Below, one piece after another: positions 1 to 64,000 of a DNA stretch of 64,000 nt. Location of the stretch: NCBI RefSeq assembly GCF_004766055.1, contig NZ_SPQR01000007.1, positions 124,001 through 188,000 of the forward strand. The letters are read 5' to 3'. Made by a program: the position numbers and the translations under genes. Below the pieces are notes generated by a model. It worked only from the letters and a program-made list of their open reading frames with translations, did not search any database and had not been told where the DNA came from. Each line of letters begins with the position of its first letter. Positions within the stretch are counted from its first letter, which is position 1. This stretch comes from Desulfosporosinus sp. Sb-LF (GTDB lineage Bacteria > Bacillota > Desulfitobacteriia > Desulfitobacteriales > Desulfitobacteriaceae).

Positions 1-323
1 TGCGATCCAATTTCATGCCCTTCAGTCACCATTCTTTGCACCAAAGTTTGATGTTTGTCTGCCCAAGGACTCGAGAGGAAAAATGTGGCATGAATCCCTT
101 CCTTCTTAAGAATATCCAGTATGGGTTCTGCGGTCTTTTCTCCCCAACTGATATCAAAGGTCAGTCCGATTGCTTGCGTATTGACGGTAGCAGAGTAAAT
201 TGGTTTTAATTTTCCAGAAAATACAGAGGTAACATTTTCACGGTAAGCAATTAAAACGAACAACAGGATTCCCCAGAGGGCAATATTACGCCATGATGGA
301 CGTTTGAAAATAATAATTCGCAT
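1..323 (-). CDS. pdaB: PdaB-type polysaccharide deacetylase, N-terminal part (cut by window edge)
   Basis: The frame is open from an ATG at 323 to the window edge (107 codons seen). A good AAGGAGG site lies 6 to 7 bases upstream on the minus strand. The protein starts with a basic stretch and one membrane segment (about residues 12-27). The start of a NodB deacetylase domain follows, with motifs TFDISWGEK and HATFFLSSPWA and the early His motif EGHEIGSH at the edge. The TFDxSWG form in place of TFDDG is typical of the sporulation-linked PdaB group, which acts outside the membrane on spore peptidoglycan. The C-terminal catalytic half lies outside the window, so activity cannot be judged. The family is fairly sure; the PdaB subgroup is inferred from motif wording. 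Confidence 0.85.
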   Translation of the reverse strand, partial: MRIIIFKRPSWRNIALWGILLFVLIAYRENVTSVFSGKLKPIYSATVNTQAIGLTFDISWGEKTAEPILDILKKEGIHATFFLSSPWADKHQTLVQRMVTEGHEIGS

Positions 324-380
324 TTGGCATTCCTCCTTGAATAAAAGATATTCGATCAATTGCTAGATCATGAAAGTAAA

Positions 381-407
381 ACAAAAAAACGCCTCTTTTA
401 AGGCGTT
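381..407 (-). terminator. Intrinsic terminator after the small membrane protein gene
   Basis: The stem AACGCCT/AGGCGTT (388-394 with 401-407) has a 6-base loop. On the minus strand it is followed by a run of seven T. It lies downstream of the minus-strand gene ending at 511. Confidence 0.8.
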
Positions 408-510
408 GAATTAAATCGTGATTATATCGACTTGATTTGGTAAGAAAATTGCATTTATTAAGTCGGTTCGTACCTCATAGGGATACGAGAAGAGGTATTT
501 GGGAAATTTA

Positions 511-774
511 CTAACGAGAAGTGAAGCGTTTTCCCATCACTAACTGAAACAAATCAATTTTAAATAGTAATTTTAGGAAAAAATGCAGAACAATAAAAGA
601 GACACCGACAAATACGATGAAGCGAATCAAAAAGAAGGCAATGGCAAACACCCACGTGAAAACTTTACCTAAGACTAAGGCAGAGAGATACAGACCCAGA
701 ACGAGTATGAGAAGTTTGAGCGCAACCATCCAATAACTTGAAGATTGGGTTGGACGATAAGTATTCAAGGTCAA
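511..774 (-). CDS. Small two-helix membrane protein, unknown
   Basis: An 87-residue protein starting at TTG 774, with a GGGGGTG ribosome site just upstream. It has two strongly hydrophobic stretches (about residues 18-38 and 42-70), a polar N-terminus and a basic C-terminus (KRFTSR), so it is probably a small integral membrane protein. I do not recognise the family. It is a single-gene unit: an intrinsic terminator follows, and the next gene upstream is divergent. A TTG at codon 3 is an alternative start but lies further from the ribosome site. Confidence 0.6.
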   Translation of the reverse strand: MTLNTYRPTQSSSYWMVALKLLILVLGLYLSALVLGKVFTWVFAIAFFLIRFIVFVGVSFIVLHFFLKLLFKIDLFQLVMGKRFTSR

Positions 775-985
775 AACACCCCCTTCTTAAATTTAGATTA
801 TCATATTTCGACTTTTATGTCTAGGTTACAAGCTAGTTCGGCCTAAAGTTCTTGTATGCACCATTTGGCGCCTTGTCCCATCATCATTACACCTTCAATT
901 GAATTATGCGCCTCAAAGTTATACTTTCTTATATGCCCAATAAACCAATTCGTGCATATGATGGAGCAGACACGGAGGCGATAAT

Positions 986-2242
986 ATGTATGATGAGGAA
1001 TTATCCGCTTGGCGGAACCTTATGGAGAGTGGAACACAGTGTCTTGGAGAAGAACAGTATCTTAAAGCAGAAAAATATTATATGCTAGGCGTTTTAAAGG
1101 CGTATCAATTATCCGTTCCGGAAATCATTGCATTTACGTTACGGCTATTAGCTACAGTAAGAGTACGCTTAGGAAATCTGGAGTTTGCTAAAGAGGGTTT
1201 TAAAGAAGCGTTAAGTATTTGCGAAGAAATCCAGAATACTAAAGGGATGGCAGAAGCATGGGCGGGGTTAGCAAGTGTTTCGGTTAAAAAAGGAATGTTT
1301 AAGGATGCGAGCTGGGAGTATGAACGGTCGATTTCTGTTTATCCGAGCTCATCTCCACAGCTAAGGCTGAGTATGCTCTATGCAGATCTCGGTCAGGTTT
1401 ATGCAGCTCTTAAAGATTGGACTTCAGCCAAGAGTGCCTATATAAAAGCCCGTGAACTTTGTCGTTTACACGGGTTCCCAAAAGGTGAAGGAGAGTTAGA
1501 CGTTCTTCTAGGAGAATTGTGCTTTCGCCAAGGGGAAGAAACGGATGCACTTATTAATTTGAAGCATGCTTGTCAGGTTTTTGCACAAATTAATGATATG
1601 ATCTCTTTGTCAAATACGTTACAATACTTGGCGTTACTCTACTTTGATCAGGATGAAATACAGTTGGCTTTTAATTGTCAACAAAGGGCGGTTGCACTAT
1701 GCATAAAGTTTAATACTATTAATGTATTTAGTGAAAGCTGCTATTTTTTGGGTAAAATTGAGCAGTTTCTAGAGAACTATGAAGAGGCAAAATATTATCT
1801 CGGGTTGTCAATACGGTTTTACCCCGAATACGATTTAGACCTTGCTTTGCGTTATCAAAGCTTAGCGGGTATTTTCTTTCTCTGTATGGATTTAGACAAG
1901 GCTGAAACCAATTATTTAATTGCCCTAGATTTCTATGAGAAAGTAGGGGATGACTTGCGAGCTGGAGAGGTATTTGAAGCTTTGGCAGCTCTTAGAGAAA
2001 TTCGGGAGCGTAAGAAAGGTCCTATGAAAGTGCATAACGAATTAGAAAAATACCATCAAAGTGAGTTCGCTCTGGAAGCTCTGGTTCGTTTGGCAGAGTT
2101 GTATGAAAAGAAACGCAATTTCAGGGAAGCCCTAGAATATTACTGGAAGGCTCTTGAAATGGGACGGGATGCTGAATTGACGACTGACTGGATTGAGTCA
2201 AGGGTTCAGCGTGTGTCGAAGCGACTTCGTAGAAAAAGTTAA
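986..2242 (+). CDS. TPR-repeat protein
   Basis: A 418-residue soluble protein made almost entirely of helical tetratricopeptide-type repeats of 34-40 residues. Examples are the A/G/A-Y-Y patterns around GNLEFAKEGFKEAL, KDWTSAKSAYIKA and RNFREALEYYWKALEMG. There is no signal peptide or enzyme domain. The start is ATG 986, with GGAGG at 974-978. TPR proteins act as protein-protein scaffolds; some Firmicute ones (Rap, LcpA-like) regulate signalling, but no such link is visible here. It stands alone between a divergent small gene and an unknown gene about 100 bases downstream. The partner and role are unknown. Confidence 0.75.
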   Translation: MYDEELSAWRNLMESGTQCLGEEQYLKAEKYYMLGVLKAYQLSVPEIIAFTLRLLATVRVRLGNLEFAKEGFKEALSICEEIQNTKGMAEAWAGLASVSVKKGMFKDASWEYERSISVYPSSSPQLRLSMLYADLGQVYAALKDWTSAKSAYIKARELCRLHGFPKGEGELDVLLGELCFRQGEETDALINLKHACQVFAQINDMISLSNTLQYLALLYFDQDEIQLAFNCQQRAVALCIKFNTINVFSESCYFLGKIEQFLENYEEAKYYLGLSIRFYPEYDLDLALRYQSLAGIFFLCMDLDKAETNYLIALDFYEKVGDDLRAGEVFEALAALREIRERKKGPMKVHNELEKYHQSEFALEALVRLAELYEKKRNFREALEYYWKALEMGRDAELTTDWIESRVQRVSKRLRRKS

Positions 2243-2359
2243 TCTCCGGAATATTTCCTAATATTTCAAAAAATTAGCTTTCAAAAAATGGTTACTTCAG
2301 TTAGAATAGGATTATAAAAGTTCTCCTATAAGATAAAAGGGATGGGGGTGGAAGTGAAC

Positions 2360-2890
2360 ATGCGAGAGGAAGACGCTGTGCTTCTGGAATGCTTGGAAGA
2401 CGTGTATTACGCCTTTGAAAAGGCCTTAAAGAAGGCTCAAAAAGTACGTTCGATCCATGTCCAAAAATTTGAACGACTCTTCGATGAATTAAGAAGCCAA
2501 CGTAGGGTTTTTGAAGACATTTCTATCCCGGCTCGACTTATTGTCGAACAATTATTAGAATCCCAATTTAGGGTGGGTCAGGTTGCACTGGAAGCAGAGT
2601 ATTTGAGACAACCGTTTACTGGGGTTGAAGCCGTTAAGGTTGAAGAATTCGGAATTATTCGCGTGAAACTTGGAGAAGCGGAAATTTCATGGCGAGATGG
2701 GAATTATTATTATTACCTTTATCCAGATAAGGTTGAACTGAGAGCGATGGATGAGAAGTCTGCCATCAAATTGCTTTTTTCCATTTCCTTTAATCGACAA
2801 ACTTTAGAACGGTTTCCGGAAATATTAGCGTCTCCTAATGTTGTTTATATACATCCGCAACTTGAAAAATGGATACGAAAGGAGCAATAA
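2360..2890 (+). CDS. Hypothetical protein coupled to cobO
   Basis: A 176-residue protein that I do not recognise. The N-terminal half is charged and helical (about residues 1-75). The C-terminal half looks beta-rich (WRDGNYYYYLYP, then VELRAMD), with no membrane segment or Cys motif. The start is set at ATG 2360 because GGGGGTGG lies 8 bases upstream; an in-frame ATG at 2342 lies upstream of that site and has a poor one of its own. Its stop codon overlaps the next start (TAATG at 2888-2892), so it is probably translationally coupled to the cobalamin adenosyltransferase. No function should be assumed from that. Confidence 0.65.
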   Translation: MREEDAVLLECLEDVYYAFEKALKKAQKVRSIHVQKFERLFDELRSQRRVFEDISIPARLIVEQLLESQFRVGQVALEAEYLRQPFTGVEAVKVEEFGIIRVKLGEAEISWRDGNYYYYLYPDKVELRAMDEKSAIKLLFSISFNRQTLERFPEILASPNVVYIHPQLEKWIRKEQ

Positions 2891-3423
2891 TGTCAAATCT
2901 TACACAAGGATTAGTTCAAATTTATACGGGTAACGGAAAAGGAAAAACCACCGCTGCCTTTGGCTTGACAATACGCGCGGTTGGTCATGGTTTTCGGGTC
3001 TATATTATACAATTTATGAAAGGGGGGAATGATTACGGAGAGTTAGAAGGTCTGAAACACTTGTGGCCAGAATGCCAGCACGAAAACTTTGGAGGAAAGG
3101 GCTGGGTTCGCAAAGGAGAACCCCTTGAAGAGCACATCCTTGAAGCTCGCAAGGGTTTTTCGAGAGCTCGAGAAATTGTTCTCTCTGGAGCATGGGATAT
3201 CGTCATTCTAGATGAAATTCTTAATGCTCTTTGGTTCACACTGATACCTGAAAGCGAAGTTTTGGACTTACTAAATAATAAACCCGCCCATGTTGAATTG
3301 ATTTTAACAGGTAGAAATGCCTCTCAATCACTGATCGAAAGGGCTGATCTAGTGACAGAAATGGTTCTGAAAAAGCATCCCTTCGAACAGGGGATACAAG
3401 CGCGGCAAGGAATTGAATTTTAA
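2890..3423 (+). CDS. cobO: Cob(I)alamin adenosyltransferase, CobA/CobO/BtuR type
   Basis: A 177-residue P-loop protein. The family transfers the adenosyl group of ATP to cob(I)alamin or cobyrinic acid diamide to make the adenosyl form of B12. The N-terminal Walker A is GNGKGKTT (about residues 13-20). IIQFMKGG follows, then the Walker B-like DIVILDEILNA. The C-terminal LILTGRNA motif is also typical of CobO/BtuR. Length is near the family norm. The start is ATG 2890, because AAAGGAG lies 7 bases upstream; a longer in-frame ORF from 2869 starts inside the preceding gene. No other cobalamin genes or B12 riboswitch are nearby, which suggests a salvage or stand-alone role. Confidence 0.92.
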   Translation: MSNLTQGLVQIYTGNGKGKTTAAFGLTIRAVGHGFRVYIIQFMKGGNDYGELEGLKHLWPECQHENFGGKGWVRKGEPLEEHILEARKGFSRAREIVLSGAWDIVILDEILNALWFTLIPESEVLDLLNNKPAHVELILTGRNASQSLIERADLVTEMVLKKHPFEQGIQARQGIEF

Positions 3424-3570
3424 CTTTGGTCAAGCGCATTGTAAGTTGAAGTGATTATGGATATACTCTTCTATAAAGGTTTAGGATATAGTAAGCGTCC
3501 ATGCTGAGCCAGTAAGGGGTGACGTATGGGCGTCTTTAGTTGTTGAAGAGTGGAAAGGAGAGTTAATTTA

Positions 3571-4899
3571 ATGACGATGACCCAAGAAGATGTCTTGCGG
3601 GAAGCACATGATAAAGGTATTAAGTTCATTCGTCTACAGTTTACGGATATCTTTGGAATCCTTAAGAATGTGGCCATTTCAATTGAACAGTTGGAAAAGG
3701 CCTTAGATGGGGAACTTATGTTTGATGGTTCGTCTATTGAAGGATTTGCACGTATTGAGGAATCAGATATGTACTTACGTCCAGACCCGAGTACCTTCGT
3801 TGAGTTACCTTGGCGTTCCAAAGAAGGGGGAGTTGCTCGGCTTATTTGTGATGTTTACAACCCAGATGGGACCCCTTTTGACGGATGTCCGAGAAACGCG
3901 CTCAAAAGAGTCTTAATGGAAGCCTCTGAAATGGGGTACACTTTGAATGTTGGACCTGAATTGGAATTTTTTCTCTTTCATACGGATGCCGAGGGTCGCC
4001 CCACAACGATTACACATGATAAAGCTGGCTATTTTGATTTAACCCCTATTGATCTTGGTGAGAATGCTCGTCGTGATATGGTTTTAACATTAGAACAAAT
4101 GGGCTATGAGATTGAGGCATCTCATCATGAAGTGGCGCCTGGGCAACATGAAATCGATTTTAAATATTCAAACGCATTGGATATTGCCGATAAAATTGCT
4201 ACCTTTCGTTTCGTTGTACGCACAATTGCTCAACATCATGGGTTACATGCCACCTTCATGCCTAAACCTATTTTTGGCATTAACGGATCGGGAATGCACA
4301 GTAATCAATCACTTTTCAAAGGTGGCAAAAATGCTTTTTATGACCCGGAGGATCCAATGGAACTTTCCGAAATCGCTTACCAATATATTGCTGGGCTTAT
4401 GAAGCATGCCCGTTCTTTTACTGCTATTACAAATCCGACCATCAATTCTTATAAACGGCTTGTGCCCGGTTATGAAGCCCCTTGTTATATAGCTTGGTCA
4501 GGCCGAAATAGAAGTCCACTCATCCGTGTTCCAGCCAAAAGGGGTTCCTCGACTCGCATCGAATTACGCAGCCCAGATCCTTCCTGTAATCCCTATTTGG
4601 CTATTGCTGTTCAACTTAAAGCAGGACTAGATGGTATTAAGAATAAACTTATCCCACCATCTTCACTCGATTTAAATATCTACGCAATGACCTCTATTGA
4701 ACGGGAGAAAATGGGAGTAAACACGCTACCTAGCAGCCTTAAAGAGGCATTGGATGAGTTGGCTAAGGCCCCTATCATTCAAGATGCATTGGGTAATCAT
4801 ATTTATAATCGATTTGTTGAGGCCAAGATGGATGAGTGGGACAGTTTCCGAGTCACAGTCACACAGTGGGAATTGAATCGTTATTTGGAGATGTATTAA
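3571..4899 (+). CDS. glnA: Glutamine synthetase type I
   Basis: A 442-residue cytoplasmic enzyme that makes glutamine from glutamate, ammonia and ATP. Motifs seen are the N-terminal beta-grasp with [11 protein letters not shown] and [10 protein letters not shown], the metal site GPELEFFLF, the [12 protein letters not shown] stretch, the ATP motif [15 protein letters not shown], and the glutamate loop [17 protein letters not shown]. The length and the absence of the insertion and adenylylated-Tyr region suggest the GSI-alpha form, controlled by feedback and not by adenylylation. The start is ATG 3571, with AAAGGAG 10 bases upstream; GTG 3550 is an ORF artefact. It is monocistronic with its own terminator. 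No glnR gene lies alongside. Confidence 0.97.
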
Positions 4900-4900
4900 G

Positions 4901-4936
4901 AAATAAAGGCCTAGCTAATCCTGGGCCTTTATTTCT
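4901..4936 (+). terminator. glnA intrinsic terminator
   Basis: Perfect 11-bp stem AAATAAAGGCC/GGCCTTTATTT (4901-4911 with 4924-4934), beginning one base after the glnA stop. Confidence 0.8.
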
Positions 4937-5135
4937 TGGCACATTCTAGGTCCAATTAATACCAAGCAACTCGGAATAATATTAGAAGTCTGGAATATAT
5001 AAGTTGAGATAAACAATGGCATACATTTATTGATAAAAGATTGAATTTTCTCAATTTACTCTGGATTTTCAGTATGTGATGTGCTAATATAAAATTAAAT
5101 TATAGTAAGGATTGATAAAAGGAGGGTATTACATT

Positions 5136-5348
5136 ATGTTTACGATAAATCGTGATTCCATACCAAGCCCTTTCTCTCGTCGCCGACGCAAATTTAAAGT
5201 TGGAGACCGTGTTACTACGTGTAACAACTGTCTTGGAACTGTAGTACGCGTTGATCGCGATGAAGTTGGAGACTATATTGTAGCCCGCTTGGATATCTTG
5301 CCTGGTGAATTTGCCTACGACCCCTGGGATTTGGAAATAATCAAATGA
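5136..5348 (+). CDS. Small SH3/KOW-like protein, unknown
   Basis: A 70-residue protein. After a short basic patch (SRRRRKF) it has the pattern KVGDRVTTCNNCLGTVVRVD followed by DYIVARLDILPG. This is how small SH3-like or KOW-like beta-barrels begin (a V-G-D-x-V turn, then a GTV strand). One CxxC pair (CNNC) is present and might bind metal. The start is ATG 5136, with AAAGGAGG ten bases before; a TTG at 5112 contains that ribosome site and is rejected. The function is unknown. It is a monocistronic unit between glnA and prkA. Confidence 0.6.
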   Translation: MFTINRDSIPSPFSRRRRKFKVGDRVTTCNNCLGTVVRVDRDEVGDYIVARLDILPGEFAYDPWDLEIIK

Positions 5349-5367
5349 TGAGGTTGATTGAAGACTA

Positions 5368-5396
5368 GAACATCTCATGTTGGGGTGTTCTTTTTA
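5368..5396 (+). terminator. Intrinsic terminator after the small SH3-like gene
   Basis: Stem GAACATC/GGTGTTC (one G-U pair) at 5368-5374 with 5384-5390, followed by TTTTTAATTTT. Confidence 0.75.
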
Positions 5397-5503
5397 ATTT
5401 TCATTCACAAAAGAAGAGTGGGTACATGCTTTATCTCTTCCGTCGAGGCATATACTGATATAACCCGTCAGAACGAGCTGATGTTGGTGAAGGGAGGGCT
5501 ACC

Positions 5504-7405
5504 ATGGAAGTTATTAAGTGGTTGCGTGAATATCGCGAAATAGAGGCTGCTTTGGCGTGGAGCGGTACGTTTGCAGATTACTTGCCTATGGTTACTAAAA
5601 ATCCTAACTTGGCGCTTCATGCTCATGCGCGAATTTATGCGATGCTCAAGGCGGCCGGTATTGAAACAAGTGGAGATCAGAAAAAATACAAATTCTTTGA
5701 CAAGGAACTTTTTGGGTTAGACAAAACGTTAGAACGACTTATTGAAGAATATTTTCATAGCGCAGCTAAGCGTTTAGATGTTCGCAAGCGCATTCTACTG
5801 TTAATGGGACCGGTTAGTGGTGGAAAATCAACGATTGTAAGTTTATTGAAACGCGGGCTTGAAGAATTTACGAGAACTGAGGAAGGGGCAGTCTATGCTA
5901 TTGATGGGTGCCCTATGCATGAGGACCCGTTGCATCTTTTACCGGTGTCATTGCGTCCACAATTTGAAGAATTGTACGGCATTCGGATCGAGGGGAATCT
6001 TTGTCCAGTTTGTCGGCTACGCTTGGATGAGGAATTCGGGGGTGAGGTTGAACATATTCCTGTGAAACGGATTGTTTTTTCAGAGGAGCAACGGGTAGGG
6101 GTTGGAACATTTACTCCCTCGGATCCTAAGTCGCAAGATATCGCTGACTTAACTGGGAGTATTGATTTCTCCACAATTACAGAATATGGTTCAGAATCCG
6201 ATCCGCGTGCCTATCGTTTCGATGGAGAACTGAACAAGGCAAATAGGGGACTCATGGAATTTCAAGAAATGTTAAAATCTGATGAAAAGTTTCTCTGGAA
6301 TCTCCTGAGCCTTTCTCAAGAAGGAAATTTCAAAGCCGGGCGCTTTGCTTTAATCTCGGCTGACGAGCTAGTCATTGCCCATACCAACGAAAATGAATAT
6401 CAAGCGTTTATATCGAATAAGAAAAATGAAGCATTGCAATCTAGAATTATTGTTATGCACATTCCCTATAATCTTAAAGTTAGTGATGAAGTTAAAATTT
6501 ACGAAAAACTGATCAGCCAAAGTGATATTAAAAATGTGCATCTTGCTCCCCATAGTTTATGGGCAACCTCTGTGTTTAGTGTTCTTTCCCGCATAAAGCC
6601 ATCGAAAAAGCAAGGAATGGATCTCGTTAAGAAAATGAGGATCTATGATGGCGAAGATGTAGAGGGATTTAATCAAAAGGATATTAAAGAGCTGACCATG
6701 GAGGGAGAAGAGCAAGGGGAAGGCATGAGTGGTGTGGATCCTCGTTACGTAATCAACCGTATTTCTACGGCATTAATTCGAGATGACCATGCTTGTATCA
6801 ACGCGCTGGATATTTTAAGAGCTCTAAAAGACGGTTTATCTCAGCATACTTCGATCATGAAAGAAGAAAAAGAAAACCTTCTTAATCTGATTGCGGTTGC
6901 TAGGCGTGAATATGATGAAATGGCTAAAATTGAAGTCCAGAAGGCGTTTGTCTATGCCTATGAGGAATCTGCAAAGTCGCTGTTGAATAATTATCTCGAC
7001 AATGTTGAGGCGTTTTGTAATTCTTCGAAACTTTATGATCAAATAACCGGTGAACAATTGGAGCCTGATGAACAATTAATGAGAAGCATTGAGGAACAAA
7101 TCGGTGTATCGGAAAATGCCAAAAAAACCTTTCGCGAGGAAATCTTGATTCGAATTTCCATGTACGCCCGTAAGGGAAAAGCCTTTGGGTATTCGTCCCA
7201 TGAACGGTTGAAAGAAGCTATTGAAAAGAAACTCTTTGCAGACTTAAAAGATATTGTGAAAATTACAACCTCAGTTGATCATCCAGATCAAGATCAATTA
7301 AGAAGAATCAACAATGTCATGGATCGCCTCATCAATGAGCACGGATATTGTCCGATCTGTGCCAATGAAATTGTAAAGTATGTAGGGGCCCTCCTTAACC
7401 GATAG
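5504..7405 (+). CDS. prkA: PrkA/YeaG-type serine protein kinase or AAA+ protein
   Basis: A 633-residue cytoplasmic protein of the PrkA family. An N-terminal AAA+ core has Walker A GPVSGGKST at residues 102-110. A Cys motif CPVCRLRLDEEFGG and the conserved FTPSDPKSQDIADLTGSIDF stretch follow. The C-terminal PrkA domain ends in CPICANEIVKYVG. In Bacillus PrkA is a sporulation (coat) protein reported as a serine kinase, with protease activity also proposed; the E. coli homologue is YeaG. The start is ATG 5504 with GGGAGGG upstream. It is followed at 18 bases by yhbH and then spoVR, the conserved trio. A CATATACT box at 5449-5456 resembles a sporulation-sigma -10, but this is weak. Confidence 0.95.
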   Translation: MEVIKWLREYREIEAALAWSGTFADYLPMVTKNPNLALHAHARIYAMLKAAGIETSGDQKKYKFFDKELFGLDKTLERLIEEYFHSAAKRLDVRKRILLLMGPVSGGKSTIVSLLKRGLEEFTRTEEGAVYAIDGCPMHEDPLHLLPVSLRPQFEELYGIRIEGNLCPVCRLRLDEEFGGEVEHIPVKRIVFSEEQRVGVGTFTPSDPKSQDIADLTGSIDFSTITEYGSESDPRAYRFDGELNKANRGLMEFQEMLKSDEKFLWNLLSLSQEGNFKAGRFALISADELVIAHTNENEYQAFISNKKNEALQSRIIVMHIPYNLKVSDEVKIYEKLISQSDIKNVHLAPHSLWATSVFSVLSRIKPSKKQGMDLVKKMRIYDGEDVEGFNQKDIKELTMEGEEQGEGMSGVDPRYVINRISTALIRDDHACINALDILRALKDGLSQHTSIMKEEKENLLNLIAVARREYDEMAKIEVQKAFVYAYEESAKSLLNNYLDNVEAFCNSSKLYDQITGEQLEPDEQLMRSIEEQIGVSENAKKTFREEILIRISMYARKGKAFGYSSHERLKEAIEKKLFADLKDIVKITTSVDHPDQDQLRRINNVMDRLINEHGYCPICANEIVKYVGALLNR

Positions 7406-7423
7406 AGAGGAATGGGGATAAGT

Positions 7424-8560
7424 GTGGCGGATGACATAATTGTGAGTCGTGATGATTGGAGTTTGCATCGTAAGGGGTATCTTGACCAAACGAGACACAA
7501 GGAAAAAGTTGAAGAAGTCATTAAGCAACAAATGGGAGATTTGATTGTCGATGAAAGTATCATTCTAACGGATGGCAAAAAAAACACCAAGATTCCGATG
7601 CGTTCCCTAGAAGAATTTCGCTTCCGATATGATTTCAATAAAAAGAATCATACTGGACAAGGAACTAAAAAAATGGTTCCAGGTGAAATCATGGGGCGTG
7701 AACAGGTCAAGGGCAAAGGGGCTGCTGGGAGCGGGGCAGGAGAAGAACCCGGCATTGACATCTATGAAGCAGAAGTCACTTATGAGGATTTGGCAAAAAT
7801 TCTCTTCGAAGAATTGAAGTTACCCAATTTAGATGATAAAAAAAGGCCGCTTATCGCACATGATCGCCCTGAATTCAACGATGTTCGCAAAAAGGGACTT
7901 ATGGCCAATGTTGATAAAAAGCGCACATTGCTTGAAAGTATCAAAAGGCAAGCTTTTTCGCAGAAACAGAATAAAGAGGCCCGAGTACGAATTTCTCCGG
8001 AGGACTTGCGCTTTAAAACATGGGAGACTCGACCTAATTTCGAAACGAATGCGGTTATATTGGCTATGATGGATACCTCAGGCTCAATGGGGCAATTCGA
8101 AAAGTATATTTCTCGATCTTTTTTCTTTTGGATGGTTCGTTTCCTGCGTTTAAAGTATGAAAATGTAGAGATACGTTTTTTAGCACATCATACGGAGGCC
8201 AAAGAGGTGACCGAGGAGGAGTTCTTTACGCGCGGGGAAAGTGGAGGGACACGCTGCTCATCTGTGTATCAATACGCCTTAGATTTAATTGATCGCGAAT
8301 ATCCACCTGTACATTATAATGTTTATCCAGTTCATTTTACGGATGGCGACAATATTGGCTCCGATAATACCAGGGCAATGTCACTGATGAAACGCTTAGT
8401 TGAAGTGAGTCAGGTAGTCGGCTATGGAGAAATTTTAAGAACACATTATTCTAGTACTTTAATGTCAACCTTAAAACGCATAACGGACCCGAAACTACGG
8501 TTGGTGACGATTAGAGATCGAAACGAGGTATACGCCGCGCTCAAAACGGTGTTTTCCTGA
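7424..8560 (+). CDS. yhbH: YhbH/YeaH-family sporulation protein
   Basis: A 378-residue cytoplasmic protein, the usual partner of PrkA (E. coli YeaH). The C-terminal half is a von Willebrand factor A-like fold with a MIDAS-type motif MMDTSGSMG and later HFTDGDNIGSDN. The N-terminal half is charged, with a Gly-rich linker (KGKGAAGSGAGEEPG). The start is placed at GTG 7424, giving VADDIIVSRDDWSLHRKGY, because AGAGAGGA lies 12 bases upstream. ATG 7412 is in frame but only one base from that site. It is the second gene of the prkA-yhbH-spoVR operon. Confidence 0.92.
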   Translation: MADDIIVSRDDWSLHRKGYLDQTRHKEKVEEVIKQQMGDLIVDESIILTDGKKNTKIPMRSLEEFRFRYDFNKKNHTGQGTKKMVPGEIMGREQVKGKGAAGSGAGEEPGIDIYEAEVTYEDLAKILFEELKLPNLDDKKRPLIAHDRPEFNDVRKKGLMANVDKKRTLLESIKRQAFSQKQNKEARVRISPEDLRFKTWETRPNFETNAVILAMMDTSGSMGQFEKYISRSFFFWMVRFLRLKYENVEIRFLAHHTEAKEVTEEEFFTRGESGGTRCSSVYQYALDLIDREYPPVHYNVYPVHFTDGDNIGSDNTRAMSLMKRLVEVSQVVGYGEILRTHYSSTLMSTLKRITDPKLRLVTIRDRNEVYAALKTVFS

Positions 8561-8627
8561 TCATAGTCTGTTAAGTATATAGTGAGATTTACACTATTTC
8601 GGGGGAAGAATAGGTAGGGGGGGAGTC

Positions 8628-10100
8628 ATGGACAATGAGATGCGAGCCTTAAGCACAATCGCGCAAGATATCGCTCAAGTGGCCCGTGGCATGGGACTGG
8701 ATTTCTATCCTGTTAATTTTGAAATCGTTCCAGCGGAAGCCTTATATACGTTTGGTGCCTATGGAATGCCAGTGCGATTTACTCATTGGAGCTTTGGAAA
8801 AGCTTTCTATCGAATGAAAACTCAATACGATTTGAATTTAAGTAGAATTTATGAACTCGTAATAAATACAAATCCTGCTTATGCATTTTTGTTAGAGGGA
8901 AATCGATTGATTCAAAACAAACTAGTGATCGGGCATGTCTATGCACATGTCGACTTTTTCAAAAACAATCGCTATTTCTCGCGTACACCTAAGGATATGA
9001 TAGAGCGCATGGCTTCACATGCGGAGAAAATTCACGAATATGAATTGCGGTATGGCCGTGAAAAGGTTGAGCGGACCTTGGATGCTGTTCTTGCTATCCA
9101 AGAACATGTAGATTACCGATCCCATATTGGTATTCACTGCAAACCGGTAAATGAAGCAAAGGTCAATCAGCCGGTCAAGTTGGGAGAAGGGCATACATGC
9201 TTAAGTGATTCCTGCTCTGGTAACTCATGTTCTAGCAATTCCTGTGTCGGAAATTCATCTATAAAAGGACAGAGCTGCGTCAAGCCCCAAATGAAGAACC
9301 GGAAAAAAAGAGCATCGATTCCCTATGAAGATTTATGGAGGGATCTGTTAGAGGATGATCATGAATTAGCGCTTCAACCTGAATATGAAGATCTATTGCT
9401 CTATATTATGATGTTCGCCCCTGGACTTGAAGACTGGCAAAGAGATATCGTCAGTATTGTGCGAGAAGAGTCCTTATATTTCTATCCCCAAATTGAAACA
9501 AAGATTATTAATGAAGGGTGGGCAACATTCTGGCATGCCAGAATTATGCATGAACTAGATCTAACAGAAGCAGAATCCTTTGACTTCGCGATTATGCATA
9601 GTCAAGTCGTGCAACCTTCTCGGATGGGATTGAATCCTTATTATTTAGGTGCAAAAATATGGGAATATCTTGCGAAGGTCAAACCCCTCGATGATCTTTT
9701 TGAGCTGCGAGAAACTGAAAACGACCTTTCTTTCATACGCAACCATCTTAACCGTGACTTGGTTGAAGAGTTAAATCTTTTCAATTTCCGCAAAGTTGGT
9801 GCCCAATGGCAGGTTTCAGAAATTGAATGGGAGAAAGTACGAGACAATCTAGTACAGCAACTAGTCAATGGGGGGCACCCCTCCATAGTAGTTTTAGAGG
9901 GAGATTATGAGGGTAAGGGTGGACTTTATCTTAAACACCGTCATGAAGGAGTTGATCTAGATATCGTCTATCTTGAGAAAACTCTTACCCTTGTTCAATT
10001 TCTCTGGGGGAAATCGGTCAGTTTTGAAACGATCGTTGATACAAAGAAGGTAATTTTCGAATGTTATAATGGATTGATCAGTCGTCGACAGCCAAGTTGA
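8628..10100 (+). CDS. spoVR: SpoVR-family protein with a Cys/Ser pentad insert
   Basis: A 490-residue SpoVR/YcgB family protein; in Bacillus SpoVR is needed for spore cortex formation. Family blocks seen are AYAFLLEGNRLIQNKLVIGH, YAHVDFFKNN, the HxxY/E-rich stretch around IQEHVDYR, then PGLEDWQRDIVSIVREE and INEGWATFWHARIM (the last two strongly conserved). Unusually, residues 191-217 form a Cys/Ser/Asn-rich insert with Cys at 191, 196, 201, 206 and 217, the first four exactly five residues apart. The start is ATG 8628, with GGGGGGAG upstream. It is the last gene of the operon. About 286 bases without a gene follow. Confidence 0.93.
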   Translation: MDNEMRALSTIAQDIAQVARGMGLDFYPVNFEIVPAEALYTFGAYGMPVRFTHWSFGKAFYRMKTQYDLNLSRIYELVINTNPAYAFLLEGNRLIQNKLVIGHVYAHVDFFKNNRYFSRTPKDMIERMASHAEKIHEYELRYGREKVERTLDAVLAIQEHVDYRSHIGIHCKPVNEAKVNQPVKLGEGHTCLSDSCSGNSCSSNSCVGNSSIKGQSCVKPQMKNRKKRASIPYEDLWRDLLEDDHELALQPEYEDLLLYIMMFAPGLEDWQRDIVSIVREESLYFYPQIETKIINEGWATFWHARIMHELDLTEAESFDFAIMHSQVVQPSRMGLNPYYLGAKIWEYLAKVKPLDDLFELRETENDLSFIRNHLNRDLVEELNLFNFRKVGAQWQVSEIEWEKVRDNLVQQLVNGGHPSIVVLEGDYEGKGGLYLKHRHEGVDLDIVYLEKTLTLVQFLWGKSVSFETIVDTKKVIFECYNGLISRRQPS

Positions 10101-10155
10101 AATGGAAAGGCTCAAGAATGAACTTGGGTAAAATCACCAAAATTATGGGTCGCAC

Positions 10156-10188
10156 AAAGCAGATGTTAGTAATAGCGTCTGCTTTGAT
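10156..10188 (+). terminator. Possible terminator after spoVR
   Basis: Ten-bp stem AAAGCAGATG/CGTCTGCTTT with one G-U pair (10156-10165 with 10176-10185). The T tract after it is weak, so termination is uncertain. I see no ORF with a ribosome site in the rest of 10101-10386. Confidence 0.5.
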
Positions 10189-10386
10189 CAATGTTGCTAG
10201 CAATCAAAACAGGCAAGATCTTTATTTCCTAAATAGTTATTTTTAGTTTAAATGGTAATGATAACAGGTCTATGATAAAATATCTTCGATACAAAGAATG
10301 ATTTTTCTGCATTAAATTCGAATTGAGCAGTCGTGCTTTCGAAGTGAATTCATTTTGAAGTCTATGATTAAGTTAGGAGGGTTATC

Positions 10387-10992
10387 TTGGAAGCGATAAT
10401 AACACACCTTGGACAATTTGTTGTACATATGATTTCTTCTCTAGGCTATGCAGGGGTATTCTTCGCCATGGCGATTGAGAGTGCCTGTATCCCTTTGCCA
10501 AGTGAAATAATTTTGCCATTTACTGGTTATATGGTATACGCGGGTCATTTTGGTTTTTGGCAAGCAACGATCGCTGCAACCTTGGGAAACCTCTTTGGCG
10601 CGCTTATTGCTTATTATGTCGGGGTTTGGGGAGGACGTCCATTCCTCAAACGGTACGGGCGATATTTCTTCATCAATGAACGTGAGTTGGTTTGGACGGA
10701 ACGATTGTTTGAACGTCATGGGGATGTCACTGTTTTTGTAGGCCGAATTTTGCCAGTAGTCCGTACATTTATCTCCCTACCAGCGGGTATTGCAAGAATG
10801 AATCCACTAAAAATGTCGACTTACACGGTGATCGGTGCGTTTTTCTGGTGTACGTTGTTAATTTTTGTGGGTCAAAAACTAGGCGAAAATTGGGATTCGC
10901 TTAAACCTTATTTCCATCGGGCTGACATAGTCGTTGGCGGGGCCATTGTTTTTATACTTCTTTATGTTCTTTGGAAACGTTTCAAACGCTGA
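10387..10992 (+). CDS. DedA-family membrane protein (first of two)
   Basis: A 201-residue membrane protein of the DedA/SNARE-associated (VTT) family, involved in lipid scrambling or export and envelope homeostasis. Features are the acidic pocket in SACIPLPSEIILPFTG (E and P residues in a re-entrant helix), GNLFGALIAYYVGVWGG, and the basic motif VGRILPVVRTFISLPAGIA (GRxxPxxRxxxxxxAG). A final TM helix and a basic tail follow. The start is TTG 10387, with GGAGGG seven bases upstream. A second DedA follows at 88 bases, so the pair is probably co-transcribed. Confidence 0.93.
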   Translation: MEAIITHLGQFVVHMISSLGYAGVFFAMAIESACIPLPSEIILPFTGYMVYAGHFGFWQATIAATLGNLFGALIAYYVGVWGGRPFLKRYGRYFFINERELVWTERLFERHGDVTVFVGRILPVVRTFISLPAGIARMNPLKMSTYTVIGAFFWCTLLIFVGQKLGENWDSLKPYFHRADIVVGGAIVFILLYVLWKRFKR

Positions 10993-11080
10993 TTCTTGAT
11001 GTAACAAACTAAGAGATAATTAACAACATGCTCTAATGTTTACAAAGAGTCATAATGGTAATAGAGGAAGGCGGCAGGGC

Positions 11081-11698
11081 ATGCACGGGTTAGAGCACTT
11101 TGTCACGGATATAATCTATCACTTTCGATATGTTGGCTTATTTTTACTGCTCATGTGCGGCATGGTCGGTATTCCAGTACCCGACGAATTTCTAATGACA
11201 TTTAGTGGATTTCAAACGTCATTAGGCCGAATGGATTTTGGAAAAACACTTTTTATCGCTACCCTCGGCAGTTTCTTAGGGATGAACTTGAGTTATTGGG
11301 TTGGAAGGCGATTAGGTATCCCTTTCTTACATAAGGTTGCCCCTTATCTTCATCTTAATGAAAAAAAGATCGCTCGTGCTGAACATTGGTTTCAGCGTTA
11401 TGGTGATCGATTAATTGTGATTGGATACTTTTTTCCTGGGTTCCGTCACTTTACAGCGTATTTTTCAGGAATGAGTGAACTTCACTATGGACGTTATGCA
11501 GCTCTCGCTGGAACAGGTGCTATTTTGTGGGCATCAACATTCATCACTCTTGGACGAGTTCTTGGTGTTCATTGGCAAAAGATTACTCTTGTCTTGCACC
11601 GCTATTTGGCACGAGGTGGAATTGTACTTGCAATTATTGTGTTCTTAATTTATCTCTATAGTGTGAAACGAGGGCGAACATGCAGGGGTGATGAGTGA
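11081..11698 (+). CDS. DedA-family membrane protein (second of two)
   Basis: A 205-residue DedA/VTT-family membrane protein, a diverged paralogue of the gene just upstream. It shows GIPVPDEFLMTFSGF (pocket with Asp-Glu), GSFLGMNLSYWVGRRLG, and the motif GYFFPGFRHFTAYFSGMS. In this motif the usual GRxxPxxR is altered to GYFFPGFR, so the first Arg is a Tyr. The start is ATG 11081, using GAGGAAGG nine bases before; ATG 11036 lacks a ribosome site. Loss of the first Arg might change substrate or coupling (inference). Confidence 0.88.
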   Translation: MHGLEHFVTDIIYHFRYVGLFLLLMCGMVGIPVPDEFLMTFSGFQTSLGRMDFGKTLFIATLGSFLGMNLSYWVGRRLGIPFLHKVAPYLHLNEKKIARAEHWFQRYGDRLIVIGYFFPGFRHFTAYFSGMSELHYGRYAALAGTGAILWASTFITLGRVLGVHWQKITLVLHRYLARGGIVLAIIVFLIYLYSVKRGRTCRGDE

Positions 11699-11747
11699 GG
11701 TATTGTCATTGGGTTCTTTCCATACATTAGGGAAATTCCTAGTCAAG

Positions 11748-11756
11748 TGGTATAAT
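11748..11756 (+). promoter_or_regulatory. Extended -10 promoter for the cyclophilin gene
   Basis: TGGTATAAT is a perfect TATAAT at 11751-11756 preceded by TGn. No good -35 is seen. It lies 45 bases before the start. Confidence 0.55.
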
Positions 11757-11800
11757 ACATAGGAAAAAATCCAAATCCAAACATAAAGGAGGTCACTCAG

Positions 11801-12319
11801 GTGACAAATGAAAGTACGCAAGACTCAGAATTAAAAAAGGATCCCATTGTAACCATAGAAATGGAAAACGGTAATATGATTAAACTCGAACTTTATCCTT
11901 CAGTAGCACCCGAAACCGTTAAGAATTTTGTGTCCCTTGTCTCTCAAAGTTTTTATGACGGTCTCATTTTCCATAGAGTCATCCCAGGCTTTATGATTCA
12001 AGGCGGTGATCCTGATGGAACTGGAATGGGTGGAAGTAAACAGACAATCCGTGGCGAGTTTTCCGGAAACGGTTTCAAAAACGATTTACAGCATGACCGC
12101 GGAGTGATCTCTATGGCTCGGACTTCAGCACCTAATTCAGCTAGTTCGCAGTTCTTTATTGTTGTCAAGACTTCAACTCACTTGGATGGACAGTATGCTT
12201 CCTTTGGAAAAGTAATTGAAGGTATGGAGGAAGTCGATCGGATTGTCAGTGTCCCGAAAGATCGTGGGGATAAACCACTAGAACCTCAGAAAATGAAGAA
12301 AGTTACTGTTCAACTCTAG
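11801..12319 (+). CDS. Cyclophilin-type peptidyl-prolyl cis-trans isomerase
   Basis: A 172-residue cytoplasmic cyclophilin that speeds cis-trans isomerisation of Xaa-Pro bonds in folding proteins. Motifs are VAPETVKNFV, FHRVIPGFMIQGGDP with the catalytic Arg, GTGMGG, ISMARTSAPNSASSQFFIV, and LDGQYASFGKVIEGME. There is no signal peptide; the N-terminus is short and charged. The start is GTG 11801, with AAAGGAGGT seven bases upstream. It is a monocistronic unit with its own promoter and terminator. The annotated relatives are called PpiB in Bacillus. Confidence 0.95.
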   Translation: MTNESTQDSELKKDPIVTIEMENGNMIKLELYPSVAPETVKNFVSLVSQSFYDGLIFHRVIPGFMIQGGDPDGTGMGGSKQTIRGEFSGNGFKNDLQHDRGVISMARTSAPNSASSQFFIVVKTSTHLDGQYASFGKVIEGMEEVDRIVSVPKDRGDKPLEPQKMKKVTVQL

Positions 12320-12350
12320 TTACATTGTGTTCTAAATAGTTATTCAATGA

Positions 12351-12381
12351 AAGAAAAGGAGGGCCTGGCCCTCTTTTTCTT
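12351..12381 (+). terminator. Cyclophilin-gene terminator
   Basis: GC-rich stem GGAGGGCC/GGCCCTC, extended by A/T pairs, followed by TTTTTCTT. Confidence 0.85.
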
Positions 12382-12434
12382 CATATGCAGAATCTTGTTT
12401 TAGCGGCGGTCAGTTTCGTAGGAGAGGTGATACT

Positions 12435-13334
12435 ATGTTGGATTTGATGCGTTTATTTAGTCAGGTGGTGGAAGAACAGAGTTTTACAGTTGTTGCTAGG
12501 AAATTAGGAATTAGTCAACCAGCTGTTTCGAATCAGATCCGGGCATTTGAAGAGAAACTGGGGGTCAAATTGCTTTATCGTAAGGGAAAGGGTTTCGCCC
12601 TAACTCCAGAGGGGGAAGTAGTTTATAGTCATTCCTTGAAAATGCTAGAGGCATGGTCGGAGTTATTGCGTGAAATTGGAGGATCCGAGAAGTTAATGAC
12701 CGGAAAAGTTCATATCGGAGCTTCGCACATTCCAGGAGAATATTTGCTCCCAGTTTACTTGGCAAACTTCAGGAAATCTTATCCGGAAGTAAAGTTCAAA
12801 CTGTCGATAGGGGATAGTCTGGAGATGGCGGAAAAGGTTCTTGCTCATGAAGTAGATTTCGCGGTGGTCGGGGCTATATTTGATACGGAAAAACTAACGT
12901 CTGAATTTTGGCTAAAAGATGAACTGGGTCTTGTAGTCTCAAGTGATCATGCCTTAAGTTCGAGTCAAAGCATCGAATTAAAAACACTCAAGGATTACCC
13001 CATGATTATTCGCGAGACAGGATCTGGACATCGAAGGGCCTTCGAAGAGGCACTCGCGAAAGCCGGGCTCGATCTAAACGACTTCAATGTTGCCTTAGAA
13101 GTTGGAAGTACGGAAGCAGTAAAAAATGCTGTTCGTTCTGGTATTGGGTTCTCGTTTCTGTCCAAGCACGCTTTGGAGTCTTGTGTGAAGCAAGGCTTAG
13201 TATGGATGAGTGTGCAAGACTTTAATATCGAGCGCGGGTTTTTCCTGTTATCCCGTCGGAATAAACCTATAACAGTTATCGCTGATGAATGCTATAGATA
13301 TTTGGCATATCAGAGACCAGAAATCGGAAGCTAG
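12435..13334 (+). CDS. LysR-family transcriptional regulator
   Basis: A 299-residue LysR regulator. The N-terminal winged helix-turn-helix spans about residues 2-61 (SFTVVARKLGISQPAVSNQI with EEKLGVKLLYR). A periplasmic-binding-like effector domain starts near GKVHIGASHIPGEYLLP. The last motif resembles the CysL/CmpR branch, so the effector may be a small anion or metabolite, but this is only a hint. The start is ATG 12435, after GGAGAGGTG. The next gene is convergent and the previous one ends in a terminator. No clear target gene lies alongside, and I see no convincing T-N11-A operator. Confidence 0.9.
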   Translation: MLDLMRLFSQVVEEQSFTVVARKLGISQPAVSNQIRAFEEKLGVKLLYRKGKGFALTPEGEVVYSHSLKMLEAWSELLREIGGSEKLMTGKVHIGASHIPGEYLLPVYLANFRKSYPEVKFKLSIGDSLEMAEKVLAHEVDFAVVGAIFDTEKLTSEFWLKDELGLVVSSDHALSSSQSIELKTLKDYPMIIRETGSGHRRAFEEALAKAGLDLNDFNVALEVGSTEAVKNAVRSGIGFSFLSKHALESCVKQGLVWMSVQDFNIERGFFLLSRRNKPITVIADECYRYLAYQRPEIGS

Positions 13335-13394
13335 TGTCCAGGGGCGGAAGTCTGATTATCAATTAGTCAGCAAATAAGTACATTATAAGCAAAT

Positions 13395-14336
13395 CTAGCT
13401 GATATCGAGTATGTTCTTTTGGGAATGTTCTGCATTAAGATAACTCATGGCATTATCCCAAAACAATTGCTTTTTGATTTCTTCCCTAAGAGGAAGCTGG
13501 TTTATGGTTTGGATGGCAGCAACCGGAGAGTAGTCCATAACTGGAAAGTCTGTTCCGAAAATAAATTTTTCTGGATAGGATTCTATCGCTTTGAGCCATT
13601 CCTCTTGCATGGGAAAGCGGGGGTTACCTAGCATATAGGCTGTGTCAAGGTAAACGTTAGGATAGTTGGCTGCCAATTTTACAGCTAGAGAAAAATCATT
13701 GGGAAGACCCATGTGTGCAATAGTAACCTTTAAATTCGGGAAGGACCTGAGTACATCGAGGAGTGGCTCAACTCGTGTGTAAGGGGTTTCTACTGGCATC
13801 CCACTTAAATGAAGAATGACTCCCTTACGCCTTTCAATAAGCATTTGATACATACTCCATAAACGTTTATCATTAGCTGCAACTTTTTGGACGAATGTAT
13901 GAATTTTAGCACCCGGAAAATTCCATTCATCGAGAGCTTGACCTAAGATTTCTTCTAGATGTTCGTCATCCTGATGAAGGGCTGCAAATGGATGTAACCA
14001 AGGGTGACTGTCACAAAGTTCTTTGAGCCAAAGGTTAATTCCTGAAGCCATATCTTTTTTATGAACGTATCCTAACACAAAAGCTGATGTCACTCCTATA
14101 GTCTCGAGATATTTTATTAGGTTATCTACGGATTGCCGATAGGGCATCGTCCAACCTTGCTGTACGAACCAGTCTAAAATTGCCCCCATTAAACGATCCG
14201 GAAAAAGATGAATGTGGGCATCGCAGATTTTCTGACGATTATCCAATATATTCCCATTCCTCTGGTCACTTATCACTAATAATCTGTCGTGTGTATGAGT
14301 AATATGACCTACGTCAGCATCTCTTGTAGAATTCAT
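13395..14336 (-). CDS. Amidohydrolase-2 family metal-dependent hydrolase
   Basis: A 313-residue TIM-barrel hydrolase of the amidohydrolase-2 type (family of ACMS decarboxylase and related enzymes). It has the metal motif DAHIHLFPD near residues 40-48, then GAKIHTF, VILHLSGMP (metal His), VTIAHMGLP (metal His) and the C-terminal FGTDFPVMDY with the catalytic Asp. The first 38 residues are not part of the barrel and look unstructured. The start is ATG 14336, with AAAGGAG nine bases upstream; TTG 14339 is an alternative. The substrate is unknown. It is a single-gene unit, convergent with the LysR gene. Confidence 0.85.
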   Translation of the reverse strand: MNSTRDADVGHITHTHDRLLVISDQRNGNILDNRQKICDAHIHLFPDRLMGAILDWFVQQGWTMPYRQSVDNLIKYLETIGVTSAFVLGYVHKKDMASGINLWLKELCDSHPWLHPFAALHQDDEHLEEILGQALDEWNFPGAKIHTFVQKVAANDKRLWSMYQMLIERRKGVILHLSGMPVETPYTRVEPLLDVLRSFPNLKVTIAHMGLPNDFSLAVKLAANYPNVYLDTAYMLGNPRFPMQEEWLKAIESYPEKFIFGTDFPVMDYSPVAAIQTINQLPLREEIKKQLFWDNAMSYLNAEHSQKNILDIS

Positions 14337-14480
14337 CAACTTTTGCTCCTTTCAAAATTGTATTGTACCCCATGCCCTGTTAGGGCACAAACTATGCTCA
14401 AATTGATTATTTATTACTCTAAACTTTTAAGAAACGTAGGATTATTTTTGAATATTTCGACAGTTGTGGACTGAAATCCT

Positions 14481-14491
14481 CCTCTGTCTAT
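14481..14491 (+). repeat. Left copy of an 11-bp inverted repeat flanking the DnaA paralogue
   Basis: CCTCTGTCTAT here is the exact reverse complement of 15529-15539. The two copies bracket the DnaA-like gene. Confidence 0.4.
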
Positions 14492-14555
14492 ACGATAATA
14501 ACATTATATAAGAGTATAAACCTTTGGCAATGAGTTTAATAAAGGAGAGGCGTAC

Positions 14556-15524
14556 TTGAACTGGTTTATTAGTGACTTTAACATTCGGGCACGACGTTTA
14601 ATCGGAAGTTACGATATCAAGAAGGCTCCGGGAGTTACTCTAATTTATGGACCAAATGGAGTAGGGAAATCAGCCATGCTGCGCCAACTTGATCAACGTA
14701 TTGGGCTAAAATCCGGGGGAATTTTTACGGATTCTTTATCCTTTGCTCGTCAGTATGCTTATGCTGCTCAGGAAAATCAGCTGAATGTTTTCAGGCAACG
14801 ATACAGAACGGCACGATTGTTGTTGATCGATGATCTTCAATTTTTAACCGGTAAAGTCAAAACAATCGAAGAACTTCATTATACATATGAATATGTCATT
14901 GAAAATGGGGGTAAGATGGTGATTACCCTTGAAGCCGATCAACCTCAAATCGAATTTCTAGGGGAACGACTCGCCTCGCGTTTTTTAAGTGGGATGGTTG
15001 TATCAATTGATCAACCTCAAAGGAAAGAAATAGAGCGTTTCCTGTATGAATATTGTCACTTGAAGCGCCTTTTCATCGACCAAATGGTCCTAGAGATTAT
15101 CGCGGAGCGGATAGATAATTTAGCAGATGCCATAAAGGTCATTGAGCAATTTGTTCAATTTGCTGAATTACAACAAGACGAATTGAGCTTGTTGTGTTTC
15201 CAAACTTATTGGGAACATGAAAAAAATAGAAAAAAATCGGTAGCTGATCCGTTAAATATTATTCATGTATCTGCCTTGACGATGGAAGTTTCCGTCGAGG
15301 AATTGTTGGGACCGAGTCGAAAGCCGAGGGTCAATGAAGCAAGGCAGTTGACGATTTACACTATGCGGACACTTTGCCAGATTTCTTTTCCTGCAATTGC
15401 GAGTTATTTTAACCGCAAACATTCTACTATAATAGCCTCTTATCAAAAAATGCAAAAAAAAATGCTCATTAACGAGGATTTGAATAAAAAATATTTAATA
15501 ATATTAAAGACATTTAAAGCATAA
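14556..15524 (+). CDS. DnaA paralogue: AAA+ domain plus DnaA domain IV, lacking domains I-II
   Basis: A 322-residue protein. Residues 25-165 are a DnaA-like AAA+ core with Walker A GPNGVGKSA (32-40), Walker B LLLIDDLQFLTGK (88-100) and the box GERLASRFLSG (136-146), which matches DnaA DRLRSRFxxG. Residues 230-305 resemble DnaA domain IV: EARQLTIYTMRTL corresponds to ARQIAMYL, and RKHSTIIASYQKM to the DNA-contact signature RDHTTVIHAxxKI. The N-terminal DnaB/DnaD-binding domain I and linker II of true DnaA are missing. It is longer than Hda because it keeps the DNA-binding domain. The start is TTG 14556, after AAAGGAGAGG. It could control replication initiation or act as a transcription factor; the function is unknown. 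Confidence 0.85.
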   Translation: MNWFISDFNIRARRLIGSYDIKKAPGVTLIYGPNGVGKSAMLRQLDQRIGLKSGGIFTDSLSFARQYAYAAQENQLNVFRQRYRTARLLLIDDLQFLTGKVKTIEELHYTYEYVIENGGKMVITLEADQPQIEFLGERLASRFLSGMVVSIDQPQRKEIERFLYEYCHLKRLFIDQMVLEIIAERIDNLADAIKVIEQFVQFAELQQDELSLLCFQTYWEHEKNRKKSVADPLNIIHVSALTMEVSVEELLGPSRKPRVNEARQLTIYTMRTLCQISFPAIASYFNRKHSTIIASYQKMQKKMLINEDLNKKYLIILKTFKA

Positions 15525-15528
15525 ACTC

Positions 15529-15539
15529 ATAGACAGAGG
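15529..15539 (-). repeat. Right copy of the 11-bp inverted repeat
   Basis: ATAGACAGAGG pairs with 14481-14491 and lies just after the stop of the DnaA-like gene. Confidence 0.4.
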
Positions 15540-15625
15540 CCAGAAATAGGTAACAAGAGGTCGGGAAATACTATGATTGGCTCGACTAGAACTAGATGAC
15601 AAAGATATGGGGAAGGGGTAATCTT

Positions 15626-16594
15626 ATGTCAGGTATAAAGCGGATTGGAGTGCTAACAAGTGGAGGAGATGCTCCGGGGATGAACGCAGCCCTTCGGGCT
15701 GTGGTCCGGAAGGGAATCTACCATGGCCTTGTGGTTTATGGGATAAACCGTGGTTATGAGGGGTTAATACACGGGGAAATTCAAGAAATGAGTTTAGGCT
15801 CTGTTGCGGATATTGTACTTCGCGGAGGGACTATCCTGAAAACTGCTCGCTCCGCAGAAATGCGAACAGTAGAGGGTCAGCTAAAAGCGACAGAGCAGTT
15901 ACATAAGTCGCAAATAGACGCTTTGGTAGTCATCGGAGGAGATGGATCTTTTCGTGGGGCTCAGACTTTAGCGGCACAAGGACTTCAGATTGTGGGGATT
16001 CCGGGAACCATTGACAATGATATCGCTGGTACTGACTTGACGATTGGATTTGATACTGCCACCAATACAGTTGTGGATGCTGTGAGCAAGATTCGGGACA
16101 CCGCGTCTTCTCACGAACGGACCTTCATTGTAGAAGTTATGGGAAGGGATTGTGGAAATATAGCCCTTCAGGCAGGGATTGCGTGTGGAGCTGAATCGAT
16201 TTTAGTGCCTGAAATTCCGTATGATTTGGATGAAATTAGCGATAAATTGAAGCGTGGTCATCAACGTGGGAAGAACCACAGCATAATCCTAGTTGCGGAA
16301 GGCGCGGGAAGCGCTTTTCAAATTGGAGAAGAATTACGATCTCGTTCCGGTTTTGAGACTCGCATCACAATTTTAGGACATTTGCAACGTGGTGGAAACC
16401 CTAGCGCTCTGGATGCTATGATTGCTGCTGGCATGGGAGGGAAAGCAATCGAAATTATTTTAGCCCATGAAACCAGTAAAATGACCGCTTATGTCAATCA
16501 AGTCATTATCTCTACTTCTCTAGATGCTGCTTATGGAAAAGGGCGCCCTTTCAATAGAGAACTTTATGATTTAGCAAATGAACTATCCATTTAG
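15626..16594 (+). CDS. pfkA: ATP-dependent 6-phosphofructokinase
   Basis: A 322-residue glycolytic enzyme (fructose-6-phosphate + ATP to fructose-1,6-bisphosphate). Motifs are LTSGGDAPGMNAALRAVVR, the nucleotide motif VIGGDGSFRGA and the catalytic PGTIDNDIAGTDLTIGFDTA. MGRDCGNIAL and GHLQRGGNPSA follow. The GGDGS form indicates ATP and not PPi as donor (PPi enzymes have GGDD). The start is ATG 15626, with GGAAGGGG eight bases before; ATG 15596 lacks a site. It is followed at 33 bases by pgi, so the two consecutive steps of upper glycolysis are probably one operon. Confidence 0.96.
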   Translation: MSGIKRIGVLTSGGDAPGMNAALRAVVRKGIYHGLVVYGINRGYEGLIHGEIQEMSLGSVADIVLRGGTILKTARSAEMRTVEGQLKATEQLHKSQIDALVVIGGDGSFRGAQTLAAQGLQIVGIPGTIDNDIAGTDLTIGFDTATNTVVDAVSKIRDTASSHERTFIVEVMGRDCGNIALQAGIACGAESILVPEIPYDLDEISDKLKRGHQRGKNHSIILVAEGAGSAFQIGEELRSRSGFETRITILGHLQRGGNPSALDAMIAAGMGGKAIEIILAHETSKMTAYVNQVIISTSLDAAYGKGRPFNRELYDLANELSI

Positions 16595-16627
16595 GGAAGT
16601 CGAAATTAGGAGATGAGGGTGAATTTA

Positions 16628-18052
16628 ATGGAAAACCGAGTAAGATCTGGAATAACAATTGATTATATGGGAATGATGCAAAGCTCGCAAAACCAGAATG
16701 GATTTACAAAGGAGGAACTACAGAACCTACAAGAAGCGTTGAATGAAGCCCAGACTACCCTCTCCACTCGATGGAAGGCGGGAGAAATCGATTTCTCAAA
16801 GCTCTTAGATCCAATAAAAACTCAAATACCAGAAATTATAGAGTATGCAAATTCTGTCGCATCTAACTTTGAAAATTTTGTAGTTTTAGGAATTGGTGGA
16901 TCGGCACTCGGACCCTTGGCTGTTCACCAAGCACTAAACCATTACTATTATAACGAACTTTCTCCTGAGAAGCGCGGTCATCGTCCCCGCTTTTATGTCA
17001 TGGATAATATTGATCCAGTACGGTTTAACGAGTTGTTACAAATCCTTGATCCTTCTAAGACCCTCTTTAATGTAATTTCAAAATCAGGTAATACATCGGA
17101 AACTATGGCTCAGTTTCTGATTGTTCGAGATACCTTGCGTAGGGTATGCGGAGAGAACTACGCTCAACATATTGTTGTGACCACGGATAAAGAAAAAGGA
17201 AATCTTCTGCCGATTGCCCTCAAGGAAGGCTATCATAGGTTTGTGGTCCCGACGGGAATAGGTGGGCGCTTTTCAGAACTGACGCCCGTGGGGTTGCTAG
17301 CAGCTGCCATCTGTGGAATTGATGTTAATCAACTTATGGAAGGCGCCTTGGAGATGGATCAGTGGATTCGTAAGACAAGCGGGGTATTCTCTAACCCCGC
17401 ACAATTGCGTGCCGCACTTGCTCATTTGTCATGGCAAAAAGGAAAAAATATCTCGGTATTTATGCCCTATGCTGATGGGTTGAAAACAATGGCTGACTGG
17501 TATGCCCAATTATGGGCGGAAAGCTTGGGGAAACGAAATGATCGCCAGGGGAAGGTTGTTAACATTGGACAGACACCTGTAAAAGCGCTGGGGGTTACGG
17601 ACCAACATTCTCAAGTTCAATTATTTGTCGAAGGCCCTGATGATAAGGTCATTACGTTTGTGGCAGTTGAAAAATTTGCGGAAACTCAAGAGATCCCGGT
17701 AGATTTAGAATTGCCTGAGGATATCCAGTTCTTGGGGGGGCGCACTTTAGCAGAATTATTGTTTGCGGAGCAAAAAGCAACCGAATACGCCCTGACTTTG
17801 GCAGGGCGGCAACACCAAAAGATTATTCTTCCCTACTTGGATGCTTATAACGTAGGGCAATTACTTCTCCTGCTTGAGTGGGAGACGGCGTATATGGGTG
17901 AATTACTGAATATTAATGCCTTCGATCAACCAGGGGTTGAGGAAGGGAAGAATGGGACATACGCCTTAATGGGACGTAAAGGGTATGAAACGAGGAGACA
18001 AGAAATCGAGGAATATGGAAAAACTCAGTATAGTTTAACGAAAGAACTATAG
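16628..18052 (+). CDS. pgi: Glucose-6-phosphate isomerase
   Basis: A 474-residue enzyme interconverting glucose-6-phosphate and fructose-6-phosphate. It has two SIS-type sugar-binding folds. Motifs are VLGIGGSALGPLA, FNVISKSGNTSETMAQ, GIGGRFSELTPVG, WAESLGKR and DQHSQVQLFVEGP with the catalytic His. The start is ATG 16628, since GAGGGTG lies six bases upstream; ATG 16613 overlaps the ribosome region and has no spacing. It is downstream of pfkA and ends at a strong hairpin. Length is usual for bacterial Pgi. Confidence 0.95.
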   Translation: MENRVRSGITIDYMGMMQSSQNQNGFTKEELQNLQEALNEAQTTLSTRWKAGEIDFSKLLDPIKTQIPEIIEYANSVASNFENFVVLGIGGSALGPLAVHQALNHYYYNELSPEKRGHRPRFYVMDNIDPVRFNELLQILDPSKTLFNVISKSGNTSETMAQFLIVRDTLRRVCGENYAQHIVVTTDKEKGNLLPIALKEGYHRFVVPTGIGGRFSELTPVGLLAAAICGIDVNQLMEGALEMDQWIRKTSGVFSNPAQLRAALAHLSWQKGKNISVFMPYADGLKTMADWYAQLWAESLGKRNDRQGKVVNIGQTPVKALGVTDQHSQVQLFVEGPDDKVITFVAVEKFAETQEIPVDLELPEDIQFLGGRTLAELLFAEQKATEYALTLAGRQHQKIILPYLDAYNVGQLLLLLEWETAYMGELLNINAFDQPGVEEGKNGTYALMGRKGYETRRQEIEEYGKTQYSLTKEL

Positions 18053-18078
18053 CTTAGAAGATTAATTGAGATTTCTAA

Positions 18079-18122
18079 AACCTCCACTAATATTGGTAAA
18101 CAGTATTAGTGGAGGTTGTTTA
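18079..18122 (+). terminator. Hairpin after pgi
   Basis: Perfect 14-bp stem (18079-18092 with 18104-18117) and an 11-base loop, followed by GTTTATTTG. It probably ends the pfkA-pgi unit and lies upstream of the FtsA-like gene. Confidence 0.7.
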
Positions 18123-18183
18123 TTTGTATCGAGGAGGATTTTACATAAAAAAGGTCGAATTTACTCAAAGAGAGGTGAAACAA

Positions 18184-20289
18184 GTGGAACCTATTTTCGC
18201 GTTAGATATTGGAACTCGTATGGTTATGGGGCTGGTAATGACCAAGAACAAAGAACGAGATTATGAAATTTTGGCCAGCGCTCGAACGGAACATCGGCAG
18301 CGCGCTATGTATGATGGGCAAGTTCATGATGTGGATGAAGTTGCCCAGGCAGTTATTAAGGTCAAAGAAATTCTGGAAAAAAAATTAGGGTTTCCCTTAA
18401 AACAGGTTGCAGTGGCAGCAGCTGGTCGAGCGTTGAGAACTGAAATAGCTTTTGCTGAACATAAGGAATTACTTCCAGTTCGTTGGGAACGGGATGACGT
18501 ATTAGCAATGGAAATGGAAGCAGTTCATCAAGCGCTTCGTCAGCTGCAATCATCAACACACAATGATACCCAAAGCTATCATTGTGTGGGGTTCAACACT
18601 ATAGCCCAGTGGAATGAGGGAGAAGAAATTGCTAATCTAATCGGGCAGCGCGGGAGAGTGGCTAAGGTATCGGTGATTGCGACATTTTTGCCACGAACAG
18701 TCGTTGATGGCTTGGTTGCGGTCTTGGGCCGTGTTGACCTAGAGATGATCAGTTTGACATTGGAACCGATTGCCGCTGGACAAGCTGCCATTCCGGCGAA
18801 TATGAGACGTCTAAATCTCGCATTGGTTGATGTTGGAGCAGGAACCGCGGATATTGCCTTGACTCGGTATGGGACTTTTTTTGCCTATGGAATGGTCCCT
18901 ATGGCAGGAGATGAGGTCACCGAGGCAATCTGCGCGCAGTATCTTCTTGATTTTAAGGTAGGAGAAAAAGTAAAACGAGACCTAAATACGAAGGCCAAGC
19001 TGAACTTCACTGATTTTCTTGGAACTAAAGTCGTTGTGAATAAAGAAGACGTATTGAGTGTCATACAACCTGTGGTTGGAACGTTAGCGGAGCGAATTTC
19101 AAAGGAGATTGTTAGCCTCAATAATGACATCCCACAAGCTATTATTCTCATTGGTGGAGGAAGCTTAACCCCAATGCTTTCTGAAATGTTGGCTGAGACT
19201 ATGGGAATTCCTCAGAATAGAGTGGGAGTTCAAGTCAGAGAACGGCTAGGGGACATTCTTGGGGAGAAAAACTTGAAGGGCCCGGAAAGCATTACTCCTA
19301 TCGGAATTGGAATCGCTGCGATCGAGGGAAAGGGGCTACAGTATTATACTGTAGCAGTAAATAATACACCTGTGCCAATTTTTGAATTACAGTTAACAAC
19401 GGTTGCCGAAGCTTTACTTGCTGCGGGGATACAGCCACGCTCATTTTTTGGTAGGCCTGGAGCGGCGTTAACATTTGAATGGAATTGCGAAATGCGAGTT
19501 ATTAAGGGGACTATGGGAAGCCCCGCCCTCTTATTCGTCAATGGCGAGCTTGGAAAATTAGATCAAGCGTTAAAAGCGGGGGATGAAATCACCTTTACTT
19601 CAGGTGAACCAGGTAGAGATGCCCAGGTATGCTTCGAAGAGATGTTACCTTCTCAAAATCCGAAATGGATTTTCTGGAATGGCCAACGAGAGAAATATGC
19701 CACGCAGGTCTTTGTAAATCATCAGTTAGTAAGCGAGACAGATCAAATTCTTGATGGATATAAAATTACGTACATTCCCAATGATGATTTAACCAATCTC
19801 CTAAAGCAAAAGGGCTTTGACTCAAAAAAAAATGAAGAGCTACTGATTCGTATCAATGGAGAGACTCGTTCGCTTGACTTGAAACATGAGATTTTGGTTA
19901 ATGGCAGTGGGGTAGAGGGTAACTGTATCATCCGTGAGGGAGATTCGATAGAGGTTCGTACAAGGCAGATCACGGTGGGTGAGCTGAAGCTTCAGCCCAG
20001 GCCTATGATTTTCAGCGTAAACGGAGTAGCACTTGAATACCCTCCTCAAGAAACCATCATTTTGTTTCGAGGAAGACCTGTGTCTGAAGATCTACTCCTT
20101 AAGGATGGAATGGACCTTAGGGTTGATGGGTATAAGCAAATGCCGATTCTTTCAGATCTTTTGCCCTATGTTAAGTTTCCAGATGAGCTAGTTCCAGGAT
20201 CTTCGTTGAAACTACGTGTCAATGGCCAAGAAGCTGAATTCACAACGGTTTTACATCCAGGTGACCGCTTAACTGCTACGTTTCGTTAA
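18184..20289 (+). CDS. FtsA-like actin-fold ATPase with C-terminal beta-grasp-like modules
   Basis: A 701-residue protein. Residues 1-380 are an FtsA/PilM-type actin-fold ATPase. Phosphate-1 is FALDIGTRMVMGLV (5-18), phosphate-2 is ALVDVGAGTADIALTRYG (around 215), and the adenosine motif is AIILIGGGSLTPML (around 320). An FtsA-like 1C region is present (QVAVAAAGRALRTE). After about residue 405 come four or five short modules with the pattern V-N-G then L-x-x-G-D/M-x-I (LLFVNGELGKLDQAL..AGDEITF, VFVNHQLVSETDQIL, LKLRVNGQEA..HPGDRL), resembling ThiS/MoaD/SLBB beta-grasp folds. The start GTG 18184 follows GAGAGGTG; the open frame extends upstream into the hairpin. It is not ordinary FtsA, which is about 420 residues. 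The role is unknown. Confidence 0.78.
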   Translation: MEPIFALDIGTRMVMGLVMTKNKERDYEILASARTEHRQRAMYDGQVHDVDEVAQAVIKVKEILEKKLGFPLKQVAVAAAGRALRTEIAFAEHKELLPVRWERDDVLAMEMEAVHQALRQLQSSTHNDTQSYHCVGFNTIAQWNEGEEIANLIGQRGRVAKVSVIATFLPRTVVDGLVAVLGRVDLEMISLTLEPIAAGQAAIPANMRRLNLALVDVGAGTADIALTRYGTFFAYGMVPMAGDEVTEAICAQYLLDFKVGEKVKRDLNTKAKLNFTDFLGTKVVVNKEDVLSVIQPVVGTLAERISKEIVSLNNDIPQAIILIGGGSLTPMLSEMLAETMGIPQNRVGVQVRERLGDILGEKNLKGPESITPIGIGIAAIEGKGLQYYTVAVNNTPVPIFELQLTTVAEALLAAGIQPRSFFGRPGAALTFEWNCEMRVIKGTMGSPALLFVNGELGKLDQALKAGDEITFTSGEPGRDAQVCFEEMLPSQNPKWIFWNGQREKYATQVFVNHQLVSETDQILDGYKITYIPNDDLTNLLKQKGFDSKKNEELLIRINGETRSLDLKHEILVNGSGVEGNCIIREGDSIEVRTRQITVGELKLQPRPMIFSVNGVALEYPPQETIILFRGRPVSEDLLLKDGMDLRVDGYKQMPILSDLLPYVKFPDELVPGSSLKLRVNGQEAEFTTVLHPGDRLTATFR

Positions 20290-20326
20290 GAAAGGAATAT
20301 TTTTGTCTGGAAAGACTCTTTAACAC

Positions 20327-20354
20327 TTGACAATTTTGATGCAGGCCATAAAAT
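20327..20354 (+). promoter_or_regulatory. Sigma-A-type promoter
   Basis: TTGACA (20327-20332), a 16-base spacer, then TAAAAT (20349-20354). It drives the 66-codon membrane protein gene. Confidence 0.6.
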
Positions 20355-20374
20355 GGTAATGGAGGTGTGGAATA

Positions 20375-20575
20375 ATGGTATTTCAATGGTTGATGGTATT
20401 AATCGCAGTTGCTACGTTATTTGTTACATTATATTCCGATGCGTTATCAGGTAAAAAGAAACATTCGAGCTATTTCCAGGCAGTTCAGAAACCAACTGGG
20501 AAAACAGAGCGTGAAACAGCCATATTTAAACCCAATCAACACGATCGTTTTTTTACAAAACTAAACAGTTTATAA
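20375..20575 (+). CDS. Small single-pass membrane protein, unknown
   Basis: A 66-residue protein with an N-terminal hydrophobic helix (about residues 3-22: VFQWLMVLIAVATLFVTLY) and a basic, polar C-terminal tail (GKKKH, then KTERETAIFKPN). It is likely anchored in the membrane with the tail in the cytoplasm. The start is ATG 20375, after GGAGGTG. It has its own promoter and a terminator. I do not recognise the family. The neighbouring FtsA-like ATPase makes a functional link possible but unproven. Confidence 0.6.
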   Translation: MVFQWLMVLIAVATLFVTLYSDALSGKKKHSSYFQAVQKPTGKTERETAIFKPNQHDRFFTKLNSL

Positions 20576-20579
20576 TCTT

Positions 20580-20614
20580 AACAGATCCGATAGTTAACAT
20601 CGGATCTGTTTTAT
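20580..20614 (+). terminator. Terminator of the small membrane protein gene
   Basis: Perfect stem ACAGATCCGAT/ATCGGATCTGT (20581-20591 with 20599-20609), then TTTATAG. Confidence 0.8.
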
Positions 20615-20670
20615 AGTTTAGTAATAAATAGGTTAGACACAAGTTCAAAATAATTTGGCCAAGGGGTTTC

Positions 20671-20699
20671 TTGAGACCCTAGCTTTTTCAGGATATAAT
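20671..20699 (+). promoter_or_regulatory. lgt promoter
   Basis: TTGAGA (20671-20676), a 17-base spacer, then a perfect TATAAT (20694-20699). Confidence 0.7.
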
Positions 20700-20768
20700 A
20701 AAGAGATTAACGTTTAGAGAATCGGGTAATAATTAAGACAACCGATTCTATGATTGAAGGAGGCACTA

Positions 20769-21557
20769 ATGCATCAATATTGGTTCTTTATTGGAAGTTT
20801 TCCTCTTCGCGCTTATGGGACACTTTTTGCGTTGGCCTTCATTCTAGGGGTAGGTGTAACCCTATATTTTGCTAAAGCTGAAGGTCGGCCAGAATACATG
20901 GAGATAATGATGGACTTAGCGCCGCTTTTGCTTATTTCAGGTTTGGTAGGCGCCCGGATTTGGCAAGTGTTTTTTTTCGATTGGGCTTTTTATCGCAAAT
21001 ACCCTGGCGAAATTATTGCCGTCTGGCATGGTGGGCTATCGATTCAAGGGGGCGTTGTTGGGGCGTTACTCGTTGGTGGAATTTACGTTTGGCGAAAGAA
21101 GTTATCATTCTGGGAGTTAGCTGATTTAGCTGCTCCAGGACTTATGTTAGCTCAGGCAATCGGAAGAGATGCCAATCTCATGAATGGAGATGCTTTTGGA
21201 GGGCCAACAGGCGGAGATTTTGGAATCATTTATCCAGTAGGCACGATTGCACGTGACACTTTTGGGAACCAACCTCTGTGGCCTGCCGAAGTGTGGGAAG
21301 GGCAAGTCGATGTGATTATCTTCGCTCTTCTCGTGATCTTGAAATTAAGAAAATGGCCATCAGGGACTATCTTTTTGTTGTACATGGTTTTTTACAATTT
21401 ATCAAGATTCTTTTTAGAAAATCTTCGGGGAGATAGCCCACGATTTTTATTTAATTGGTCTGCGGCACAATGGAGTAGTATGGTCGCTGTAGGAATTGCT
21501 CTCGCACTCTTAGCATGGAGAATTTGGAAAGAGCGACAAGGGAAGCAGTCTAATTAA
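20769..21557 (+). CDS. lgt: Prolipoprotein diacylglyceryl transferase
   Basis: A 262-residue, roughly seven-helix membrane enzyme that moves diacylglycerol from phosphatidylglycerol to the lipobox Cys of prolipoproteins. Family motifs are the N-terminal RAYGTLFALAF, VWHGGLSIQGGVVGA with the conserved His, and the signature AIGRDANLMNGDAFGGPTG. FFLENLRGDSPRF follows near the end. The start is ATG 20769, with AAGGAGG upstream; a TTG at 20754 contains the ribosome site and is rejected. It is monocistronic. A likely client, the PLD-like lipoprotein, is encoded near 25.2 kb. Confidence 0.95.
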   Translation: MHQYWFFIGSFPLRAYGTLFALAFILGVGVTLYFAKAEGRPEYMEIMMDLAPLLLISGLVGARIWQVFFFDWAFYRKYPGEIIAVWHGGLSIQGGVVGALLVGGIYVWRKKLSFWELADLAAPGLMLAQAIGRDANLMNGDAFGGPTGGDFGIIYPVGTIARDTFGNQPLWPAEVWEGQVDVIIFALLVILKLRKWPSGTIFLLYMVFYNLSRFFLENLRGDSPRFLFNWSAAQWSSMVAVGIALALLAWRIWKERQGKQSN

Positions 21558-21562
21558 GAAGA

Positions 21563-21599
21563 GCATGAGAATTCTGTTTAAAGAGAATTCTCATGCTTT
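21563..21599 (+). terminator. lgt terminator
   Basis: Perfect 13-bp stem GCATGAGAATTCT/AGAATTCTCATGC (21563-21575 with 21584-21596), then TTTG. It may also serve the convergent fmdE-like gene. Confidence 0.75.
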
Positions 21600-21665
21600 G
21601 TCCATTGAAAATAAATATTGCTATTTGATCTAAACTGCATGCAAATGGATTAATACCATCTAAAC

Positions 21666-22097
21666 CTATACTCTCTGAATGGTACAAAAAAGATGTTCCT
21701 CGGTTCCCATTAGAAATTGAATCGCTTCTAAATAGTGGTTCTGTCTTTCACGTGTACTTGTATATTCGTGAATTCCAACGAGGCGTTCTAACATTTCTGG
21801 ACAAATGGTGATTTTTATTCCTTCAGATGTACCAGTATACTTAAAGTGATAGATTGGTTGTTCCTTTTCAATGACACGTAACGCTCCTCGTCCGTAAGTT
21901 GCACGGTTCAACACTTGAAAAGCGTCAAGGGCACAGGATTGAGTATATGCCGTAACCTGAAGCTCGGAGCTTGGTGTAGGGCGAATTCCTAGCTCGCGCA
22001 TGGCAATTTGAGCCACACGGTAACCCAAGGCAATTTCTGGGCAAGTATGACCGTGAAAATCAATCACTTGTTCCCAAGGGGTTTTTTCGACACACAT
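21666..22097 (-). CDS. FmdE-domain protein
   Basis: A 143-residue protein with an FmdE domain (named for subunit E of formylmethanofuran dehydrogenase). The signature DFHGHTCPEIALGYRVA has the Cys and His ligands of the domain, and TQSCALDAFQVLNRATYGRG is the second family block. There is no C-terminal zinc finger. Such single-domain proteins occur in many anaerobes near molybdenum or formate genes, and their function is not settled. No methanofuran pathway is visible here. The start is ATG 22097, after GGAGGT on the minus strand. Confidence 0.85.
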   Translation of the reverse strand: MCVEKTPWEQVIDFHGHTCPEIALGYRVAQIAMRELGIRPTPSSELQVTAYTQSCALDAFQVLNRATYGRGALRVIEKEQPIYHFKYTGTSEGIKITICPEMLERLVGIHEYTSTRERQNHYLEAIQFLMGTEEHLFCTIQRV

Positions 22098-22236
22098 AAG
22101 CCGTACCTCCTCTACATAATTTATTGTATAACTAGAGAGCGCAAATGGGAAGTATTTAGAATATTACACAAATGTATGTTCACGTGCAGAATTTTTTAAT
22201 AATAAGTAGAAAATTGAAAAAAGAAGGCATAATTAG

Positions 22237-22276
22237 GAAGAGAGGCAAATCTCACGCGCGAGATTTGCCTCTCTTC
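22237..22276 (-). terminator. Long hairpin after the TIGR04086-type gene
   Basis: Perfect 17-bp stem (22237-22253 with 22260-22276) with loop ACGCGC. No strong T tract follows on the minus strand, so it might also be an RNA-stabilising element. Confidence 0.55.
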
Positions 22277-22303
22277 TCAAGGAATGAGATGCGAGGATTT
22301 CTA

Positions 22304-22678
22304 TTATGAACGATTGAAAAGTACCCCCACGATTCCACCTACTCCGCCCGAAACGAGAGCCAAAATAGTTTTCTCACCCATTTTTAGCCACGATGGACTG
22401 CTCGACCAGAAAACTCCAGATAGGAGCAGAACCAGAAGGATAAATCCAAGGCCTACCGCTAAACCATAGTATAATCCCCTTGTGCCCGCTTGGTGAGCAA
22501 TGATGAAGGCAGCGACGACGATACTGACACCAAAGATAATGTTGCTTGACAGATCGGATTCCGGAATCGACGTGAAGGAGAGTAGGAGGCCAAATACGAG
22601 AGATAAGAACAAAGCTAAGGTAGCCGCCAAGAGAATTCCCTTAAGAATTAAGCTGAACTGAAAGGGTTTGGACATCAT
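22304..22678 (-). CDS. TIGR04086-type membrane protein (YrzE-like)
   Basis: A 124-residue integral membrane protein with four hydrophobic helices and short polar turns. The spacing and the Gly-rich last helix (LALVSGGVGGIVGVLFNRS) match the TIGR04086/YrzE family of Clostridia and Bacilli, whose role is unknown. The start is ATG 22678 (or ATG 22675), after AAAGGAGGG on the minus strand. It is a single gene ending at a hairpin. Confidence 0.7.
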   Translation of the reverse strand: MMSKPFQFSLILKGILLAATLALFLSLVFGLLLSFTSIPESDLSSNIIFGVSIVVAAFIIAHQAGTRGLYYGLAVGLGFILLVLLLSGVFWSSSPSWLKMGEKTILALVSGGVGGIVGVLFNRS

Positions 22679-22785
22679 GGGTTATCCCTCCTTTGATTGT
22701 AACAACCTATGCTTCAATCCAAAGGAGTATGACAAGAATATAATAATAGCAATGACTTAATTTGAATTTTTGAGGAGGAGTAAAA

Positions 22786-23619
22786 ATGAAAAAGACAATC
22801 CCTGAATTCGAGAAAATGAAACAAGCTGGTGAGAAGATTACTATGTTGACAGCATACGATTATCCATCTGCCCAGTGGGTTGAAGCAGCTGGCGTTGATA
22901 CAATTCTTGTAGGAGATTCTTTGGGTATGGTGGTCTTAGGTTATGATTCAACGGTACCCGTAACGATGGAAGAAATGCTTCATCATACGAAAGCAGTACG
23001 GAGAGGGGCAATGCAAACCTTTGTGATTGCAGATATGCCGTTTATGAGTTACGCTACTGCTGATCTTGCGCTAATGAATGCCGGTCGACTCATTAAGGAA
23101 GGGGGAGCCGATGCCGTAAAACTTGAAGGAGGTTTTAACGTCATTCCGATTGTTCAAACCCTAACAAACGCGGGAATACCTATCGTCGGGCATATCGGTT
23201 TGACTCCTCAGACTGCAAATCAACTTGGAGGTTTTAAAGTCCAGGGACGTGATTTAGAAAGTGCTAAGCGGATAGTCAAGGACGGTCTTGCCTTGGAGCA
23301 AGCTGGAGCCTTTTTACTCGTGCTTGAGGCGATACCGAAACAGGTTGCAGGACAAATCTCTGTGAATTTGAAAATCCCCACCATAGGAATTGGAGCAGGG
23401 TTAGACTGTGATGGGCAGGTTTTGGTATTTCACGACATATTAGGGCTTTTCGAACGGTTTAGACCTAAATTTGTCAAACAATATGCTCAACTGGGGGATG
23501 AAGCAGTTCAAGCGATTCGATCGTATCATGAAGAGGTTAAATCCAGTGTCTTTCCGGCAGATGAACATACTTTTGGTTTATCAGATGAAGTTATTGAAAA
23601 GCTTTATGGAGATAAATGA
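22786..23619 (+). CDS. panB: 3-methyl-2-oxobutanoate hydroxymethyltransferase
   Basis: A 277-residue TIM-barrel enzyme of pantothenate synthesis. It adds a hydroxymethyl group from methylene-tetrahydrofolate to alpha-ketoisovalerate to make ketopantoate. Motifs are MLTAYDYPSAQWVEAAGVD, LVGDSLGMVVLGYDSTVPV, GGADAVKLEGG, PIVGHIGLTPQT and the IGIGAGLDCDGQVLVFHD block. The start is ATG 22786, after GAGGAGG. In many Firmicutes panB sits with panC and panD; here it stands alone, so the rest of the pathway must be encoded elsewhere. Confidence 0.96.
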   Translation: MKKTIPEFEKMKQAGEKITMLTAYDYPSAQWVEAAGVDTILVGDSLGMVVLGYDSTVPVTMEEMLHHTKAVRRGAMQTFVIADMPFMSYATADLALMNAGRLIKEGGADAVKLEGGFNVIPIVQTLTNAGIPIVGHIGLTPQTANQLGGFKVQGRDLESAKRIVKDGLALEQAGAFLLVLEAIPKQVAGQISVNLKIPTIGIGAGLDCDGQVLVFHDILGLFERFRPKFVKQYAQLGDEAVQAIRSYHEEVKSSVFPADEHTFGLSDEVIEKLYGDK

Positions 23620-23688
23620 ATTAAACTTAAAAGTGTATTGTTAAGGTTTAATTAAAAATAATGATAGTATAGCTTTTTCATTTAAATT

Positions 23689-23697
23689 TGATATAAT
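23689..23697 (+). promoter_or_regulatory. Extended -10 promoter for the winged-helix gene
   Basis: TGATATAAT: perfect TATAAT at 23692-23697 with TGn before it. No clear -35. Confidence 0.5.
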
Positions 23698-23749
23698 AGA
23701 ATTAATTTTAAAGCGGTTCAATAATTTTTTGTGGAAGGATGGACTTATA

Positions 23750-24214
23750 TTGAGATTAAAAGAAAAAACACACCGAAAATTTGTCGAATTTTTTGAAAAG
23801 ATTTCTAGTATGTATCAAGGTAAGGAATTCGAATTAGCATATTCAGATATACAACGTGAAACCGGAGCAGCAAGTGTAACCTTAAAACGTGCGATTCAAG
23901 CTTTAGCTGAGGATGGAGTGATTGAAGTTCATCCAGGACGCAACTCGAGATATGCTCGTTTTAGTTATCTTTTAGCTAATCAAAACCCAGAGGAAAACTC
24001 ATTGGACGTTCAATCCGACGGAACGCAAAAATTAGAGAAGCAAATCGAAGAACAAACTCAGTCGGGTGGACTCCTAGAATCAGTGAATGAAGATGTCCGT
24101 GAATTAACGCAGCTTGTTGATCATCTTCGGCGTCGTGTGCGTAGTCAAGAAATGGCTATTGCCTTGCTGCAAGACCGTTTAGCAGAAATTGAGGACAAAA
24201 TTAGAAAACGATAA
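23750..24214 (+). CDS. Winged-helix protein with C-terminal coiled coil
   Basis: A 154-residue protein. Residues 15-72 look like a winged helix-turn-helix (LAYSDIQRETGAASVTLKRAI, then ALAEDGVIEVHPG as recognition helix and wing). A polar linker rich in Gln and Glu and a strong coiled coil (about 115-150, EDVRELTQLVDHLRRRVRSQ) follow. It is probably an oligomeric DNA-binding regulator. The start is TTG 23750, ten bases after GGAAGGA; TTG 23729 lies before that site. It sits directly ahead of a probable 6S RNA gene, and its target is unknown. Confidence 0.65.
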   Translation: MRLKEKTHRKFVEFFEKISSMYQGKEFELAYSDIQRETGAASVTLKRAIQALAEDGVIEVHPGRNSRYARFSYLLANQNPEENSLDVQSDGTQKLEKQIEEQTQSGGLLESVNEDVRELTQLVDHLRRRVRSQEMAIALLQDRLAEIEDKIRKR

Positions 24215-24251
24215 TTTCCATGCATTTGTTAGAGATTTTTTTACGCAGTGG

Positions 24252-24260
24252 TGTTATAAT
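24252..24260 (+). promoter_or_regulatory. Extended -10 promoter for the 6S RNA
   Basis: TGTTATAAT (TATAAT at 24255-24260) would start RNA near 24266. No -35 at the usual spacing. Confidence 0.6.
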
Positions 24261-24265
24261 AAAAA

Positions 24266-24478
24266 TAGATCCTGCCTTGTGCGTACGGATTATCTTGGTT
24301 TTGATCCTATTATGTGACATGGGAGCTAAATGTCGAATTAATACAACATGCCCTTACCAGAATAAGGGAAGTTGGAACGTTCGAACTAGGTGCCCACCTG
24401 CGAGAGCGGGGTCAGAAACCTGGAGTCTTACGGCAAGTTGGGGAGGGGTAGGGAATTATTCCCTACCCCTATTATTTT
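24266..24478 (+). ncRNA. ssrS: Probable 6S RNA
   Basis: A noncoding transcript of about 210 bases between a TGTTATAAT promoter and a strong terminator. The 5' part (ATCCTGCCTTGTGCGTA) can pair with the 3' part (TACGGCAAGTTGGGGA) as an interrupted closing stem. Between them are long, weakly paired strands, as in the open-promoter-mimic bubble of 6S RNA. The 3' strand contains GTGCCCACCTGCGAGAGCGG then GGGTCAGAAACCTGG, similar in wording to 6S RNAs of other bacteria. 6S RNA binds the sigma-70/sigma-A holoenzyme and restrains it in stationary phase. An 86-codon ORF here has no ribosome site and is rejected. The exact ends are inferred. Confidence 0.6.
24445..24478 (+). terminator. Terminator of the 6S RNA
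   Basis: Stem GGGGTAGGGA/TCCCTACCCC (24445-24454 with 24460-24469), then TATTATTTT. Confidence 0.85.
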
Positions 24479-24491
24479 AAGGGGTGTAATA

Positions 24492-25118
24492 ATGACACGG
24501 ATCATATTAACTCGCCACGGCCAGACTTTATGGAACACTGAGGGGCGAGTACAAGGAACGTTAGATTCTCCGCTTACGGAAAAAGGGATACTTCAAGCTC
24601 GTTCGTTAGCATTTAGGTTAAGGGATGAGGGAATCGAGCATATATACTCTAGTGATTCCCTGCGAGCGGTGGGTACAGCGGAAGAAATCCGCCGAGAACT
24701 TGGGCTAGAAAGACTATCTACTGATTCCGCGCTACGTGAGTTCGGTTTTGGTGAATGGGAAGGGCGTATTTGGCAAGAGCTTCGTGTTGAATATCCAGAG
24801 ATCTTTAAGATTTGGGACTCAGAACCACATCTTGTGACTACTCCCGGCGGGGAGAACATGGAAATTGTCCAAAAAAGGGCCTGGAAATTTTTGCAACATA
24901 TCATTAAAGCCCATCAAGGCCAGACGGTTTGTCTTGTTACACATGGTCTAACCTTGAAATTGCTGGTTACAAAAGCTTTAGGCTTTGAGGTTCATGAGTG
25001 GGCTAAAACACCTTGGCAACATAATACTGCCTTAAATATACTCGAGGTTGAAGGCCAGCAGTGGGTGCCAAAACTGATTGGAGACTGTCAGCACTTAGAT
25101 GATTTAGAACTTAATTAG
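24492..25118 (+). CDS. Histidine phosphatase family protein (phosphoglycerate mutase/CobC-like)
   Basis: A 208-residue cytoplasmic protein of the histidine phosphatase superfamily. The catalytic RHG motif is TRHGQTLWNTEGRVQG (residues 7-22). Later blocks are the YSSDSLRAVGTAE Arg motif, the acid LREFGFGEWEGR, and the second His in CLVTHGLTLKLL. This form (GEWEGR, PGGEN) is shared by cofactor-independent-like phosphatases such as CobC/PhoE. Assignment to glycolytic mutase is unlikely given its length and motifs. The start is ATG 24492, after AAGGGGTG. The substrate is unknown. Confidence 0.88.
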   Translation: MTRIILTRHGQTLWNTEGRVQGTLDSPLTEKGILQARSLAFRLRDEGIEHIYSSDSLRAVGTAEEIRRELGLERLSTDSALREFGFGEWEGRIWQELRVEYPEIFKIWDSEPHLVTTPGGENMEIVQKRAWKFLQHIIKAHQGQTVCLVTHGLTLKLLVTKALGFEVHEWAKTPWQHNTALNILEVEGQQWVPKLIGDCQHLDDLELN

Positions 25119-25156
25119 GTCATCGACTGATTTATAACCCATTTAAACTAAATCAG

Positions 25157-25212
25157 ACATAAGAACAACAAAAGGAGCAGGCAAATACCTGTTCCTTTTG
25201 TTGTTCTTATGT
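25157..25212. terminator. Bidirectional terminator between convergent genes
   Basis: A 25-bp stem with a single G-U pair (25157-25181 with 25188-25212) and loop CAAATA. It lies between the phosphatase (+) and PLD-like (-) genes and has A/T-rich edges on both sides. Confidence 0.85.
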
Positions 25213-25235
25213 TTACCTAAGCTAATTAATCTTCG

Positions 25236-26258
25236 TCACTCAGTACTTTTCTCCCAGTCTTGCTTAAATATCTCACCTAATTTGGCAGATGCGACTGGGG
25301 AAGGGATAGTAATGGAAAATTCGTGATTGGCAATAAATGAATAATGGGTCCAATCTGAACTGGTTAGAAGAAATAGCTTGTTGTCAAAAATAGCCATGTG
25401 CATGCTCAACGTCTGATTACTAGGAAAATATCTTATACTAACGCCTTTTGTTTTTAATTTTTCTATGGTTACGGGTATTTTACTTGTCACTGCTCGATCA
25501 GTAATAAGTCGAATGTCGCGCCCTTTTTCGGCTGCGTCGGTTAATGCTTGAATGAGATCAGGGTCAGTGACTTCCGGAATTTCTATCCAGATTGATTTTG
25601 TGCTTGTGGTTATTTGATCTGTAAGTTGCTGTTTTACGTTGGCATTAACGGCTAAAACAATATTATCTTCGGGTAGTGAAGATGTTTTTGGCACAGGCAA
25701 AGGAAGAGTTGTAGTAAACAACCAATCTTTTGAGAATTGGCTAGCTACTTTCCAAGCAGCTTTTCCGGATAGCTCTACTGCAAGATCGTGAGCTTGTAGT
25801 CCGCTGGCTGTCCAAGGGGGACCATAGATGAAGGCGCGGTTTTGGTCGATAATCAAGTACTTGGTATGATTAACCTGCCCTTTTTGTGCTGGATAAAACT
25901 GAACCGATACGTCTTGACTTTTCAATTGATCCAATGTTGAGCGATTTACCTTTTGCCATTGGTCCAAAAGAATACGGACATCTATCCCTGAATGAGATTT
26001 AGTGAGTAGAAGCTGAATAAGTCTAGGGTCATCAAACTCTGCTTGCTCAATATAGATCGAGGTTTGAGCGGACTGAATGAGGGTTACCGTTTGATTATAG
26101 ATCGGATCTTTATCAACAAAAAGAGCTTCGGCGGGCAGGTTAGAAATTGGGATAACTTTAGGAAATAGTTTTGGTACTTTAATAGTACACCCACTTAAAA
26201 GCAACGTAGAGCATAAAAGTAGAAAGAGGAAAGCGATGAAAGACTTTCGTTTTGACAT
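25236..26258 (-). CDS. Phospholipase D-like lipoprotein with a degenerate second HKD motif
   Basis: A 340-residue exported lipoprotein. It has a Lys/Arg N-terminus, a hydrophobic h-region and lipobox LLSGC with Cys24, so Lgt would lipidate it outside the membrane. Two PLD-type halves follow. The first keeps the catalytic H-x-K-x4-D as NHTKYLIID; the second reads MHMAIFDNK, where the Lys is replaced by Ala. True PLDs need both motifs, so this enzyme is either inactive, works as a dimer through its first halves, or has a new role. The start is ATG 26258; the ORF extension upstream lacks a ribosome site. It is convergent with the phosphatase gene. Confidence 0.82.
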   Translation of the reverse strand: MSKRKSFIAFLFLLLCSTLLLSGCTIKVPKLFPKVIPISNLPAEALFVDKDPIYNQTVTLIQSAQTSIYIEQAEFDDPRLIQLLLTKSHSGIDVRILLDQWQKVNRSTLDQLKSQDVSVQFYPAQKGQVNHTKYLIIDQNRAFIYGPPWTASGLQAHDLAVELSGKAAWKVASQFSKDWLFTTTLPLPVPKTSSLPEDNIVLAVNANVKQQLTDQITTSTKSIWIEIPEVTDPDLIQALTDAAEKGRDIRLITDRAVTSKIPVTIEKLKTKGVSIRYFPSNQTLSMHMAIFDNKLFLLTSSDWTHYSFIANHEFSITIPSPVASAKLGEIFKQDWEKSTE

Positions 26259-26400
26259 GGTGCATACTTCTCCCAAGTTTAATCTTATCTTTAGTATACC
26301 ATATACGTTCAAAAGGTTCCTAGTATTGTGTGGCATAACCCCAATAAGTTTTTCATAAGAATTGGCAAAGCGATTTTACACTTTGAAAGGGTATAAAACT

Positions 26401-28707
26401 ATGAAATTTTTCAAAACTAGTGTCATTATATTGGTAGCAATTTTATGTCTTATGGTTATTTCATGGCAGGTCTACACTAACACAAGAATTTCGTACCCCA
26501 ATGGGGTTACATCGTCATTCTCAGCTGCAAAGGCATATGAGCATGTAACATACCTTGCTCAAAAAATTGGGCCCAGACCAGCTGGAAGTAAGTCGGAGCT
26601 AAAGGCTGCGCAGTATATTTCTTATGTGTTGAATCAAAATGGCTGGAAGGTACATGAACAGCCTTTTAGCAAAGCTGTGGCTCGAGAGACCTCAGTCATC
26701 CAACGTGAACAACAAGTTGAACTGATCAACAGCCAAAACATTATTGCGGAATTGCCAGGTAACCGTCCCGACACTATTGTCGTAGGTGCCCATTACGATT
26801 CTGCAAGTTTAAATGCTCCTGGTGCAGTGGACAATGCTTCAGGTGTCGGGGTTTTACTCGAACTCGCTAGAGTGCTGAGTCAAGAACCTCATGAAGATAC
26901 CTATCAATTTATTTTCTTCGGAGCAGAAGAGTATGGTCTTGTGGGGTCCCAATTCTATACAACCCAAGCAGATTTATCAGCCGTTCGATGGATGCTCAAT
27001 GTCGACATGGTGGGGACTCCCTTGGAAATAGACGTAGCAGGTAAGAAATCTACTCCTCCTGAGCTAATTAAGCAAGTAGTTGCATTGGCGGGCGAGAGTC
27101 ATATCTCCTTTCATCTTAGTCGCGATTCTATCTTAATGGCCCGTGAAAGTACTCAAGGCGGCGCAAGCGATTTTAGTTCATTCTTGGATAAGAGAATTCC
27201 AGCACTTGGACTCGGTATTTCTGGGCGCCCAGCGGGATATTTTCATCGACCTGAAGATCGCCTCGATCGTGTTTCTATGGAAGAAATGAAGAAAGTTGGC
27301 GATTATGCCCATCGTTTGCTGACGAATGTAAAGTTGGAGAAGCTGGGACCCCATGTATGGGATGAATTATATTTACCTTTTCAAATTGGCAAGAATGTGT
27401 TTATTCTCCCGAACTATGGAATCCTTATTTTCACCTTCTTCACGTTTATAGTTACGGTTTTCCTCTTGATACAGTTTTTGAGAAAAAATTCGAATAAGCA
27501 TATATTAGACTGGAAAGGAATTTTGGGAATTCTAGGAGTTACTATAGTTTTGAGTCTGATTGTAGTTGGCTTAAGTGGAATTGGAGAAATTCTTTGGTCT
27601 TGGATTAAACAGGTTAAGTTACTATACTACGCTTATCCTACACTCTTTGTACTAGCTCGTATTGGCATCGCCCTTGGGATATTAATAATCCTAGCGAGTT
27701 GGATTGATAAGCTCCCTTTAGCACGGGACCCCCATCTTTATTGGTTTATAGGAGTAATATTCCTATTAGGGGTCAGCTTATTATTAGCACTTTCTCGAAT
27801 TGACCTCGCTTTTCCCTTCGTATTTTGGCTTCTATGCTTTGATTTACAGATTTTCTTACCTAACATTATCTTGGTAGTTTTGGGCCCATATTTTATCTAT
27901 TGTCTGCACTTTGAACTCTTGAATTCACAGCAGTGGGTCAGCTTTTATGAAGCAATCCATAAATATCCCTTAATTTTCCTTGGGATTTATGGTTTACTAC
28001 TTGTCCCCTTCTTTTTAGCTTGTTTACATGTTGTGATTACAAAGAAAGAACTTGTAAAAAAAATAGTTTACCATACCCAAAAGCCTGCGTTAGCTGTTAC
28101 CTGCTTAGTTGTTCTATTTTTAGGGTTGATTCCGACCTACACAAAAGATTACCAGCAAGCGGTTACGGTTCGTGAGGAGTGGTCAGGAAGTAGTGAAGGC
28201 TTGGTACATATTTTCTCAAGTGAACGTTTGCCAAATCAGCTAGTGAAAGACCTAAGCGGACAGGAAGGTAAGAGTCTCTATGTACCCATACTTAATGTAA
28301 GCCCGCCATTAATAGTTAATACATCAGTCGTAGAAAAGAACAAAAACTCAGAGAGAACCCTCGAAATTTCAATCAAACTTAATTATTCAAGCGAGCCGTA
28401 TTTAGTCCGTCTTCATTTAGAAGGTCCTAAACCCTTTGAAGTACAAACTGACGAGTTTTTGCCCATGTCTAAAATTCCTAAAAAATTTCAACTGAAGGGA
28501 GTGCAACAATCGTCTGGAAACTATTCAATTATCCTCCAGAGAACGCCTCCTCAGAGAAATACTATTCATTTGTCTATAGAAACTCAAAGCGAAATAACGT
28601 GCTCTATTGAGGCAATGTTTCCTGATACGTCCCCACGTATACAAATTCAGCACGCGCTCGTATCGCCGGATTACCAGATCCAGTTTAAAGAGAGTTATGA
28701 TTTTTAA
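26401..28707 (+). CDS. Membrane-embedded M28-family peptidase
   Basis: A 768-residue protein. A signal-anchor helix (about residues 5-25) is followed by an M28 zinc aminopeptidase domain with a complete metal set: H131 (HYDSAS), D144 (VDNASG), E176-E177 (GAEEYG), D202 (NVDMVG) and H282 (YFHRPEDR). From residue 338 on there are about eight TM helices, and a C-terminal beta-rich domain of some 150 residues follows. This layout resembles eukaryotic ER metallopeptidase 1 more than typical secreted M28 enzymes. The start is ATG 26401, after GAAAGGG; ATG 26362 has no site. The substrate is unknown, possibly exported peptides. Confidence 0.85.
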   Translation: MKFFKTSVIILVAILCLMVISWQVYTNTRISYPNGVTSSFSAAKAYEHVTYLAQKIGPRPAGSKSELKAAQYISYVLNQNGWKVHEQPFSKAVARETSVIQREQQVELINSQNIIAELPGNRPDTIVVGAHYDSASLNAPGAVDNASGVGVLLELARVLSQEPHEDTYQFIFFGAEEYGLVGSQFYTTQADLSAVRWMLNVDMVGTPLEIDVAGKKSTPPELIKQVVALAGESHISFHLSRDSILMARESTQGGASDFSSFLDKRIPALGLGISGRPAGYFHRPEDRLDRVSMEEMKKVGDYAHRLLTNVKLEKLGPHVWDELYLPFQIGKNVFILPNYGILIFTFFTFIVTVFLLIQFLRKNSNKHILDWKGILGILGVTIVLSLIVVGLSGIGEILWSWIKQVKLLYYAYPTLFVLARIGIALGILIILASWIDKLPLARDPHLYWFIGVIFLLGVSLLLALSRIDLAFPFVFWLLCFDLQIFLPNIILVVLGPYFIYCLHFELLNSQQWVSFYEAIHKYPLIFLGIYGLLLVPFFLACLHVVITKKELVKKIVYHTQKPALAVTCLVVLFLGLIPTYTKDYQQAVTVREEWSGSSEGLVHIFSSERLPNQLVKDLSGQEGKSLYVPILNVSPPLIVNTSVVEKNKNSERTLEISIKLNYSSEPYLVRLHLEGPKPFEVQTDEFLPMSKIPKKFQLKGVQQSSGNYSIILQRTPPQRNTIHLSIETQSEITCSIEAMFPDTSPRIQIQHALVSPDYQIQFKESYDF

Positions 28708-28770
28708 AGGAAAATTGATCCTGCATACGTTAAATATATAGGGGGAAAATAAAGTAAGGAAGGTGATAAA

Positions 28771-29010
28771 ATGTATAAGACGATCGCTGTTGAAGATGGA
28801 CTCGCAAATGTTACTCAGGCTCTAAATAATGCAGGTTTTAAAACGACTCAGTTAGAAGGTTCTTCTTTACGTAATGTTCAAGCTGTTGTTGTTAAAGGAG
28901 ACGGAACCAATATTTTTGTTCCGGAATGGCCAGTGAAGATCCCTGTTATAAACGCATCAGGTCGAAGTGCTGATGAAATCGTGGATGTTGTGCGAGATCG
29001 ATTCTCTTAA
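28771..29010 (+). CDS. YkuS/UPF0180-family protein
   Basis: A 79-residue soluble protein matching the UPF0180 (YkuS) pattern. It begins with the conserved KTIAVEDGLANVTQAL. Then come GFKTTQLEG, the VQAVVVKGDGTNIFV strand pair, and the ending ASGRSADEIVDVVRDRF. The family is common in spore formers and of unknown function. The start is ATG 28771, after AAGGAAGGTG. Confidence 0.85.
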   Translation: MYKTIAVEDGLANVTQALNNAGFKTTQLEGSSLRNVQAVVVKGDGTNIFVPEWPVKIPVINASGRSADEIVDVVRDRFS

Positions 29011-29052
29011 AATGGAGACGTGTTGAAGTGAATTTGAATTGAGTCCTTTGTT

Positions 29053-29080
29053 AACCGTCCTTATAATGAGGACGGTTTTA
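29053..29080 (+). terminator. Terminator after ykuS-like gene
   Basis: Nine-bp stem AACCGTCCT/AGGACGGTT (29053-29061 with 29069-29077), then TTTATAG. Confidence 0.75.
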
Positions 29081-29155
29081 TAGTCACCAAAAAGAGGGTA
29101 ATTGCCATATAATGGAATGTAGAAGTGGATCTTATTTTAGGAAGGAGTTGCTCTT

Positions 29156-29284
29156 ATGTTTGGATTTGGGCTTATTCCCTTTGCTTTGGGCTTTGGTTTA
29201 GGAACGCTTGCGTCACCGCGCTATATCCCCACTGGCTATCCCTATCCTGCCCCATATCCTTATCCATACCGGACGTGGTATTAG
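29156..29284 (+). CDS. 42-residue Gly/Tyr/Pro-rich protein
   Basis: A small ORF with a good ribosome site (GGAAGGAG, eight bases before ATG 29156). The first 20 residues are hydrophobic and Gly-rich (GFGLIPFALGFGLGTLA). The last 22 are a Tyr/Pro string (GYPYPAPYPYPYRTWY). Such YP-rich tails occur in small spore coat and surface proteins. A CATATAAT box at 29106-29113 fits the CATAnnnT -10 shape of sporulation sigma factors E and K. A terminator follows directly. The coat role is inferred from composition only. Confidence 0.65.
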   Translation: MFGFGLIPFALGFGLGTLASPRYIPTGYPYPAPYPYPYRTWY

Positions 29285-29318
29285 AAATTTAGACTTATTA
29301 CAACGATATGAAATAAAT

Positions 29319-29350
29319 CAATAAAAGGAAGCAAAAGCTTCCTTTTATTG
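29319..29350 (+). terminator. Terminator after the YP-rich gene
   Basis: Perfect 14-bp stem CAATAAAAGGAAGC/GCTTCCTTTTATTG with an AAAA loop. Confidence 0.8.
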
Positions 29351-29420
29351 AACTTTCAAGGTATATTTTTAAGGATGATCATGTCATATTAAAGGTAGAC
29401 TGGAAAGCGAGGAAGATTTA

Positions 29421-30698
29421 ATGACTGTTCCAAAGGCATTTCTTAAACAAAATCGTAAGAAAAGGCTCGAGCAAGGGCATCCTTGGGTTTATCCCGGTGA
29501 AATCGAAACGATTGAGGGAGATCCTCAGGGTGGGGATATTATACATATTTTTAATCATGTCGGACATTTTTTAGCCAAGGGATTTTATAATCCTCTATCC
29601 CAACTCATCATTCGCATTCTGACCTATTCCGAGCAAGTTGAAGTGGATGAAAACTTATTCCTGGATAAAATCGAGCAAGCTTGGAAGCGGCGGAAGTGGT
29701 TATCACCGGAAATTTCATCGTGTCGGGTTGTCCATGGGGAAGCGGATTTCTTACCAGGGTTAATTATCGATAAGTATGAAGATGTCCTAGTTGTTCAAAT
29801 TCTTTCCTTGGGGATAGAAGTGCGCCGCCAATGGGTCTATAATTCGTTGAGAAAGATCTTTAACCCTAGAGGTATCTATGAACGAAGCGATGTTCCGGTA
29901 AGACGACTTGAGGGACTCGAGGAAAGAGAGGGTTTTGTTGATGAGCCGTTTGACACCCAAGTAACAGTTCGTGAAAATGGGTTAAGTATTGTAGTGGATG
30001 TAGCTGAGGGACAGAAAACAGGCTATTTCTTTGATCAGAGAGAAAATAGAGCAGCCTTGAAGCCTCTGATGACAGGATGGGGGGCTAGGCACGGTATTAA
30101 AGTTGAGGGAGATGGGCCTCCGATCGATGCGAAAGGCAGAGAACTAAAGAATCCCTTTTGGGATGGTGCTGAAGTGTTAGATTGTTTTTCGCATACGGGT
30201 TCATTTATGTTACATGCCTGTCTATTCGGTGCCAAAAAGGTAACGTGTTTAGATATCTCAGAGAAGGCTATTGAAATGGCCAGAGGTAATGCTTTGCTTA
30301 ATGGCTTTTTACATCGTACTGAATTTGTGGCAGCCAATGCTTTTGACTTTTTGAGGGAAAAAGTGAAGGATAAAAAAACTTGGGATATTGTTATTTTAGA
30401 CCCTCCTGCATTTGCCAAAAATCGTAAAGCATTAGAAGGGGCCGTACGGGGATATAAAGAAATAAATCTTCAGGGTATGAAGATGGTTCGCGAAGGTGGT
30501 ATTTTGGTTACGGCATCATGTTCGTACCATTTAAGTGCCGCGCGGTTTTTGAATATGCTACAAGATGCAGCTATGGACGCGCATAAAGTATTGCGGCTGA
30601 TTGAATTTAGACGAGCTGGCCTAGACCACCCTGTGCTTCTAGGAAGTGAAGAAACAGACTATTTGAAGTTTGCTATTTATGAGGTATTTAGTCGTTAG
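29421..30698 (+). CDS. rlmI: RlmI-family class I rRNA methyltransferase, with an insertion
   Basis: A 425-residue SAM-dependent RNA methyltransferase. An N-terminal PUA domain (EQGHPWVYPGEIE, then GHFLAKGFYNP) leads to a Rossmann methylase with VLDCFSHTGSF (SAM), VTCLDISEKAIEMA, IVILDPPAFAKN and the catalytic Cys in TASCSYHLS. The family methylates C5 of a 23S rRNA cytosine (RlmI makes m5C1962 in E. coli). Residues 216-243, just before the SAM motif, carry a charged, Gly/Pro-rich insert (GWGARHGIKVEGDGPP), unlike the short join in usual homologues. The start is ATG 29421, after GAGGAAG. Confidence 0.88.
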   Translation: MTVPKAFLKQNRKKRLEQGHPWVYPGEIETIEGDPQGGDIIHIFNHVGHFLAKGFYNPLSQLIIRILTYSEQVEVDENLFLDKIEQAWKRRKWLSPEISSCRVVHGEADFLPGLIIDKYEDVLVVQILSLGIEVRRQWVYNSLRKIFNPRGIYERSDVPVRRLEGLEEREGFVDEPFDTQVTVRENGLSIVVDVAEGQKTGYFFDQRENRAALKPLMTGWGARHGIKVEGDGPPIDAKGRELKNPFWDGAEVLDCFSHTGSFMLHACLFGAKKVTCLDISEKAIEMARGNALLNGFLHRTEFVAANAFDFLREKVKDKKTWDIVILDPPAFAKNRKALEGAVRGYKEINLQGMKMVREGGILVTASCSYHLSAARFLNMLQDAAMDAHKVLRLIEFRRAGLDHPVLLGSEETDYLKFAIYEVFSR

Positions 30699-30717
30699 TT
30701 TTTTTGCAGATGACCCT

Positions 30718-30745
30718 TTGCAAAGGGCTTTCTTTGACATATAAT
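30718..30745 (+). promoter_or_regulatory. Promoter of the Fur-family gene
   Basis: TTGCAA (30718-30723), a 16-base spacer, then TATAAT (30740-30745). The self-complementary CCCTTTGCAAAGGG at 30714-30727 overlaps the -35 and may also act as an rlmI terminator stem. Confidence 0.55.
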
Positions 30746-30757
30746 AGAAATTATATG
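30738..30757. promoter_or_regulatory. Candidate Fur/PerR-type operator
   Basis: A perfect inverted repeat CATATAAT-AGAA-ATTATATG covers the -10 box of the Fur-family gene. It resembles, but does not match, the 7-1-7 PerR/Fur box. Its position suggests self-repression. Confidence 0.5.
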
Positions 30758-30771
30758 GAGGAGGGCTGGGG

Positions 30772-31221
30772 GTGGAAGAATTGAAAACATTCGAAACTAT
30801 TTGCAAACTGTTGCGCAATCGCGCCTATAAGGTTACCCCTCAGCGTCAGACGATACTAGAAACGTTTCTGGAACATGTAGATCGTCATTTGAGTGCTGAA
30901 GAAGTGTATATGCTTGTTAAACATCAAAACCCGGAAATTGGCTTAGCTACGGTTTACCGTACACTAGACATATTGGCGGAAATTGGAGTTTTACTAAAAA
31001 ATGATTTCGGTGATGGGCGAAGCAGGTATGAATTCAGCAGAAAAGATGAACATCATCATCACCATCACCTCATTTGTTTACGTTGTGGAAATGTCTCTGA
31101 ATTTGATGATGATTTATTAGAATCACTCGAAGCTGTCATCACCAAACGCAATAATTTTAAAATAATGGATCATAATTTAAAATTTTATGGATACTGCCAT
31201 AATTGTGAAGAGGCGCTATAA
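30772..31221 (+). CDS. Fur-family transcriptional regulator
   Basis: A 149-residue metal-dependent repressor. The N-terminal winged helix has VTPQRQTILETF and the family block GLATVYRTLDILAEIGVL. The dimerisation domain begins at six consecutive His (94-99), which include the regulatory metal site. Structural zinc pairs are CLRC (102-105) and CHNC (142-145). The subtype (Fur for iron, PerR for peroxide, Zur for zinc) cannot be settled by eye. The start is GTG 30772, after GGAGGAGGG. A perfect inverted repeat over its own -10 box suggests autoregulation. Confidence 0.92.
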   Translation: MEELKTFETICKLLRNRAYKVTPQRQTILETFLEHVDRHLSAEEVYMLVKHQNPEIGLATVYRTLDILAEIGVLLKNDFGDGRSRYEFSRKDEHHHHHHLICLRCGNVSEFDDDLLESLEAVITKRNNFKIMDHNLKFYGYCHNCEEAL

Positions 31222-31240
31222 AGCGACCTCTTTATTTTTC
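31208..31240 (+). terminator. Terminator of the Fur-family gene
   Basis: Stem GAGGCGCT/AGCGACCTC, overlapping the stop codon, then TTTATTTTTCTT. The remaining bases to 31458 show no ORF with a ribosome site. Confidence 0.7.
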
Positions 31241-31458
31241 TTGCAAGTAGAATTCTTTATGTCATTGTAAACTATTTAAACGAACCAGAGGAAGTATTTC
31301 GGAAAACTGACGAGAGAAGTGGATATGGTAGTTCCTTTTTAAGAAATAACGCGCATTTCAGTGGCATTTGACGTTCGATTTTAGGAATAAAGAGAAGGGG
31401 ATAGAGCACCGGAAGGAGAAGTCTAATATGGTAAAATAAGTAAAAAGGGGCGAAGACT

Positions 31459-32625
31459 ATGGATCTACCTTTGGCCTCAAATGTTAAACAAAAAAGGCCA
31501 TCTCTTCAAAATTCGTATATGTGGAGTTTTTTCCAAGCCCAATGGCATCATCGTTTCGGTAAGACGGACGAAGCTATCAGGTATTGGGTGGATTTGTTAA
31601 ATCGGAATTCGCCTAAACTATGTTTAACAGAGGTGCGATATTTAATTGAGGCACAAGCGTTTCAAGAAGCGAGAGATTATTTGGAAAGTCTGGAAGGTAA
31701 CCAGATTGAAGATTCACCTGATATAAGTTATCTTCTCTCACGCTGTTATCTTGGACAAGCACTTATTCCACAGGCTAAAGAAACGATCATGCGGGCAATT
31801 CAAACAAAACCTCAGAATGCAATTTATTGGGATCTGCTAGCTGATTGTCATTTGGAACTTGGAGATTGGCGTGAGGCGATAAAGGCCTTGGATAATTCTT
31901 TGCGGGCTGCGCCTCAAAATGCTGAAACAAATTATCGTCTTGGAATCATTTACGCGTTTCATAATGAACATCTAGAAGCTTTAAGGTGTTTTCAAGGATG
32001 TTGTCAACTTCGACCACGAGAATCCTTATATTGGGAAATGAAAGCTGAGATGCATCTGGTATTGGAACAGTTGTCCGATGCTTGTATAAGTTTTGACAGA
32101 GCGCTTCGTTATGGAGGAACCCCGGATTTAGCGGCAAGATTAGCGTATTGTTACATTCAAAATGATAAGATCAAAAAAGGAATTGAGTATTATAAATTTG
32201 TACTTAAATATGAACCTGATCATTATGATGCATTATGTAACCTTTCAGCTGTTTATCAAAACCAGGGCCGATCTCAGGATGCTTTAAATTTGTTAGATCG
32301 TGCAAAAAATATTTATCCTAACGATCCTATTCTACTTAATAATTTAGCCTTTACTTTGGTTCATCAGGGGCGTACCAGAAAAGCTACAGAATACTACCGT
32401 GAAGCTCTGGCGTTAGCACCCAACAATCCGCTCATTCTTTACAATTTAAGCGTTTGCTTAACTCGCAAAGGAAATTGGCAGGAAGGCATTGATTCACTGA
32501 ACAAACTCTTTGAAATAGACCCGAACCATTCAGCGGGATGGGCCTTACTGGGAAATATTTATGACCAAATGGATGAATCCGATACGGCGATCGACTGTTT
32601 TAATAAGGCATTAAAGCTAGCATAA
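31459..32625 (+). CDS. TPR-repeat protein
   Basis: A 388-residue soluble protein of about ten TPR repeats with the classic pattern of W/Y, G, Y, A, P. Examples are LADCHLELGDWREAIKAL, NYRLGIIYAFHNEHLEAL and NLAFTLVHQGRTRKATEYY. The last repeats are closest to the consensus. There is no signal peptide, and its role is protein binding of unknown partners. The start is ATG 31459, after AAAAGGGGCG. It is unlike the TPR protein at 986-2242, whose repeats are longer and more divergent. It ends at a strong terminator. Confidence 0.8.
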   Translation: MDLPLASNVKQKRPSLQNSYMWSFFQAQWHHRFGKTDEAIRYWVDLLNRNSPKLCLTEVRYLIEAQAFQEARDYLESLEGNQIEDSPDISYLLSRCYLGQALIPQAKETIMRAIQTKPQNAIYWDLLADCHLELGDWREAIKALDNSLRAAPQNAETNYRLGIIYAFHNEHLEALRCFQGCCQLRPRESLYWEMKAEMHLVLEQLSDACISFDRALRYGGTPDLAARLAYCYIQNDKIKKGIEYYKFVLKYEPDHYDALCNLSAVYQNQGRSQDALNLLDRAKNIYPNDPILLNNLAFTLVHQGRTRKATEYYREALALAPNNPLILYNLSVCLTRKGNWQEGIDSLNKLFEIDPNHSAGWALLGNIYDQMDESDTAIDCFNKALKLA

Positions 32626-32627
32626 CC

Positions 32628-32656
32628 GAGAAGGGAGAATCCCTTCTCTTTTTTTA
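32628..32656 (+). terminator. TPR-gene terminator
   Basis: Perfect GAGAAGGGA/TCCCTTCTC stem (32628-32636 with 32640-32648), then seven T. Confidence 0.9.
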
Positions 32657-32767
32657 TTGCACGATAGTAAATAAGTGTTACGCTTTCGATATTAGATTGA
32701 TATTTCATTTTTCTTTTGCAAATAATAATGTTAGAATAAATGTACTATGTCAAATAAGGAGAATAAA

Positions 32768-33145
32768 ATGTTTCAGGTATGTGTTCAAGCGCATTTCGAT
32801 GCTGCTCATTTTATCCGCAACTATGACGGTAAGTGTGCCAACTTGCATGGTCATCGTTGGAATGTTGTTGTTTGTATTGAAGGTAAACAATTAGATCATT
32901 TAGGAATGCTAATAGATTTTAGCGAAGTTAAGCTGACTATTCGAAAAGTCTTAAAGTTTCTAGATCATAGTTTATTAAATGACCTGCCTTCCTTTGGACC
33001 TGATGGGGTCAATCCAACCGCCGAGCACCTCGCAGAATTTTTATTTATGAAATTAAAGCAAGATTTGGTTCTATCTGAAAAACGTTTAGCTTGGGTCAAA
33101 GTTTACGAATCTCCGGATACTTGGGCCATTTTTAAGGAGGACTAA
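32768..33145 (+). CDS. queD: 6-carboxytetrahydropterin synthase
   Basis: A 125-residue T-fold enzyme. It converts 7,8-dihydroneopterin triphosphate to 6-carboxy-tetrahydropterin, the first pathway-specific step of queuosine synthesis. Zinc His residues sit in FDAAHF and LHGHRW. The catalytic Cys is in GKCANLHGH, just before them. The C-terminal VKVYESPDTWAIF is the family block with the Glu. The start is ATG 32768, with TAAGGAG seven bases before; ATG 32747 lies ahead of that site. It is the first gene of a run queD-queC-DUF366-queE-folE. No preQ1 riboswitch was recognised upstream. Confidence 0.95.
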   Translation: MFQVCVQAHFDAAHFIRNYDGKCANLHGHRWNVVVCIEGKQLDHLGMLIDFSEVKLTIRKVLKFLDHSLLNDLPSFGPDGVNPTAEHLAEFLFMKLKQDLVLSEKRLAWVKVYESPDTWAIFKED

Positions 33146-33148
33146 TAA

Positions 33149-33868
33149 ATGGCAGGAATCGCCTTACTTTCGGGTGGCTTGGACTCAACGGTTGCGTTGG
33201 CGCTCTACTTAGAAAAGGACATTGTAAATTTAGCCCTTACTTTTGATTATGGACAAAGGGCCAGTGAAAAAGAAGTTTCTGCCGCACGAAAAATTGCAGA
33301 GTATTATAACATTCCACATCACGTAATTCCCCTACCTTTTTTACAGGAACAGACTCATTCTGCTCTAGTTAATCGTTCTGAGGATTTGCCCAATATGGAA
33401 TTTGAAGAACTTGATCTTCAAGAAATAACGCTCCAAAGTGCTCGTCAGGTATGGGTCCCCAATCGCAATGCCCTTTTCTTAAACATCGCTGCCGTTTTCG
33501 CAGAAAACATGGGAGAATCTACGTCTTTGATTACAGGTTTTAATCGTGAGGAGGCGGCGACGTTTCCAGACAATTCTTTGGAATTTATAGAGGCTATAAA
33601 TCGATGCTTCCTATACTCAACTCAAGAAAAGGTGACCGTAGTGAGTCCCACTTCCATTTTCGCAAAAATGGAGATTGTTAGAGAAGGATTGCGAATGAAT
33701 ATTCCTTTTGAGCATATATGGAGTTGTTATGAAAGTACGGAGAGGGTATGCGGGCAGTGTGAGAGTTGCCAAAGGTTAAAACGTGCCTTGATAAGTAATA
33801 ATGCTCAGGGACTTGTCAATCAACTATTTAATGTCAATGAAGAACTTTGTGAAAAAGAACTTGAATAA
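33149..33868 (+). CDS. queC: 7-cyano-7-deazaguanine synthase
   Basis: A 239-residue ATP-dependent enzyme that converts 7-carboxy-7-deazaguanine and ammonia to preQ0. It has the PP-loop SGGLDSTVALAL near the start, the block QVWVPNRNALFLNIAAVFAE, and TGFNREEAATFPDNS. The C-terminal zinc site CGQCESC has a further Cys in WSCYEST. The start is ATG 33149, three bases after queD and preceded by AAGGAGGAC within its end, so it is tightly co-translated. Confidence 0.96.
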   Translation: MAGIALLSGGLDSTVALALYLEKDIVNLALTFDYGQRASEKEVSAARKIAEYYNIPHHVIPLPFLQEQTHSALVNRSEDLPNMEFEELDLQEITLQSARQVWVPNRNALFLNIAAVFAENMGESTSLITGFNREEAATFPDNSLEFIEAINRCFLYSTQEKVTVVSPTSIFAKMEIVREGLRMNIPFEHIWSCYESTERVCGQCESCQRLKRALISNNAQGLVNQLFNVNEELCEKELE

Positions 33869-33900
33869 GTTTAAACTGCCTGAGAAAAGAGGAAACACTC

Positions 33901-34458
33901 ATGAAATACCATGTATTACAAAAACTTCTGAACTATGATGGCAGTCAACTCCAATCCTTATTTGCCTATAAAAACTTTGGTCTTATGGGTGATAGCATAA
34001 GCGTGTTTCGGGGATCGTGCCGTGTAGAACAAGATGAGATGGTGGATATGGAGGATGTCTTAGCTCAGGACTGGATTTATAGTGAGGACATGTTGCATTT
34101 TATTGTTGAACATTTCGAATTGGATTTAGAAAAGACTATTATTCGTCAAAGGCTATTGATCGCTACGATCAAAGAAGAACTCGAAAAGCTTGGTGTTAAA
34201 ACTCTGAGCCGGAGTGGGGATGACCTTTATGAAGAGGACAAAAAACTCTCGGTGAGTATCAGTACCCTTTCCCCGGTATCCACTCTGATCCATTGTGGAC
34301 TGAATGTGTCGAATAAGAACACGCCGATTCCCACTATTGGCCTGGCGAACCTTCATATTCAGGATGTATTATCGTTTGGAGAGAATGTTGCCAAACAGTA
34401 TTGTGATGAGGTCCTATCTATGCGCCTTGCGCGTTGCAAAGTTCGAGGAGTTCAATAA
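33901..34458 (+). CDS. DUF366-type protein in the queuosine operon
   Basis: A 185-residue soluble protein that I match by eye to DUF366. It has an N-terminal YDGSQLQSLFAYKNFG, then GDSISVFRGSCRV, a HFIVEHFELDLEKTI stretch and a late block STLIHCGLNVSN. The function of this family is not known to me. It sits between queC and queE, and its stop overlaps the queE start (TAATG), so its dose is linked to queE. The start is ATG 33901, after AAAGAGGAAAC. A role in preQ0 or folate handling is inference from place only. Confidence 0.6.
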   Translation: MKYHVLQKLLNYDGSQLQSLFAYKNFGLMGDSISVFRGSCRVEQDEMVDMEDVLAQDWIYSEDMLHFIVEHFELDLEKTIIRQRLLIATIKEELEKLGVKTLSRSGDDLYEEDKKLSVSISTLSPVSTLIHCGLNVSNKNTPIPTIGLANLHIQDVLSFGENVAKQYCDEVLSMRLARCKVRGVQ

Positions 34459-35189
34459 TGCAAAAAATACCTATTACAGAAATTTTTTCGTCGATTCAAG
34501 GGGAAGGTCCATACGTCGGAGTCCGACAAATTTTCCTCCGTATACCCAAGTGCAACTTGGCGTGTCCTTACTGTGATACTGAGACTAAGATGTCACAACA
34601 GTTCCGAATTGAGTCAGTACCTGGTTCTCGGGATTTTAACGAGATGGAAAACCCCGTGCCCCTTGATAAACTATTAGAGTTGCTTCATACCTATGATTTT
34701 TCCATGCATCACTCTCTAAGCATCACAGGAGGAGAGCCCCTTCTTTGGGCCGATGAACTCCAAGTTTTATTACCCATTCTAAAAGAAAAAGGTTTAACAA
34801 TCTATCTTGAGACCAATGGGACTTTGCCGGATCAACTTCTTAAAGTTTTACCTTGGGTCGATATCATCAGTATGGATATAAAATTGCCGTTTAATGGACA
34901 GGCTTTCTGGGATGTTCACGAATCTTTTCTAAGATATAGCTTGCCAAAAGAAGTCTTTGTAAAAATTGTCGTTCATGAGGAAACTATCTCGAAAGATCTA
35001 CAACAAGCCTGTGACCTAATTGCAAGAGTTGACCCATCGATTCTAACAATTTTACAACCTGTTACCAAAACAAAAAATATTAATGTTCCCAAGCCTTACC
35101 AACTCTTAGAGTGGCAAAACCTTTTTCTGAAGAAACTTATTAACGTTCGAGTCATTCCTCAAACACACGTTTATATTGGACAGCTTTAA
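34458..35189 (+). CDS. queE: 7-carboxy-7-deazaguanine synthase (radical SAM)
   Basis: A 243-residue radical-SAM enzyme that contracts 6-carboxy-tetrahydropterin to 7-carboxy-7-deazaguanine. The N-terminal block is EIFSSIQGEGPYVG. The [4Fe-4S] motif is CNLACPYC (Cx3Cx2C). SITGGEPLL and YLETNGTLP follow. The start is ATG 34458, after GAGGAG, overlapping the previous stop by one base; a longer ORF from 34434 starts inside the previous gene. It is followed by folE at 46 bases. Confidence 0.95.
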   Translation: MQKIPITEIFSSIQGEGPYVGVRQIFLRIPKCNLACPYCDTETKMSQQFRIESVPGSRDFNEMENPVPLDKLLELLHTYDFSMHHSLSITGGEPLLWADELQVLLPILKEKGLTIYLETNGTLPDQLLKVLPWVDIISMDIKLPFNGQAFWDVHESFLRYSLPKEVFVKIVVHEETISKDLQQACDLIARVDPSILTILQPVTKTKNINVPKPYQLLEWQNLFLKKLINVRVIPQTHVYIGQL

Positions 35190-35235
35190 TATTCGTTTAA
35201 CGGGGAGACTATGAGGGTAAAGGAGAAGAAGAGCA

Positions 35236-35808
35236 ATGGGGATGGATTTAGAAAAAATCGAGAAAGCCGTTTACATGATTTTGGAGGCCATAGGGGAAGA
35301 CCCTGAACGTGAAGGATTAATAGATACACCGAAGCGTGTAGCCAGAATGTATGATGAGGTATTTGCCGGGTTACATGACGATCCTAGTCGACACTTAAAA
35401 GTACAATTTTCAGAAGAGCATGAAGAGATGGTAATTGTTAAGGATATTCCTGTCTATTCCATGTGCGAACATCATCTTGTACCCTTTTACGGAAAGGCCC
35501 ATATTGCTTATATCCCGCGGAAGGGGAAAATTACTGGGTTATCAAAATTTGCTCGTGTCGTTGAAGGGTTTGCACGCAGACCGCAGCTTCAGGAACGTTT
35601 GACATCGCAAATCGCCAATGCTATCATGGGCGAACTTGACCCACTCGGTGTTGTGGTTGTGATTGAGGCAGAGCATATGTGTATGACCATGAGAGGTGTT
35701 AAGAAGGCAGGTTCACAAACATTAACGTCTGCAGTTCGTGGGATCTTCAAAACTAATTCCATTACAAGATCTGAGGCTTTTTCGCTGATTCAGGGATACA
35801 AACGCTAA
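35236..35808 (+). CDS. folE: GTP cyclohydrolase I
   Basis: A 190-residue enzyme that opens GTP to 7,8-dihydroneopterin triphosphate, the shared precursor of folate and queuosine. Motifs are [15 protein letters not shown], the zinc/active-site [31 protein letters not shown], and [15 protein letters not shown] with the second Cys. All zinc ligands are present, so this is the classic zinc-dependent type IA. The start is ATG 35236, after AAAGGAG. Its presence next to queD, queC and queE means that every step from GTP to preQ0 is encoded here. Confidence 0.97.
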
Positions 35809-35821
35809 GAAAGAGGTAATC

Positions 35822-36016
35822 ATGGGTAATCAACCAACAAACCCGTCCGTTCCCCAAGGAAAGATAGAACTTATTGCCACTCTAAGGTTGGGTTTAAATG
35901 GTGAACTCTACAAGATAGTTGATTTTCTTAATAAGAATTTGAAAGATCATAGACTAATGTTTGGCTTAACAAAAAAAGACGATAAGATGGTAATCTCTGT
36001 CTACGAAGTAGAGTGA
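35822..36016 (+). CDS. ypmA: YpmA-like small protein (DUF4264)
   Basis: A 64-residue protein with the pattern of the YpmA family: IELIATLRLGLNGELYKIVD followed by NLKDHRLMFGL and VISVYE. The function is unknown; it is common in spore-forming Firmicutes. The start is ATG 35822, after AAAGAGGTAATC. It lies 13 bases after folE and 14 bases before surE, so it is probably in the same transcript. Confidence 0.75.
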   Translation: MGNQPTNPSVPQGKIELIATLRLGLNGELYKIVDFLNKNLKDHRLMFGLTKKDDKMVISVYEVE

Positions 36017-36030
36017 GTGGGGGGAATGGA

Positions 36031-36783
36031 ATGCATATTTTACTGACAAATGATGATGGCTATCATGCACCTGGGATTCAAACTTTACACCGAATCCTTA
36101 GATTACACACAAACCATGAAATTAGCATTGTTGCCCCGGAAGGTCAGCGTTCAGCTACTGGACACTCTATCACTTTGTTTCAGCCTCTATTTATTTCAGA
36201 ACATAATCTTGAAGGACAGCGGGGGTATGCTATTAGCGGAACTCCTTCTGACTGCGTTAAACTTGCGATTCAGGGGGGGCTTATTCCCAAACCTGATCTC
36301 CTTATTTCAGGTATAAACCATGGCCCAAACTTAGGTACGGATATTTTTTATTCGGGAACTGTCTCTGCAGCGATGGAAGGTGTATTACTCGGGGTTCCTT
36401 CGATAGCGGTATCTTTAGCAAGCTTTGAGCTTGTGGATTTTGAACCAGCAGCAAATTTTTTAGTAAAACAATTAGATTTCATCATTCAGCATCATCGGGA
36501 AGGATTAGTCAATATCAATATTCCGGGCAAGCCTGAGTCTGAGTGGCGTGGTCTAAAAGTAACTAGATTAGGCAAAGCTATTTATGATAATGTTTTCGAA
36601 CGTCGTGTTGACCCACATGGAAGGACCTATTTTTGGCAGTCTGGAAATTTGACTCAAGACCTTGAAGACGATACAGATTTAAGAGCGATACAGGAAGACT
36701 TTATTTCCATCACACCTATGCATAGCGATTTAACGGATTTCAAGTGTCTTCAGCCCTGGCAAACCGTTTTTAACCGGAAATAA
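36031..36783 (+). CDS. surE: 5'/3'-nucleotidase SurE
   Basis: A 250-residue metal-dependent phosphatase of nucleotides and short polyphosphates, linked to stationary-phase survival. The N-terminal ILLTNDDGYHAPGI has the metal Asp pair. Next come VAPEGQRSATGHSIT, GTPSDCVKLAIQ and SGINHGPNLGTDIFYSGTVSAAMEG. The start is ATG 36031, using GGGGGGAA before it. It ends at a strong hairpin, probably the last gene of the queuosine operon. Confidence 0.96.
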   Translation: MHILLTNDDGYHAPGIQTLHRILRLHTNHEISIVAPEGQRSATGHSITLFQPLFISEHNLEGQRGYAISGTPSDCVKLAIQGGLIPKPDLLISGINHGPNLGTDIFYSGTVSAAMEGVLLGVPSIAVSLASFELVDFEPAANFLVKQLDFIIQHHREGLVNINIPGKPESEWRGLKVTRLGKAIYDNVFERRVDPHGRTYFWQSGNLTQDLEDDTDLRAIQEDFISITPMHSDLTDFKCLQPWQTVFNRK

Positions 36784-36818
36784 TTAAAGGAGTACAGAAT
36801 TTCTGTACTCCTTTAATT
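36782..36818. terminator. Bidirectional hairpin between surE and the SASP gene
   Basis: Perfect 18-bp complement (36782-36799 with 36801-36818) with A/T-rich outer pairs. It serves convergent genes on both sides. Confidence 0.8.
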
Positions 36819-36839
36819 TAACTTTAGATAGTTTTTAAG

Positions 36840-37073
36840 TTACAGGGAAGTCGTACTATTAAGAGATTCCTTTGCTCTGCGAATCATTGTTTTAACCATA
36901 CTACCACCGATTCTTCCTCCCACATGACCACATTCCCGAGAAGTCATATTTTCCCATCCTTGAGTTTTAATCTTCGAACTTAGGCCTAATTCTTCTGCAA
37001 CTTCCCATTTGAATTGTTCCAACACAGACTCTGGAAGGATACCACTGTTGTTCCGATTGTTTTTTCGGCTCAT
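36840..37073 (-). CDS. Alpha/beta-type small acid-soluble spore protein
   Basis: A 77-residue SASP that coats and protects spore DNA. It matches the family: residues 16-30 have a GPR-protease-like site (EQFKWEVAEELGL, normally K-Y-E-I-A). SRECGHVGGRIGGSMVKTMI is the DNA-binding C-terminal signature. An unusual N-terminal extension (SRKNNRNNSGILPE) precedes it. The start is ATG 37073, after GGAG nine bases upstream on the minus strand. Expression would be forespore-specific (family knowledge). It is convergent with surE. Confidence 0.92.
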   Translation of the reverse strand: MSRKNNRNNSGILPESVLEQFKWEVAEELGLSSKIKTQGWENMTSRECGHVGGRIGGSMVKTMIRRAKESLNSTTSL

Positions 37074-37196
37074 TTATGACATCTCCTCTCATTCTATATC
37101 TTTGGGACAGTTGTAGTATTCACATATTGTTGGCGATTTATAGTGTTCAAATTATGGATAGTAAATGTCTTTTTGCTAATGGAGGAAGTTTAATTT

Positions 37197-37454
37197 ATGA
37201 TTATGGAAACTTTTATCGTTTACTTTATCCTTTTTATTGTTACATTTTCTTACCCCGGGTTCAGAAACAAAGAAAAACCAAATACATTATTAAAGTTGCT
37301 GGCAGTTCCCGCACTTTTAGGCGTTATAATGGTTCTTTTAACGGTTATTAAGGTCTACTTTGTCTATAAATTTTTAGTTCTTTTATTTATTCTTGGAACA
37401 TTTCTTTTGTCATATTGGCAATTAGGGGATCAAATTCGCCGCTGGTGGAAATAA
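37197..37454 (+). CDS. Small membrane protein, unknown
   Basis: An 85-residue protein with about three hydrophobic helices (residues 5-20, 32-48 and 55-75) and a basic, Trp-rich end (DQIRRWWK). The start is ATG 37197 (or ATG 37203), after GGAGGAAG. I do not recognise it. It is convergent with the SpoVB-like gene, 12 bases away. Confidence 0.55.
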   Translation: MIMETFIVYFILFIVTFSYPGFRNKEKPNTLLKLLAVPALLGVIMVLLTVIKVYFVYKFLVLLFILGTFLLSYWQLGDQIRRWWK

Positions 37455-37466
37455 CTTAGAACTCAT

Positions 37467-39011
37467 TTAAAGATTGATAAATTTGCCAATCCACGGAAGA
37501 CGTTTCAAATCTGTGAACGTTACGCCACCATTGATAAATAATATCATACTGTAAAGTGTAAATCCGAGTGAAAATTCAATGAGATAACCAATGACGTTTC
37601 CCCCGAAGATCGGGTCCAAAAAATGAAAAACGAGCAGCATGCCGATTCCTCCACTAACAGGTTGGAGGACGAATCGTTGAAGGTCTAACGCCATTCCTGT
37701 GTACCGGGCAATTGCCGTGATATTTAGGGCAGCCATAATAAAAAAACCAATTGTATAGGCCCAAGCTGTTCCACGGAGGCCCCATTGGGGAAGGCCTGTT
37801 AGATAGATTAAGACTGGAATGCGAATGATCGCCGCAATGATGGAATGAAGGACAGGAAGTTGAACCTTCCCAAGTCCTTGAAGTATTCCGGTTGTGGTTT
37901 GTTGAATATAGGAAAAAATACCCCCCAAAGCTAACACACGCAGAACGGGAGCGATATCCATACTTCTGAAAAATGCTGTGAGTGGCCGGGAAAAATAAAA
38001 TAGAATAATCAGGCAAGGAATTCCGATAAGAATCGTTAACCGAATGGCTTCTGCACTGCGGGCTCGGACGATGTGAAATTGGCGTCGTGCAGCTGCTTCG
38101 GAAATCGCAGGGACCAGTGAAGTTGCTAAGGCAAAGGTAAAGACACTCGGGAAAGTAAGTAACGTAAAAGCTGCACCTCCAAGTTGCCCGAATAAAGTAG
38201 TTGCTGCCCGCGCTCCATATCCGGCTACTTGAAGGCGCATGGGAATGAGCATGGCATCCAAGGCAGATAAACCTGTGGAAAACAGCCTTCCTACGGTTAC
38301 AGGAGAAGCAAGGTGCCATAATTGGCTCATGATGAGCCGTGAGGAATAACCGGATTCCTGACTTTTCTCAGTGAAGTTGGGCTTAACCCTCCGATACTGA
38401 AGAGCAATGGCCAATAAACCAACCAGTTCTCCTGCTAACATGCCCAAAGCTAATCCTGCCGCAGCCCATTCTACTCCGTCCCGGAGAAGCCTAATGGCTA
38501 TAGTATAACCGACTATGACTCGTACAATTTGTTCGCAAATCTGGCTAATCGCTGTCGGGATCATGTTTTGTAAACCTTGGAAGTAGCCGCGAAAAGCCGA
38601 AGACACGGAAACAATAAAAATGGCTGGGGTACAAATTAGAAATATATTAAGTACCCTAGGATCTGGAAAAATTCGATGAGCGAGGTATGGAGTAAGGAAA
38701 TAGAGAACGGTTGATACAACGGCACCTGAAATACTGAGAAACCAAAGGGCCAGACGGAAGATAGCTTGGGCTTGGCGTACACGCCCAAGGGACACTTCTT
38801 CGGAGACCATTTTCGCAATCGCCAAGGGAATGCCGGCGGTGGTGAAGACAAGGGCCAACATGTAGATCGGGAATACCATGTTAAAAAGACCATAGGCTTC
38901 ACCCCCAATATTGTTCATGATTAGATATTGGAAAGTAAAGCCCAGAATACGGTTTAACAGATTAGCTCCCAAGAGTATGGTCGCTCCGTAGACAAAAGTC
39001 CTTTTCGGCAT
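37467..39011 (-). CDS. spoVB: SpoVB-like MOP-superfamily flippase
   Basis: A 514-residue integral membrane protein of the MurJ/SpoVB/MATE-like group, with about 14 TM helices. It begins with VYGATILLGANLLNRILGF and keeps the SpoVB blocks GEAYGLFNMVFPIYMLALVF, GIPLAIAKMVSEE and GYFQGLQNMIPTAISQ. The family moves lipid-linked precursors for cortex or wall peptidoglycan. The start is ATG 39011, after GGAGGG on the minus strand; ATG 39023 lies upstream of that site. Assignment to SpoVB over other polysaccharide flippases is likely but not certain. Confidence 0.85.
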   Translation of the reverse strand: MPKRTFVYGATILLGANLLNRILGFTFQYLIMNNIGGEAYGLFNMVFPIYMLALVFTTAGIPLAIAKMVSEEVSLGRVRQAQAIFRLALWFLSISGAVVSTVLYFLTPYLAHRIFPDPRVLNIFLICTPAIFIVSVSSAFRGYFQGLQNMIPTAISQICEQIVRVIVGYTIAIRLLRDGVEWAAAGLALGMLAGELVGLLAIALQYRRVKPNFTEKSQESGYSSRLIMSQLWHLASPVTVGRLFSTGLSALDAMLIPMRLQVAGYGARAATTLFGQLGGAAFTLLTFPSVFTFALATSLVPAISEAAARRQFHIVRARSAEAIRLTILIGIPCLIILFYFSRPLTAFFRSMDIAPVLRVLALGGIFSYIQQTTTGILQGLGKVQLPVLHSIIAAIIRIPVLIYLTGLPQWGLRGTAWAYTIGFFIMAALNITAIARYTGMALDLQRFVLQPVSGGIGMLLVFHFLDPIFGGNVIGYLIEFSLGFTLYSMILFINGGVTFTDLKRLPWIGKFINL

Positions 39012-39167
39012 AAAACCCTCCAATATCGTAGTTGACGAAATAGTAAACTATTATGGGGTCAAGTTTTCCTTAATAACCATATGCTTGTGGAAAAAAAGAA
39101 ATGCTTTTCTCTGGGGGAATATTGCTATAAAAGTGGGGCATTCTACCTCCGAATAGGAGGAATCAAA

Positions 39168-40340
39168 GTGTGGAAACTCATTAAAAATGCAAAACTTTAT
39201 ACTCCTGAACTGATTGAGGATACGGACGTTCTAATTGTTGGCAAGTGTATAGCGGCTATAGGAAAGAAATTGCTCTTTCCCGACTTTGTGAAAGGAGATG
39301 TGATTGATCTTCAAGGCAAAACAATGGTCCCAGGGTTTATCGATGCTCATGTGCATATATGCGGAGGAGGGGGAGAAGCAGGCCCGTCATCGCGTACTCC
39401 AGAAATTCAACTTTCCCAATTAACTCGAGGGGGAACGACGACGGTTGTTGGCTGTTTAGGGACCGATTCCGTATCCCGTTCTATGTCAGAACTTCTCGTT
39501 AAGGCTCAAGCACTTGAAGATGAGGGAATTTCGTCGTTTGTCTATAGTGGTGCCTACCAGGTACCGACTAGGACTCTGTTACCGACATTACAACAGGACT
39601 TGGTGTTGATCAAAAAAGTCATAGGTGCAGGAGAAATCGCGATATCGGATCATCGTTCGGCCCAACCTCAAATAGCGGAACTTGAGCATTTAGCTGCTGA
39701 GGCTCGAGTAGGAGGGATGCTTGGAGGAAAAGCTGGGGTGGTTCATCTCCATCTTGGAGAGGGAAAGCAAGGATTGCAACCCATTTGGACGATTCTTGAT
39801 CAAACCGAGATTCCCATTACGCAATTTATGCCTACTCACATTAACCGCACGCATTCTCTCCTGGAACAAGGGATTCAATTTCTAATCGCAGGTGGATGTA
39901 TTGACCTTACTGCTGGATGTGACGATTTTCCTGCGGAACTGCAGGTACCTGCTGTCTTGCATTTGTTACACGAACGTCAAATCCTTAATGATCGGGTCAC
40001 CGTGACTTCTGATGGGAATGGAAGTATGCCCCAATACAACGAAGCTGGCGTGCTTGTTGGCATGGGCGTCGGTTCGGTAGAGGTTCTGTGGCGTGATGTT
40101 AGAGAGTCAGTGTTACGCTTTGGACTTCCCATGGAGGTTGCTTTGCGAACAATTACCTCTAATGTGGCAAATGTACTTCACTTAGAACACAAAGGTATGA
40201 TTCGTGTCGGTTATGATGCAGATCTAGTGGTCCTGGATGAAGATTTACAGGTCCAGGATGTCTGGGCAATGGGGATTCATATGGTAGACAATAAAGAAAC
40301 ACGGGTTTGGGGGACCTACGAAAAACACCGCGGGCCATAA
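39168..40340 (+). CDS. iadA: Beta-aspartyl-dipeptidase
   Basis: A 390-residue amidohydrolase-superfamily enzyme that removes N-terminal beta-aspartyl residues from isoaspartyl dipeptides, a protein-repair waste route. It has the zinc motif FIDAHVHICGGGGEAG, then SQLTRGGTTTVVGCLGTD. EIAISDHRSAQP, PTHINRTHSL, and the catalytic Asp block VTVTSDGNGSMPQYN follow. The start is GTG 39168, after AGGAGG seven bases away; the longer ORF from 39081 is rejected for lack of a ribosome site. A terminator follows. Confidence 0.94.
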   Translation: MWKLIKNAKLYTPELIEDTDVLIVGKCIAAIGKKLLFPDFVKGDVIDLQGKTMVPGFIDAHVHICGGGGEAGPSSRTPEIQLSQLTRGGTTTVVGCLGTDSVSRSMSELLVKAQALEDEGISSFVYSGAYQVPTRTLLPTLQQDLVLIKKVIGAGEIAISDHRSAQPQIAELEHLAAEARVGGMLGGKAGVVHLHLGEGKQGLQPIWTILDQTEIPITQFMPTHINRTHSLLEQGIQFLIAGGCIDLTAGCDDFPAELQVPAVLHLLHERQILNDRVTVTSDGNGSMPQYNEAGVLVGMGVGSVEVLWRDVRESVLRFGLPMEVALRTITSNVANVLHLEHKGMIRVGYDADLVVLDEDLQVQDVWAMGIHMVDNKETRVWGTYEKHRGP

Positions 40341-40377
40341 AATACTTCTTATGAGGTATATATAGACTTTAGAAAGC

Positions 40378-40422
40378 AAAAAGAGCTATTTGCGATCATT
40401 TCGCAAAACAGCTCTTTTTATG
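40378..40422 (+). terminator. iadA terminator
   Basis: Two-part stem AAAAAGAGCT/AGCTCTTTTT and inner TTTGCGA/TCGCAAA (40378-40387 with 40410-40419), followed by T-rich sequence. Confidence 0.85.
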
Positions 40423-40490
40423 ATTTTTCTGAATATGTTTAAATACAACTATTAATAAACAAATTCAGGTAACGGTTCCTTACTTTTGGA

Positions 40491-40519
40491 TTGAAGTTGT
40501 TCGGAGAGAATGATAAACT
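40491..40519 (+). promoter_or_regulatory. Candidate tetR promoter
   Basis: TTGAAG (40491-40496), a 17-base spacer, then TAAACT (40514-40519). The operator begins at the next base. Confidence 0.45.
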
Positions 40520-40541
40520 GATGTTAGTAGAAACTAACATC
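40520..40541. promoter_or_regulatory. Perfect inverted repeat, likely TetR operator
   Basis: GATGTTAGT-AGAA-ACTAACATC: 9-bp arms and a 4-base spacer, just downstream of the candidate -10 box and upstream of the TetR start. It matches the usual layout of a TetR self-operator. Confidence 0.65.
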
Positions 40542-40568
40542 ATTTTCGCAAGTAGGGAGAATAAAGCT

Positions 40569-41147
40569 GTGTTTTTAAATACAGAAGATAAAATCTTAAA
40601 TGCCTCCATAGTTCTTTTCTCTCAAAAAGGATATAACGCAGTGACAACTAAAGAAATTGCTAAAGAAGCTGGCGTAAGCGAAATGACACTTTTTAGGCAT
40701 TTCGAAAGCAAGCATAATTTATTTGAAAAGGCATTTGATAAATTCGTATTTTCTCCTGAATTTAGAGCTTTATTTGAAGGATTAGAATGGGATTTAGAAA
40801 AAGATTTAACGAAAATATGTTCCTCTTATCAAGATACATTATATAAAAATCAAAAGATTATTTTAATGCATTTAAAGAATGATGAATTGAACCCACAATT
40901 TGATGCGACATTGTTTAAGTTTCCTAATGAGTTGAAGAGACTATTGTCTCGCTATTTCGAAAAAATGAGGGATAGAGGGGTCATACAGGAAAATCCTGAA
41001 GCATTGGCCACCACTTTTTTAACGACAAACTTCGGTTTATTTATTACCTTTTTGATTATGAATAAGCTAACCTTTGACACAGATATCCAAGTATGTATTT
41101 CAAGTTTTGTTAAAATTTTCGCAAAAGGAATAACCTGTTCTATGTAG
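40569..41147 (+). CDS. TetR-family regulator, AT-rich
   Basis: A 192-residue TetR-family repressor. The N-terminal helix-turn-helix reads VTTKEIAKEAGVSEMTLFRHFESKHNLF in two halves, and an all-helical ligand-binding and dimer domain follows. The start is GTG 40569, eight bases after AGGGAGA; the longer ORF from 40491 overlaps the promoter and operator and is rejected. The gene looks more AT-rich than its neighbours, which hints at separate origin. A perfect palindrome lies in its leader. It precedes the activase gene by 47 bases on the same strand and probably controls it. Confidence 0.88.
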   Translation: MFLNTEDKILNASIVLFSQKGYNAVTTKEIAKEAGVSEMTLFRHFESKHNLFEKAFDKFVFSPEFRALFEGLEWDLEKDLTKICSSYQDTLYKNQKIILMHLKNDELNPQFDATLFKFPNELKRLLSRYFEKMRDRGVIQENPEALATTFLTTNFGLFITFLIMNKLTFDTDIQVCISSFVKIFAKGITCSM

Positions 41148-41194
41148 TTTCGCAATTATCAATTCACAAATGTTATACATAGTGGAGGAATAAA

Positions 41195-44100
41195 ATGAGT
41201 AGTGTTTTAAATATTGGCTTGGATGTTGGTTCTACAACCGTAAAAATAGTAGTCCTGGATGCTGGTGAAAATATTGTTTATAAAAAATATCTTAGGCATT
41301 TTTCTAATATAAGAAGTACTGTCGTTACAATACTTGATGATGCCAAAGCGATGTTACACGGACACTTATTGACCCTGATGGTGACTGGATCGGGGGGGTA
41401 CAATATTTCCCAGAAGCTTGAGGTCCCATTTATTCAAGAAGTGATAGCATGTACGAACGCAATTAAAAGTGTCATTCCTAATACGGATGCTGCTATAGAA
41501 CTTGGAGGCGAGGATGCCAAAATAACCTATTTTGGAGAATCCGTTGAACAGCGAATGAATGGAACCTGTGCCGGAGGTACAGGGGCGTTTATTGATCAAA
41601 TGGCCTCATTATTACAAACCGATGCTCCGGGATTAAATGATCTTGCCAAAAACTATCATACAATTTACCCCATTGCATCTAGGTGCGGGGTATTTGCTAA
41701 GACCGATGTACAGCCCTTGTTAAATGAAGGAGCGGCCAGAGAGGATATTGCTGTGTCCGTCTTACAGGCCGTAGTCAATCAAACGATTAGTGGCCTGGCC
41801 CAGGGCCGTCCAATTATTGGAAATGTCGCGTTTTTAGGCGGTCCGCTCCATTTTATGTCAGAGCTAAGAGGGCGTTTTATTGAAACCCTTAATCTGCAAA
41901 ACAAGAATGTAATCTTTCCTAACGATTCACAATTTTTTGTAGCGATCGGAGCCGCACTTTCTTCTCGAGGTAAGATGCCTTTCACATTCGAGTGTTTATC
42001 CGGAAAAACGCCCATGATTCATAAGATTAATAATGTCGAGAGTGAAAAGCTGGAAATTTTATTCGCCAATGATGAGGAGTATATCGAGTTTAATGAGCGA
42101 CATTCCTCACATAAGGTCAAGCGTATAGAACTAGACAGTTACGAAGGAAATGCCTATCTCGGGATTGATGCAGGGTCGACGACCACCAAGATTGCGCTTG
42201 TGGATGAAATGGGGAGCTTATTATATTCGCACTATGGCAGTAATATGGGGAATCCCCTAGAATCGACTATAGATGCTTTAAAAAGTTTGTATGCAAAACT
42301 AAATGACAAAACATCCATTGTTAACTCAGCTGTTACCGGCTATGGGGAGCATCTTATAAAAGCTGCCCTGAAAGTGGATATCGGAGAAATTGAAACGGTA
42401 GCTCATTATACAGCTGCGAATTTCTTCCTGCCGGGTGTTGATTTTGTCTTAGATATTGGTGGGCAAGACATGAAAAGCTTAGTGATACGGGATGGGGTCA
42501 TTGATTCAATCACTTTGAATGAAGCATGTTCTTCTGGATGTGGATCCTTTGTAGAAACCTTTGCAAATTCTCTAAACCTGGATGTCGAAGAATTTTCCAG
42601 ATTAAGCCAGGAGTCAAGACATCCTGTCGATCTTGGGACTCGTTGCACGGTATTTATGAACTCTAAAGTAAAACAGGCACAGAAAGAAGGAGCTGAGATT
42701 AGTGATATTTCCGCGGGAATATCCATTTCAGTCATTAAGAATGCTCTTTATAAAGTGATTCGCTTGAGAAATGCTGAGGACCTTGGTAAGAAAATCGTCG
42801 TCCAGGGGGGGACTTTTCATAATGATGCTGTCCTTCGGGCTTTTGAGAAAATAACAAAACAAGAAGTGGTTCGTCCGGATATAGCAGGCATCATGGGTGC
42901 TTTTGGTGTTGCTTTGATTGCTAGAGATCGTTATGAATTTGGGAATCAATCTAACCTCGTACAAGGTAATGATTTGTTGGATTTCAAAACAGAGACATCG
43001 ACAAAACGTTGTGGATTATGTGGGAACAATTGCTTAGTCAGTATCAAACGGTTCTCGGGTGGGAGTGAGTATATTTCAGGAAACCGTTGCGAAAGAGGCG
43101 CTGGAAAAGACGTCGTAAAAAGAGAAATACCCAATCTCTATGAATATAAGTATAAAAGAGTTTTCAGCTACAAGCCCTTAACAAAAGAAAAGGCGTGGAG
43201 AGGGACGATCGGAATTCCTCGCGTTTTAAATATCTATGAGGACTACCCCTTTTGGTTTACGTTTTTTACGGAACTGGGTTATCAAGTTATTATTTCTGGC
43301 CGATCATCTAAACAAATTTATGAGCTGGGAATGGATACAATTCCTTCTGATTCTGCCTGTTACCCGGCTAAACTTGTACACGGACACATGATTGACTTAA
43401 TGAATAAGGGGGTAAGGAAATTATTCTATCCCTGCATTCCTTATGCCCGACCAGAGGATCCAAAGGCAGATAACCATTACAATTGCCCCATTGTGACATC
43501 TTACCCAGAGACCATCAATGCGAACATGGATAACCTTAGGGAACCTGGTGTTACGTTTTATCACCCTTTCTTACCACTGGATATGCCAAGTAGAATGGTT
43601 AAACGATTGTCTGAAGAGTTAGCACCTGAAAAAATACCAAAGCGTGAGCTTGCTAGCGCTCTGAAGAAGGCTTATGCAGAACAAGACAGGTATAAGGAAG
43701 AGGTACGAATAAAAGGAGAAGAAACCCTGCTCTATATCCGGGAAAAAAATCTAAAGGGAATTGTTCTCGCAGGCAGACCTTATCACATTGATCCAGAAAT
43801 TAATCATGGAATACCAGAGATGATCGGTTCCTATGGATTCGCAATTTTGTCCGAAGATTCTATTCAGCATCTCGGTGAGGTTGAGAGACCTTTGAGGGTT
43901 GTAGATCAGTGGGTATATCATTCAAGAGAGTACACTGCGGCTAGCTATGTAGCGGAACAAAGAGATTTAGAGTTAATTCAACTGAATTCGTTTGGATGTG
44001 GACTTGATGCAGTAACCACTGACCAAATTAAAGAAATTCTTGAAGCCTTTGGAAAAATATATACGGTGCTGAAAATTGATGAGATTAACAACTTAGGTGC

Positions 44101-45541
44101 CGCAAGAATTCGTTTACGGTCCATGATCGCGGCTATCATTGAGCGAGATAAGAGAAATTTTATTCCCAAGAAGATTTATAATAAGCCACAGAAAGTTTTA
44201 TTTACCAAAGAAATGAAGAAAACACATACTATTTTAGCGCCACAGATGTCACCGATTCATTTCCAGTTTTTTAAGACAGGATTTGAGAATGCGGGGTACA
44301 CGATCGAATTTTTGCCCTCCGTTGATAAGTCCGCGATTGACGAAGGGCTAAGGTATGTGCATAACGATGCTTGTTACCCGGCTATTATCGTCGTAGGCCA
44401 GTTAATGAAAGCGTTGGGATCTGGTAAGTATGACTTGAACAACACTTCGGTGATTATTTCCCAAACTGGGGGTGGATGCCGAGCGACAAACTATATCGCG
44501 TTTATCAGAAAGGCGTTAAAAGACGCTAACCTGGAACAGGTCCCTGTCATTGCGTTAAATACAGGAAATTCTTCTAATTTGGAAAATAATCCAGGCTTTA
44601 AACTCACACTACCGATGTTCAATCAGTTAATGATGGGGTTAATGTACGGAGATCTCTTGATGAGGGTTCTTTATAGAGTTCGTCCGTACGAGAAATCTCC
44701 AGGTTCTGCCAATCACTTGTATGATTATTGGGTCCTGCGTTGCCAAGAATCCTTAAAGAAAGGAAATAAAAAGGATTACATCGTGAATATTCGTCAAATC
44801 GTTAAGGATTTTGATAATCTGGAACTATTTGAAGATGTGGTTAAGCCGAGGGTTGGGGTCGTGGGAGAAATACTCGTTAAATTCCATCCTACCGCTAATA
44901 ATAACATTGTGGATCTGTTGGAGGCGGAAGGATCTGAAGCTGTCGTTCCTGATCTTGCTGACTTTCTCTTATACAGCGCTTTTGATAACCGCATTAAATA
45001 TGAACAACTATCGGGTAGTTTTTGGGGCATGGTGTCCGGCATTCTTTCAATTAACAGAATAGAATCCTATCGTAAAGAAATGAAAAGAGCCTTGGAAGCT
45101 AGCAAACGGTTCGAAGCCCCAAAGCCCATAGAAGAGATCGCTAAGTATGCGGAAAAACACCTGTCCCTCTCAAATCAGTCTGGAGAGGGGTGGTTTCTGA
45201 CCGGAGAGATGGTCGAGTTAATTCGCAGTGGTGTTAATAACATTGTGTGTTTACAACCCTTCGCCTGCTTACCAAATCATATCACGGGTAAAGGCATGTT
45301 CAGAGAAATTAGGAGATCCTACCCTCAAGCAAATATAGCGCCCATTGACTATGATCCAGGGGCAAGTGAAGTCAATCAGTTAAATCGAATAAAACTCATG
45401 CTTTCGGTAGCTTTAGAAAATCTACAAAACAAGGAAGCAGAACCCAGAACTGCCTTAGTGAAGGTAGAGAGTGCTTTAGGGGATAGTAAACTAGCAATGA
45501 TGAATTTAGACACTAAGTTGCGACAATGTAATTTGGATTAA
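41195..45541 (+). CDS. Giant 2-hydroxyacyl-CoA dehydratase activase-type protein
   Basis: A 1448-residue protein. Residues 5-265 and 320-580 are two BadF/BadG/HgdC ATPase domains ([10 protein letters not shown] with C125 in [21 protein letters not shown] with [11 protein letters not shown] near 441-451). A Cys cluster CGLCGNNC and C at SGNRC follow. A DUF2229-like part starts near 670 ([15 protein letters not shown]), and a C-terminal HgdB-like part near 1009 has [11 protein letters not shown]. The family activates dehydratases by ATP-driven electron transfer through [4Fe-4S] clusters; such fusions are known in Clostridia, but their substrate is mostly unknown. No separate hgdAB genes are nearby. 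The start is ATG 41195, after GGAGG. Confidence 0.88.
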
Positions 45542-45542
45542 T

Positions 45543-45590
45543 AAAAAGGGTTGTAACTAAACTGTTATCCAGTTTGTTGCAACCCTTTTT
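45543..45590 (+). terminator. Activase-gene terminator
   Basis: Stem AAAAAGGGTTG/CAACCCTTTTT (45543-45553 with 45580-45590) with an inner AACTG/CAGTT pair. It ends in a T run. Confidence 0.85.
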
Positions 45591-45723
45591 ATCCGAGAAT
45601 TTCATAAAAATTCGAGAATTATTTGCTACTTTGCAGGTGTGTATAATCCTCTTTTTTGAGACACACACTGCCACCTTGAGAAAATCTCAAGTTTTGCTAC
45701 GACCCGTTTCGTTAATAGTTGAA

Positions 45724-46683
45724 TTAAAGACCGATCTCAGGTCTAGATAGCTTAAGTAAGTAAAACACTAATGTAGCAGTTGGCTGTTGAAAGAGCATAG
45801 CTAACGTCACAGGAACCGATACTTGAGGAGGAAAATATCCGATGGCTAAGACTGCCCCAAAACTAATATTTCGCATACCAACATTATAAATCATCGCTAT
45901 GACGGTATCTGAATTCCGTTCCCTTAAGATTAATGAACCAACGTATCCTAAAGAATAACCTAAAACGGTTAAGAGAAGGATGACAGAAAGAAGTTTAATT
46001 AAGGAGGGATTCCAATGAATTTCCGGTGCCACAATGCTAGCATTAATGGCTACAACCATAAATAAAGCGATTTTCGAGGTAAATCCTCCCACAGAACGTG
46101 AAAAAAGATCGAGTTTTCCTCGCGTAAGGTCATTGATTCCCATCCCTAGGAAACTTGGAATGGTCACCATCCACAAAAGCTGAAAAAGCATATGGACATA
46201 ATCAAGTTCAATAGTTTTCCCTACGATGAAGGCAAAATAAGAGGGCATGATGAATGGAACAATTAAGGTATCTAAGGTAACCGCGACAAGTGCCAGTGCT
46301 ACATTTCCTCCTGCCAAGGAAGTCCAGATAATTGAAGTGACGGCAATAGGAATAGAAGCACTGACCAGCAGACCCAAGCGAACAAAGAAGTCTTGGGGAT
46401 AAAAAATAGCCCCTATTGCCCAGGCCAGCAGTGGAGCAATGCCATGAATTAATAATAACATCCATAAGGGGACCCAAGGCTTTGAGAGAACTTGAAGAAA
46501 ATCACGAAACTTGGTCCCAAGGGCGGTAATGAACGTCATATAGGCGAATAATGCCACTGAAAGTGTACTCAAAATAGGCGTTTTTGGTAAGGGTAAGCAA
46601 AATCCCAAGAGTAGCGCTAATAAAACGACGAAAAACATACGGCGCCCAAGAAAATGATTCCATTTTATAAAACGATCCGTCAT
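45724..46683 (-). CDS. Bile acid:sodium symporter (BASS) family transporter
   Basis: A 319-residue membrane protein with about ten TM helices. It shows the BASS pattern: ALGTKFRDFLQVLSKPW near helix 2-3, VTSIIWTSLAGGNVALALV around the first re-entrant Na+ motif, and the conserved VGMRNISFGAVLA in the second repeat. In bacteria this family moves organic anions with sodium. The substrate cannot be told from sequence, so the bile-acid name is only the family label. The start is ATG 46683, after GGAGG; ATG 46722 is upstream of that site. Confidence 0.85.
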   Translation of the reverse strand: MTDRFIKWNHFLGRRMFFVVLLALLLGFCLPLPKTPILSTLSVALFAYMTFITALGTKFRDFLQVLSKPWVPLWMLLLIHGIAPLLAWAIGAIFYPQDFFVRLGLLVSASIPIAVTSIIWTSLAGGNVALALVAVTLDTLIVPFIMPSYFAFIVGKTIELDYVHMLFQLLWMVTIPSFLGMGINDLTRGKLDLFSRSVGGFTSKIALFMVVAINASIVAPEIHWNPSLIKLLSVILLLTVLGYSLGYVGSLILRERNSDTVIAMIYNVGMRNISFGAVLAIGYFPPQVSVPVTLAMLFQQPTATLVFYLLKLSRPEIGL

Positions 46684-46724
46684 TAAATATCCTCCATTGA
46701 AACAAAAAGGATGTAAACCCAAAA

Positions 46725-46768
46725 AATTAAAAAGAGCTTCACCGCTTTAATAAAAACGAATGAAACTC
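46725..46768 (-). terminator. tRNA-Trp terminator
   Basis: On the minus strand GAGTTTCATTCG can pair with CGGTGAAGCTC (46734-46744 with 46757-46768, several G-U). CTTTTTAATTTTTT follows. Confidence 0.55.
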
Positions 46769-46792
46769 TATTAATCAAAGCCAAAATACTTC

Positions 46793-46866
46793 TGGCAGGG
46801 GATGCAGGAGTTGAACCCGCGCCAGCGGTTTTGGAGACCGCTGTTCTACCATTAAACTAATCCCCT
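46793..46866 (-). tRNA. tRNA-Trp (anticodon CCA)
   Basis: A 74-base cloverleaf. The acceptor stem is AGGGGAT/ATCCCCT, and the D arm begins TTAGTTTAATGGTAGAAC. The anticodon stem is GCGGT/ACCGC with loop CTCCAAA, so the anticodon is CCA. The T arm contains GGGTTCAACTCC, and the CCA tail is encoded. A perfect promoter lies upstream (46888-46916). The 46684-47079 interval holds this tRNA and its signals and no protein gene. Confidence 0.97.
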
Positions 46867-46887
46867 ACTGTTTCTGCAACGAAACGA

Positions 46888-46916
46888 ATTATACCTTATA
46901 AAGAGACATGTGTCAA
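46888..46916 (-). promoter_or_regulatory. Consensus promoter of tRNA-Trp
   Basis: On the minus strand: TTGACA (46911-46916), a 17-base spacer, TATAAT (46888-46893). Both hexamers are perfect. Confidence 0.9.
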
Positions 46917-47079
46917 TGAATATTTTAAAGAACCTAGAATAATTAGTAAACCGGTTAGGCAAGCAGGATTTTTAAATAAAAGCCAGAATAGGCATACTAT
47001 AGTGTTACCTTTTCGTGGGATTTAACGAGTTATAATAGAGTAAATCATTCAGGAAATGCAAATGGGAGGAGAGAGATTC

Positions 47080-47907
47080 TTGAAGGTCGATCTACACGTT
47101 CATACACATGAATCCGATGGTTTGCTTTCAGTTGAAGAGGTCGTAAATCTTGCGCGGGCCAATAATGTTCAAATCTTGGCGATTACTGACCATGAAAGTA
47201 CCGAAGCAATTGCTAAAGCTGAAATTCTTGCCAAAGGATTAAATATTGAGATTATCCCTGGGGTGGAATTACTAACCAGCTATCGGGGCCATGAGGTTCA
47301 TCTTCTGGGGTATTTCAACAATGTCAATCATCCTGTTTTACAAGCTCGTTTGAAAGAGATACGTCAACAGCGAACCGCATTGGCACATGAGATGGTTGGG
47401 TGTTTAAAACGAGGTGGAATTCCTTTAGAATGGCAAGAAGTTGCACAAGAAGTCGGTGCAGGCGGGGCCGTCACGAAGGGACATATCATGAGAGCCATAT
47501 ATCATCGGGTAAACGGGAACAGTTCAAAAAATTGGCGAGAAATTGCAGCTTATTTTCGGCCAGGGGGTGTCGCTTATTTACCTTATCTAAAACATACGTT
47601 TGAAGACGCGGTCGATCTTATTTTTGGCTGTGGTGGGCTTCCAGTAGTAGCACATCCAGGACTACTTTACGATACTAAGATGATTTTCCCCCTTTTAGCG
47701 TACCGGCCTATTGGTCTTGAAGTCTATTATGGCTATTGGGAAAGCCAGGCAACTCTTATTAAGTACTATGCGCAAATCGCCGACAAATTTGCCATTTTAG
47801 CCACGGGTGGTAGTGATTACCATGGACCTTCTGGGCTGATTCAATTGGGTCAGATGGATGTCCCTCTTGAAGGTACCCGTAAGTTACAGGCCTATTTATC
47901 CATGTAG
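47080..47907 (+). CDS. PHP-family metal-dependent phosphoesterase
   Basis: A 275-residue cytoplasmic PHP-domain protein. It shows the four PHP metal motifs: VDLHVHTHESDG near the N-terminus, AITDHES, PGVELLT with RGHEVHLLGY, and GLPVVAHPGL near the end, then TGGSDYHGP. This stand-alone group includes 3',5'-nucleotide phosphatases and RNase AM. The start is TTG 47080, after GGGAGGAG; the ATG at 47056 lies ahead of the ribosome site. It is followed 43 bases later by the K+ channel gene and probably co-transcribed. Confidence 0.88.
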   Translation: MKVDLHVHTHESDGLLSVEEVVNLARANNVQILAITDHESTEAIAKAEILAKGLNIEIIPGVELLTSYRGHEVHLLGYFNNVNHPVLQARLKEIRQQRTALAHEMVGCLKRGGIPLEWQEVAQEVGAGGAVTKGHIMRAIYHRVNGNSSKNWREIAAYFRPGGVAYLPYLKHTFEDAVDLIFGCGGLPVVAHPGLLYDTKMIFPLLAYRPIGLEVYYGYWESQATLIKYYAQIADKFAILATGGSDYHGPSGLIQLGQMDVPLEGTRKLQAYLSM

Positions 47908-47950
47908 ATTACCTGTTATTTACGGTCAAAAGGCAGAAAGGAGCCACTCA

Positions 47951-48958
47951 GTGGTTAAGCGGATGAGGCTTGCGTTTATGGCTCTACTTGTAACACTTAC
48001 TGTTGGGATAGTGGGGTTAATATTAACGGAACATCTTAGTTTAGCTCGTGCAATTTATTTAACCGTGCAGACGATTACGACAGTTGGATATGGAGATGTT
48101 GAGGCTCACACAAATGCTGGGCATATACTTTTGGTTTTTCTAATGCTTGGCGGAGTTGGAGTAATGTTCTATTTTGCGGGGTTAATGATGTCCTTTTTGA
48201 TTGAGGGTCAGATGGCGGGTGTGTATGGGAGAAGAAAGATGAATAAGAAGATTGACCAACTTAAAGATCATATTATTGTTTGTGGAGCAGGACGTGTGGG
48301 CAAGCAAGTTCTTTATCGCCTCCGTAAAGAGGGTGCCCAGTGTGTGGTGATTGAGCAAAATGACGACTTAGCAAGGCAGTTAATTGAAGAGGGCTTTTTG
48401 GTGATCCATAGTGATGCTACCCAAGATGAAACCTTGAAAAGAGCCTATATTTATAAGGCTAAAGGACTTATCTCTGCTTTACCAGAGGATTCTTTAAATG
48501 TTTTCGTAACCTTAACGGCTAAGGGGCTAAATCCTGGTATTCATGTGGTTGCTCGGATGGATCAGTTAGAATCTGAAAAAAAGTTATTGCGTGCAGGAGC
48601 GGACAAAGTAATTTCTCCGGCCACCTTGGGGGGGTGGCGAATGGCAATGTCTATTCTAAAGCCTATTAGCGTGGATTATATTGAAACCGTAATTCATGAT
48701 CACAATATTGAGATGGAAATGGTAGAATTAAGGGTTGACCAAGGTTCTTGCCTGGTTGGACAGACATTGTCAACAAGTGGTATTAAACGACAAACTGGAG
48801 CAATGGTTCTTGCGATTTTACGGGATAACCAGGTGATTAGTAACCCTGGTGCTGATGAGAAAATTTTCCAGGGGGATCTTTTAATCGTTTTGGGCTTGAG
48901 AGAGCAGTTACATCGCTTAGAAGATGTTGCAGCGAACATAACACAATTGCAATCTTGA
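47951..48958 (+). CDS. Two-TM potassium channel with RCK (TrkA-N/TrkA-C) domains
   Basis: A 335-residue membrane protein. Helix 1 is at about residues 8-28, then a pore loop with the selectivity filter TVQTITTVGYGD, then helix 2 at about 58-78. A cytoplasmic TrkA-N/RCK domain follows (HIIVCGAGRVGKQVLYRL Rossmann motif). The final part is a TrkA-C-like domain. Such channels open on ligand or Ca2+ binding to the RCK ring. The start is GTG 47951, with AAAGGAG seven bases before; the ORF from 47858 overlaps the previous gene. It is 43 bases after the PHP gene. Confidence 0.93.
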   Translation: MVKRMRLAFMALLVTLTVGIVGLILTEHLSLARAIYLTVQTITTVGYGDVEAHTNAGHILLVFLMLGGVGVMFYFAGLMMSFLIEGQMAGVYGRRKMNKKIDQLKDHIIVCGAGRVGKQVLYRLRKEGAQCVVIEQNDDLARQLIEEGFLVIHSDATQDETLKRAYIYKAKGLISALPEDSLNVFVTLTAKGLNPGIHVVARMDQLESEKKLLRAGADKVISPATLGGWRMAMSILKPISVDYIETVIHDHNIEMEMVELRVDQGSCLVGQTLSTSGIKRQTGAMVLAILRDNQVISNPGADEKIFQGDLLIVLGLREQLHRLEDVAANITQLQS

Positions 48959-49047
48959 TTTAAAATATTAAGATTAAAAGAAGAGGTCTTGGGATAAAAT
49001 ACCCTCTGAGTGAGAGTAGTAACAGTTTTCATTGTGGAGGGAGATTT

Positions 49048-49938
49048 ATGCATAATTCACGTTCTGAACAAGACGTCCTTCGGGATATCAAAAAGCTTAT
49101 TCATACACATTTCGGGGAAAGTGCTCAGGGACTTCATGTAGAGGTCAAAGGGGATCGTGCTACACTTTGGGGAACGGTTGACAGTCTTGTAGAGAAAGAT
49201 TTTTTTGGAAGCCGAGTGGGGCGCATAGACGGAGTGCGGGAATTGGATAATTCACTAACAGTGGCTAATGACGGGACTATCAGAGATAAAGACATTGAGA
49301 AAGGAATTGCTGAACGTTTTCAAGGATCAAATTATGAAGATATTACGCATTTAGGTTGTCGAGTAAGTCGTGGGGTTGCCACCCTGCTTGGGCATGTTGA
49401 GACCCAGAGTACAGAACGATTGGCAAAACGGTTAGCTTCTCAAGTCCGCGGGGTAAAAGAGGTTCGTAGTGAAATTCAGTTCTTGGAAAAGGCTGTTGAT
49501 GACGCAACCTTGGTTAATCGGGTAGAAAATGCCTTGGTCGCCTCTCCGTGGGTTAATGCTCAAGAAATTAAAACTGAGGCTCGAAATGGCCTGATTACGT
49601 TAACTGGATTAGTTGATACTCAGGAAGCTATGGAATGGGCTGTAGAAACAGCTTACCAGGTGCCGGGAGTAAAAGCCGTGGTTAGTGAGGTTTTTTCTAG
49701 ACACCGCTCTCAAGGAGACGATTTGTGGTTAACGGAAAGGTTGGTCTCCAAGCTTGGACAACATCGTTTAAATTCCGGACAGATACGCGCTTTTGTCCAG
49801 GATGGCATTGCGTTCCTGACAGGTGAAGTGTATACCGAAGAAGATCGAGAATGGGCTGAGAAAATAATTCAATATATCCCGGAAATTCATGATGTTAATA
49901 ATTCAATAAAAGTAGCTGCACATTCAAGTAAAGGTTAA
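49048..49938 (+). CDS. Protein with four BON domains
   Basis: A 296-residue protein of four consecutive BON-type domains of 65-75 residues. Each ends with a beta hairpin of the form V-x-L-x-G-x-V (ATLWGTVDSL, ATLLGHVETQ, ITLTGLVDTQ, AFLTGEVYTE) followed by a helix and V-x-x-V. BON domains often bind membranes or phospholipids, or sense stress. There is no signal peptide or membrane segment, so it is likely cytoplasmic. The start is ATG 49048, after GGAGGGAG. It follows the RCK channel by 89 bases and may share its transcript. Confidence 0.85.
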   Translation: MHNSRSEQDVLRDIKKLIHTHFGESAQGLHVEVKGDRATLWGTVDSLVEKDFFGSRVGRIDGVRELDNSLTVANDGTIRDKDIEKGIAERFQGSNYEDITHLGCRVSRGVATLLGHVETQSTERLAKRLASQVRGVKEVRSEIQFLEKAVDDATLVNRVENALVASPWVNAQEIKTEARNGLITLTGLVDTQEAMEWAVETAYQVPGVKAVVSEVFSRHRSQGDDLWLTERLVSKLGQHRLNSGQIRAFVQDGIAFLTGEVYTEEDREWAEKIIQYIPEIHDVNNSIKVAAHSSKG

Positions 49939-49956
49939 ATTCTCAAAAGGAGACTT

Positions 49957-50002
49957 AACGCCAAAAACTTATAGTTAATGCTATAAGTTTTTGGCGTTTA
50001 TA
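49957..50002 (+). terminator. BON-gene terminator
   Basis: Perfect 18-bp stem (49957-49974 with 49981-49998) and loop TTAATG. Only a short T tract follows. Confidence 0.8.
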
Positions 50003-50104
50003 TCTCTAATATTTAAACTTCTACATAACAAAGTAATTTTAGAAATAATAACAGGGAATGGAAATTTAGGGAATATTAATCTGTTAGTTTCTCTGTAGCC
50101 ATTA

Positions 50105-50113
50105 TGATATAAT
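50105..50113 (+). promoter_or_regulatory. Extended -10 promoter for the YdjM-type gene
   Basis: TGATATAAT: TGn, then perfect TATAAT at 50108-50113. A weak TTAGTT lies in the -35 region. Confidence 0.5.
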
Positions 50114-50190
50114 GAAAACAACGCAGATTTCACAATAAAAGTGTTTATGGAGCATAAAAATGCAATTTTTGATTGTAGAGGTGAGCTAAA

Positions 50191-51150
50191 ATCGATCCGA
50201 TAACACATGGTTTAATTGGAGTTGCATTGAGTACCCTTTCAGGTCACTCTATCCAATTGAATGATCCTGTATTTTTGGGTTGCACTTTAGGTGCAATGCT
50301 CCCTGATCTAGATATTATTGCTCATGTAAAGGGTCGCCTGTATTATTTATTAAAACATCGGGGAGCTAGTCACTCTTTTATTGCGTTAACTGGCATGGCT
50401 CTGGGGCTAGGCACAGCTTTGTATTTACTTTTTCCTAACAGCTCATGGACGACTGTTTTCTTTTTTACCCTGCTGGGAACCATCTCCCATGGCATTATGG
50501 ATTTATTAAATTCCTATGGCGCAGAACTTTTATGGCCTTTTTCACGCAAAAAAATTACAGTTGATATGATTATGCTTACTGATCCTGTGGTTCTAAGCTT
50601 TTTGCTTATGTCTTTTTTAATTTCAATAAAGAATCAAGATTTAGCGAAGACTTCTTCTCTTATTGCTTTGCTGTTTAGCGCGTTATATTTGGGATATCGT
50701 CATTTAGGCCGCACGAAAACACGTGATCGCTTAATGTCGATTTATCATCTGAAAGATAGGGATCAAGTCAAAGTCCTTCCGGCAATGTATCATCCATTTA
50801 CTTGGAACTTTATTCTTTTTCAAGAGGACTTTGTGAGTTTTGGTATTATCCGAAACCAAATATCCTCGGTCTGCCGTGTCTTACCTCAATTTAATGGAGA
50901 TAACCCTGCAGTTTCAAATGCTCTCGAAGGAAACCTCGCCGAGATATTTAGCCAATTTACACCTTATTATCATGTGATTATCCATTCTTCAGGAAATGAT
51001 GAATGTAACGTAGAATTTTTGGATTTGCGATATTGGACTAAAGGAGATTTCCTATATACGGGTAACGTATTTCTTAACGCAGACGGAGAAATATCACAGG
51101 AAATATTCCACCCTTTACCTAATCAAGCGGGTGTGCTATTAAGCTGTTAA
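50191..51150 (+). CDS. YdjM-type membrane metal-dependent hydrolase, apparent AUC start
   Basis: A 319-residue membrane protein of the YdjM/DUF457 family. The conserved N-terminus DPITHGLIGVALS is encoded, but its first codon is ATC (50191), seven bases after GAGGTG. An in-frame TGA at 50182 closes the frame, and no ATG, GTG or TTG precedes the motif. The next standard start (TTG 50227) would cut off the conserved His. Other family features are GAMLPDLDII, HRGASHSF and GTISHGIMDLLNSYG with metal-like His/Asp. About five TM helices span residues 1-175, and a soluble C-terminal part follows. Confidence 0.75.
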   Translation: MDPITHGLIGVALSTLSGHSIQLNDPVFLGCTLGAMLPDLDIIAHVKGRLYYLLKHRGASHSFIALTGMALGLGTALYLLFPNSSWTTVFFFTLLGTISHGIMDLLNSYGAELLWPFSRKKITVDMIMLTDPVVLSFLLMSFLISIKNQDLAKTSSLIALLFSALYLGYRHLGRTKTRDRLMSIYHLKDRDQVKVLPAMYHPFTWNFILFQEDFVSFGIIRNQISSVCRVLPQFNGDNPAVSNALEGNLAEIFSQFTPYYHVIIHSSGNDECNVEFLDLRYWTKGDFLYTGNVFLNADGEISQEIFHPLPNQAGVLLSC

Positions 51151-51261
51151 ATCACCCCCCCCTTACCGAACGAGGTTAGTGGGGGTTAAGTTCAAAAAAA
51201 CCTTTTGACATTTTCCTAGCTCATCAACCATAATGGGTAAGAAGCATGGAGGTGGAAAGGT

Positions 51262-53838
51262 GTGTCGAAAAGGGAAAAAGCTCCAAGTTCTTTTTGGCTT
51301 AAATTAATCAGCGTGTTATTATCGTTATATTTTTTAACTGGTTTACTCGGTTTATTGGGATTTTCAGTTGGAAAACCAATTTATTCAATCTTTACAGCAT
51401 TTATGGGGAAAAGCCTAGCTTGGGTAGGTCTGTTGTTAGGGTTGTTCTTGGCCTTTCTACTCTGGTTTTATTCTACGGATTTGACATCCATCGTGTTTGA
51501 AAGTTCTGGTAAGCCATCGTCTCGAGAGAACTCGAGGCCCAGAAATCGTAGAAAAAAACAGCCTAATCAAAAAAGTTTGGATGAAATGAAGAAATCAAAC
51601 TTCAGGGATGACTCAGTTTCCAATGTTTTTCCTCTCCCAGAGGGGAAACTTGTAAACCTTCACGGTTTTAATCAATATTTTACTACGCCCGAATGGGTAG
51701 AAATGAAAGATACTGATGTTCGCAAAATAGAAGAAATGGAAGAACTAGGGAAAAATTTTACTTCTTATTTTGCCACTGGAGAATCAATTTTCCCTAAGAA
51801 ACTTCGCAAAATGACGACTTTAAAAGGTCTCCAAGATTATATGGAGGAAGTAGATAAAGAAGAACGATTAGAACGAGTGCCCCAAAGTCAAGAAGGCGTT
51901 AGGCGTACTGAGATTTCGAAAATCTCTCTGGAAAAACCTACCCTAGTTTCTTCGGTCTTTAAATCTCAATCGGATCAGGATGAATTTCTAGCTCAATTTA
52001 AAGTAGATGGTAATCCCTTGGATCAGGATATGTTGGACTTAGTAGGGGATTTAAGGAAAGATACCAGAACGATTGATGAGGCTGAGAAAATTGCTCAAGT
52101 TGTTGAGGGTTCAGTTTCAAAGAACGGGCTAGAAGAAAAAATAATATCTATTCTAATGCCAGAAATCAAGAAGGAAACTATTCTTGAGATGAATTCTGAA
52201 ATAATTTCTGACATAATTTCTGAGCTAAATTCAAGTGTCGAATTGATGAATGAACCAGAGTTAGCGAACTTGAAGAATGAGCAGTTGGAGACGGCTTGTA
52301 CATCACTGGAGTTACAGGAGTCTGAAATTCCTGAGGTCGTAGCCACAGCGCCAAAACCCAACTATGCGGGGCAAGTGGCTCAGTTGGTGGATCAGATAAA
52401 GAAAGAGCAACCGGAGGACCATTGGAAGTTCCCAGGCTTTGATTTATTGGATTCTGAGGTACAGCATCTCGTAGTTCAGGATACAGAAACTCCTAAACTT
52501 CTAGAAAAAGTTCTTCTGGATTTTGGAGTAAAAGCTAAAGTGATAAGAGTAACAAGTGGCCCAGTCATTACTCGTTATGAGTTAGCGCCAGCACCTGGTG
52601 TCAAAATTAGCAAGATCGTTAATCTGTCGGATGATATCGCACTCGGACTTGCTGCTCGAGATGTGCGGATTGAAGCTCCGATCCCTGGAAAAGCCGCTAT
52701 CGGTATTGAAGTTCCGAATAAACACGCGCGCTCTGTGCGATTTCGAGAAGTGCTGGAAACAACGAGCTTCGGAAAATATGCTTCAAAACTAAAAGTTGCT
52801 TTGGGAAAAGATATCGCGGATCAACCTATCATAGCAGATTTGATTAAAATGCCTCATCTCCTTGTGGCAGGAGCTACCGGGTCGGGGAAAAGTGTCTGCA
52901 TTACGACGATCATTAATTCCATTCTCTACAATGCAACCCCAGATGAAGTGAAGTTCCTGCTTGTGGATCCCAAAATGGTGGAGCTTAGTCATTATAACGG
53001 AATTCCTCACCTTTTGGCTCCTGTTGTGGTCGATCCAAAGAAAGCAGCGAGCGCTTTAAAATGGATTGTCAAAGAAATGGAAAATCGGTATGAACTCTTC
53101 GCGGCTGCGGGGGTTCGAGATATCGAGCGTTATAATAAATTTAAGGCTGTGGAAATCACAGGCGATAAGCCGGCTTTGCCCTTCATTGTCGTAGTTATCG
53201 ATGAGCTGGCTGATTTAATGATGGTTGCAGCCGGAGAAGTTGAAGAAGCCATTTGTCGCTTAGCTCAAATGGCTCGCGCAGCGGGGATTCACTTGGTGAT
53301 TGCGACTCAACGTCCCTCGGTTGATATTATTACAGGGGTGATTAAGGCCAATATACCCAGCCGGATTTCCTTTGCAGTTTCGTCTCAAATCGATTCACGA
53401 ACCATTCTGGATGCAACAGGCGCGGAGAAACTTCTTGGACGAGGAGACATGCTTTATTCCCCTCTAGGAGTGAATAAAGCGTTACGTGTACAAGGCTGTC
53501 TAGTAACGGATGAAGAAGTGCAACGAGTAATTACACATTGGAAGGGATTAGGTAGGCCTGATTATCTCGATCCGGAGCGACTTTTTGCAGAGACAACCGA
53601 CAAGAATGAAGAGACTAATGGATTGGATGATGCCTTATTTATTGATGCAGGACAGCTTTTCATCAGGACGGGTATGGCATCGGTATCCTTCCTTCAACGC
53701 CGGTTAAAATTAGGATATACTAGGGCGGCACGGTTAATGGATATGCTCGAAGGGCAAGGAGTTGTCGGAGCGTACGAAGGGAGTAAGCCGCGGCAGGTGC
53801 TCTTAACGTCAGAGGAGTTTAAGGAACGTTTTGAATAA
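51262..53838 (+). CDS. FtsK/SpoIIIE-family DNA translocase, short membrane domain
   Basis: An 858-residue DNA pump that clears the septum of chromosome during division or sporulation. Two TM helices at about 12-33 and 45-72 replace the usual four. A long acidic linker (about 85-375) follows. The motor has an N-terminal alpha/beta part, Walker A GATGSGKS near 537 and Walker B VVVIDELADLMM near 645. The C-terminal gamma winged helix (FLQRRLKLGYTRAARLMDML) reads orientation sequences. The start is GTG 51262, after GGAGGTGGAAAGG. Whether it is FtsK or SpoIIIE in role cannot be told. Confidence 0.93.
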   Translation: MSKREKAPSSFWLKLISVLLSLYFLTGLLGLLGFSVGKPIYSIFTAFMGKSLAWVGLLLGLFLAFLLWFYSTDLTSIVFESSGKPSSRENSRPRNRRKKQPNQKSLDEMKKSNFRDDSVSNVFPLPEGKLVNLHGFNQYFTTPEWVEMKDTDVRKIEEMEELGKNFTSYFATGESIFPKKLRKMTTLKGLQDYMEEVDKEERLERVPQSQEGVRRTEISKISLEKPTLVSSVFKSQSDQDEFLAQFKVDGNPLDQDMLDLVGDLRKDTRTIDEAEKIAQVVEGSVSKNGLEEKIISILMPEIKKETILEMNSEIISDIISELNSSVELMNEPELANLKNEQLETACTSLELQESEIPEVVATAPKPNYAGQVAQLVDQIKKEQPEDHWKFPGFDLLDSEVQHLVVQDTETPKLLEKVLLDFGVKAKVIRVTSGPVITRYELAPAPGVKISKIVNLSDDIALGLAARDVRIEAPIPGKAAIGIEVPNKHARSVRFREVLETTSFGKYASKLKVALGKDIADQPIIADLIKMPHLLVAGATGSGKSVCITTIINSILYNATPDEVKFLLVDPKMVELSHYNGIPHLLAPVVVDPKKAASALKWIVKEMENRYELFAAAGVRDIERYNKFKAVEITGDKPALPFIVVVIDELADLMMVAAGEVEEAICRLAQMARAAGIHLVIATQRPSVDIITGVIKANIPSRISFAVSSQIDSRTILDATGAEKLLGRGDMLYSPLGVNKALRVQGCLVTDEEVQRVITHWKGLGRPDYLDPERLFAETTDKNEETNGLDDALFIDAGQLFIRTGMASVSFLQRRLKLGYTRAARLMDMLEGQGVVGAYEGSKPRQVLLTSEEFKERFE

Positions 53839-53841
53839 ACT

Positions 53842-53881
53842 ATAAAACACCCTAGCAATTCATATGGCTAGGGTGTTTTAT
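53842..53881 (+). terminator. Terminator of the ftsK-like gene
   Basis: Perfect 15-bp stem ATAAAACACCCTAGC/GCTAGGGTGTTTTAT (53842-53856 with 53867-53881). Confidence 0.85.
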
Positions 53882-53953
53882 TTATGATGAATGAAGTGAG
53901 GGAAAGTGGGGATAATGCATAAATGAATGTAAAATAATTGGCGGAGATGACGA

Positions 53954-56900
53954 ATGAAATTTTTCAGAAGATCGCATACAAAAGATAAACCATATAAAGA
54001 TATTGTTCTGCACGGGGAAGATTTACTTAATCACGCTGAAGAAATTGCTAAATTTAATGAAAACCTGGGAACTGGCTCCCCAGTGCGTGCTTTATTACCT
54101 AGGGTCAAACAAAATATGAAGTTTTTAGAACGTGCTTACCGTGAAATTACGGATTATTCAACGCGAACCCAGGATATTGTGCCTGCTACGGAATGGTTAT
54201 TAGACAATTACTATAGTTTAAAAGACCTAAGAGAAGAGATTCAGAGGAGTCTTCCTGATAAATTTGAACGTCAATTGCCACGGAACTTCAGTGGAGATTT
54301 TCAAGGGTACCCACGGATTTATGGGTTGATGGTTGAACTCATCGAACATACGGATAGCCAATTGAAAAGTGACACTCTCAAAGCGTTTATCAACGCTTAT
54401 CAAGTTCAAGCACCTTTGTCGAGTGGGGAACTATGGGCAATTCCTATTATGTTACGAATTGTGCTCTTGGAAAACATCCGGAGAATATCAGAGCAAATAC
54501 TGTTTACTCAGACAGAAAGGGAAGCAGCCGATCATTGGATATTGCCCTTATTGGAATCAGAACATGGGCCTGAAGAATGGGAAGGTATTCTAAAAACGCT
54601 TAGTCCTCAAGCTGAGTATTCCTCGGCTTATGCAGAACAGATCCTGAAACGCATGAGAGAACTTGGGGTAGAAGGGGCACCTCTTTTACACTGGGTCGAT
54701 CTCACTGTTGCTAAACAAGACACAACAATCGAAGAATTGGCAAAACTTGAGCGTCAACGTCAGACTATGTATCAAGTATCTATGGGTCATGCGATTCTGA
54801 GCATTCATTACATTAACTCAGAAGATTGGCCACGCTTTTTTGAAGAAGTCAGCTTAGTGGAACGTGTTTTAAAAAAAGATCCTGGCAAAGTTTATAGCGA
54901 AATGGATTTCGAGTCGCGTGATGCTTATCGTCATCAGGTTGAAAAGATTGCTCGACGCTACAAAGTTTCAGAGCTGGTCGTAGTTCGAAAAGTGCTCCTT
55001 GAAGCGGAAAAAGCGCATAAGCAGGGAGAGCTTGCGTCATCTCACGTAGGGTATCATTTGATCGGGTTAGGTCGCGAGACACTAGAAAGAGAATTGGAAC
55101 ATGATTTTGGAGTGTCCCAAAACTTGAGGAGTGAGATTCAGAGTTCGATTCGGAAGAACCCTAACATGTATTATTTTGGTTGTTTGCTGATCGGAACGGG
55201 AAGTCTATTTGCTTGGGTTTTATCGTATTCCTATCATGAGAGTTCACATATCCTAATCCATGTAATTCTGATGTTGGCACTGTTAATTTGGGCGAGTAGT
55301 TTGATCATCCCCTTGGTAAATTGGGCTGCCTCGGAATTGTTTCGTCCCACTTTCCTTCCGAAATTAGATTTGCGTGAGGGGATTCCGCCAACATTACGGA
55401 CAATGGTTACGGTTCCAACGCTATTAACGAGTGTTGACAGGGTTAATGAACTCATCAGTGATATGGAAGTCTATTATCTAGCTAATCGAGATGAAAATCT
55501 AAATTTTGCGTTGCTGGGCGATTTTGCAGATTCCTCGTCTGAAACGATTAAAGGGGATGAGGAAATTGTTTCAGCGGCCACGGTTGCAATCGAGGCTCTA
55601 AACCATAAATACGGTCAAAGTCGTTTTTATTTCTTTCATCGCAAGCGAATTTACAATGCTTCTGAAGGTGTATGGATGGGGTGGGAGAGAAAACGTGGAA
55701 AGCTTATTGAGTTTAACCGGCTTTTGTGTCAAGAGGGGACGACAAGTTATATAATTCAAATCGGTGATCTGTCGCTCTTACCCACATTCCGATATGTCAT
55801 TACGCTCGATGCCGATACTCAGTTGCCTCGAGGAACGGCCAAGAAATTGGTTGGAACGATCGCCCATCCTTTGCATGCTCCACGTCTAAGTGAGGATGGA
55901 AAGAGAGTGGTTGAAGGCTATGGTATTCTTCAACCGCGAGTTGGGGTTTCAATTTTGAGCGCAAGTGCCTCAAATTTTGCGCGAATTTTTTCTGGCAGAG
56001 TTGGAGTGGATCCTTATACAACCGCGGTATCGGATGTTTATCAAGATTTGTTTGGAGAAGGCATTTTTACAGGTAAAGGGATCTATGATGTTAGTATTTT
56101 CCATAGAGTTACGAATAAGGCCTTTCCCGAAAATACAATTCTCAGCCATGATCTAATTGAAGGATTATATGCAAGGGCGGGACTTGTAACAGACGTAGAG
56201 CTGGTTGATGGCTATCCGGCCAACTACCTAGCTTACATGCGTCGGTTACACCGTTGGGTTAGAGGAGACTGGCAGTTATTACCTTGGCTATTTAAACCAA
56301 TTCCTTTTATCTCACGGTGGAAAATTTTCGACAATTTGAGAAGAAGTTTTGAAACACCGGCACTGGTACTAATAATCGTCTTAGCATTCACAGCTCTTTC
56401 AGGGAACCCATTTGTCTGGTTAGGGCTAATCTCCTTAAGTTTAATTTCACCCATAGTCATATTTCTTCTCGGTCAGATTTTTGATGAGCGTGTTGAAAAG
56501 GGAAACATCGGCCAAGATCTTTTGACTTTGGTTATTCAGTTTTCTTTGCAGTTCATATTTATTCCGTTTCAGGCATTGATCATGCTTGACGCAATCATGC
56601 GAAGTATATATCGACAGTTTATTTCACACCGACATCTGTTGGAATGGGAAACTGCTGCAGATACAGAGAAACGCTTGGATGTCAGCTTAAAAGCAATGGT
56701 TACTTCGATGTGGCCAGTGGCTCTTCTGACCTTATTAACCGTTGTTGCCATCGTGTCTTCGTTTCCTGCGAAGTTAGGCGAATTTATTCCGATAGCTATA
56801 GCATGGGTGGCTTCAATATGGGTTGCCTATCGTGTCAGTTTACCCATTCGTCGAAAAAAGGAAGTTCTTTTGTTTACGGAACAGCTCTTTTTGCGACGTT

Positions 56901-59900
56901 TTTCTAGAAAAATATGGGCCTTTTTTGAGGAGTTTGTCTGTCTAGAGGATAATTGGTTGCCGCCAGATAATGTTCAAATTGATCCACCGAACGGTGTAGC
57001 ACACCGTACCTCTCCCACTAATATTGGACTGGCCTTGCTAGCGAATCTGGCAGCAAGGGATTTCGGGTACGTCACGCTAGCAACGGTATATGAACAAATT
57101 GAGCAATCGCTAGAAACTATTGATAAGCTCGAGCACTGGCAAGGGCATCTTTATAATTGGTACGATACCCAAAGTCTCAGGCCCTTAGAACCACTTTATG
57201 TGTCAACCGTTGATAGTGGAAACTTTGTTCTTTATCTTTTGACTTTAAAATCTGGTCTTACAGAGATCTTAGACAAACCCTTAAACGATCGGCAAAGTGT
57301 GCTGGGTCTTCAGGATACTTATAATTTATTGATTGAGGCGCTTGGCAAGGATACTTACGAGGAACTTAACCGATTTGGAGAGGATCTTGAACGCGTTCTG
57401 GGTTCGGATGAAGCCTGGAATTTACAGAGCTGGATGAATTTATTGTCCCTCTGGCCAGCGCCCTTCTTAGAACAAGAATTAACCCAAGAGGGTAAATATT
57501 GGGCACGTCGTCTCGATACGATGATTCGAGCCTTCCGCCAGGAATCCGAAGAAATCTATCCTTGGGTTACCAACCCTAACTATTCAGAAACTTATTCGCT
57601 TCTAAATACGCAGGCTTATGAAATCTCCGGCTTGAGTAAACTTGCCAGGTTTTACAGCGATGGACTGAAGGAAAATAGTTTTACGCCCGAGTTAAGGGAA
57701 AGTATAGAGCGGGCGCTCAAGAAGATACAAGACTATGTGCTTAGGACAGAAGAATTACAGCAACGACTTGAGACGATGGCTTTAGATACTGATTTCCGCC
57801 CTCTGTTTGACGAGACACGTCAACTTTTCTCAATTGGCTATCGTATTGTTGAAAGCATGCTTGATAAGTCTTATTACGATTTATTAGCCTCAGAAGCCCG
57901 CCAAGCGAGCTTTATTGCCATCGCAAAAGGAGATGTATCTCCTAGCCATTGGTTTAAGCTAGGGCGTTCTTTGACAATGGCTAAAGGAAAACGAAGTTTA
58001 GTTTCCTGGAGCGGGACTATGTTTGAATTTTTAATGCCACTCCTAGTTATGCGAAATTATAAGGGAACCCTTCTGGATGAAACTTACCGTTCCGTGGTCG
58101 AAGTTCAAAGAAGGTATGGCGTAGAACATAATGTACCCTGGGGAATATCCGAGTCGGGATTTTATGCCTTCGACCCTCAACTCAATTATCAGTATAAAGC
58201 TTTCGGAGTCCCGGGACTTGGTCTTAAACGGGGATTAATTCAGGATCTTGTAATTGCGCCCTATGCGAGCTTTTTGGCGTTGATGGTTTCTCCACGTGAA
58301 GCATTATTAAACATTATGACGATGGAACAAAAAGGTTTTGCGGGTCGCTATGGGTTATATGAAGCCGCTGATTACACTAGTGAACGTATCCCGGTGGGGC
58401 GCTCTTTCAAGCTCATTCAGAGTTTTATGGCCCATCACCAAGGAATGAGTCTCTTAGCGATTGATAATGTGTTACATGAAAATCGTATGCAACAGCGTTT
58501 GCATAAAGAGGCCTTGATCCAATCTACGGAACTTTTGCTTCAAGAACGCTTACCGAAGGTGACTCCTCTTATACCTCAACCTGAGGGAGAATATGTTGAA
58601 AAAGAGAGTCAAGTTAAGAACGTTGAACCGGAGAAAAATCAGTTTATCTTTTTGGACACGGCAAAGAGTCCTATTCCAGTGACTCATTGCATTTCCAATG
58701 GACAGTATTCTGTTATGATGACGAATTCTGGGGCAGGCTTCAGTCGTTATCGAGAAATTAGCCTCACTCGCTGGCGTGAAGATGTGACTCGGGATGCATG
58801 GGGGATGTATTTTTATATACAAAATTTGAATTCTGGTGACGTATGGTCTGCAACGCACCAACCTTGTGGGAATTCAGGTGAGGAGTATAAGTTGACTTAC
58901 GCACCGGATAAGGTAGAGTTTTTACGGAAGGATGGTAATATTACTACCCGTACCGAAGTTGTCGTATCCCCTGAAGATCAAGCGGAGTTGCGCCGTGTCT
59001 CTTTGACAAATCATAGCAAGTATGACCGAACGATAGAAGTCACCAGCTATTTTGAGGTGGTTCTTGCTAGGCCAAGTGAAGATTTGGCACATCCTGCCTT
59101 TGGCAATCTCTTTATACAAACTGAATTTGCTCATGAGGCTTTATTGGCATCACGAAGACCTCGCAGTGAAAATCAGACTCGATTGTGGCTCATGCACACG
59201 GTTGCCACTGAGGGAGAAAAGGTGGGTTCCCTTCAATATGAGACAGACCGCGCGCGCTTTATTGGACGGGGAAGAAGCCTTGCCAGGCCACAAGCACTCG
59301 ATGCGAATCATCCTTTGTCGAATACCGTTGGAGCCGTGTTGGATCCAATGATGAGTTTGCGTCAGAGGGTTAGGGTTGGCCCTGGTCAAACCGTTCGGGT
59401 CTCTTTTTCCGTCGGATACGCGGAGAGTCGTGAGGAAATAATCAATATTGCCGAAAAGTATCGGGATCCACTCTCAGTTAATAGGGCGTTTGAGTTGGCA
59501 TGGACACATAGCAAAATGGAGCTTCGCCATTTGAATTTGACGGCTACACAGGCAAACGAAGGCCTTAGCTTAGGTGGTCATTTGCTTTATCTTAGCCCTT
59601 GCCGTATTGATGAGGCGGAATATATTAAAAGTAACCGTAAAGGGCAGTCTTCCCTCTGGCCCTATGCTATTTCAGGAGATCTGCCCATTGTCCTTGTTCG
59701 TGTCAAAGATGCCGAACATCTGGAGCTGGTACGCAGACTTCTAACAATTCATGAATACTGGAGGCTTAAAGGACTGTTAGCAGACCTCGTCATTCTCAAT
59801 GAAGATGATAGTGGCTACGTTCAGGCTTTCCAGGACACATTGCGTGATATCATTTCAATGGGGCATGCCCGGGATCTCTTAAACCAACCTGGTGGTGTCT

Positions 59901-62548
59901 TTCTACTTCAAAAAGGTCACGTTCACCCAGATGATGTCGTTCTTCTCCGTACAGTGGCTCGAATGATCTTTCATGGAGAGGGAGGGTCGTGTTCTGTTCA
60001 AGTTCGTAAGAAAGGAAAGCTTATTTTAGGGGATATTGAGCGCCGTGAGTCAGATTTGCAAGAAAAGTCCCTAGACAATTCGCTCCCAGGGATACAGAAT
60101 AAAATAACTGAGACCCGAGAAGAGGTAAACGATCTAACATCGGGGCAACTACAGTTTGCAAACGGATACGGTGGGTTTGGCGAAGATGGGAAAGAGTACA
60201 TCATAAAGTTGCAGGAAGGCATAAACACTCCACTGCCCTGGATTAATGTGATAGCCAACTCAAAATTCGGTTTTCAAGTTTCTGAAGTGGGCGCTGGGTA
60301 TACTTGGTCAATCAATAGTAGGGAGTACAAGCTTACACCGTGGTCAAATGATCCGATTTTGGATCCTGTAGGGGAAGCGCTCTACTTACGTGATGAAGAG
60401 ACTGGCGAATCTTGGTCTGTTACTGCTAATCCAAAGCGTGAAAAGGGTTCATATACGATACGGCATGGCCAAGGGTATTCAATTTTCGAGCATTATAGTC
60501 ATGGACTGAAACAAACTCTGCGTCTTTTTGTCCCAGTGAATGATCCGGTAAAGGTTATTGAATTGACTATTTCAAATAATACTGATCACGAGCTACATCT
60601 TAGCGCGATTTATTATGTGGAATGGGTGATGGGAGTTGCTCGCGAGCAAACGTCTCCATATTTGGTTACTGAATATGCTCAAGACTGTAATGCGCTATTT
60701 TCTCGAAACACGTTTCAAGAAGAGTTTGTTGGGCGGTTAGGGTTTTTAACTGCTTCTGGAGCGGCCGTAACAAGTTATACCGGGGATCGTACTGAGTTCA
60801 TCGGACGTAATGGAAGTTTAGAAGATCCCATCGGATTAAAGCTGGATGTCTTCTCGGAAACAGTCGGAGCAGGGCTTGATCCCTGTTCTGCAATGCAACT
60901 CAAAGTTTCCGTGTCACCCGGTGAAACCAAAACCGTTACATTCTTACTTGGTGAAACCGAAAATCGTGAAAAAGCTGAGCGAATTATGTTCGATTATAGG
61001 CAGCCCGAAATGATTAGAAAGGCGTTTGAGGAAGTAAATCGGTACTGGGATAAGTTATTAGGAAAAGTTCAGGTTTACACGCCTGATTCGTCCATGAACA
61101 TACTTCTTAACCGTTGGCTGCTTTATCAGACGGTAGTTTGCCGATTATGGGCCCGTTCAGCATTCTATCAATCAGGAGGAGCCTATGGTTTTAGAGATCA
61201 ACTTCAGGACGTAATGGCCGTTGTTTATACAACACCCGAGGTCACCCGAGAACAAATTATTCTTCATTGTGGTCATCAATTCCTGGAAGGGGATGTACAG
61301 CATTGGTGGCATGCTGGAAAGGGAAAAGGGATACGAACCAAATTCTCAGATGATTTGTTATGGCTACCTTTTGTTACTGCATATTATATTGAACGCACCG
61401 GGGACGAGGCTATATTAGATGAGTCGATTTTCTTTCTAGAAGACCAGCCTTTGAAAGAAGATGAAGATGAACGGTATTCAATTCCAAACATTTCTAATGA
61501 GCAGGGAAATGTGTACGAGCATTGTATACGTGCCATCGAAAGAGGGCTACATTTTGGGGAACACGGGTTACCTCTTATTGGTTCCGGAGACTGGAACGAT
61601 GGATTTAGTCGAATAGGACCGAAAGGAAGAGGGGAGAGTGTGTGGCTCGGATGGTTCCTGTATCTTACCTTGATGCGTTTTGCCAGCTTATGTGATGTTC
61701 GTCAAGATCTCGAGAGAGGAACCAGATATCGGAGTCAAGCAGAAGAGCTTCAGAAAAATATAGAACTGTATGGTTGGGATGGTGGGTGGTATCGCCGCGC
61801 TTATTTTGATGATGGAACAACCTTAGGATCTGCGCAAAATACAGAATGTCAGATCGATGCTATTGCTCAGTCTTGGTCTGTTCTTTCCGGGGCAGCCAAA
61901 CCCTCACGGGCCAAAGATGCGATGCTGGCTTTAGAACATTATTTGTGGCGCAAAGAAGATGGATTACTCCTTTTACTCACCCCGCCGTTTGACAAGTTCT
62001 TACCTGATCCTGGATACATTAAAGGGTATGTTCCTGGGGTTCGTGAAAATGGCGGGCAATATACTCATGGAGCAGCTTGGGCGATTTTGGCTTATACAAA
62101 TTTGGGGGAAGGGGATAAGGCTACAGAGTTATTTCAGATGTTGAGCCCCATTCATCATGCTCGTACAGAACATGAAGTGAATCGCTACAAAGTTGAGCCC
62201 TACGTGATGGCGGCGGATGTCTATGCCACTCACCCGCATGTTGGTCGAGGTGGCTGGACGTGGTATACTGGGGCTGCTGGATGGATGTATCAGGCAGGTC
62301 TTGAGGGAATTTTAGGGTTTAAACGTCAAGGGGATAAATTAGTCTTAAAGCCATGTATTCCAAGTCGTTGGACGGGTTACCGTTTATCTTATCAGTATCA
62401 AACGACACAATATGAGATCATTGTCGAGAATCCCAATGCTAGGATGAGTGGGTGTGAGCAGATTACCTTAGATGAGGAAGTTCTGCTGGAACCTGTAATT
62501 TTGTTAAAAGACGACGGTCGAGTTCATACGGTTCGCTTAATACTGTAG
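53954..62548 (+). CDS. ndvB: Cyclic beta-1,2-glucan synthase-like protein (NdvB type)
   Basis: A 2864-residue membrane enzyme, the usual length of NdvB/Cgs, which makes cyclic beta-1,2-glucan. In order: an N-terminal helical part; a GT84 glycosyltransferase with TM helices near 405-460, DADTQLP near 619 and the HRWVRGDWQ motif near 762, then more TM helices; a glycoamylase-like domain around 1350-1510 (SWSGTMFEFL, MAHHQGMS); and two beta-sandwich modules. A GH94 phosphorylase domain with GDWNDGFSRIGPKG near 2545 and RENGGQYTHGAAW near 2696 completes it. The start is ATG 53954, after GGCGGAG. It is rare in Gram-positives. No partner gene (for example an ABC exporter) lies alongside. Confidence 0.9.
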   Translation: MKFFRRSHTKDKPYKDIVLHGEDLLNHAEEIAKFNENLGTGSPVRALLPRVKQNMKFLERAYREITDYSTRTQDIVPATEWLLDNYYSLKDLREEIQRSLPDKFERQLPRNFSGDFQGYPRIYGLMVELIEHTDSQLKSDTLKAFINAYQVQAPLSSGELWAIPIMLRIVLLENIRRISEQILFTQTEREAADHWILPLLESEHGPEEWEGILKTLSPQAEYSSAYAEQILKRMRELGVEGAPLLHWVDLTVAKQDTTIEELAKLERQRQTMYQVSMGHAILSIHYINSEDWPRFFEEVSLVERVLKKDPGKVYSEMDFESRDAYRHQVEKIARRYKVSELVVVRKVLLEAEKAHKQGELASSHVGYHLIGLGRETLERELEHDFGVSQNLRSEIQSSIRKNPNMYYFGCLLIGTGSLFAWVLSYSYHESSHILIHVILMLALLIWASSLIIPLVNWAASELFRPTFLPKLDLREGIPPTLRTMVTVPTLLTSVDRVNELISDMEVYYLANRDENLNFALLGDFADSSSETIKGDEEIVSAATVAIEALNHKYGQSRFYFFHRKRIYNASEGVWMGWERKRGKLIEFNRLLCQEGTTSYIIQIGDLSLLPTFRYVITLDADTQLPRGTAKKLVGTIAHPLHAPRLSEDGKRVVEGYGILQPRVGVSILSASASNFARIFSGRVGVDPYTTAVSDVYQDLFGEGIFTGKGIYDVSIFHRVTNKAFPENTILSHDLIEGLYARAGLVTDVELVDGYPANYLAYMRRLHRWVRGDWQLLPWLFKPIPFISRWKIFDNLRRSFETPALVLIIVLAFTALSGNPFVWLGLISLSLISPIVIFLLGQIFDERVEKGNIGQDLLTLVIQFSLQFIFIPFQALIMLDAIMRSIYRQFISHRHLLEWETAADTEKRLDVSLKAMVTSMWPVALLTLLTVVAIVSSFPAKLGEFIPIAIAWVASIWVAYRVSLPIRRKKEVLLFTEQLFLRRFSRKIWAFFEEFVCLEDNWLPPDNVQIDPPNGVAHRTSPTNIGLALLANLAARDFGYVTLATVYEQIEQSLETIDKLEHWQGHLYNWYDTQSLRPLEPLYVSTVDSGNFVLYLLTLKSGLTEILDKPLNDRQSVLGLQDTYNLLIEALGKDTYEELNRFGEDLERVLGSDEAWNLQSWMNLLSLWPAPFLEQELTQEGKYWARRLDTMIRAFRQESEEIYPWVTNPNYSETYSLLNTQAYEISGLSKLARFYSDGLKENSFTPELRESIERALKKIQDYVLRTEELQQRLETMALDTDFRPLFDETRQLFSIGYRIVESMLDKSYYDLLASEARQASFIAIAKGDVSPSHWFKLGRSLTMAKGKRSLVSWSGTMFEFLMPLLVMRNYKGTLLDETYRSVVEVQRRYGVEHNVPWGISESGFYAFDPQLNYQYKAFGVPGLGLKRGLIQDLVIAPYASFLALMVSPREALLNIMTMEQKGFAGRYGLYEAADYTSERIPVGRSFKLIQSFMAHHQGMSLLAIDNVLHENRMQQRLHKEALIQSTELLLQERLPKVTPLIPQPEGEYVEKESQVKNVEPEKNQFIFLDTAKSPIPVTHCISNGQYSVMMTNSGAGFSRYREISLTRWREDVTRDAWGMYFYIQNLNSGDVWSATHQPCGNSGEEYKLTYAPDKVEFLRKDGNITTRTEVVVSPEDQAELRRVSLTNHSKYDRTIEVTSYFEVVLARPSEDLAHPAFGNLFIQTEFAHEALLASRRPRSENQTRLWLMHTVATEGEKVGSLQYETDRARFIGRGRSLARPQALDANHPLSNTVGAVLDPMMSLRQRVRVGPGQTVRVSFSVGYAESREEIINIAEKYRDPLSVNRAFELAWTHSKMELRHLNLTATQANEGLSLGGHLLYLSPCRIDEAEYIKSNRKGQSSLWPYAISGDLPIVLVRVKDAEHLELVRRLLTIHEYWRLKGLLADLVILNEDDSGYVQAFQDTLRDIISMGHARDLLNQPGGVFLLQKGHVHPDDVVLLRTVARMIFHGEGGSCSVQVRKKGKLILGDIERRESDLQEKSLDNSLPGIQNKITETREEVNDLTSGQLQFANGYGGFGEDGKEYIIKLQEGINTPLPWINVIANSKFGFQVSEVGAGYTWSINSREYKLTPWSNDPILDPVGEALYLRDEETGESWSVTANPKREKGSYTIRHGQGYSIFEHYSHGLKQTLRLFVPVNDPVKVIELTISNNTDHELHLSAIYYVEWVMGVAREQTSPYLVTEYAQDCNALFSRNTFQEEFVGRLGFLTASGAAVTSYTGDRTEFIGRNGSLEDPIGLKLDVFSETVGAGLDPCSAMQLKVSVSPGETKTVTFLLGETENREKAERIMFDYRQPEMIRKAFEEVNRYWDKLLGKVQVYTPDSSMNILLNRWLLYQTVVCRLWARSAFYQSGGAYGFRDQLQDVMAVVYTTPEVTREQIILHCGHQFLEGDVQHWWHAGKGKGIRTKFSDDLLWLPFVTAYYIERTGDEAILDESIFFLEDQPLKEDEDERYSIPNISNEQGNVYEHCIRAIERGLHFGEHGLPLIGSGDWNDGFSRIGPKGRGESVWLGWFLYLTLMRFASLCDVRQDLERGTRYRSQAEELQKNIELYGWDGGWYRRAYFDDGTTLGSAQNTECQIDAIAQSWSVLSGAAKPSRAKDAMLALEHYLWRKEDGLLLLLTPPFDKFLPDPGYIKGYVPGVRENGGQYTHGAAWAILAYTNLGEGDKATELFQMLSPIHHARTEHEVNRYKVEPYVMAADVYATHPHVGRGGWTWYTGAAGWMYQAGLEGILGFKRQGDKLVLKPCIPSRWTGYRLSYQYQTTQYEIIVENPNARMSGCEQITLDEEVLLEPVILLKDDGRVHTVRLIL

Positions 62549-62627
62549 GAGTATCGGACTTTTATGAGTAACTTGCGTATAAAGAAGTTACCTTTCCCCT
62601 TGCCTTACCACAAGAGAGGGTGATTGA

Positions 62628-63362
62628 ATGGATTTTTACCACGCTTTATCTGAATACTATGATGAGATCTTTCCATTAAAGGGACCACAGAAAACATTTC
62701 TGCAGGATTATCTAAGGCAGGAATCTGTGTCATCGGTTCTTGATATTGGTTGCGGTACAGGGACGTTTGCTTTGGAAATGAGCCAAACGGGTGTGCAAGT
62801 GCTTGGCGTGGATTTAAGCGATGAGATGATTGAGATTTCCAAAATAAAAGCTCAAAAAACAGCAAGCTCGGCTTCATTTTCAGTTGCGGATATGCGGGAC
62901 CTAAGTAGTATCAATGAACGTTTTGACGGAATCGTTTGTTTGGGAAATACATTAGCACATGTGTCTGGGGAAATTGAGTTGAAACAAGTTTTGGCTCAAT
63001 TTCGTGAGAAGGGAGATCGACTGTTATTACAAATCGTGAATTACGATCGGATTTTGGCTCAGCAAATTAAAGAACTACCCTTTATCAAGACGGAACATTT
63101 ATTCTTTTACCGATTGTATACCCATCGTGCAGATGGGAAACTTGATTTTGCTATGAAAATTGAATTTCCTGCCACGAGACAGGTTGTGTCAGGTGTCAAC
63201 ATTTTATTTCCGATTACGTGCGATATCCTGAAAAATGCTTTAATGGATACTGGATGGGAAGTATCCAAACTATGGGGCAACTTTGAAAGAAAGCCATGGA
63301 CTGTAGATTCTCCTGCCACTATTTTGTCGGCGAAGCGAATACCACTCACTTATCTCAAGTAG
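62628..63362 (+). CDS. Class I SAM-dependent methyltransferase
   Basis: A 244-residue cytoplasmic methyltransferase. It has the SAM motif VLDIGCGTGTFALEM, then GVDLSDEMIEISK and a motif-III region FDGIVCLGNTLAHVSG. The fold is that of methyltransferase-11/25 proteins. The start is ATG 62628, after AGAGGGTGA. The substrate is unknown. It lies 79 bases after the glucan synthase on the same strand, which may or may not mean shared function. Confidence 0.85.
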   Translation: MDFYHALSEYYDEIFPLKGPQKTFLQDYLRQESVSSVLDIGCGTGTFALEMSQTGVQVLGVDLSDEMIEISKIKAQKTASSASFSVADMRDLSSINERFDGIVCLGNTLAHVSGEIELKQVLAQFREKGDRLLLQIVNYDRILAQQIKELPFIKTEHLFFYRLYTHRADGKLDFAMKIEFPATRQVVSGVNILFPITCDILKNALMDTGWEVSKLWGNFERKPWTVDSPATILSAKRIPLTYLK

Positions 63363-63426
63363 AGGGGTCATGGTGGTATTCACGGCATTAGAGTCTTAAT
63401 GTTGAAAAGCTAGTAGCTTTCCGAAA

Positions 63427-63478
63427 AAAATACCCTATAGAGTAGACGATTTAAAAAGTCTACTCTATAGGGTATTTT
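63427..63478. terminator. Long perfect hairpin, convergent terminator
   Basis: Perfect 21-bp stem (63427-63447 with 63458-63478) with flanking A and T runs, between the methyltransferase (+) and MFS (-) genes. Confidence 0.85.
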
Positions 63479-63487
63479 GTGGTGGTT

Positions 63488-63546
63488 AGAAGATTCAATG
63501 GCAATCACCGGCGCCTAGAAGCTTGACGATCGCCATTGAATCTTCT
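63488..63546. repeat. Second inverted repeat in the same convergent gap
   Basis: Fifteen-bp perfect arms AGAAGATTCAATGGC/GCCATTGAATCTTCT (63488-63502 with 63532-63546) around a 29-base centre. It is next to the previous hairpin and has no obvious T run on the minus strand. Confidence 0.6.
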
Positions 63547-63586
63547 TTATAGTCGGATTTTTTTGGTAGAAAGGAATATTAATTAT

Positions 63587-64000
63587 TTAAGATTTTGGTT
63601 CTCGGATGTATCCTCTACGATTCAGGGAAAGTAGAGCAGCAAAAATGGCTATGCCCATTGAGGTAAGCATGACAGTATGGTATGCACTTACGAACGCATT
63701 GGCTTGTTGGATTGCTGTAGGGTTATTTACGCCCATAAGGAGCATCGCTTCACGGTTTTCAAATAATGAGACGGAGTAGGCGATACCGATTACCATGCCG
63801 ACATTGCGGACAAGTGCATTAATTCCGCCTGCTACGCCCAATTTTCTAGGTGGGACTGCACTCATGACACTGCTGTTATTGGGAGATTGGAACAGGCCGG
63901 CGCCCATGCCCATGAGGAGAGTGCCAGGTATTATCTGCCAAAATAGTGAGGTTGCGGTCACTGTTGAAAGATAAAATAAACCTAAAGCCGTAATGAACAG
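63587..64000 (-). CDS. DHA2-type MFS exporter, C-terminal part (cut by window edge)
   Basis: The frame is open across the right edge; the last 137 codons are seen and the start lies outside. Features are a TM helix, then GMGAGLFQSPNNSSVMSAVPP, which is a 14-TM DHA2 (EmrB/QacA-like) signature, VGMVIGIAYSVSLFENREA, two more TM helices, and a short basic tail. Such exporters use the proton gradient to move drugs or metabolites. The substrate is unknown. Confidence 0.8.
   Translation of the reverse strand: MFITALGLFYLSTVTATSLFWQIIPGTLLMGMGAGLFQSPNNSSVMSAVPPRKLGVAGGINALVRNVGMVIGIAYSVSLFENREAMLLMGVNNPTAIQQANAFVSAYHTVMLTSMGIAIFAALLSLNRRGYIREPKS

Follow-up and report, generated by a model that had tools for sequence, protein, structure and literature searches.

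The window, a 64,000-nt stretch of a contig of Desulfosporosinus sp. Sb-LF, carries a gene for a short DnaA paralogue, followed on the same strand by pfkA and a glucose-6-phosphate isomerase (pgi-like) gene (Table 1). The paralogue gene ends 101 nt before the pfkA ATG at 15626, and the isomerase gene is likely to belong to the same transcription unit as pfkA. The neighbours that could be named in the window encode a cyclophilin, a LysR-type protein, an amidohydrolase, PfkA, the Pgi-like protein and an actin-fold ATPase; no partition or transfer genes, as in a plasmid setting, are among them. The amidohydrolase gene (Amidohydro_2; 13395–14339, minus strand) separates the LysR-type gene from the paralogue and fell into no cluster of three or more when 41 loci were compared. 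The actin-fold-like protein (726 aa; 18109–20289, plus strand), encoded after pgi, has weak PilM, MreB and FtsA matches, and its cluster is present in 29 of the 41 loci.

Table 1. Features of the paralogue locus in window coordinates.
Feature	Position	Strand	Basis
Inverted-repeat arm 1, judged chance	14481..14491	.	Relatives, genome-wide and random-window counts
Ribosome-binding site AAAGGAGAG	14541..14549	+	Sequence; purine-rich site at equivalent place in most relatives
Short DnaA paralogue, 322 aa, TTG start	14556..15524	+	ORF, Pfam, NCBIfam, start comparison
DnaA AAA+ domain, aa 28–149	14637..15002	+	Pfam Bac_DnaA, E 3e-19
Walker A, G32 to S39, lysine K38	14649..14672	+	Lysine kept in 28/28 paralogues
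Walker B D92, D93	14829..14834	+	D92 kept in 28/28; D93 position Asp in 10/28
Arginine-finger equivalent R142 (E. coli R285)	14979..14981	+	Arg in 25/28
DnaA domain IV, aa 234–298	15255..15449	+	Pfam Bac_DnaA_C, E 1.7e-15
Inverted-repeat arm 2, judged chance	15529..15539	.	Relatives, genome-wide and random-window counts
pfkA, ATP-dependent 6-phosphofructokinase, directly downstream of paralogue	15626..16594	+	NCBIfam TIGR02482 above cut-off; adjacency in relatives
Glucose-6-phosphate isomerase (pgi-like) gene	16613..18052	+	NCBIfam matches, all below listed cut-offs

The domain architecture agrees with the earlier note, which had described a DnaA paralogue without domains I and II that keeps the AAA+ core and a domain IV-like C-terminal end and has no N-terminal helicase-binding domain. 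Both Pfam matches exceed their curated cut-offs (Bac_DnaA, 70.2 bits versus 23; Bac_DnaA_C, 57.2 bits versus 31.5), the motifs EARQLTIYTMRTL and RKHSTIIASYQKM fall inside domain IV, and DnaA_N (domain I) gives no match at E values up to 10. The NCBIfam DnaA model TIGR00362 covers aa 28–317 with 167.9 bits, under its equivalog cut-off of 343.9, and the Hda model reaches 34.4 bits, far below its cut-off of 194.8. Loss of domain I through a mis-set start was rejected, since there is no in-frame start codon 5′ of the TTG and the frame, 334 codons from stop to stop, is too short; most relatives' paralogues start at the residue equivalent to this TTG.

The structure model, built from nine sequences, has a mean pLDDT of 57, with residues 1–72 and 82–154 below 50; because of the low confidence of the AAA+ half, it was used for domain IV only. 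The predicted domain IV takes the DnaA domain IV fold, aligning to 3pvp and 1j1v over 91–92 columns (RMSD 1.1; TM 0.90–0.91 by target length).

A second, full-length dnaA is located on contig 2 of the same genome (G000:C2:318860, a 482-codon frame). The ORF after it reads, by eye, like dnaN, and its 3.5-kb locus has 12 DnaA-box-like sites at ≤1 mismatch. The earlier note had named two outcomes that would speak against its reading, a C-terminal domain of another type and a lone DnaA gene; domain IV is of DnaA type, and the paralogue is not the genome's sole DnaA. A separate DnaI-like gene, also read by eye, lies at C7:261416.

The gene had also been described as framed by an 11-bp inverted repeat. 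The repeat is present, its arms matching at 11 of 11 positions, but a functional frame was not borne out: neither arm occurs at ≤1 mismatch in the loci of eight relatives (0/8; 8.6–9.0 kb each). The window holds 38 inverted 11-mer pairs spaced 20–1100 nt apart, versus a mean of 26.1 (range 13–38) in 10 random Markov-1 windows; 38 was reached in one of these as well. A pair common to two 100-nt flanks 1 kb apart arose in 22 of 5960 random trials, so that chance would give one for the paralogue gene alone in about 0.4% of cases; choice from the whole window was possible, though. Genome-wide, the arm was counted 59 times at ≤1 mismatch versus 49 for the reversed control. Because of its absence from the relatives, the near-chance pair counts and a genome count close to the control, the repeat was discarded as an operator or element end.

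In what follows, family 1 is the family of the window's genome, families 2 and 3 are other families of the same order and f4 comprises class neighbours. The short gene is present in 44/45 family 1 genomes (in 42 nearly at full length, in two as fragments at contig edges), and a short second DnaA match, in open frames of 204–396 codons, in 25/25 family 2 genomes; 69 of the 70 genomes of the two families thus carry a paralogue. None was found in the three family 3 genomes, and the four f4 genomes gave no comparable second match. The only family 1 genome without the paralogue, G033, has no strong pfkA match either, which may mean that its assembly does not cover the locus. All frames are open in the 37 family 1 and family 2 loci extracted, two of which are the contig-edge fragments, and dN/dS is 0.09–0.30 in 13/13 pairs (nine family 1, four family 2), which indicates purifying selection.

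The phylum was surveyed with 398 genomes, 12 of them from this order, with five candidates scored per genome, so that weak second copies could escape. Five genomes outside the order had a second DnaA match at E ≤ 1e-20, and these were judged to be other things. Those of G202, G227, G101 and G401 were rejected as members of the paralogue family, being by alignment DnaA-like proteins without domain IV and having no pfkA in the stretch; DnaA_N was found in two of the three that were scanned with Pfam. The matches in G120 look like pieces of one dnaA. Two more weak DnaA matches (E about 1e-6) occur in G366. Three genomes of the phylum have extra DnaAs with the reverse loss, an N-terminal part and AAA+ domain and no domain IV (L110:1638-2666, L111:4651-5721 and L112:4725-5759; read by alignment, with Pfam for L111 and L112), and these branch with full-length DnaAs. 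A 302-aa DnaA-type AAA+ protein of G401 (L113:4840-5745) has neither DnaA_N nor domain IV according to Pfam.

The short proteins of families 1 and 2 group in a single clade that excludes the full-length DnaAs (support 100/100). The first tree was built without seven family 2 full-length DnaAs; the clade holds in the second, which includes them (SH-aLRT 100). Its stem is long, so its branching point within the DnaA tree was not placed. The paralogue may have been gained in the common ancestor of families 1 and 2 or lost in family 3. Family 2 loci were taken from 16/25 genomes, with G453 added later. The trees and residue counts use 15/21 family 1 rows (L050, L053, L055 and L061 omitted as near kin, L058 and L059 as fragments) and 13/16 family 2 rows (L096, L099 and L101 omitted as near kin).

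pfkA lies inside the stretch fetched for 34 loci. In 28 of these it starts −17 to 134 nt (approximate values) from the paralogue end on the same strand, and in the other six it is 1.5–2.7 kb downstream, again on the same strand. The gap is below zero in eight of the 28 loci, four of them from one genus, which suggests translational coupling of the two genes there. Two loci have no pfkA in the stretch: L044, at a contig end, and L058 of G043, where a pgi-like cluster follows. In the family 3 genome G320, a glucokinase gene precedes pfkA.

Residues were counted in 28 paralogues (15 of family 1 and 13 of family 2) with E. coli DnaA as the numbering ruler. The equivalents of K178, the ATP-binding lysine, of D235, the first Walker B Asp, and of R227 are kept in 28/28; K243 is kept in 26/28 (Arg in the remaining two), R281 in 21/28, and the L290 position is Leu in 16/28. 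D236 and D269 are the second Walker B Asp and the sensor I Asp of DnaA. The former is kept in 10/28 and the latter in 0/28, Glu taking its place in 7 of the 15 family 1 rows, the window's included. The sensor II Arg, R334, is found in 3/28 (Lys in 11/28), in a column that adjoins an alignment gap. Val or Ile occupies position 211 in 2/28 paralogues versus 38/38 full-length DnaAs, a comparison set in which two of the 21 phylum loci (L077 and L082) were missed by the motif filter, and the hydrophobic H-motif residue of single-strand binding is mostly replaced by a small one. Position 245 in the B motif is basic (Lys or Arg) in 21/28, so single-strand binding by the paralogue is possible. The window protein retains the second Walker B Asp and has E126 at sensor I and A190 at sensor II. 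According to passages of PMC5742627, R227, K243, R281, R285 and L290 serve DnaA–DnaA contacts, R334 takes part in ATP hydrolysis and is not required for initiation complexes, and V211 and R245 contact the single-stranded origin. Judged by these residues, the paralogue is a protein with DnaA–DnaA contacts largely kept and catalysis mostly replaced, some of the changes being conservative; it is probably impaired in hydrolysis.

Domain IV differs between the two families. In the window protein R255, R263 and H289 are kept and K288 replaces the Asp of DnaA. Across family 1 the equivalents of R399 (14/15), R407 (15/15) and H434 (15/15) are kept, and those of D433 (0/15), T435 (2/15; Ser in seven), T436 (4/15) and H439 (0/15) are lost. 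R399 and the helix 434–451 bind the DnaA box, as stated in passages of PMC5742627; by its residues, family 1 domain IV is one with the minor-groove arginine retained and the major-groove helix altered. In family 2, H434 is kept in 0/13 and R399 in 3/13 (Lys in eight). Pfam scans of five family 2 proteins gave two domain IV matches that pass the cut-off (3.4e-10 and 1.6e-11), one below it (0.0031) and none in the other two. The G407 paralogue (family 2, one contig) has 204 aa and ends about 42 nt from pfkA, which leaves no room for domain IV; it is the only form without this domain among those inspected. Since purifying selection still acts on the gene although family 2 has an eroded domain IV or none, the AAA+ part should be the shared activity, and DnaA-box-type binding is, from these sequences, unlikely to be common to the paralogues. 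This natural series (domain IV present, eroded, AAA+ only) shows which part of the protein matters. A second short frame of 207 codons with the AAA+ part only, G449:C267:8774-9271 (minus strand), may lack domain IV or be a contig-edge fragment. In G452, a third DnaA-type match (C42:27366-28334, minus strand) lies in a 663-codon open frame.

The paralogue resembles DnaA in its AAA+ core with initiator-type helices, its domain IV fold, its Walker A motif and its contact residues; it differs in having neither domain I nor II, in the replacement of catalytic and several DnaA-box contact residues, in its score below the equivalog cut-off and in the presence of another dnaA. It shares membership of the initiator clade of AAA+ proteins with DnaC/DnaI, and the PHROG ‘DnaC-like helicase loader’ matches aa 11–152 (E 8.8e-9). 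However, about 27 residues precede its first AAA+ match, so the N-terminal helicase-binding domain of DnaI/DnaC type is absent; the paralogue has domain IV, and the DnaI-like gene is a separate one. The DnaA-like proteins of Rickettsia plasmids, as presented in passages of PMC1800911, likewise come in addition to a normal dnaA, whereas the present gene is chromosomal, usually beside pfkA and family-wide. DnaA and Hda are already known. In the open-licence literature, among the matches listed, no description or function was found for a pfkA-linked DnaA paralogue without domains I–II and with replaced catalytic residues.

The mostly changed catalysis, the kept contacts and the pfkA adjacency suggest a brake on replication initiation, or a coupling of it to metabolism, of a kind not described before. 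The reading preferred here, held tentatively and short of an even chance, is that of a DnaA-derived regulatory AAA+ subunit, which would bind ATP, hydrolyse it poorly or not at all and take part in DnaA-type assemblies, where it would most likely restrain DnaA in a manner linked to the expression of glycolytic genes. It is adopted because the contacts are kept while D269 (0/28), R334 (3/28), D236 (10/28) and position 211 are changed; because the AAA+ part persists where domain IV is eroded or lost; and because the gene is under purifying selection, present in 44/45 and 25/25 genomes and adjacent to pfkA in 28/34 loci. The paralogue could dock onto ATP-DnaA, or onto itself, through its AAA+ faces. 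Having neither domain I nor the H motif, it would cap or poison the filaments that DnaA builds at oriC or at its other sites. Co-production with PfkA would make its amount track the expression of glycolytic genes and so couple initiation to carbon flow; domain IV may help to place it on DNA in some species and be dispensable in others. For E. coli and B. subtilis, a link of central carbon metabolism to DnaA has already been put forward (PMC5407757). The paralogue before pfkA is a concrete candidate gene for the open question of how bacteria couple the start of replication to their carbon supply.

Several points weaken the regulatory-subunit reading. Some of the sensor I and II changes are conservative, the window protein keeps the D236 equivalent and the B motif is mostly basic; L290 is Leu in only 16/28 and R285 is missing in 3/28; and the kept contacts could serve self-assembly only. 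The brake is weakened by YabA, a known brake, which is already present in 69/73 genomes of the order (46/46 of the better ones). The argument that the paralogue stands in for absent YabA was therefore rejected; a paralogue brake would add to YabA, with no gap to fill. The glycolysis link is weakened by the six loci with pfkA 1.5–2.7 kb away and by G043, where the pgi-like cluster follows.

In the first alternative, a less likely one, ATP-bound self-assemblies of the paralogue, placed by a domain IV of changed specificity, would act as a DNA-binding regulator of its own pfkA (pgi) unit and switch the glycolytic genes on or off. Its position directly upstream of pfkA is as expected, and a family 1 domain IV that keeps R399, R407 and H434 but not D433 fits altered specificity. 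However, H434 is lost throughout family 2 and one genome has no domain IV. A scan of the 250 nt upstream of the paralogue in 40 loci (L058, L059 and L045 offered 2, 0 and 179 nt) gave no canonical DnaA box at ≤1 mismatch, and the flanks of the window paralogue gave none at ≤2 mismatches. The positive control, the 3.5-kb dnaA locus, gave 12 sites, and autoregulation via canonical DnaA boxes was rejected. An alignment of nine genomes, inspected by eye, had no obvious conserved upstream block besides the ribosome-binding site.

A bolder form of the regulatory-subunit reading seems rather unlikely: a DnaA look-alike, locked with ATP and made along with phosphofructokinase, would cap DnaA filaments as a dedicated glycolysis–replication link in the order, with family 2, including the AAA+-only form, representing an Hda-like inhibitor made independently from a DnaA duplicate.

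In the second alternative, which is rather unlikely, the paralogue would be an inactivator in the manner of E. coli Hda, its arginine finger completing the ATP site of DnaA and stimulating DnaA ATP hydrolysis. Like Hda, it is a short DnaA-type AAA+ protein with an arginine finger (25/28), and one form, that of G407, consists of the AAA+ part only. However, the Hda model stays far under its cut-off, most paralogues, the window protein included, have domain IV, and the gene is usually beside pfkA, unlike that of Hda. An N-terminal clamp-binding motif was not found either; a loose pattern, which we take to represent it, occurs in the first 40 residues of 6/28 paralogues, always in the strand before Walker A. 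Hda itself is an AAA+ inactivator of DnaA, according to passages of PMC5742627.

A decaying duplicate or plasmid-derived initiator without present function, which the long branch and the DnaA-like proteins of Rickettsia plasmids (passages of PMC1800911) might suggest, is highly improbable given the open frames in 37 loci (two of them fragments), the low dN/dS, the presence in 69/70 genomes and chromosomal neighbours such as the pfkA, pgi-like and LysR genes.

The paralogue is also a caution that a DnaA match need not mean an initiator. In G132, an f4 genome that has no paralogue, the gene order is dnaE-accD-accA-pfkA-pyk (L135), so that here, too, pfkA is paired with a replication gene.
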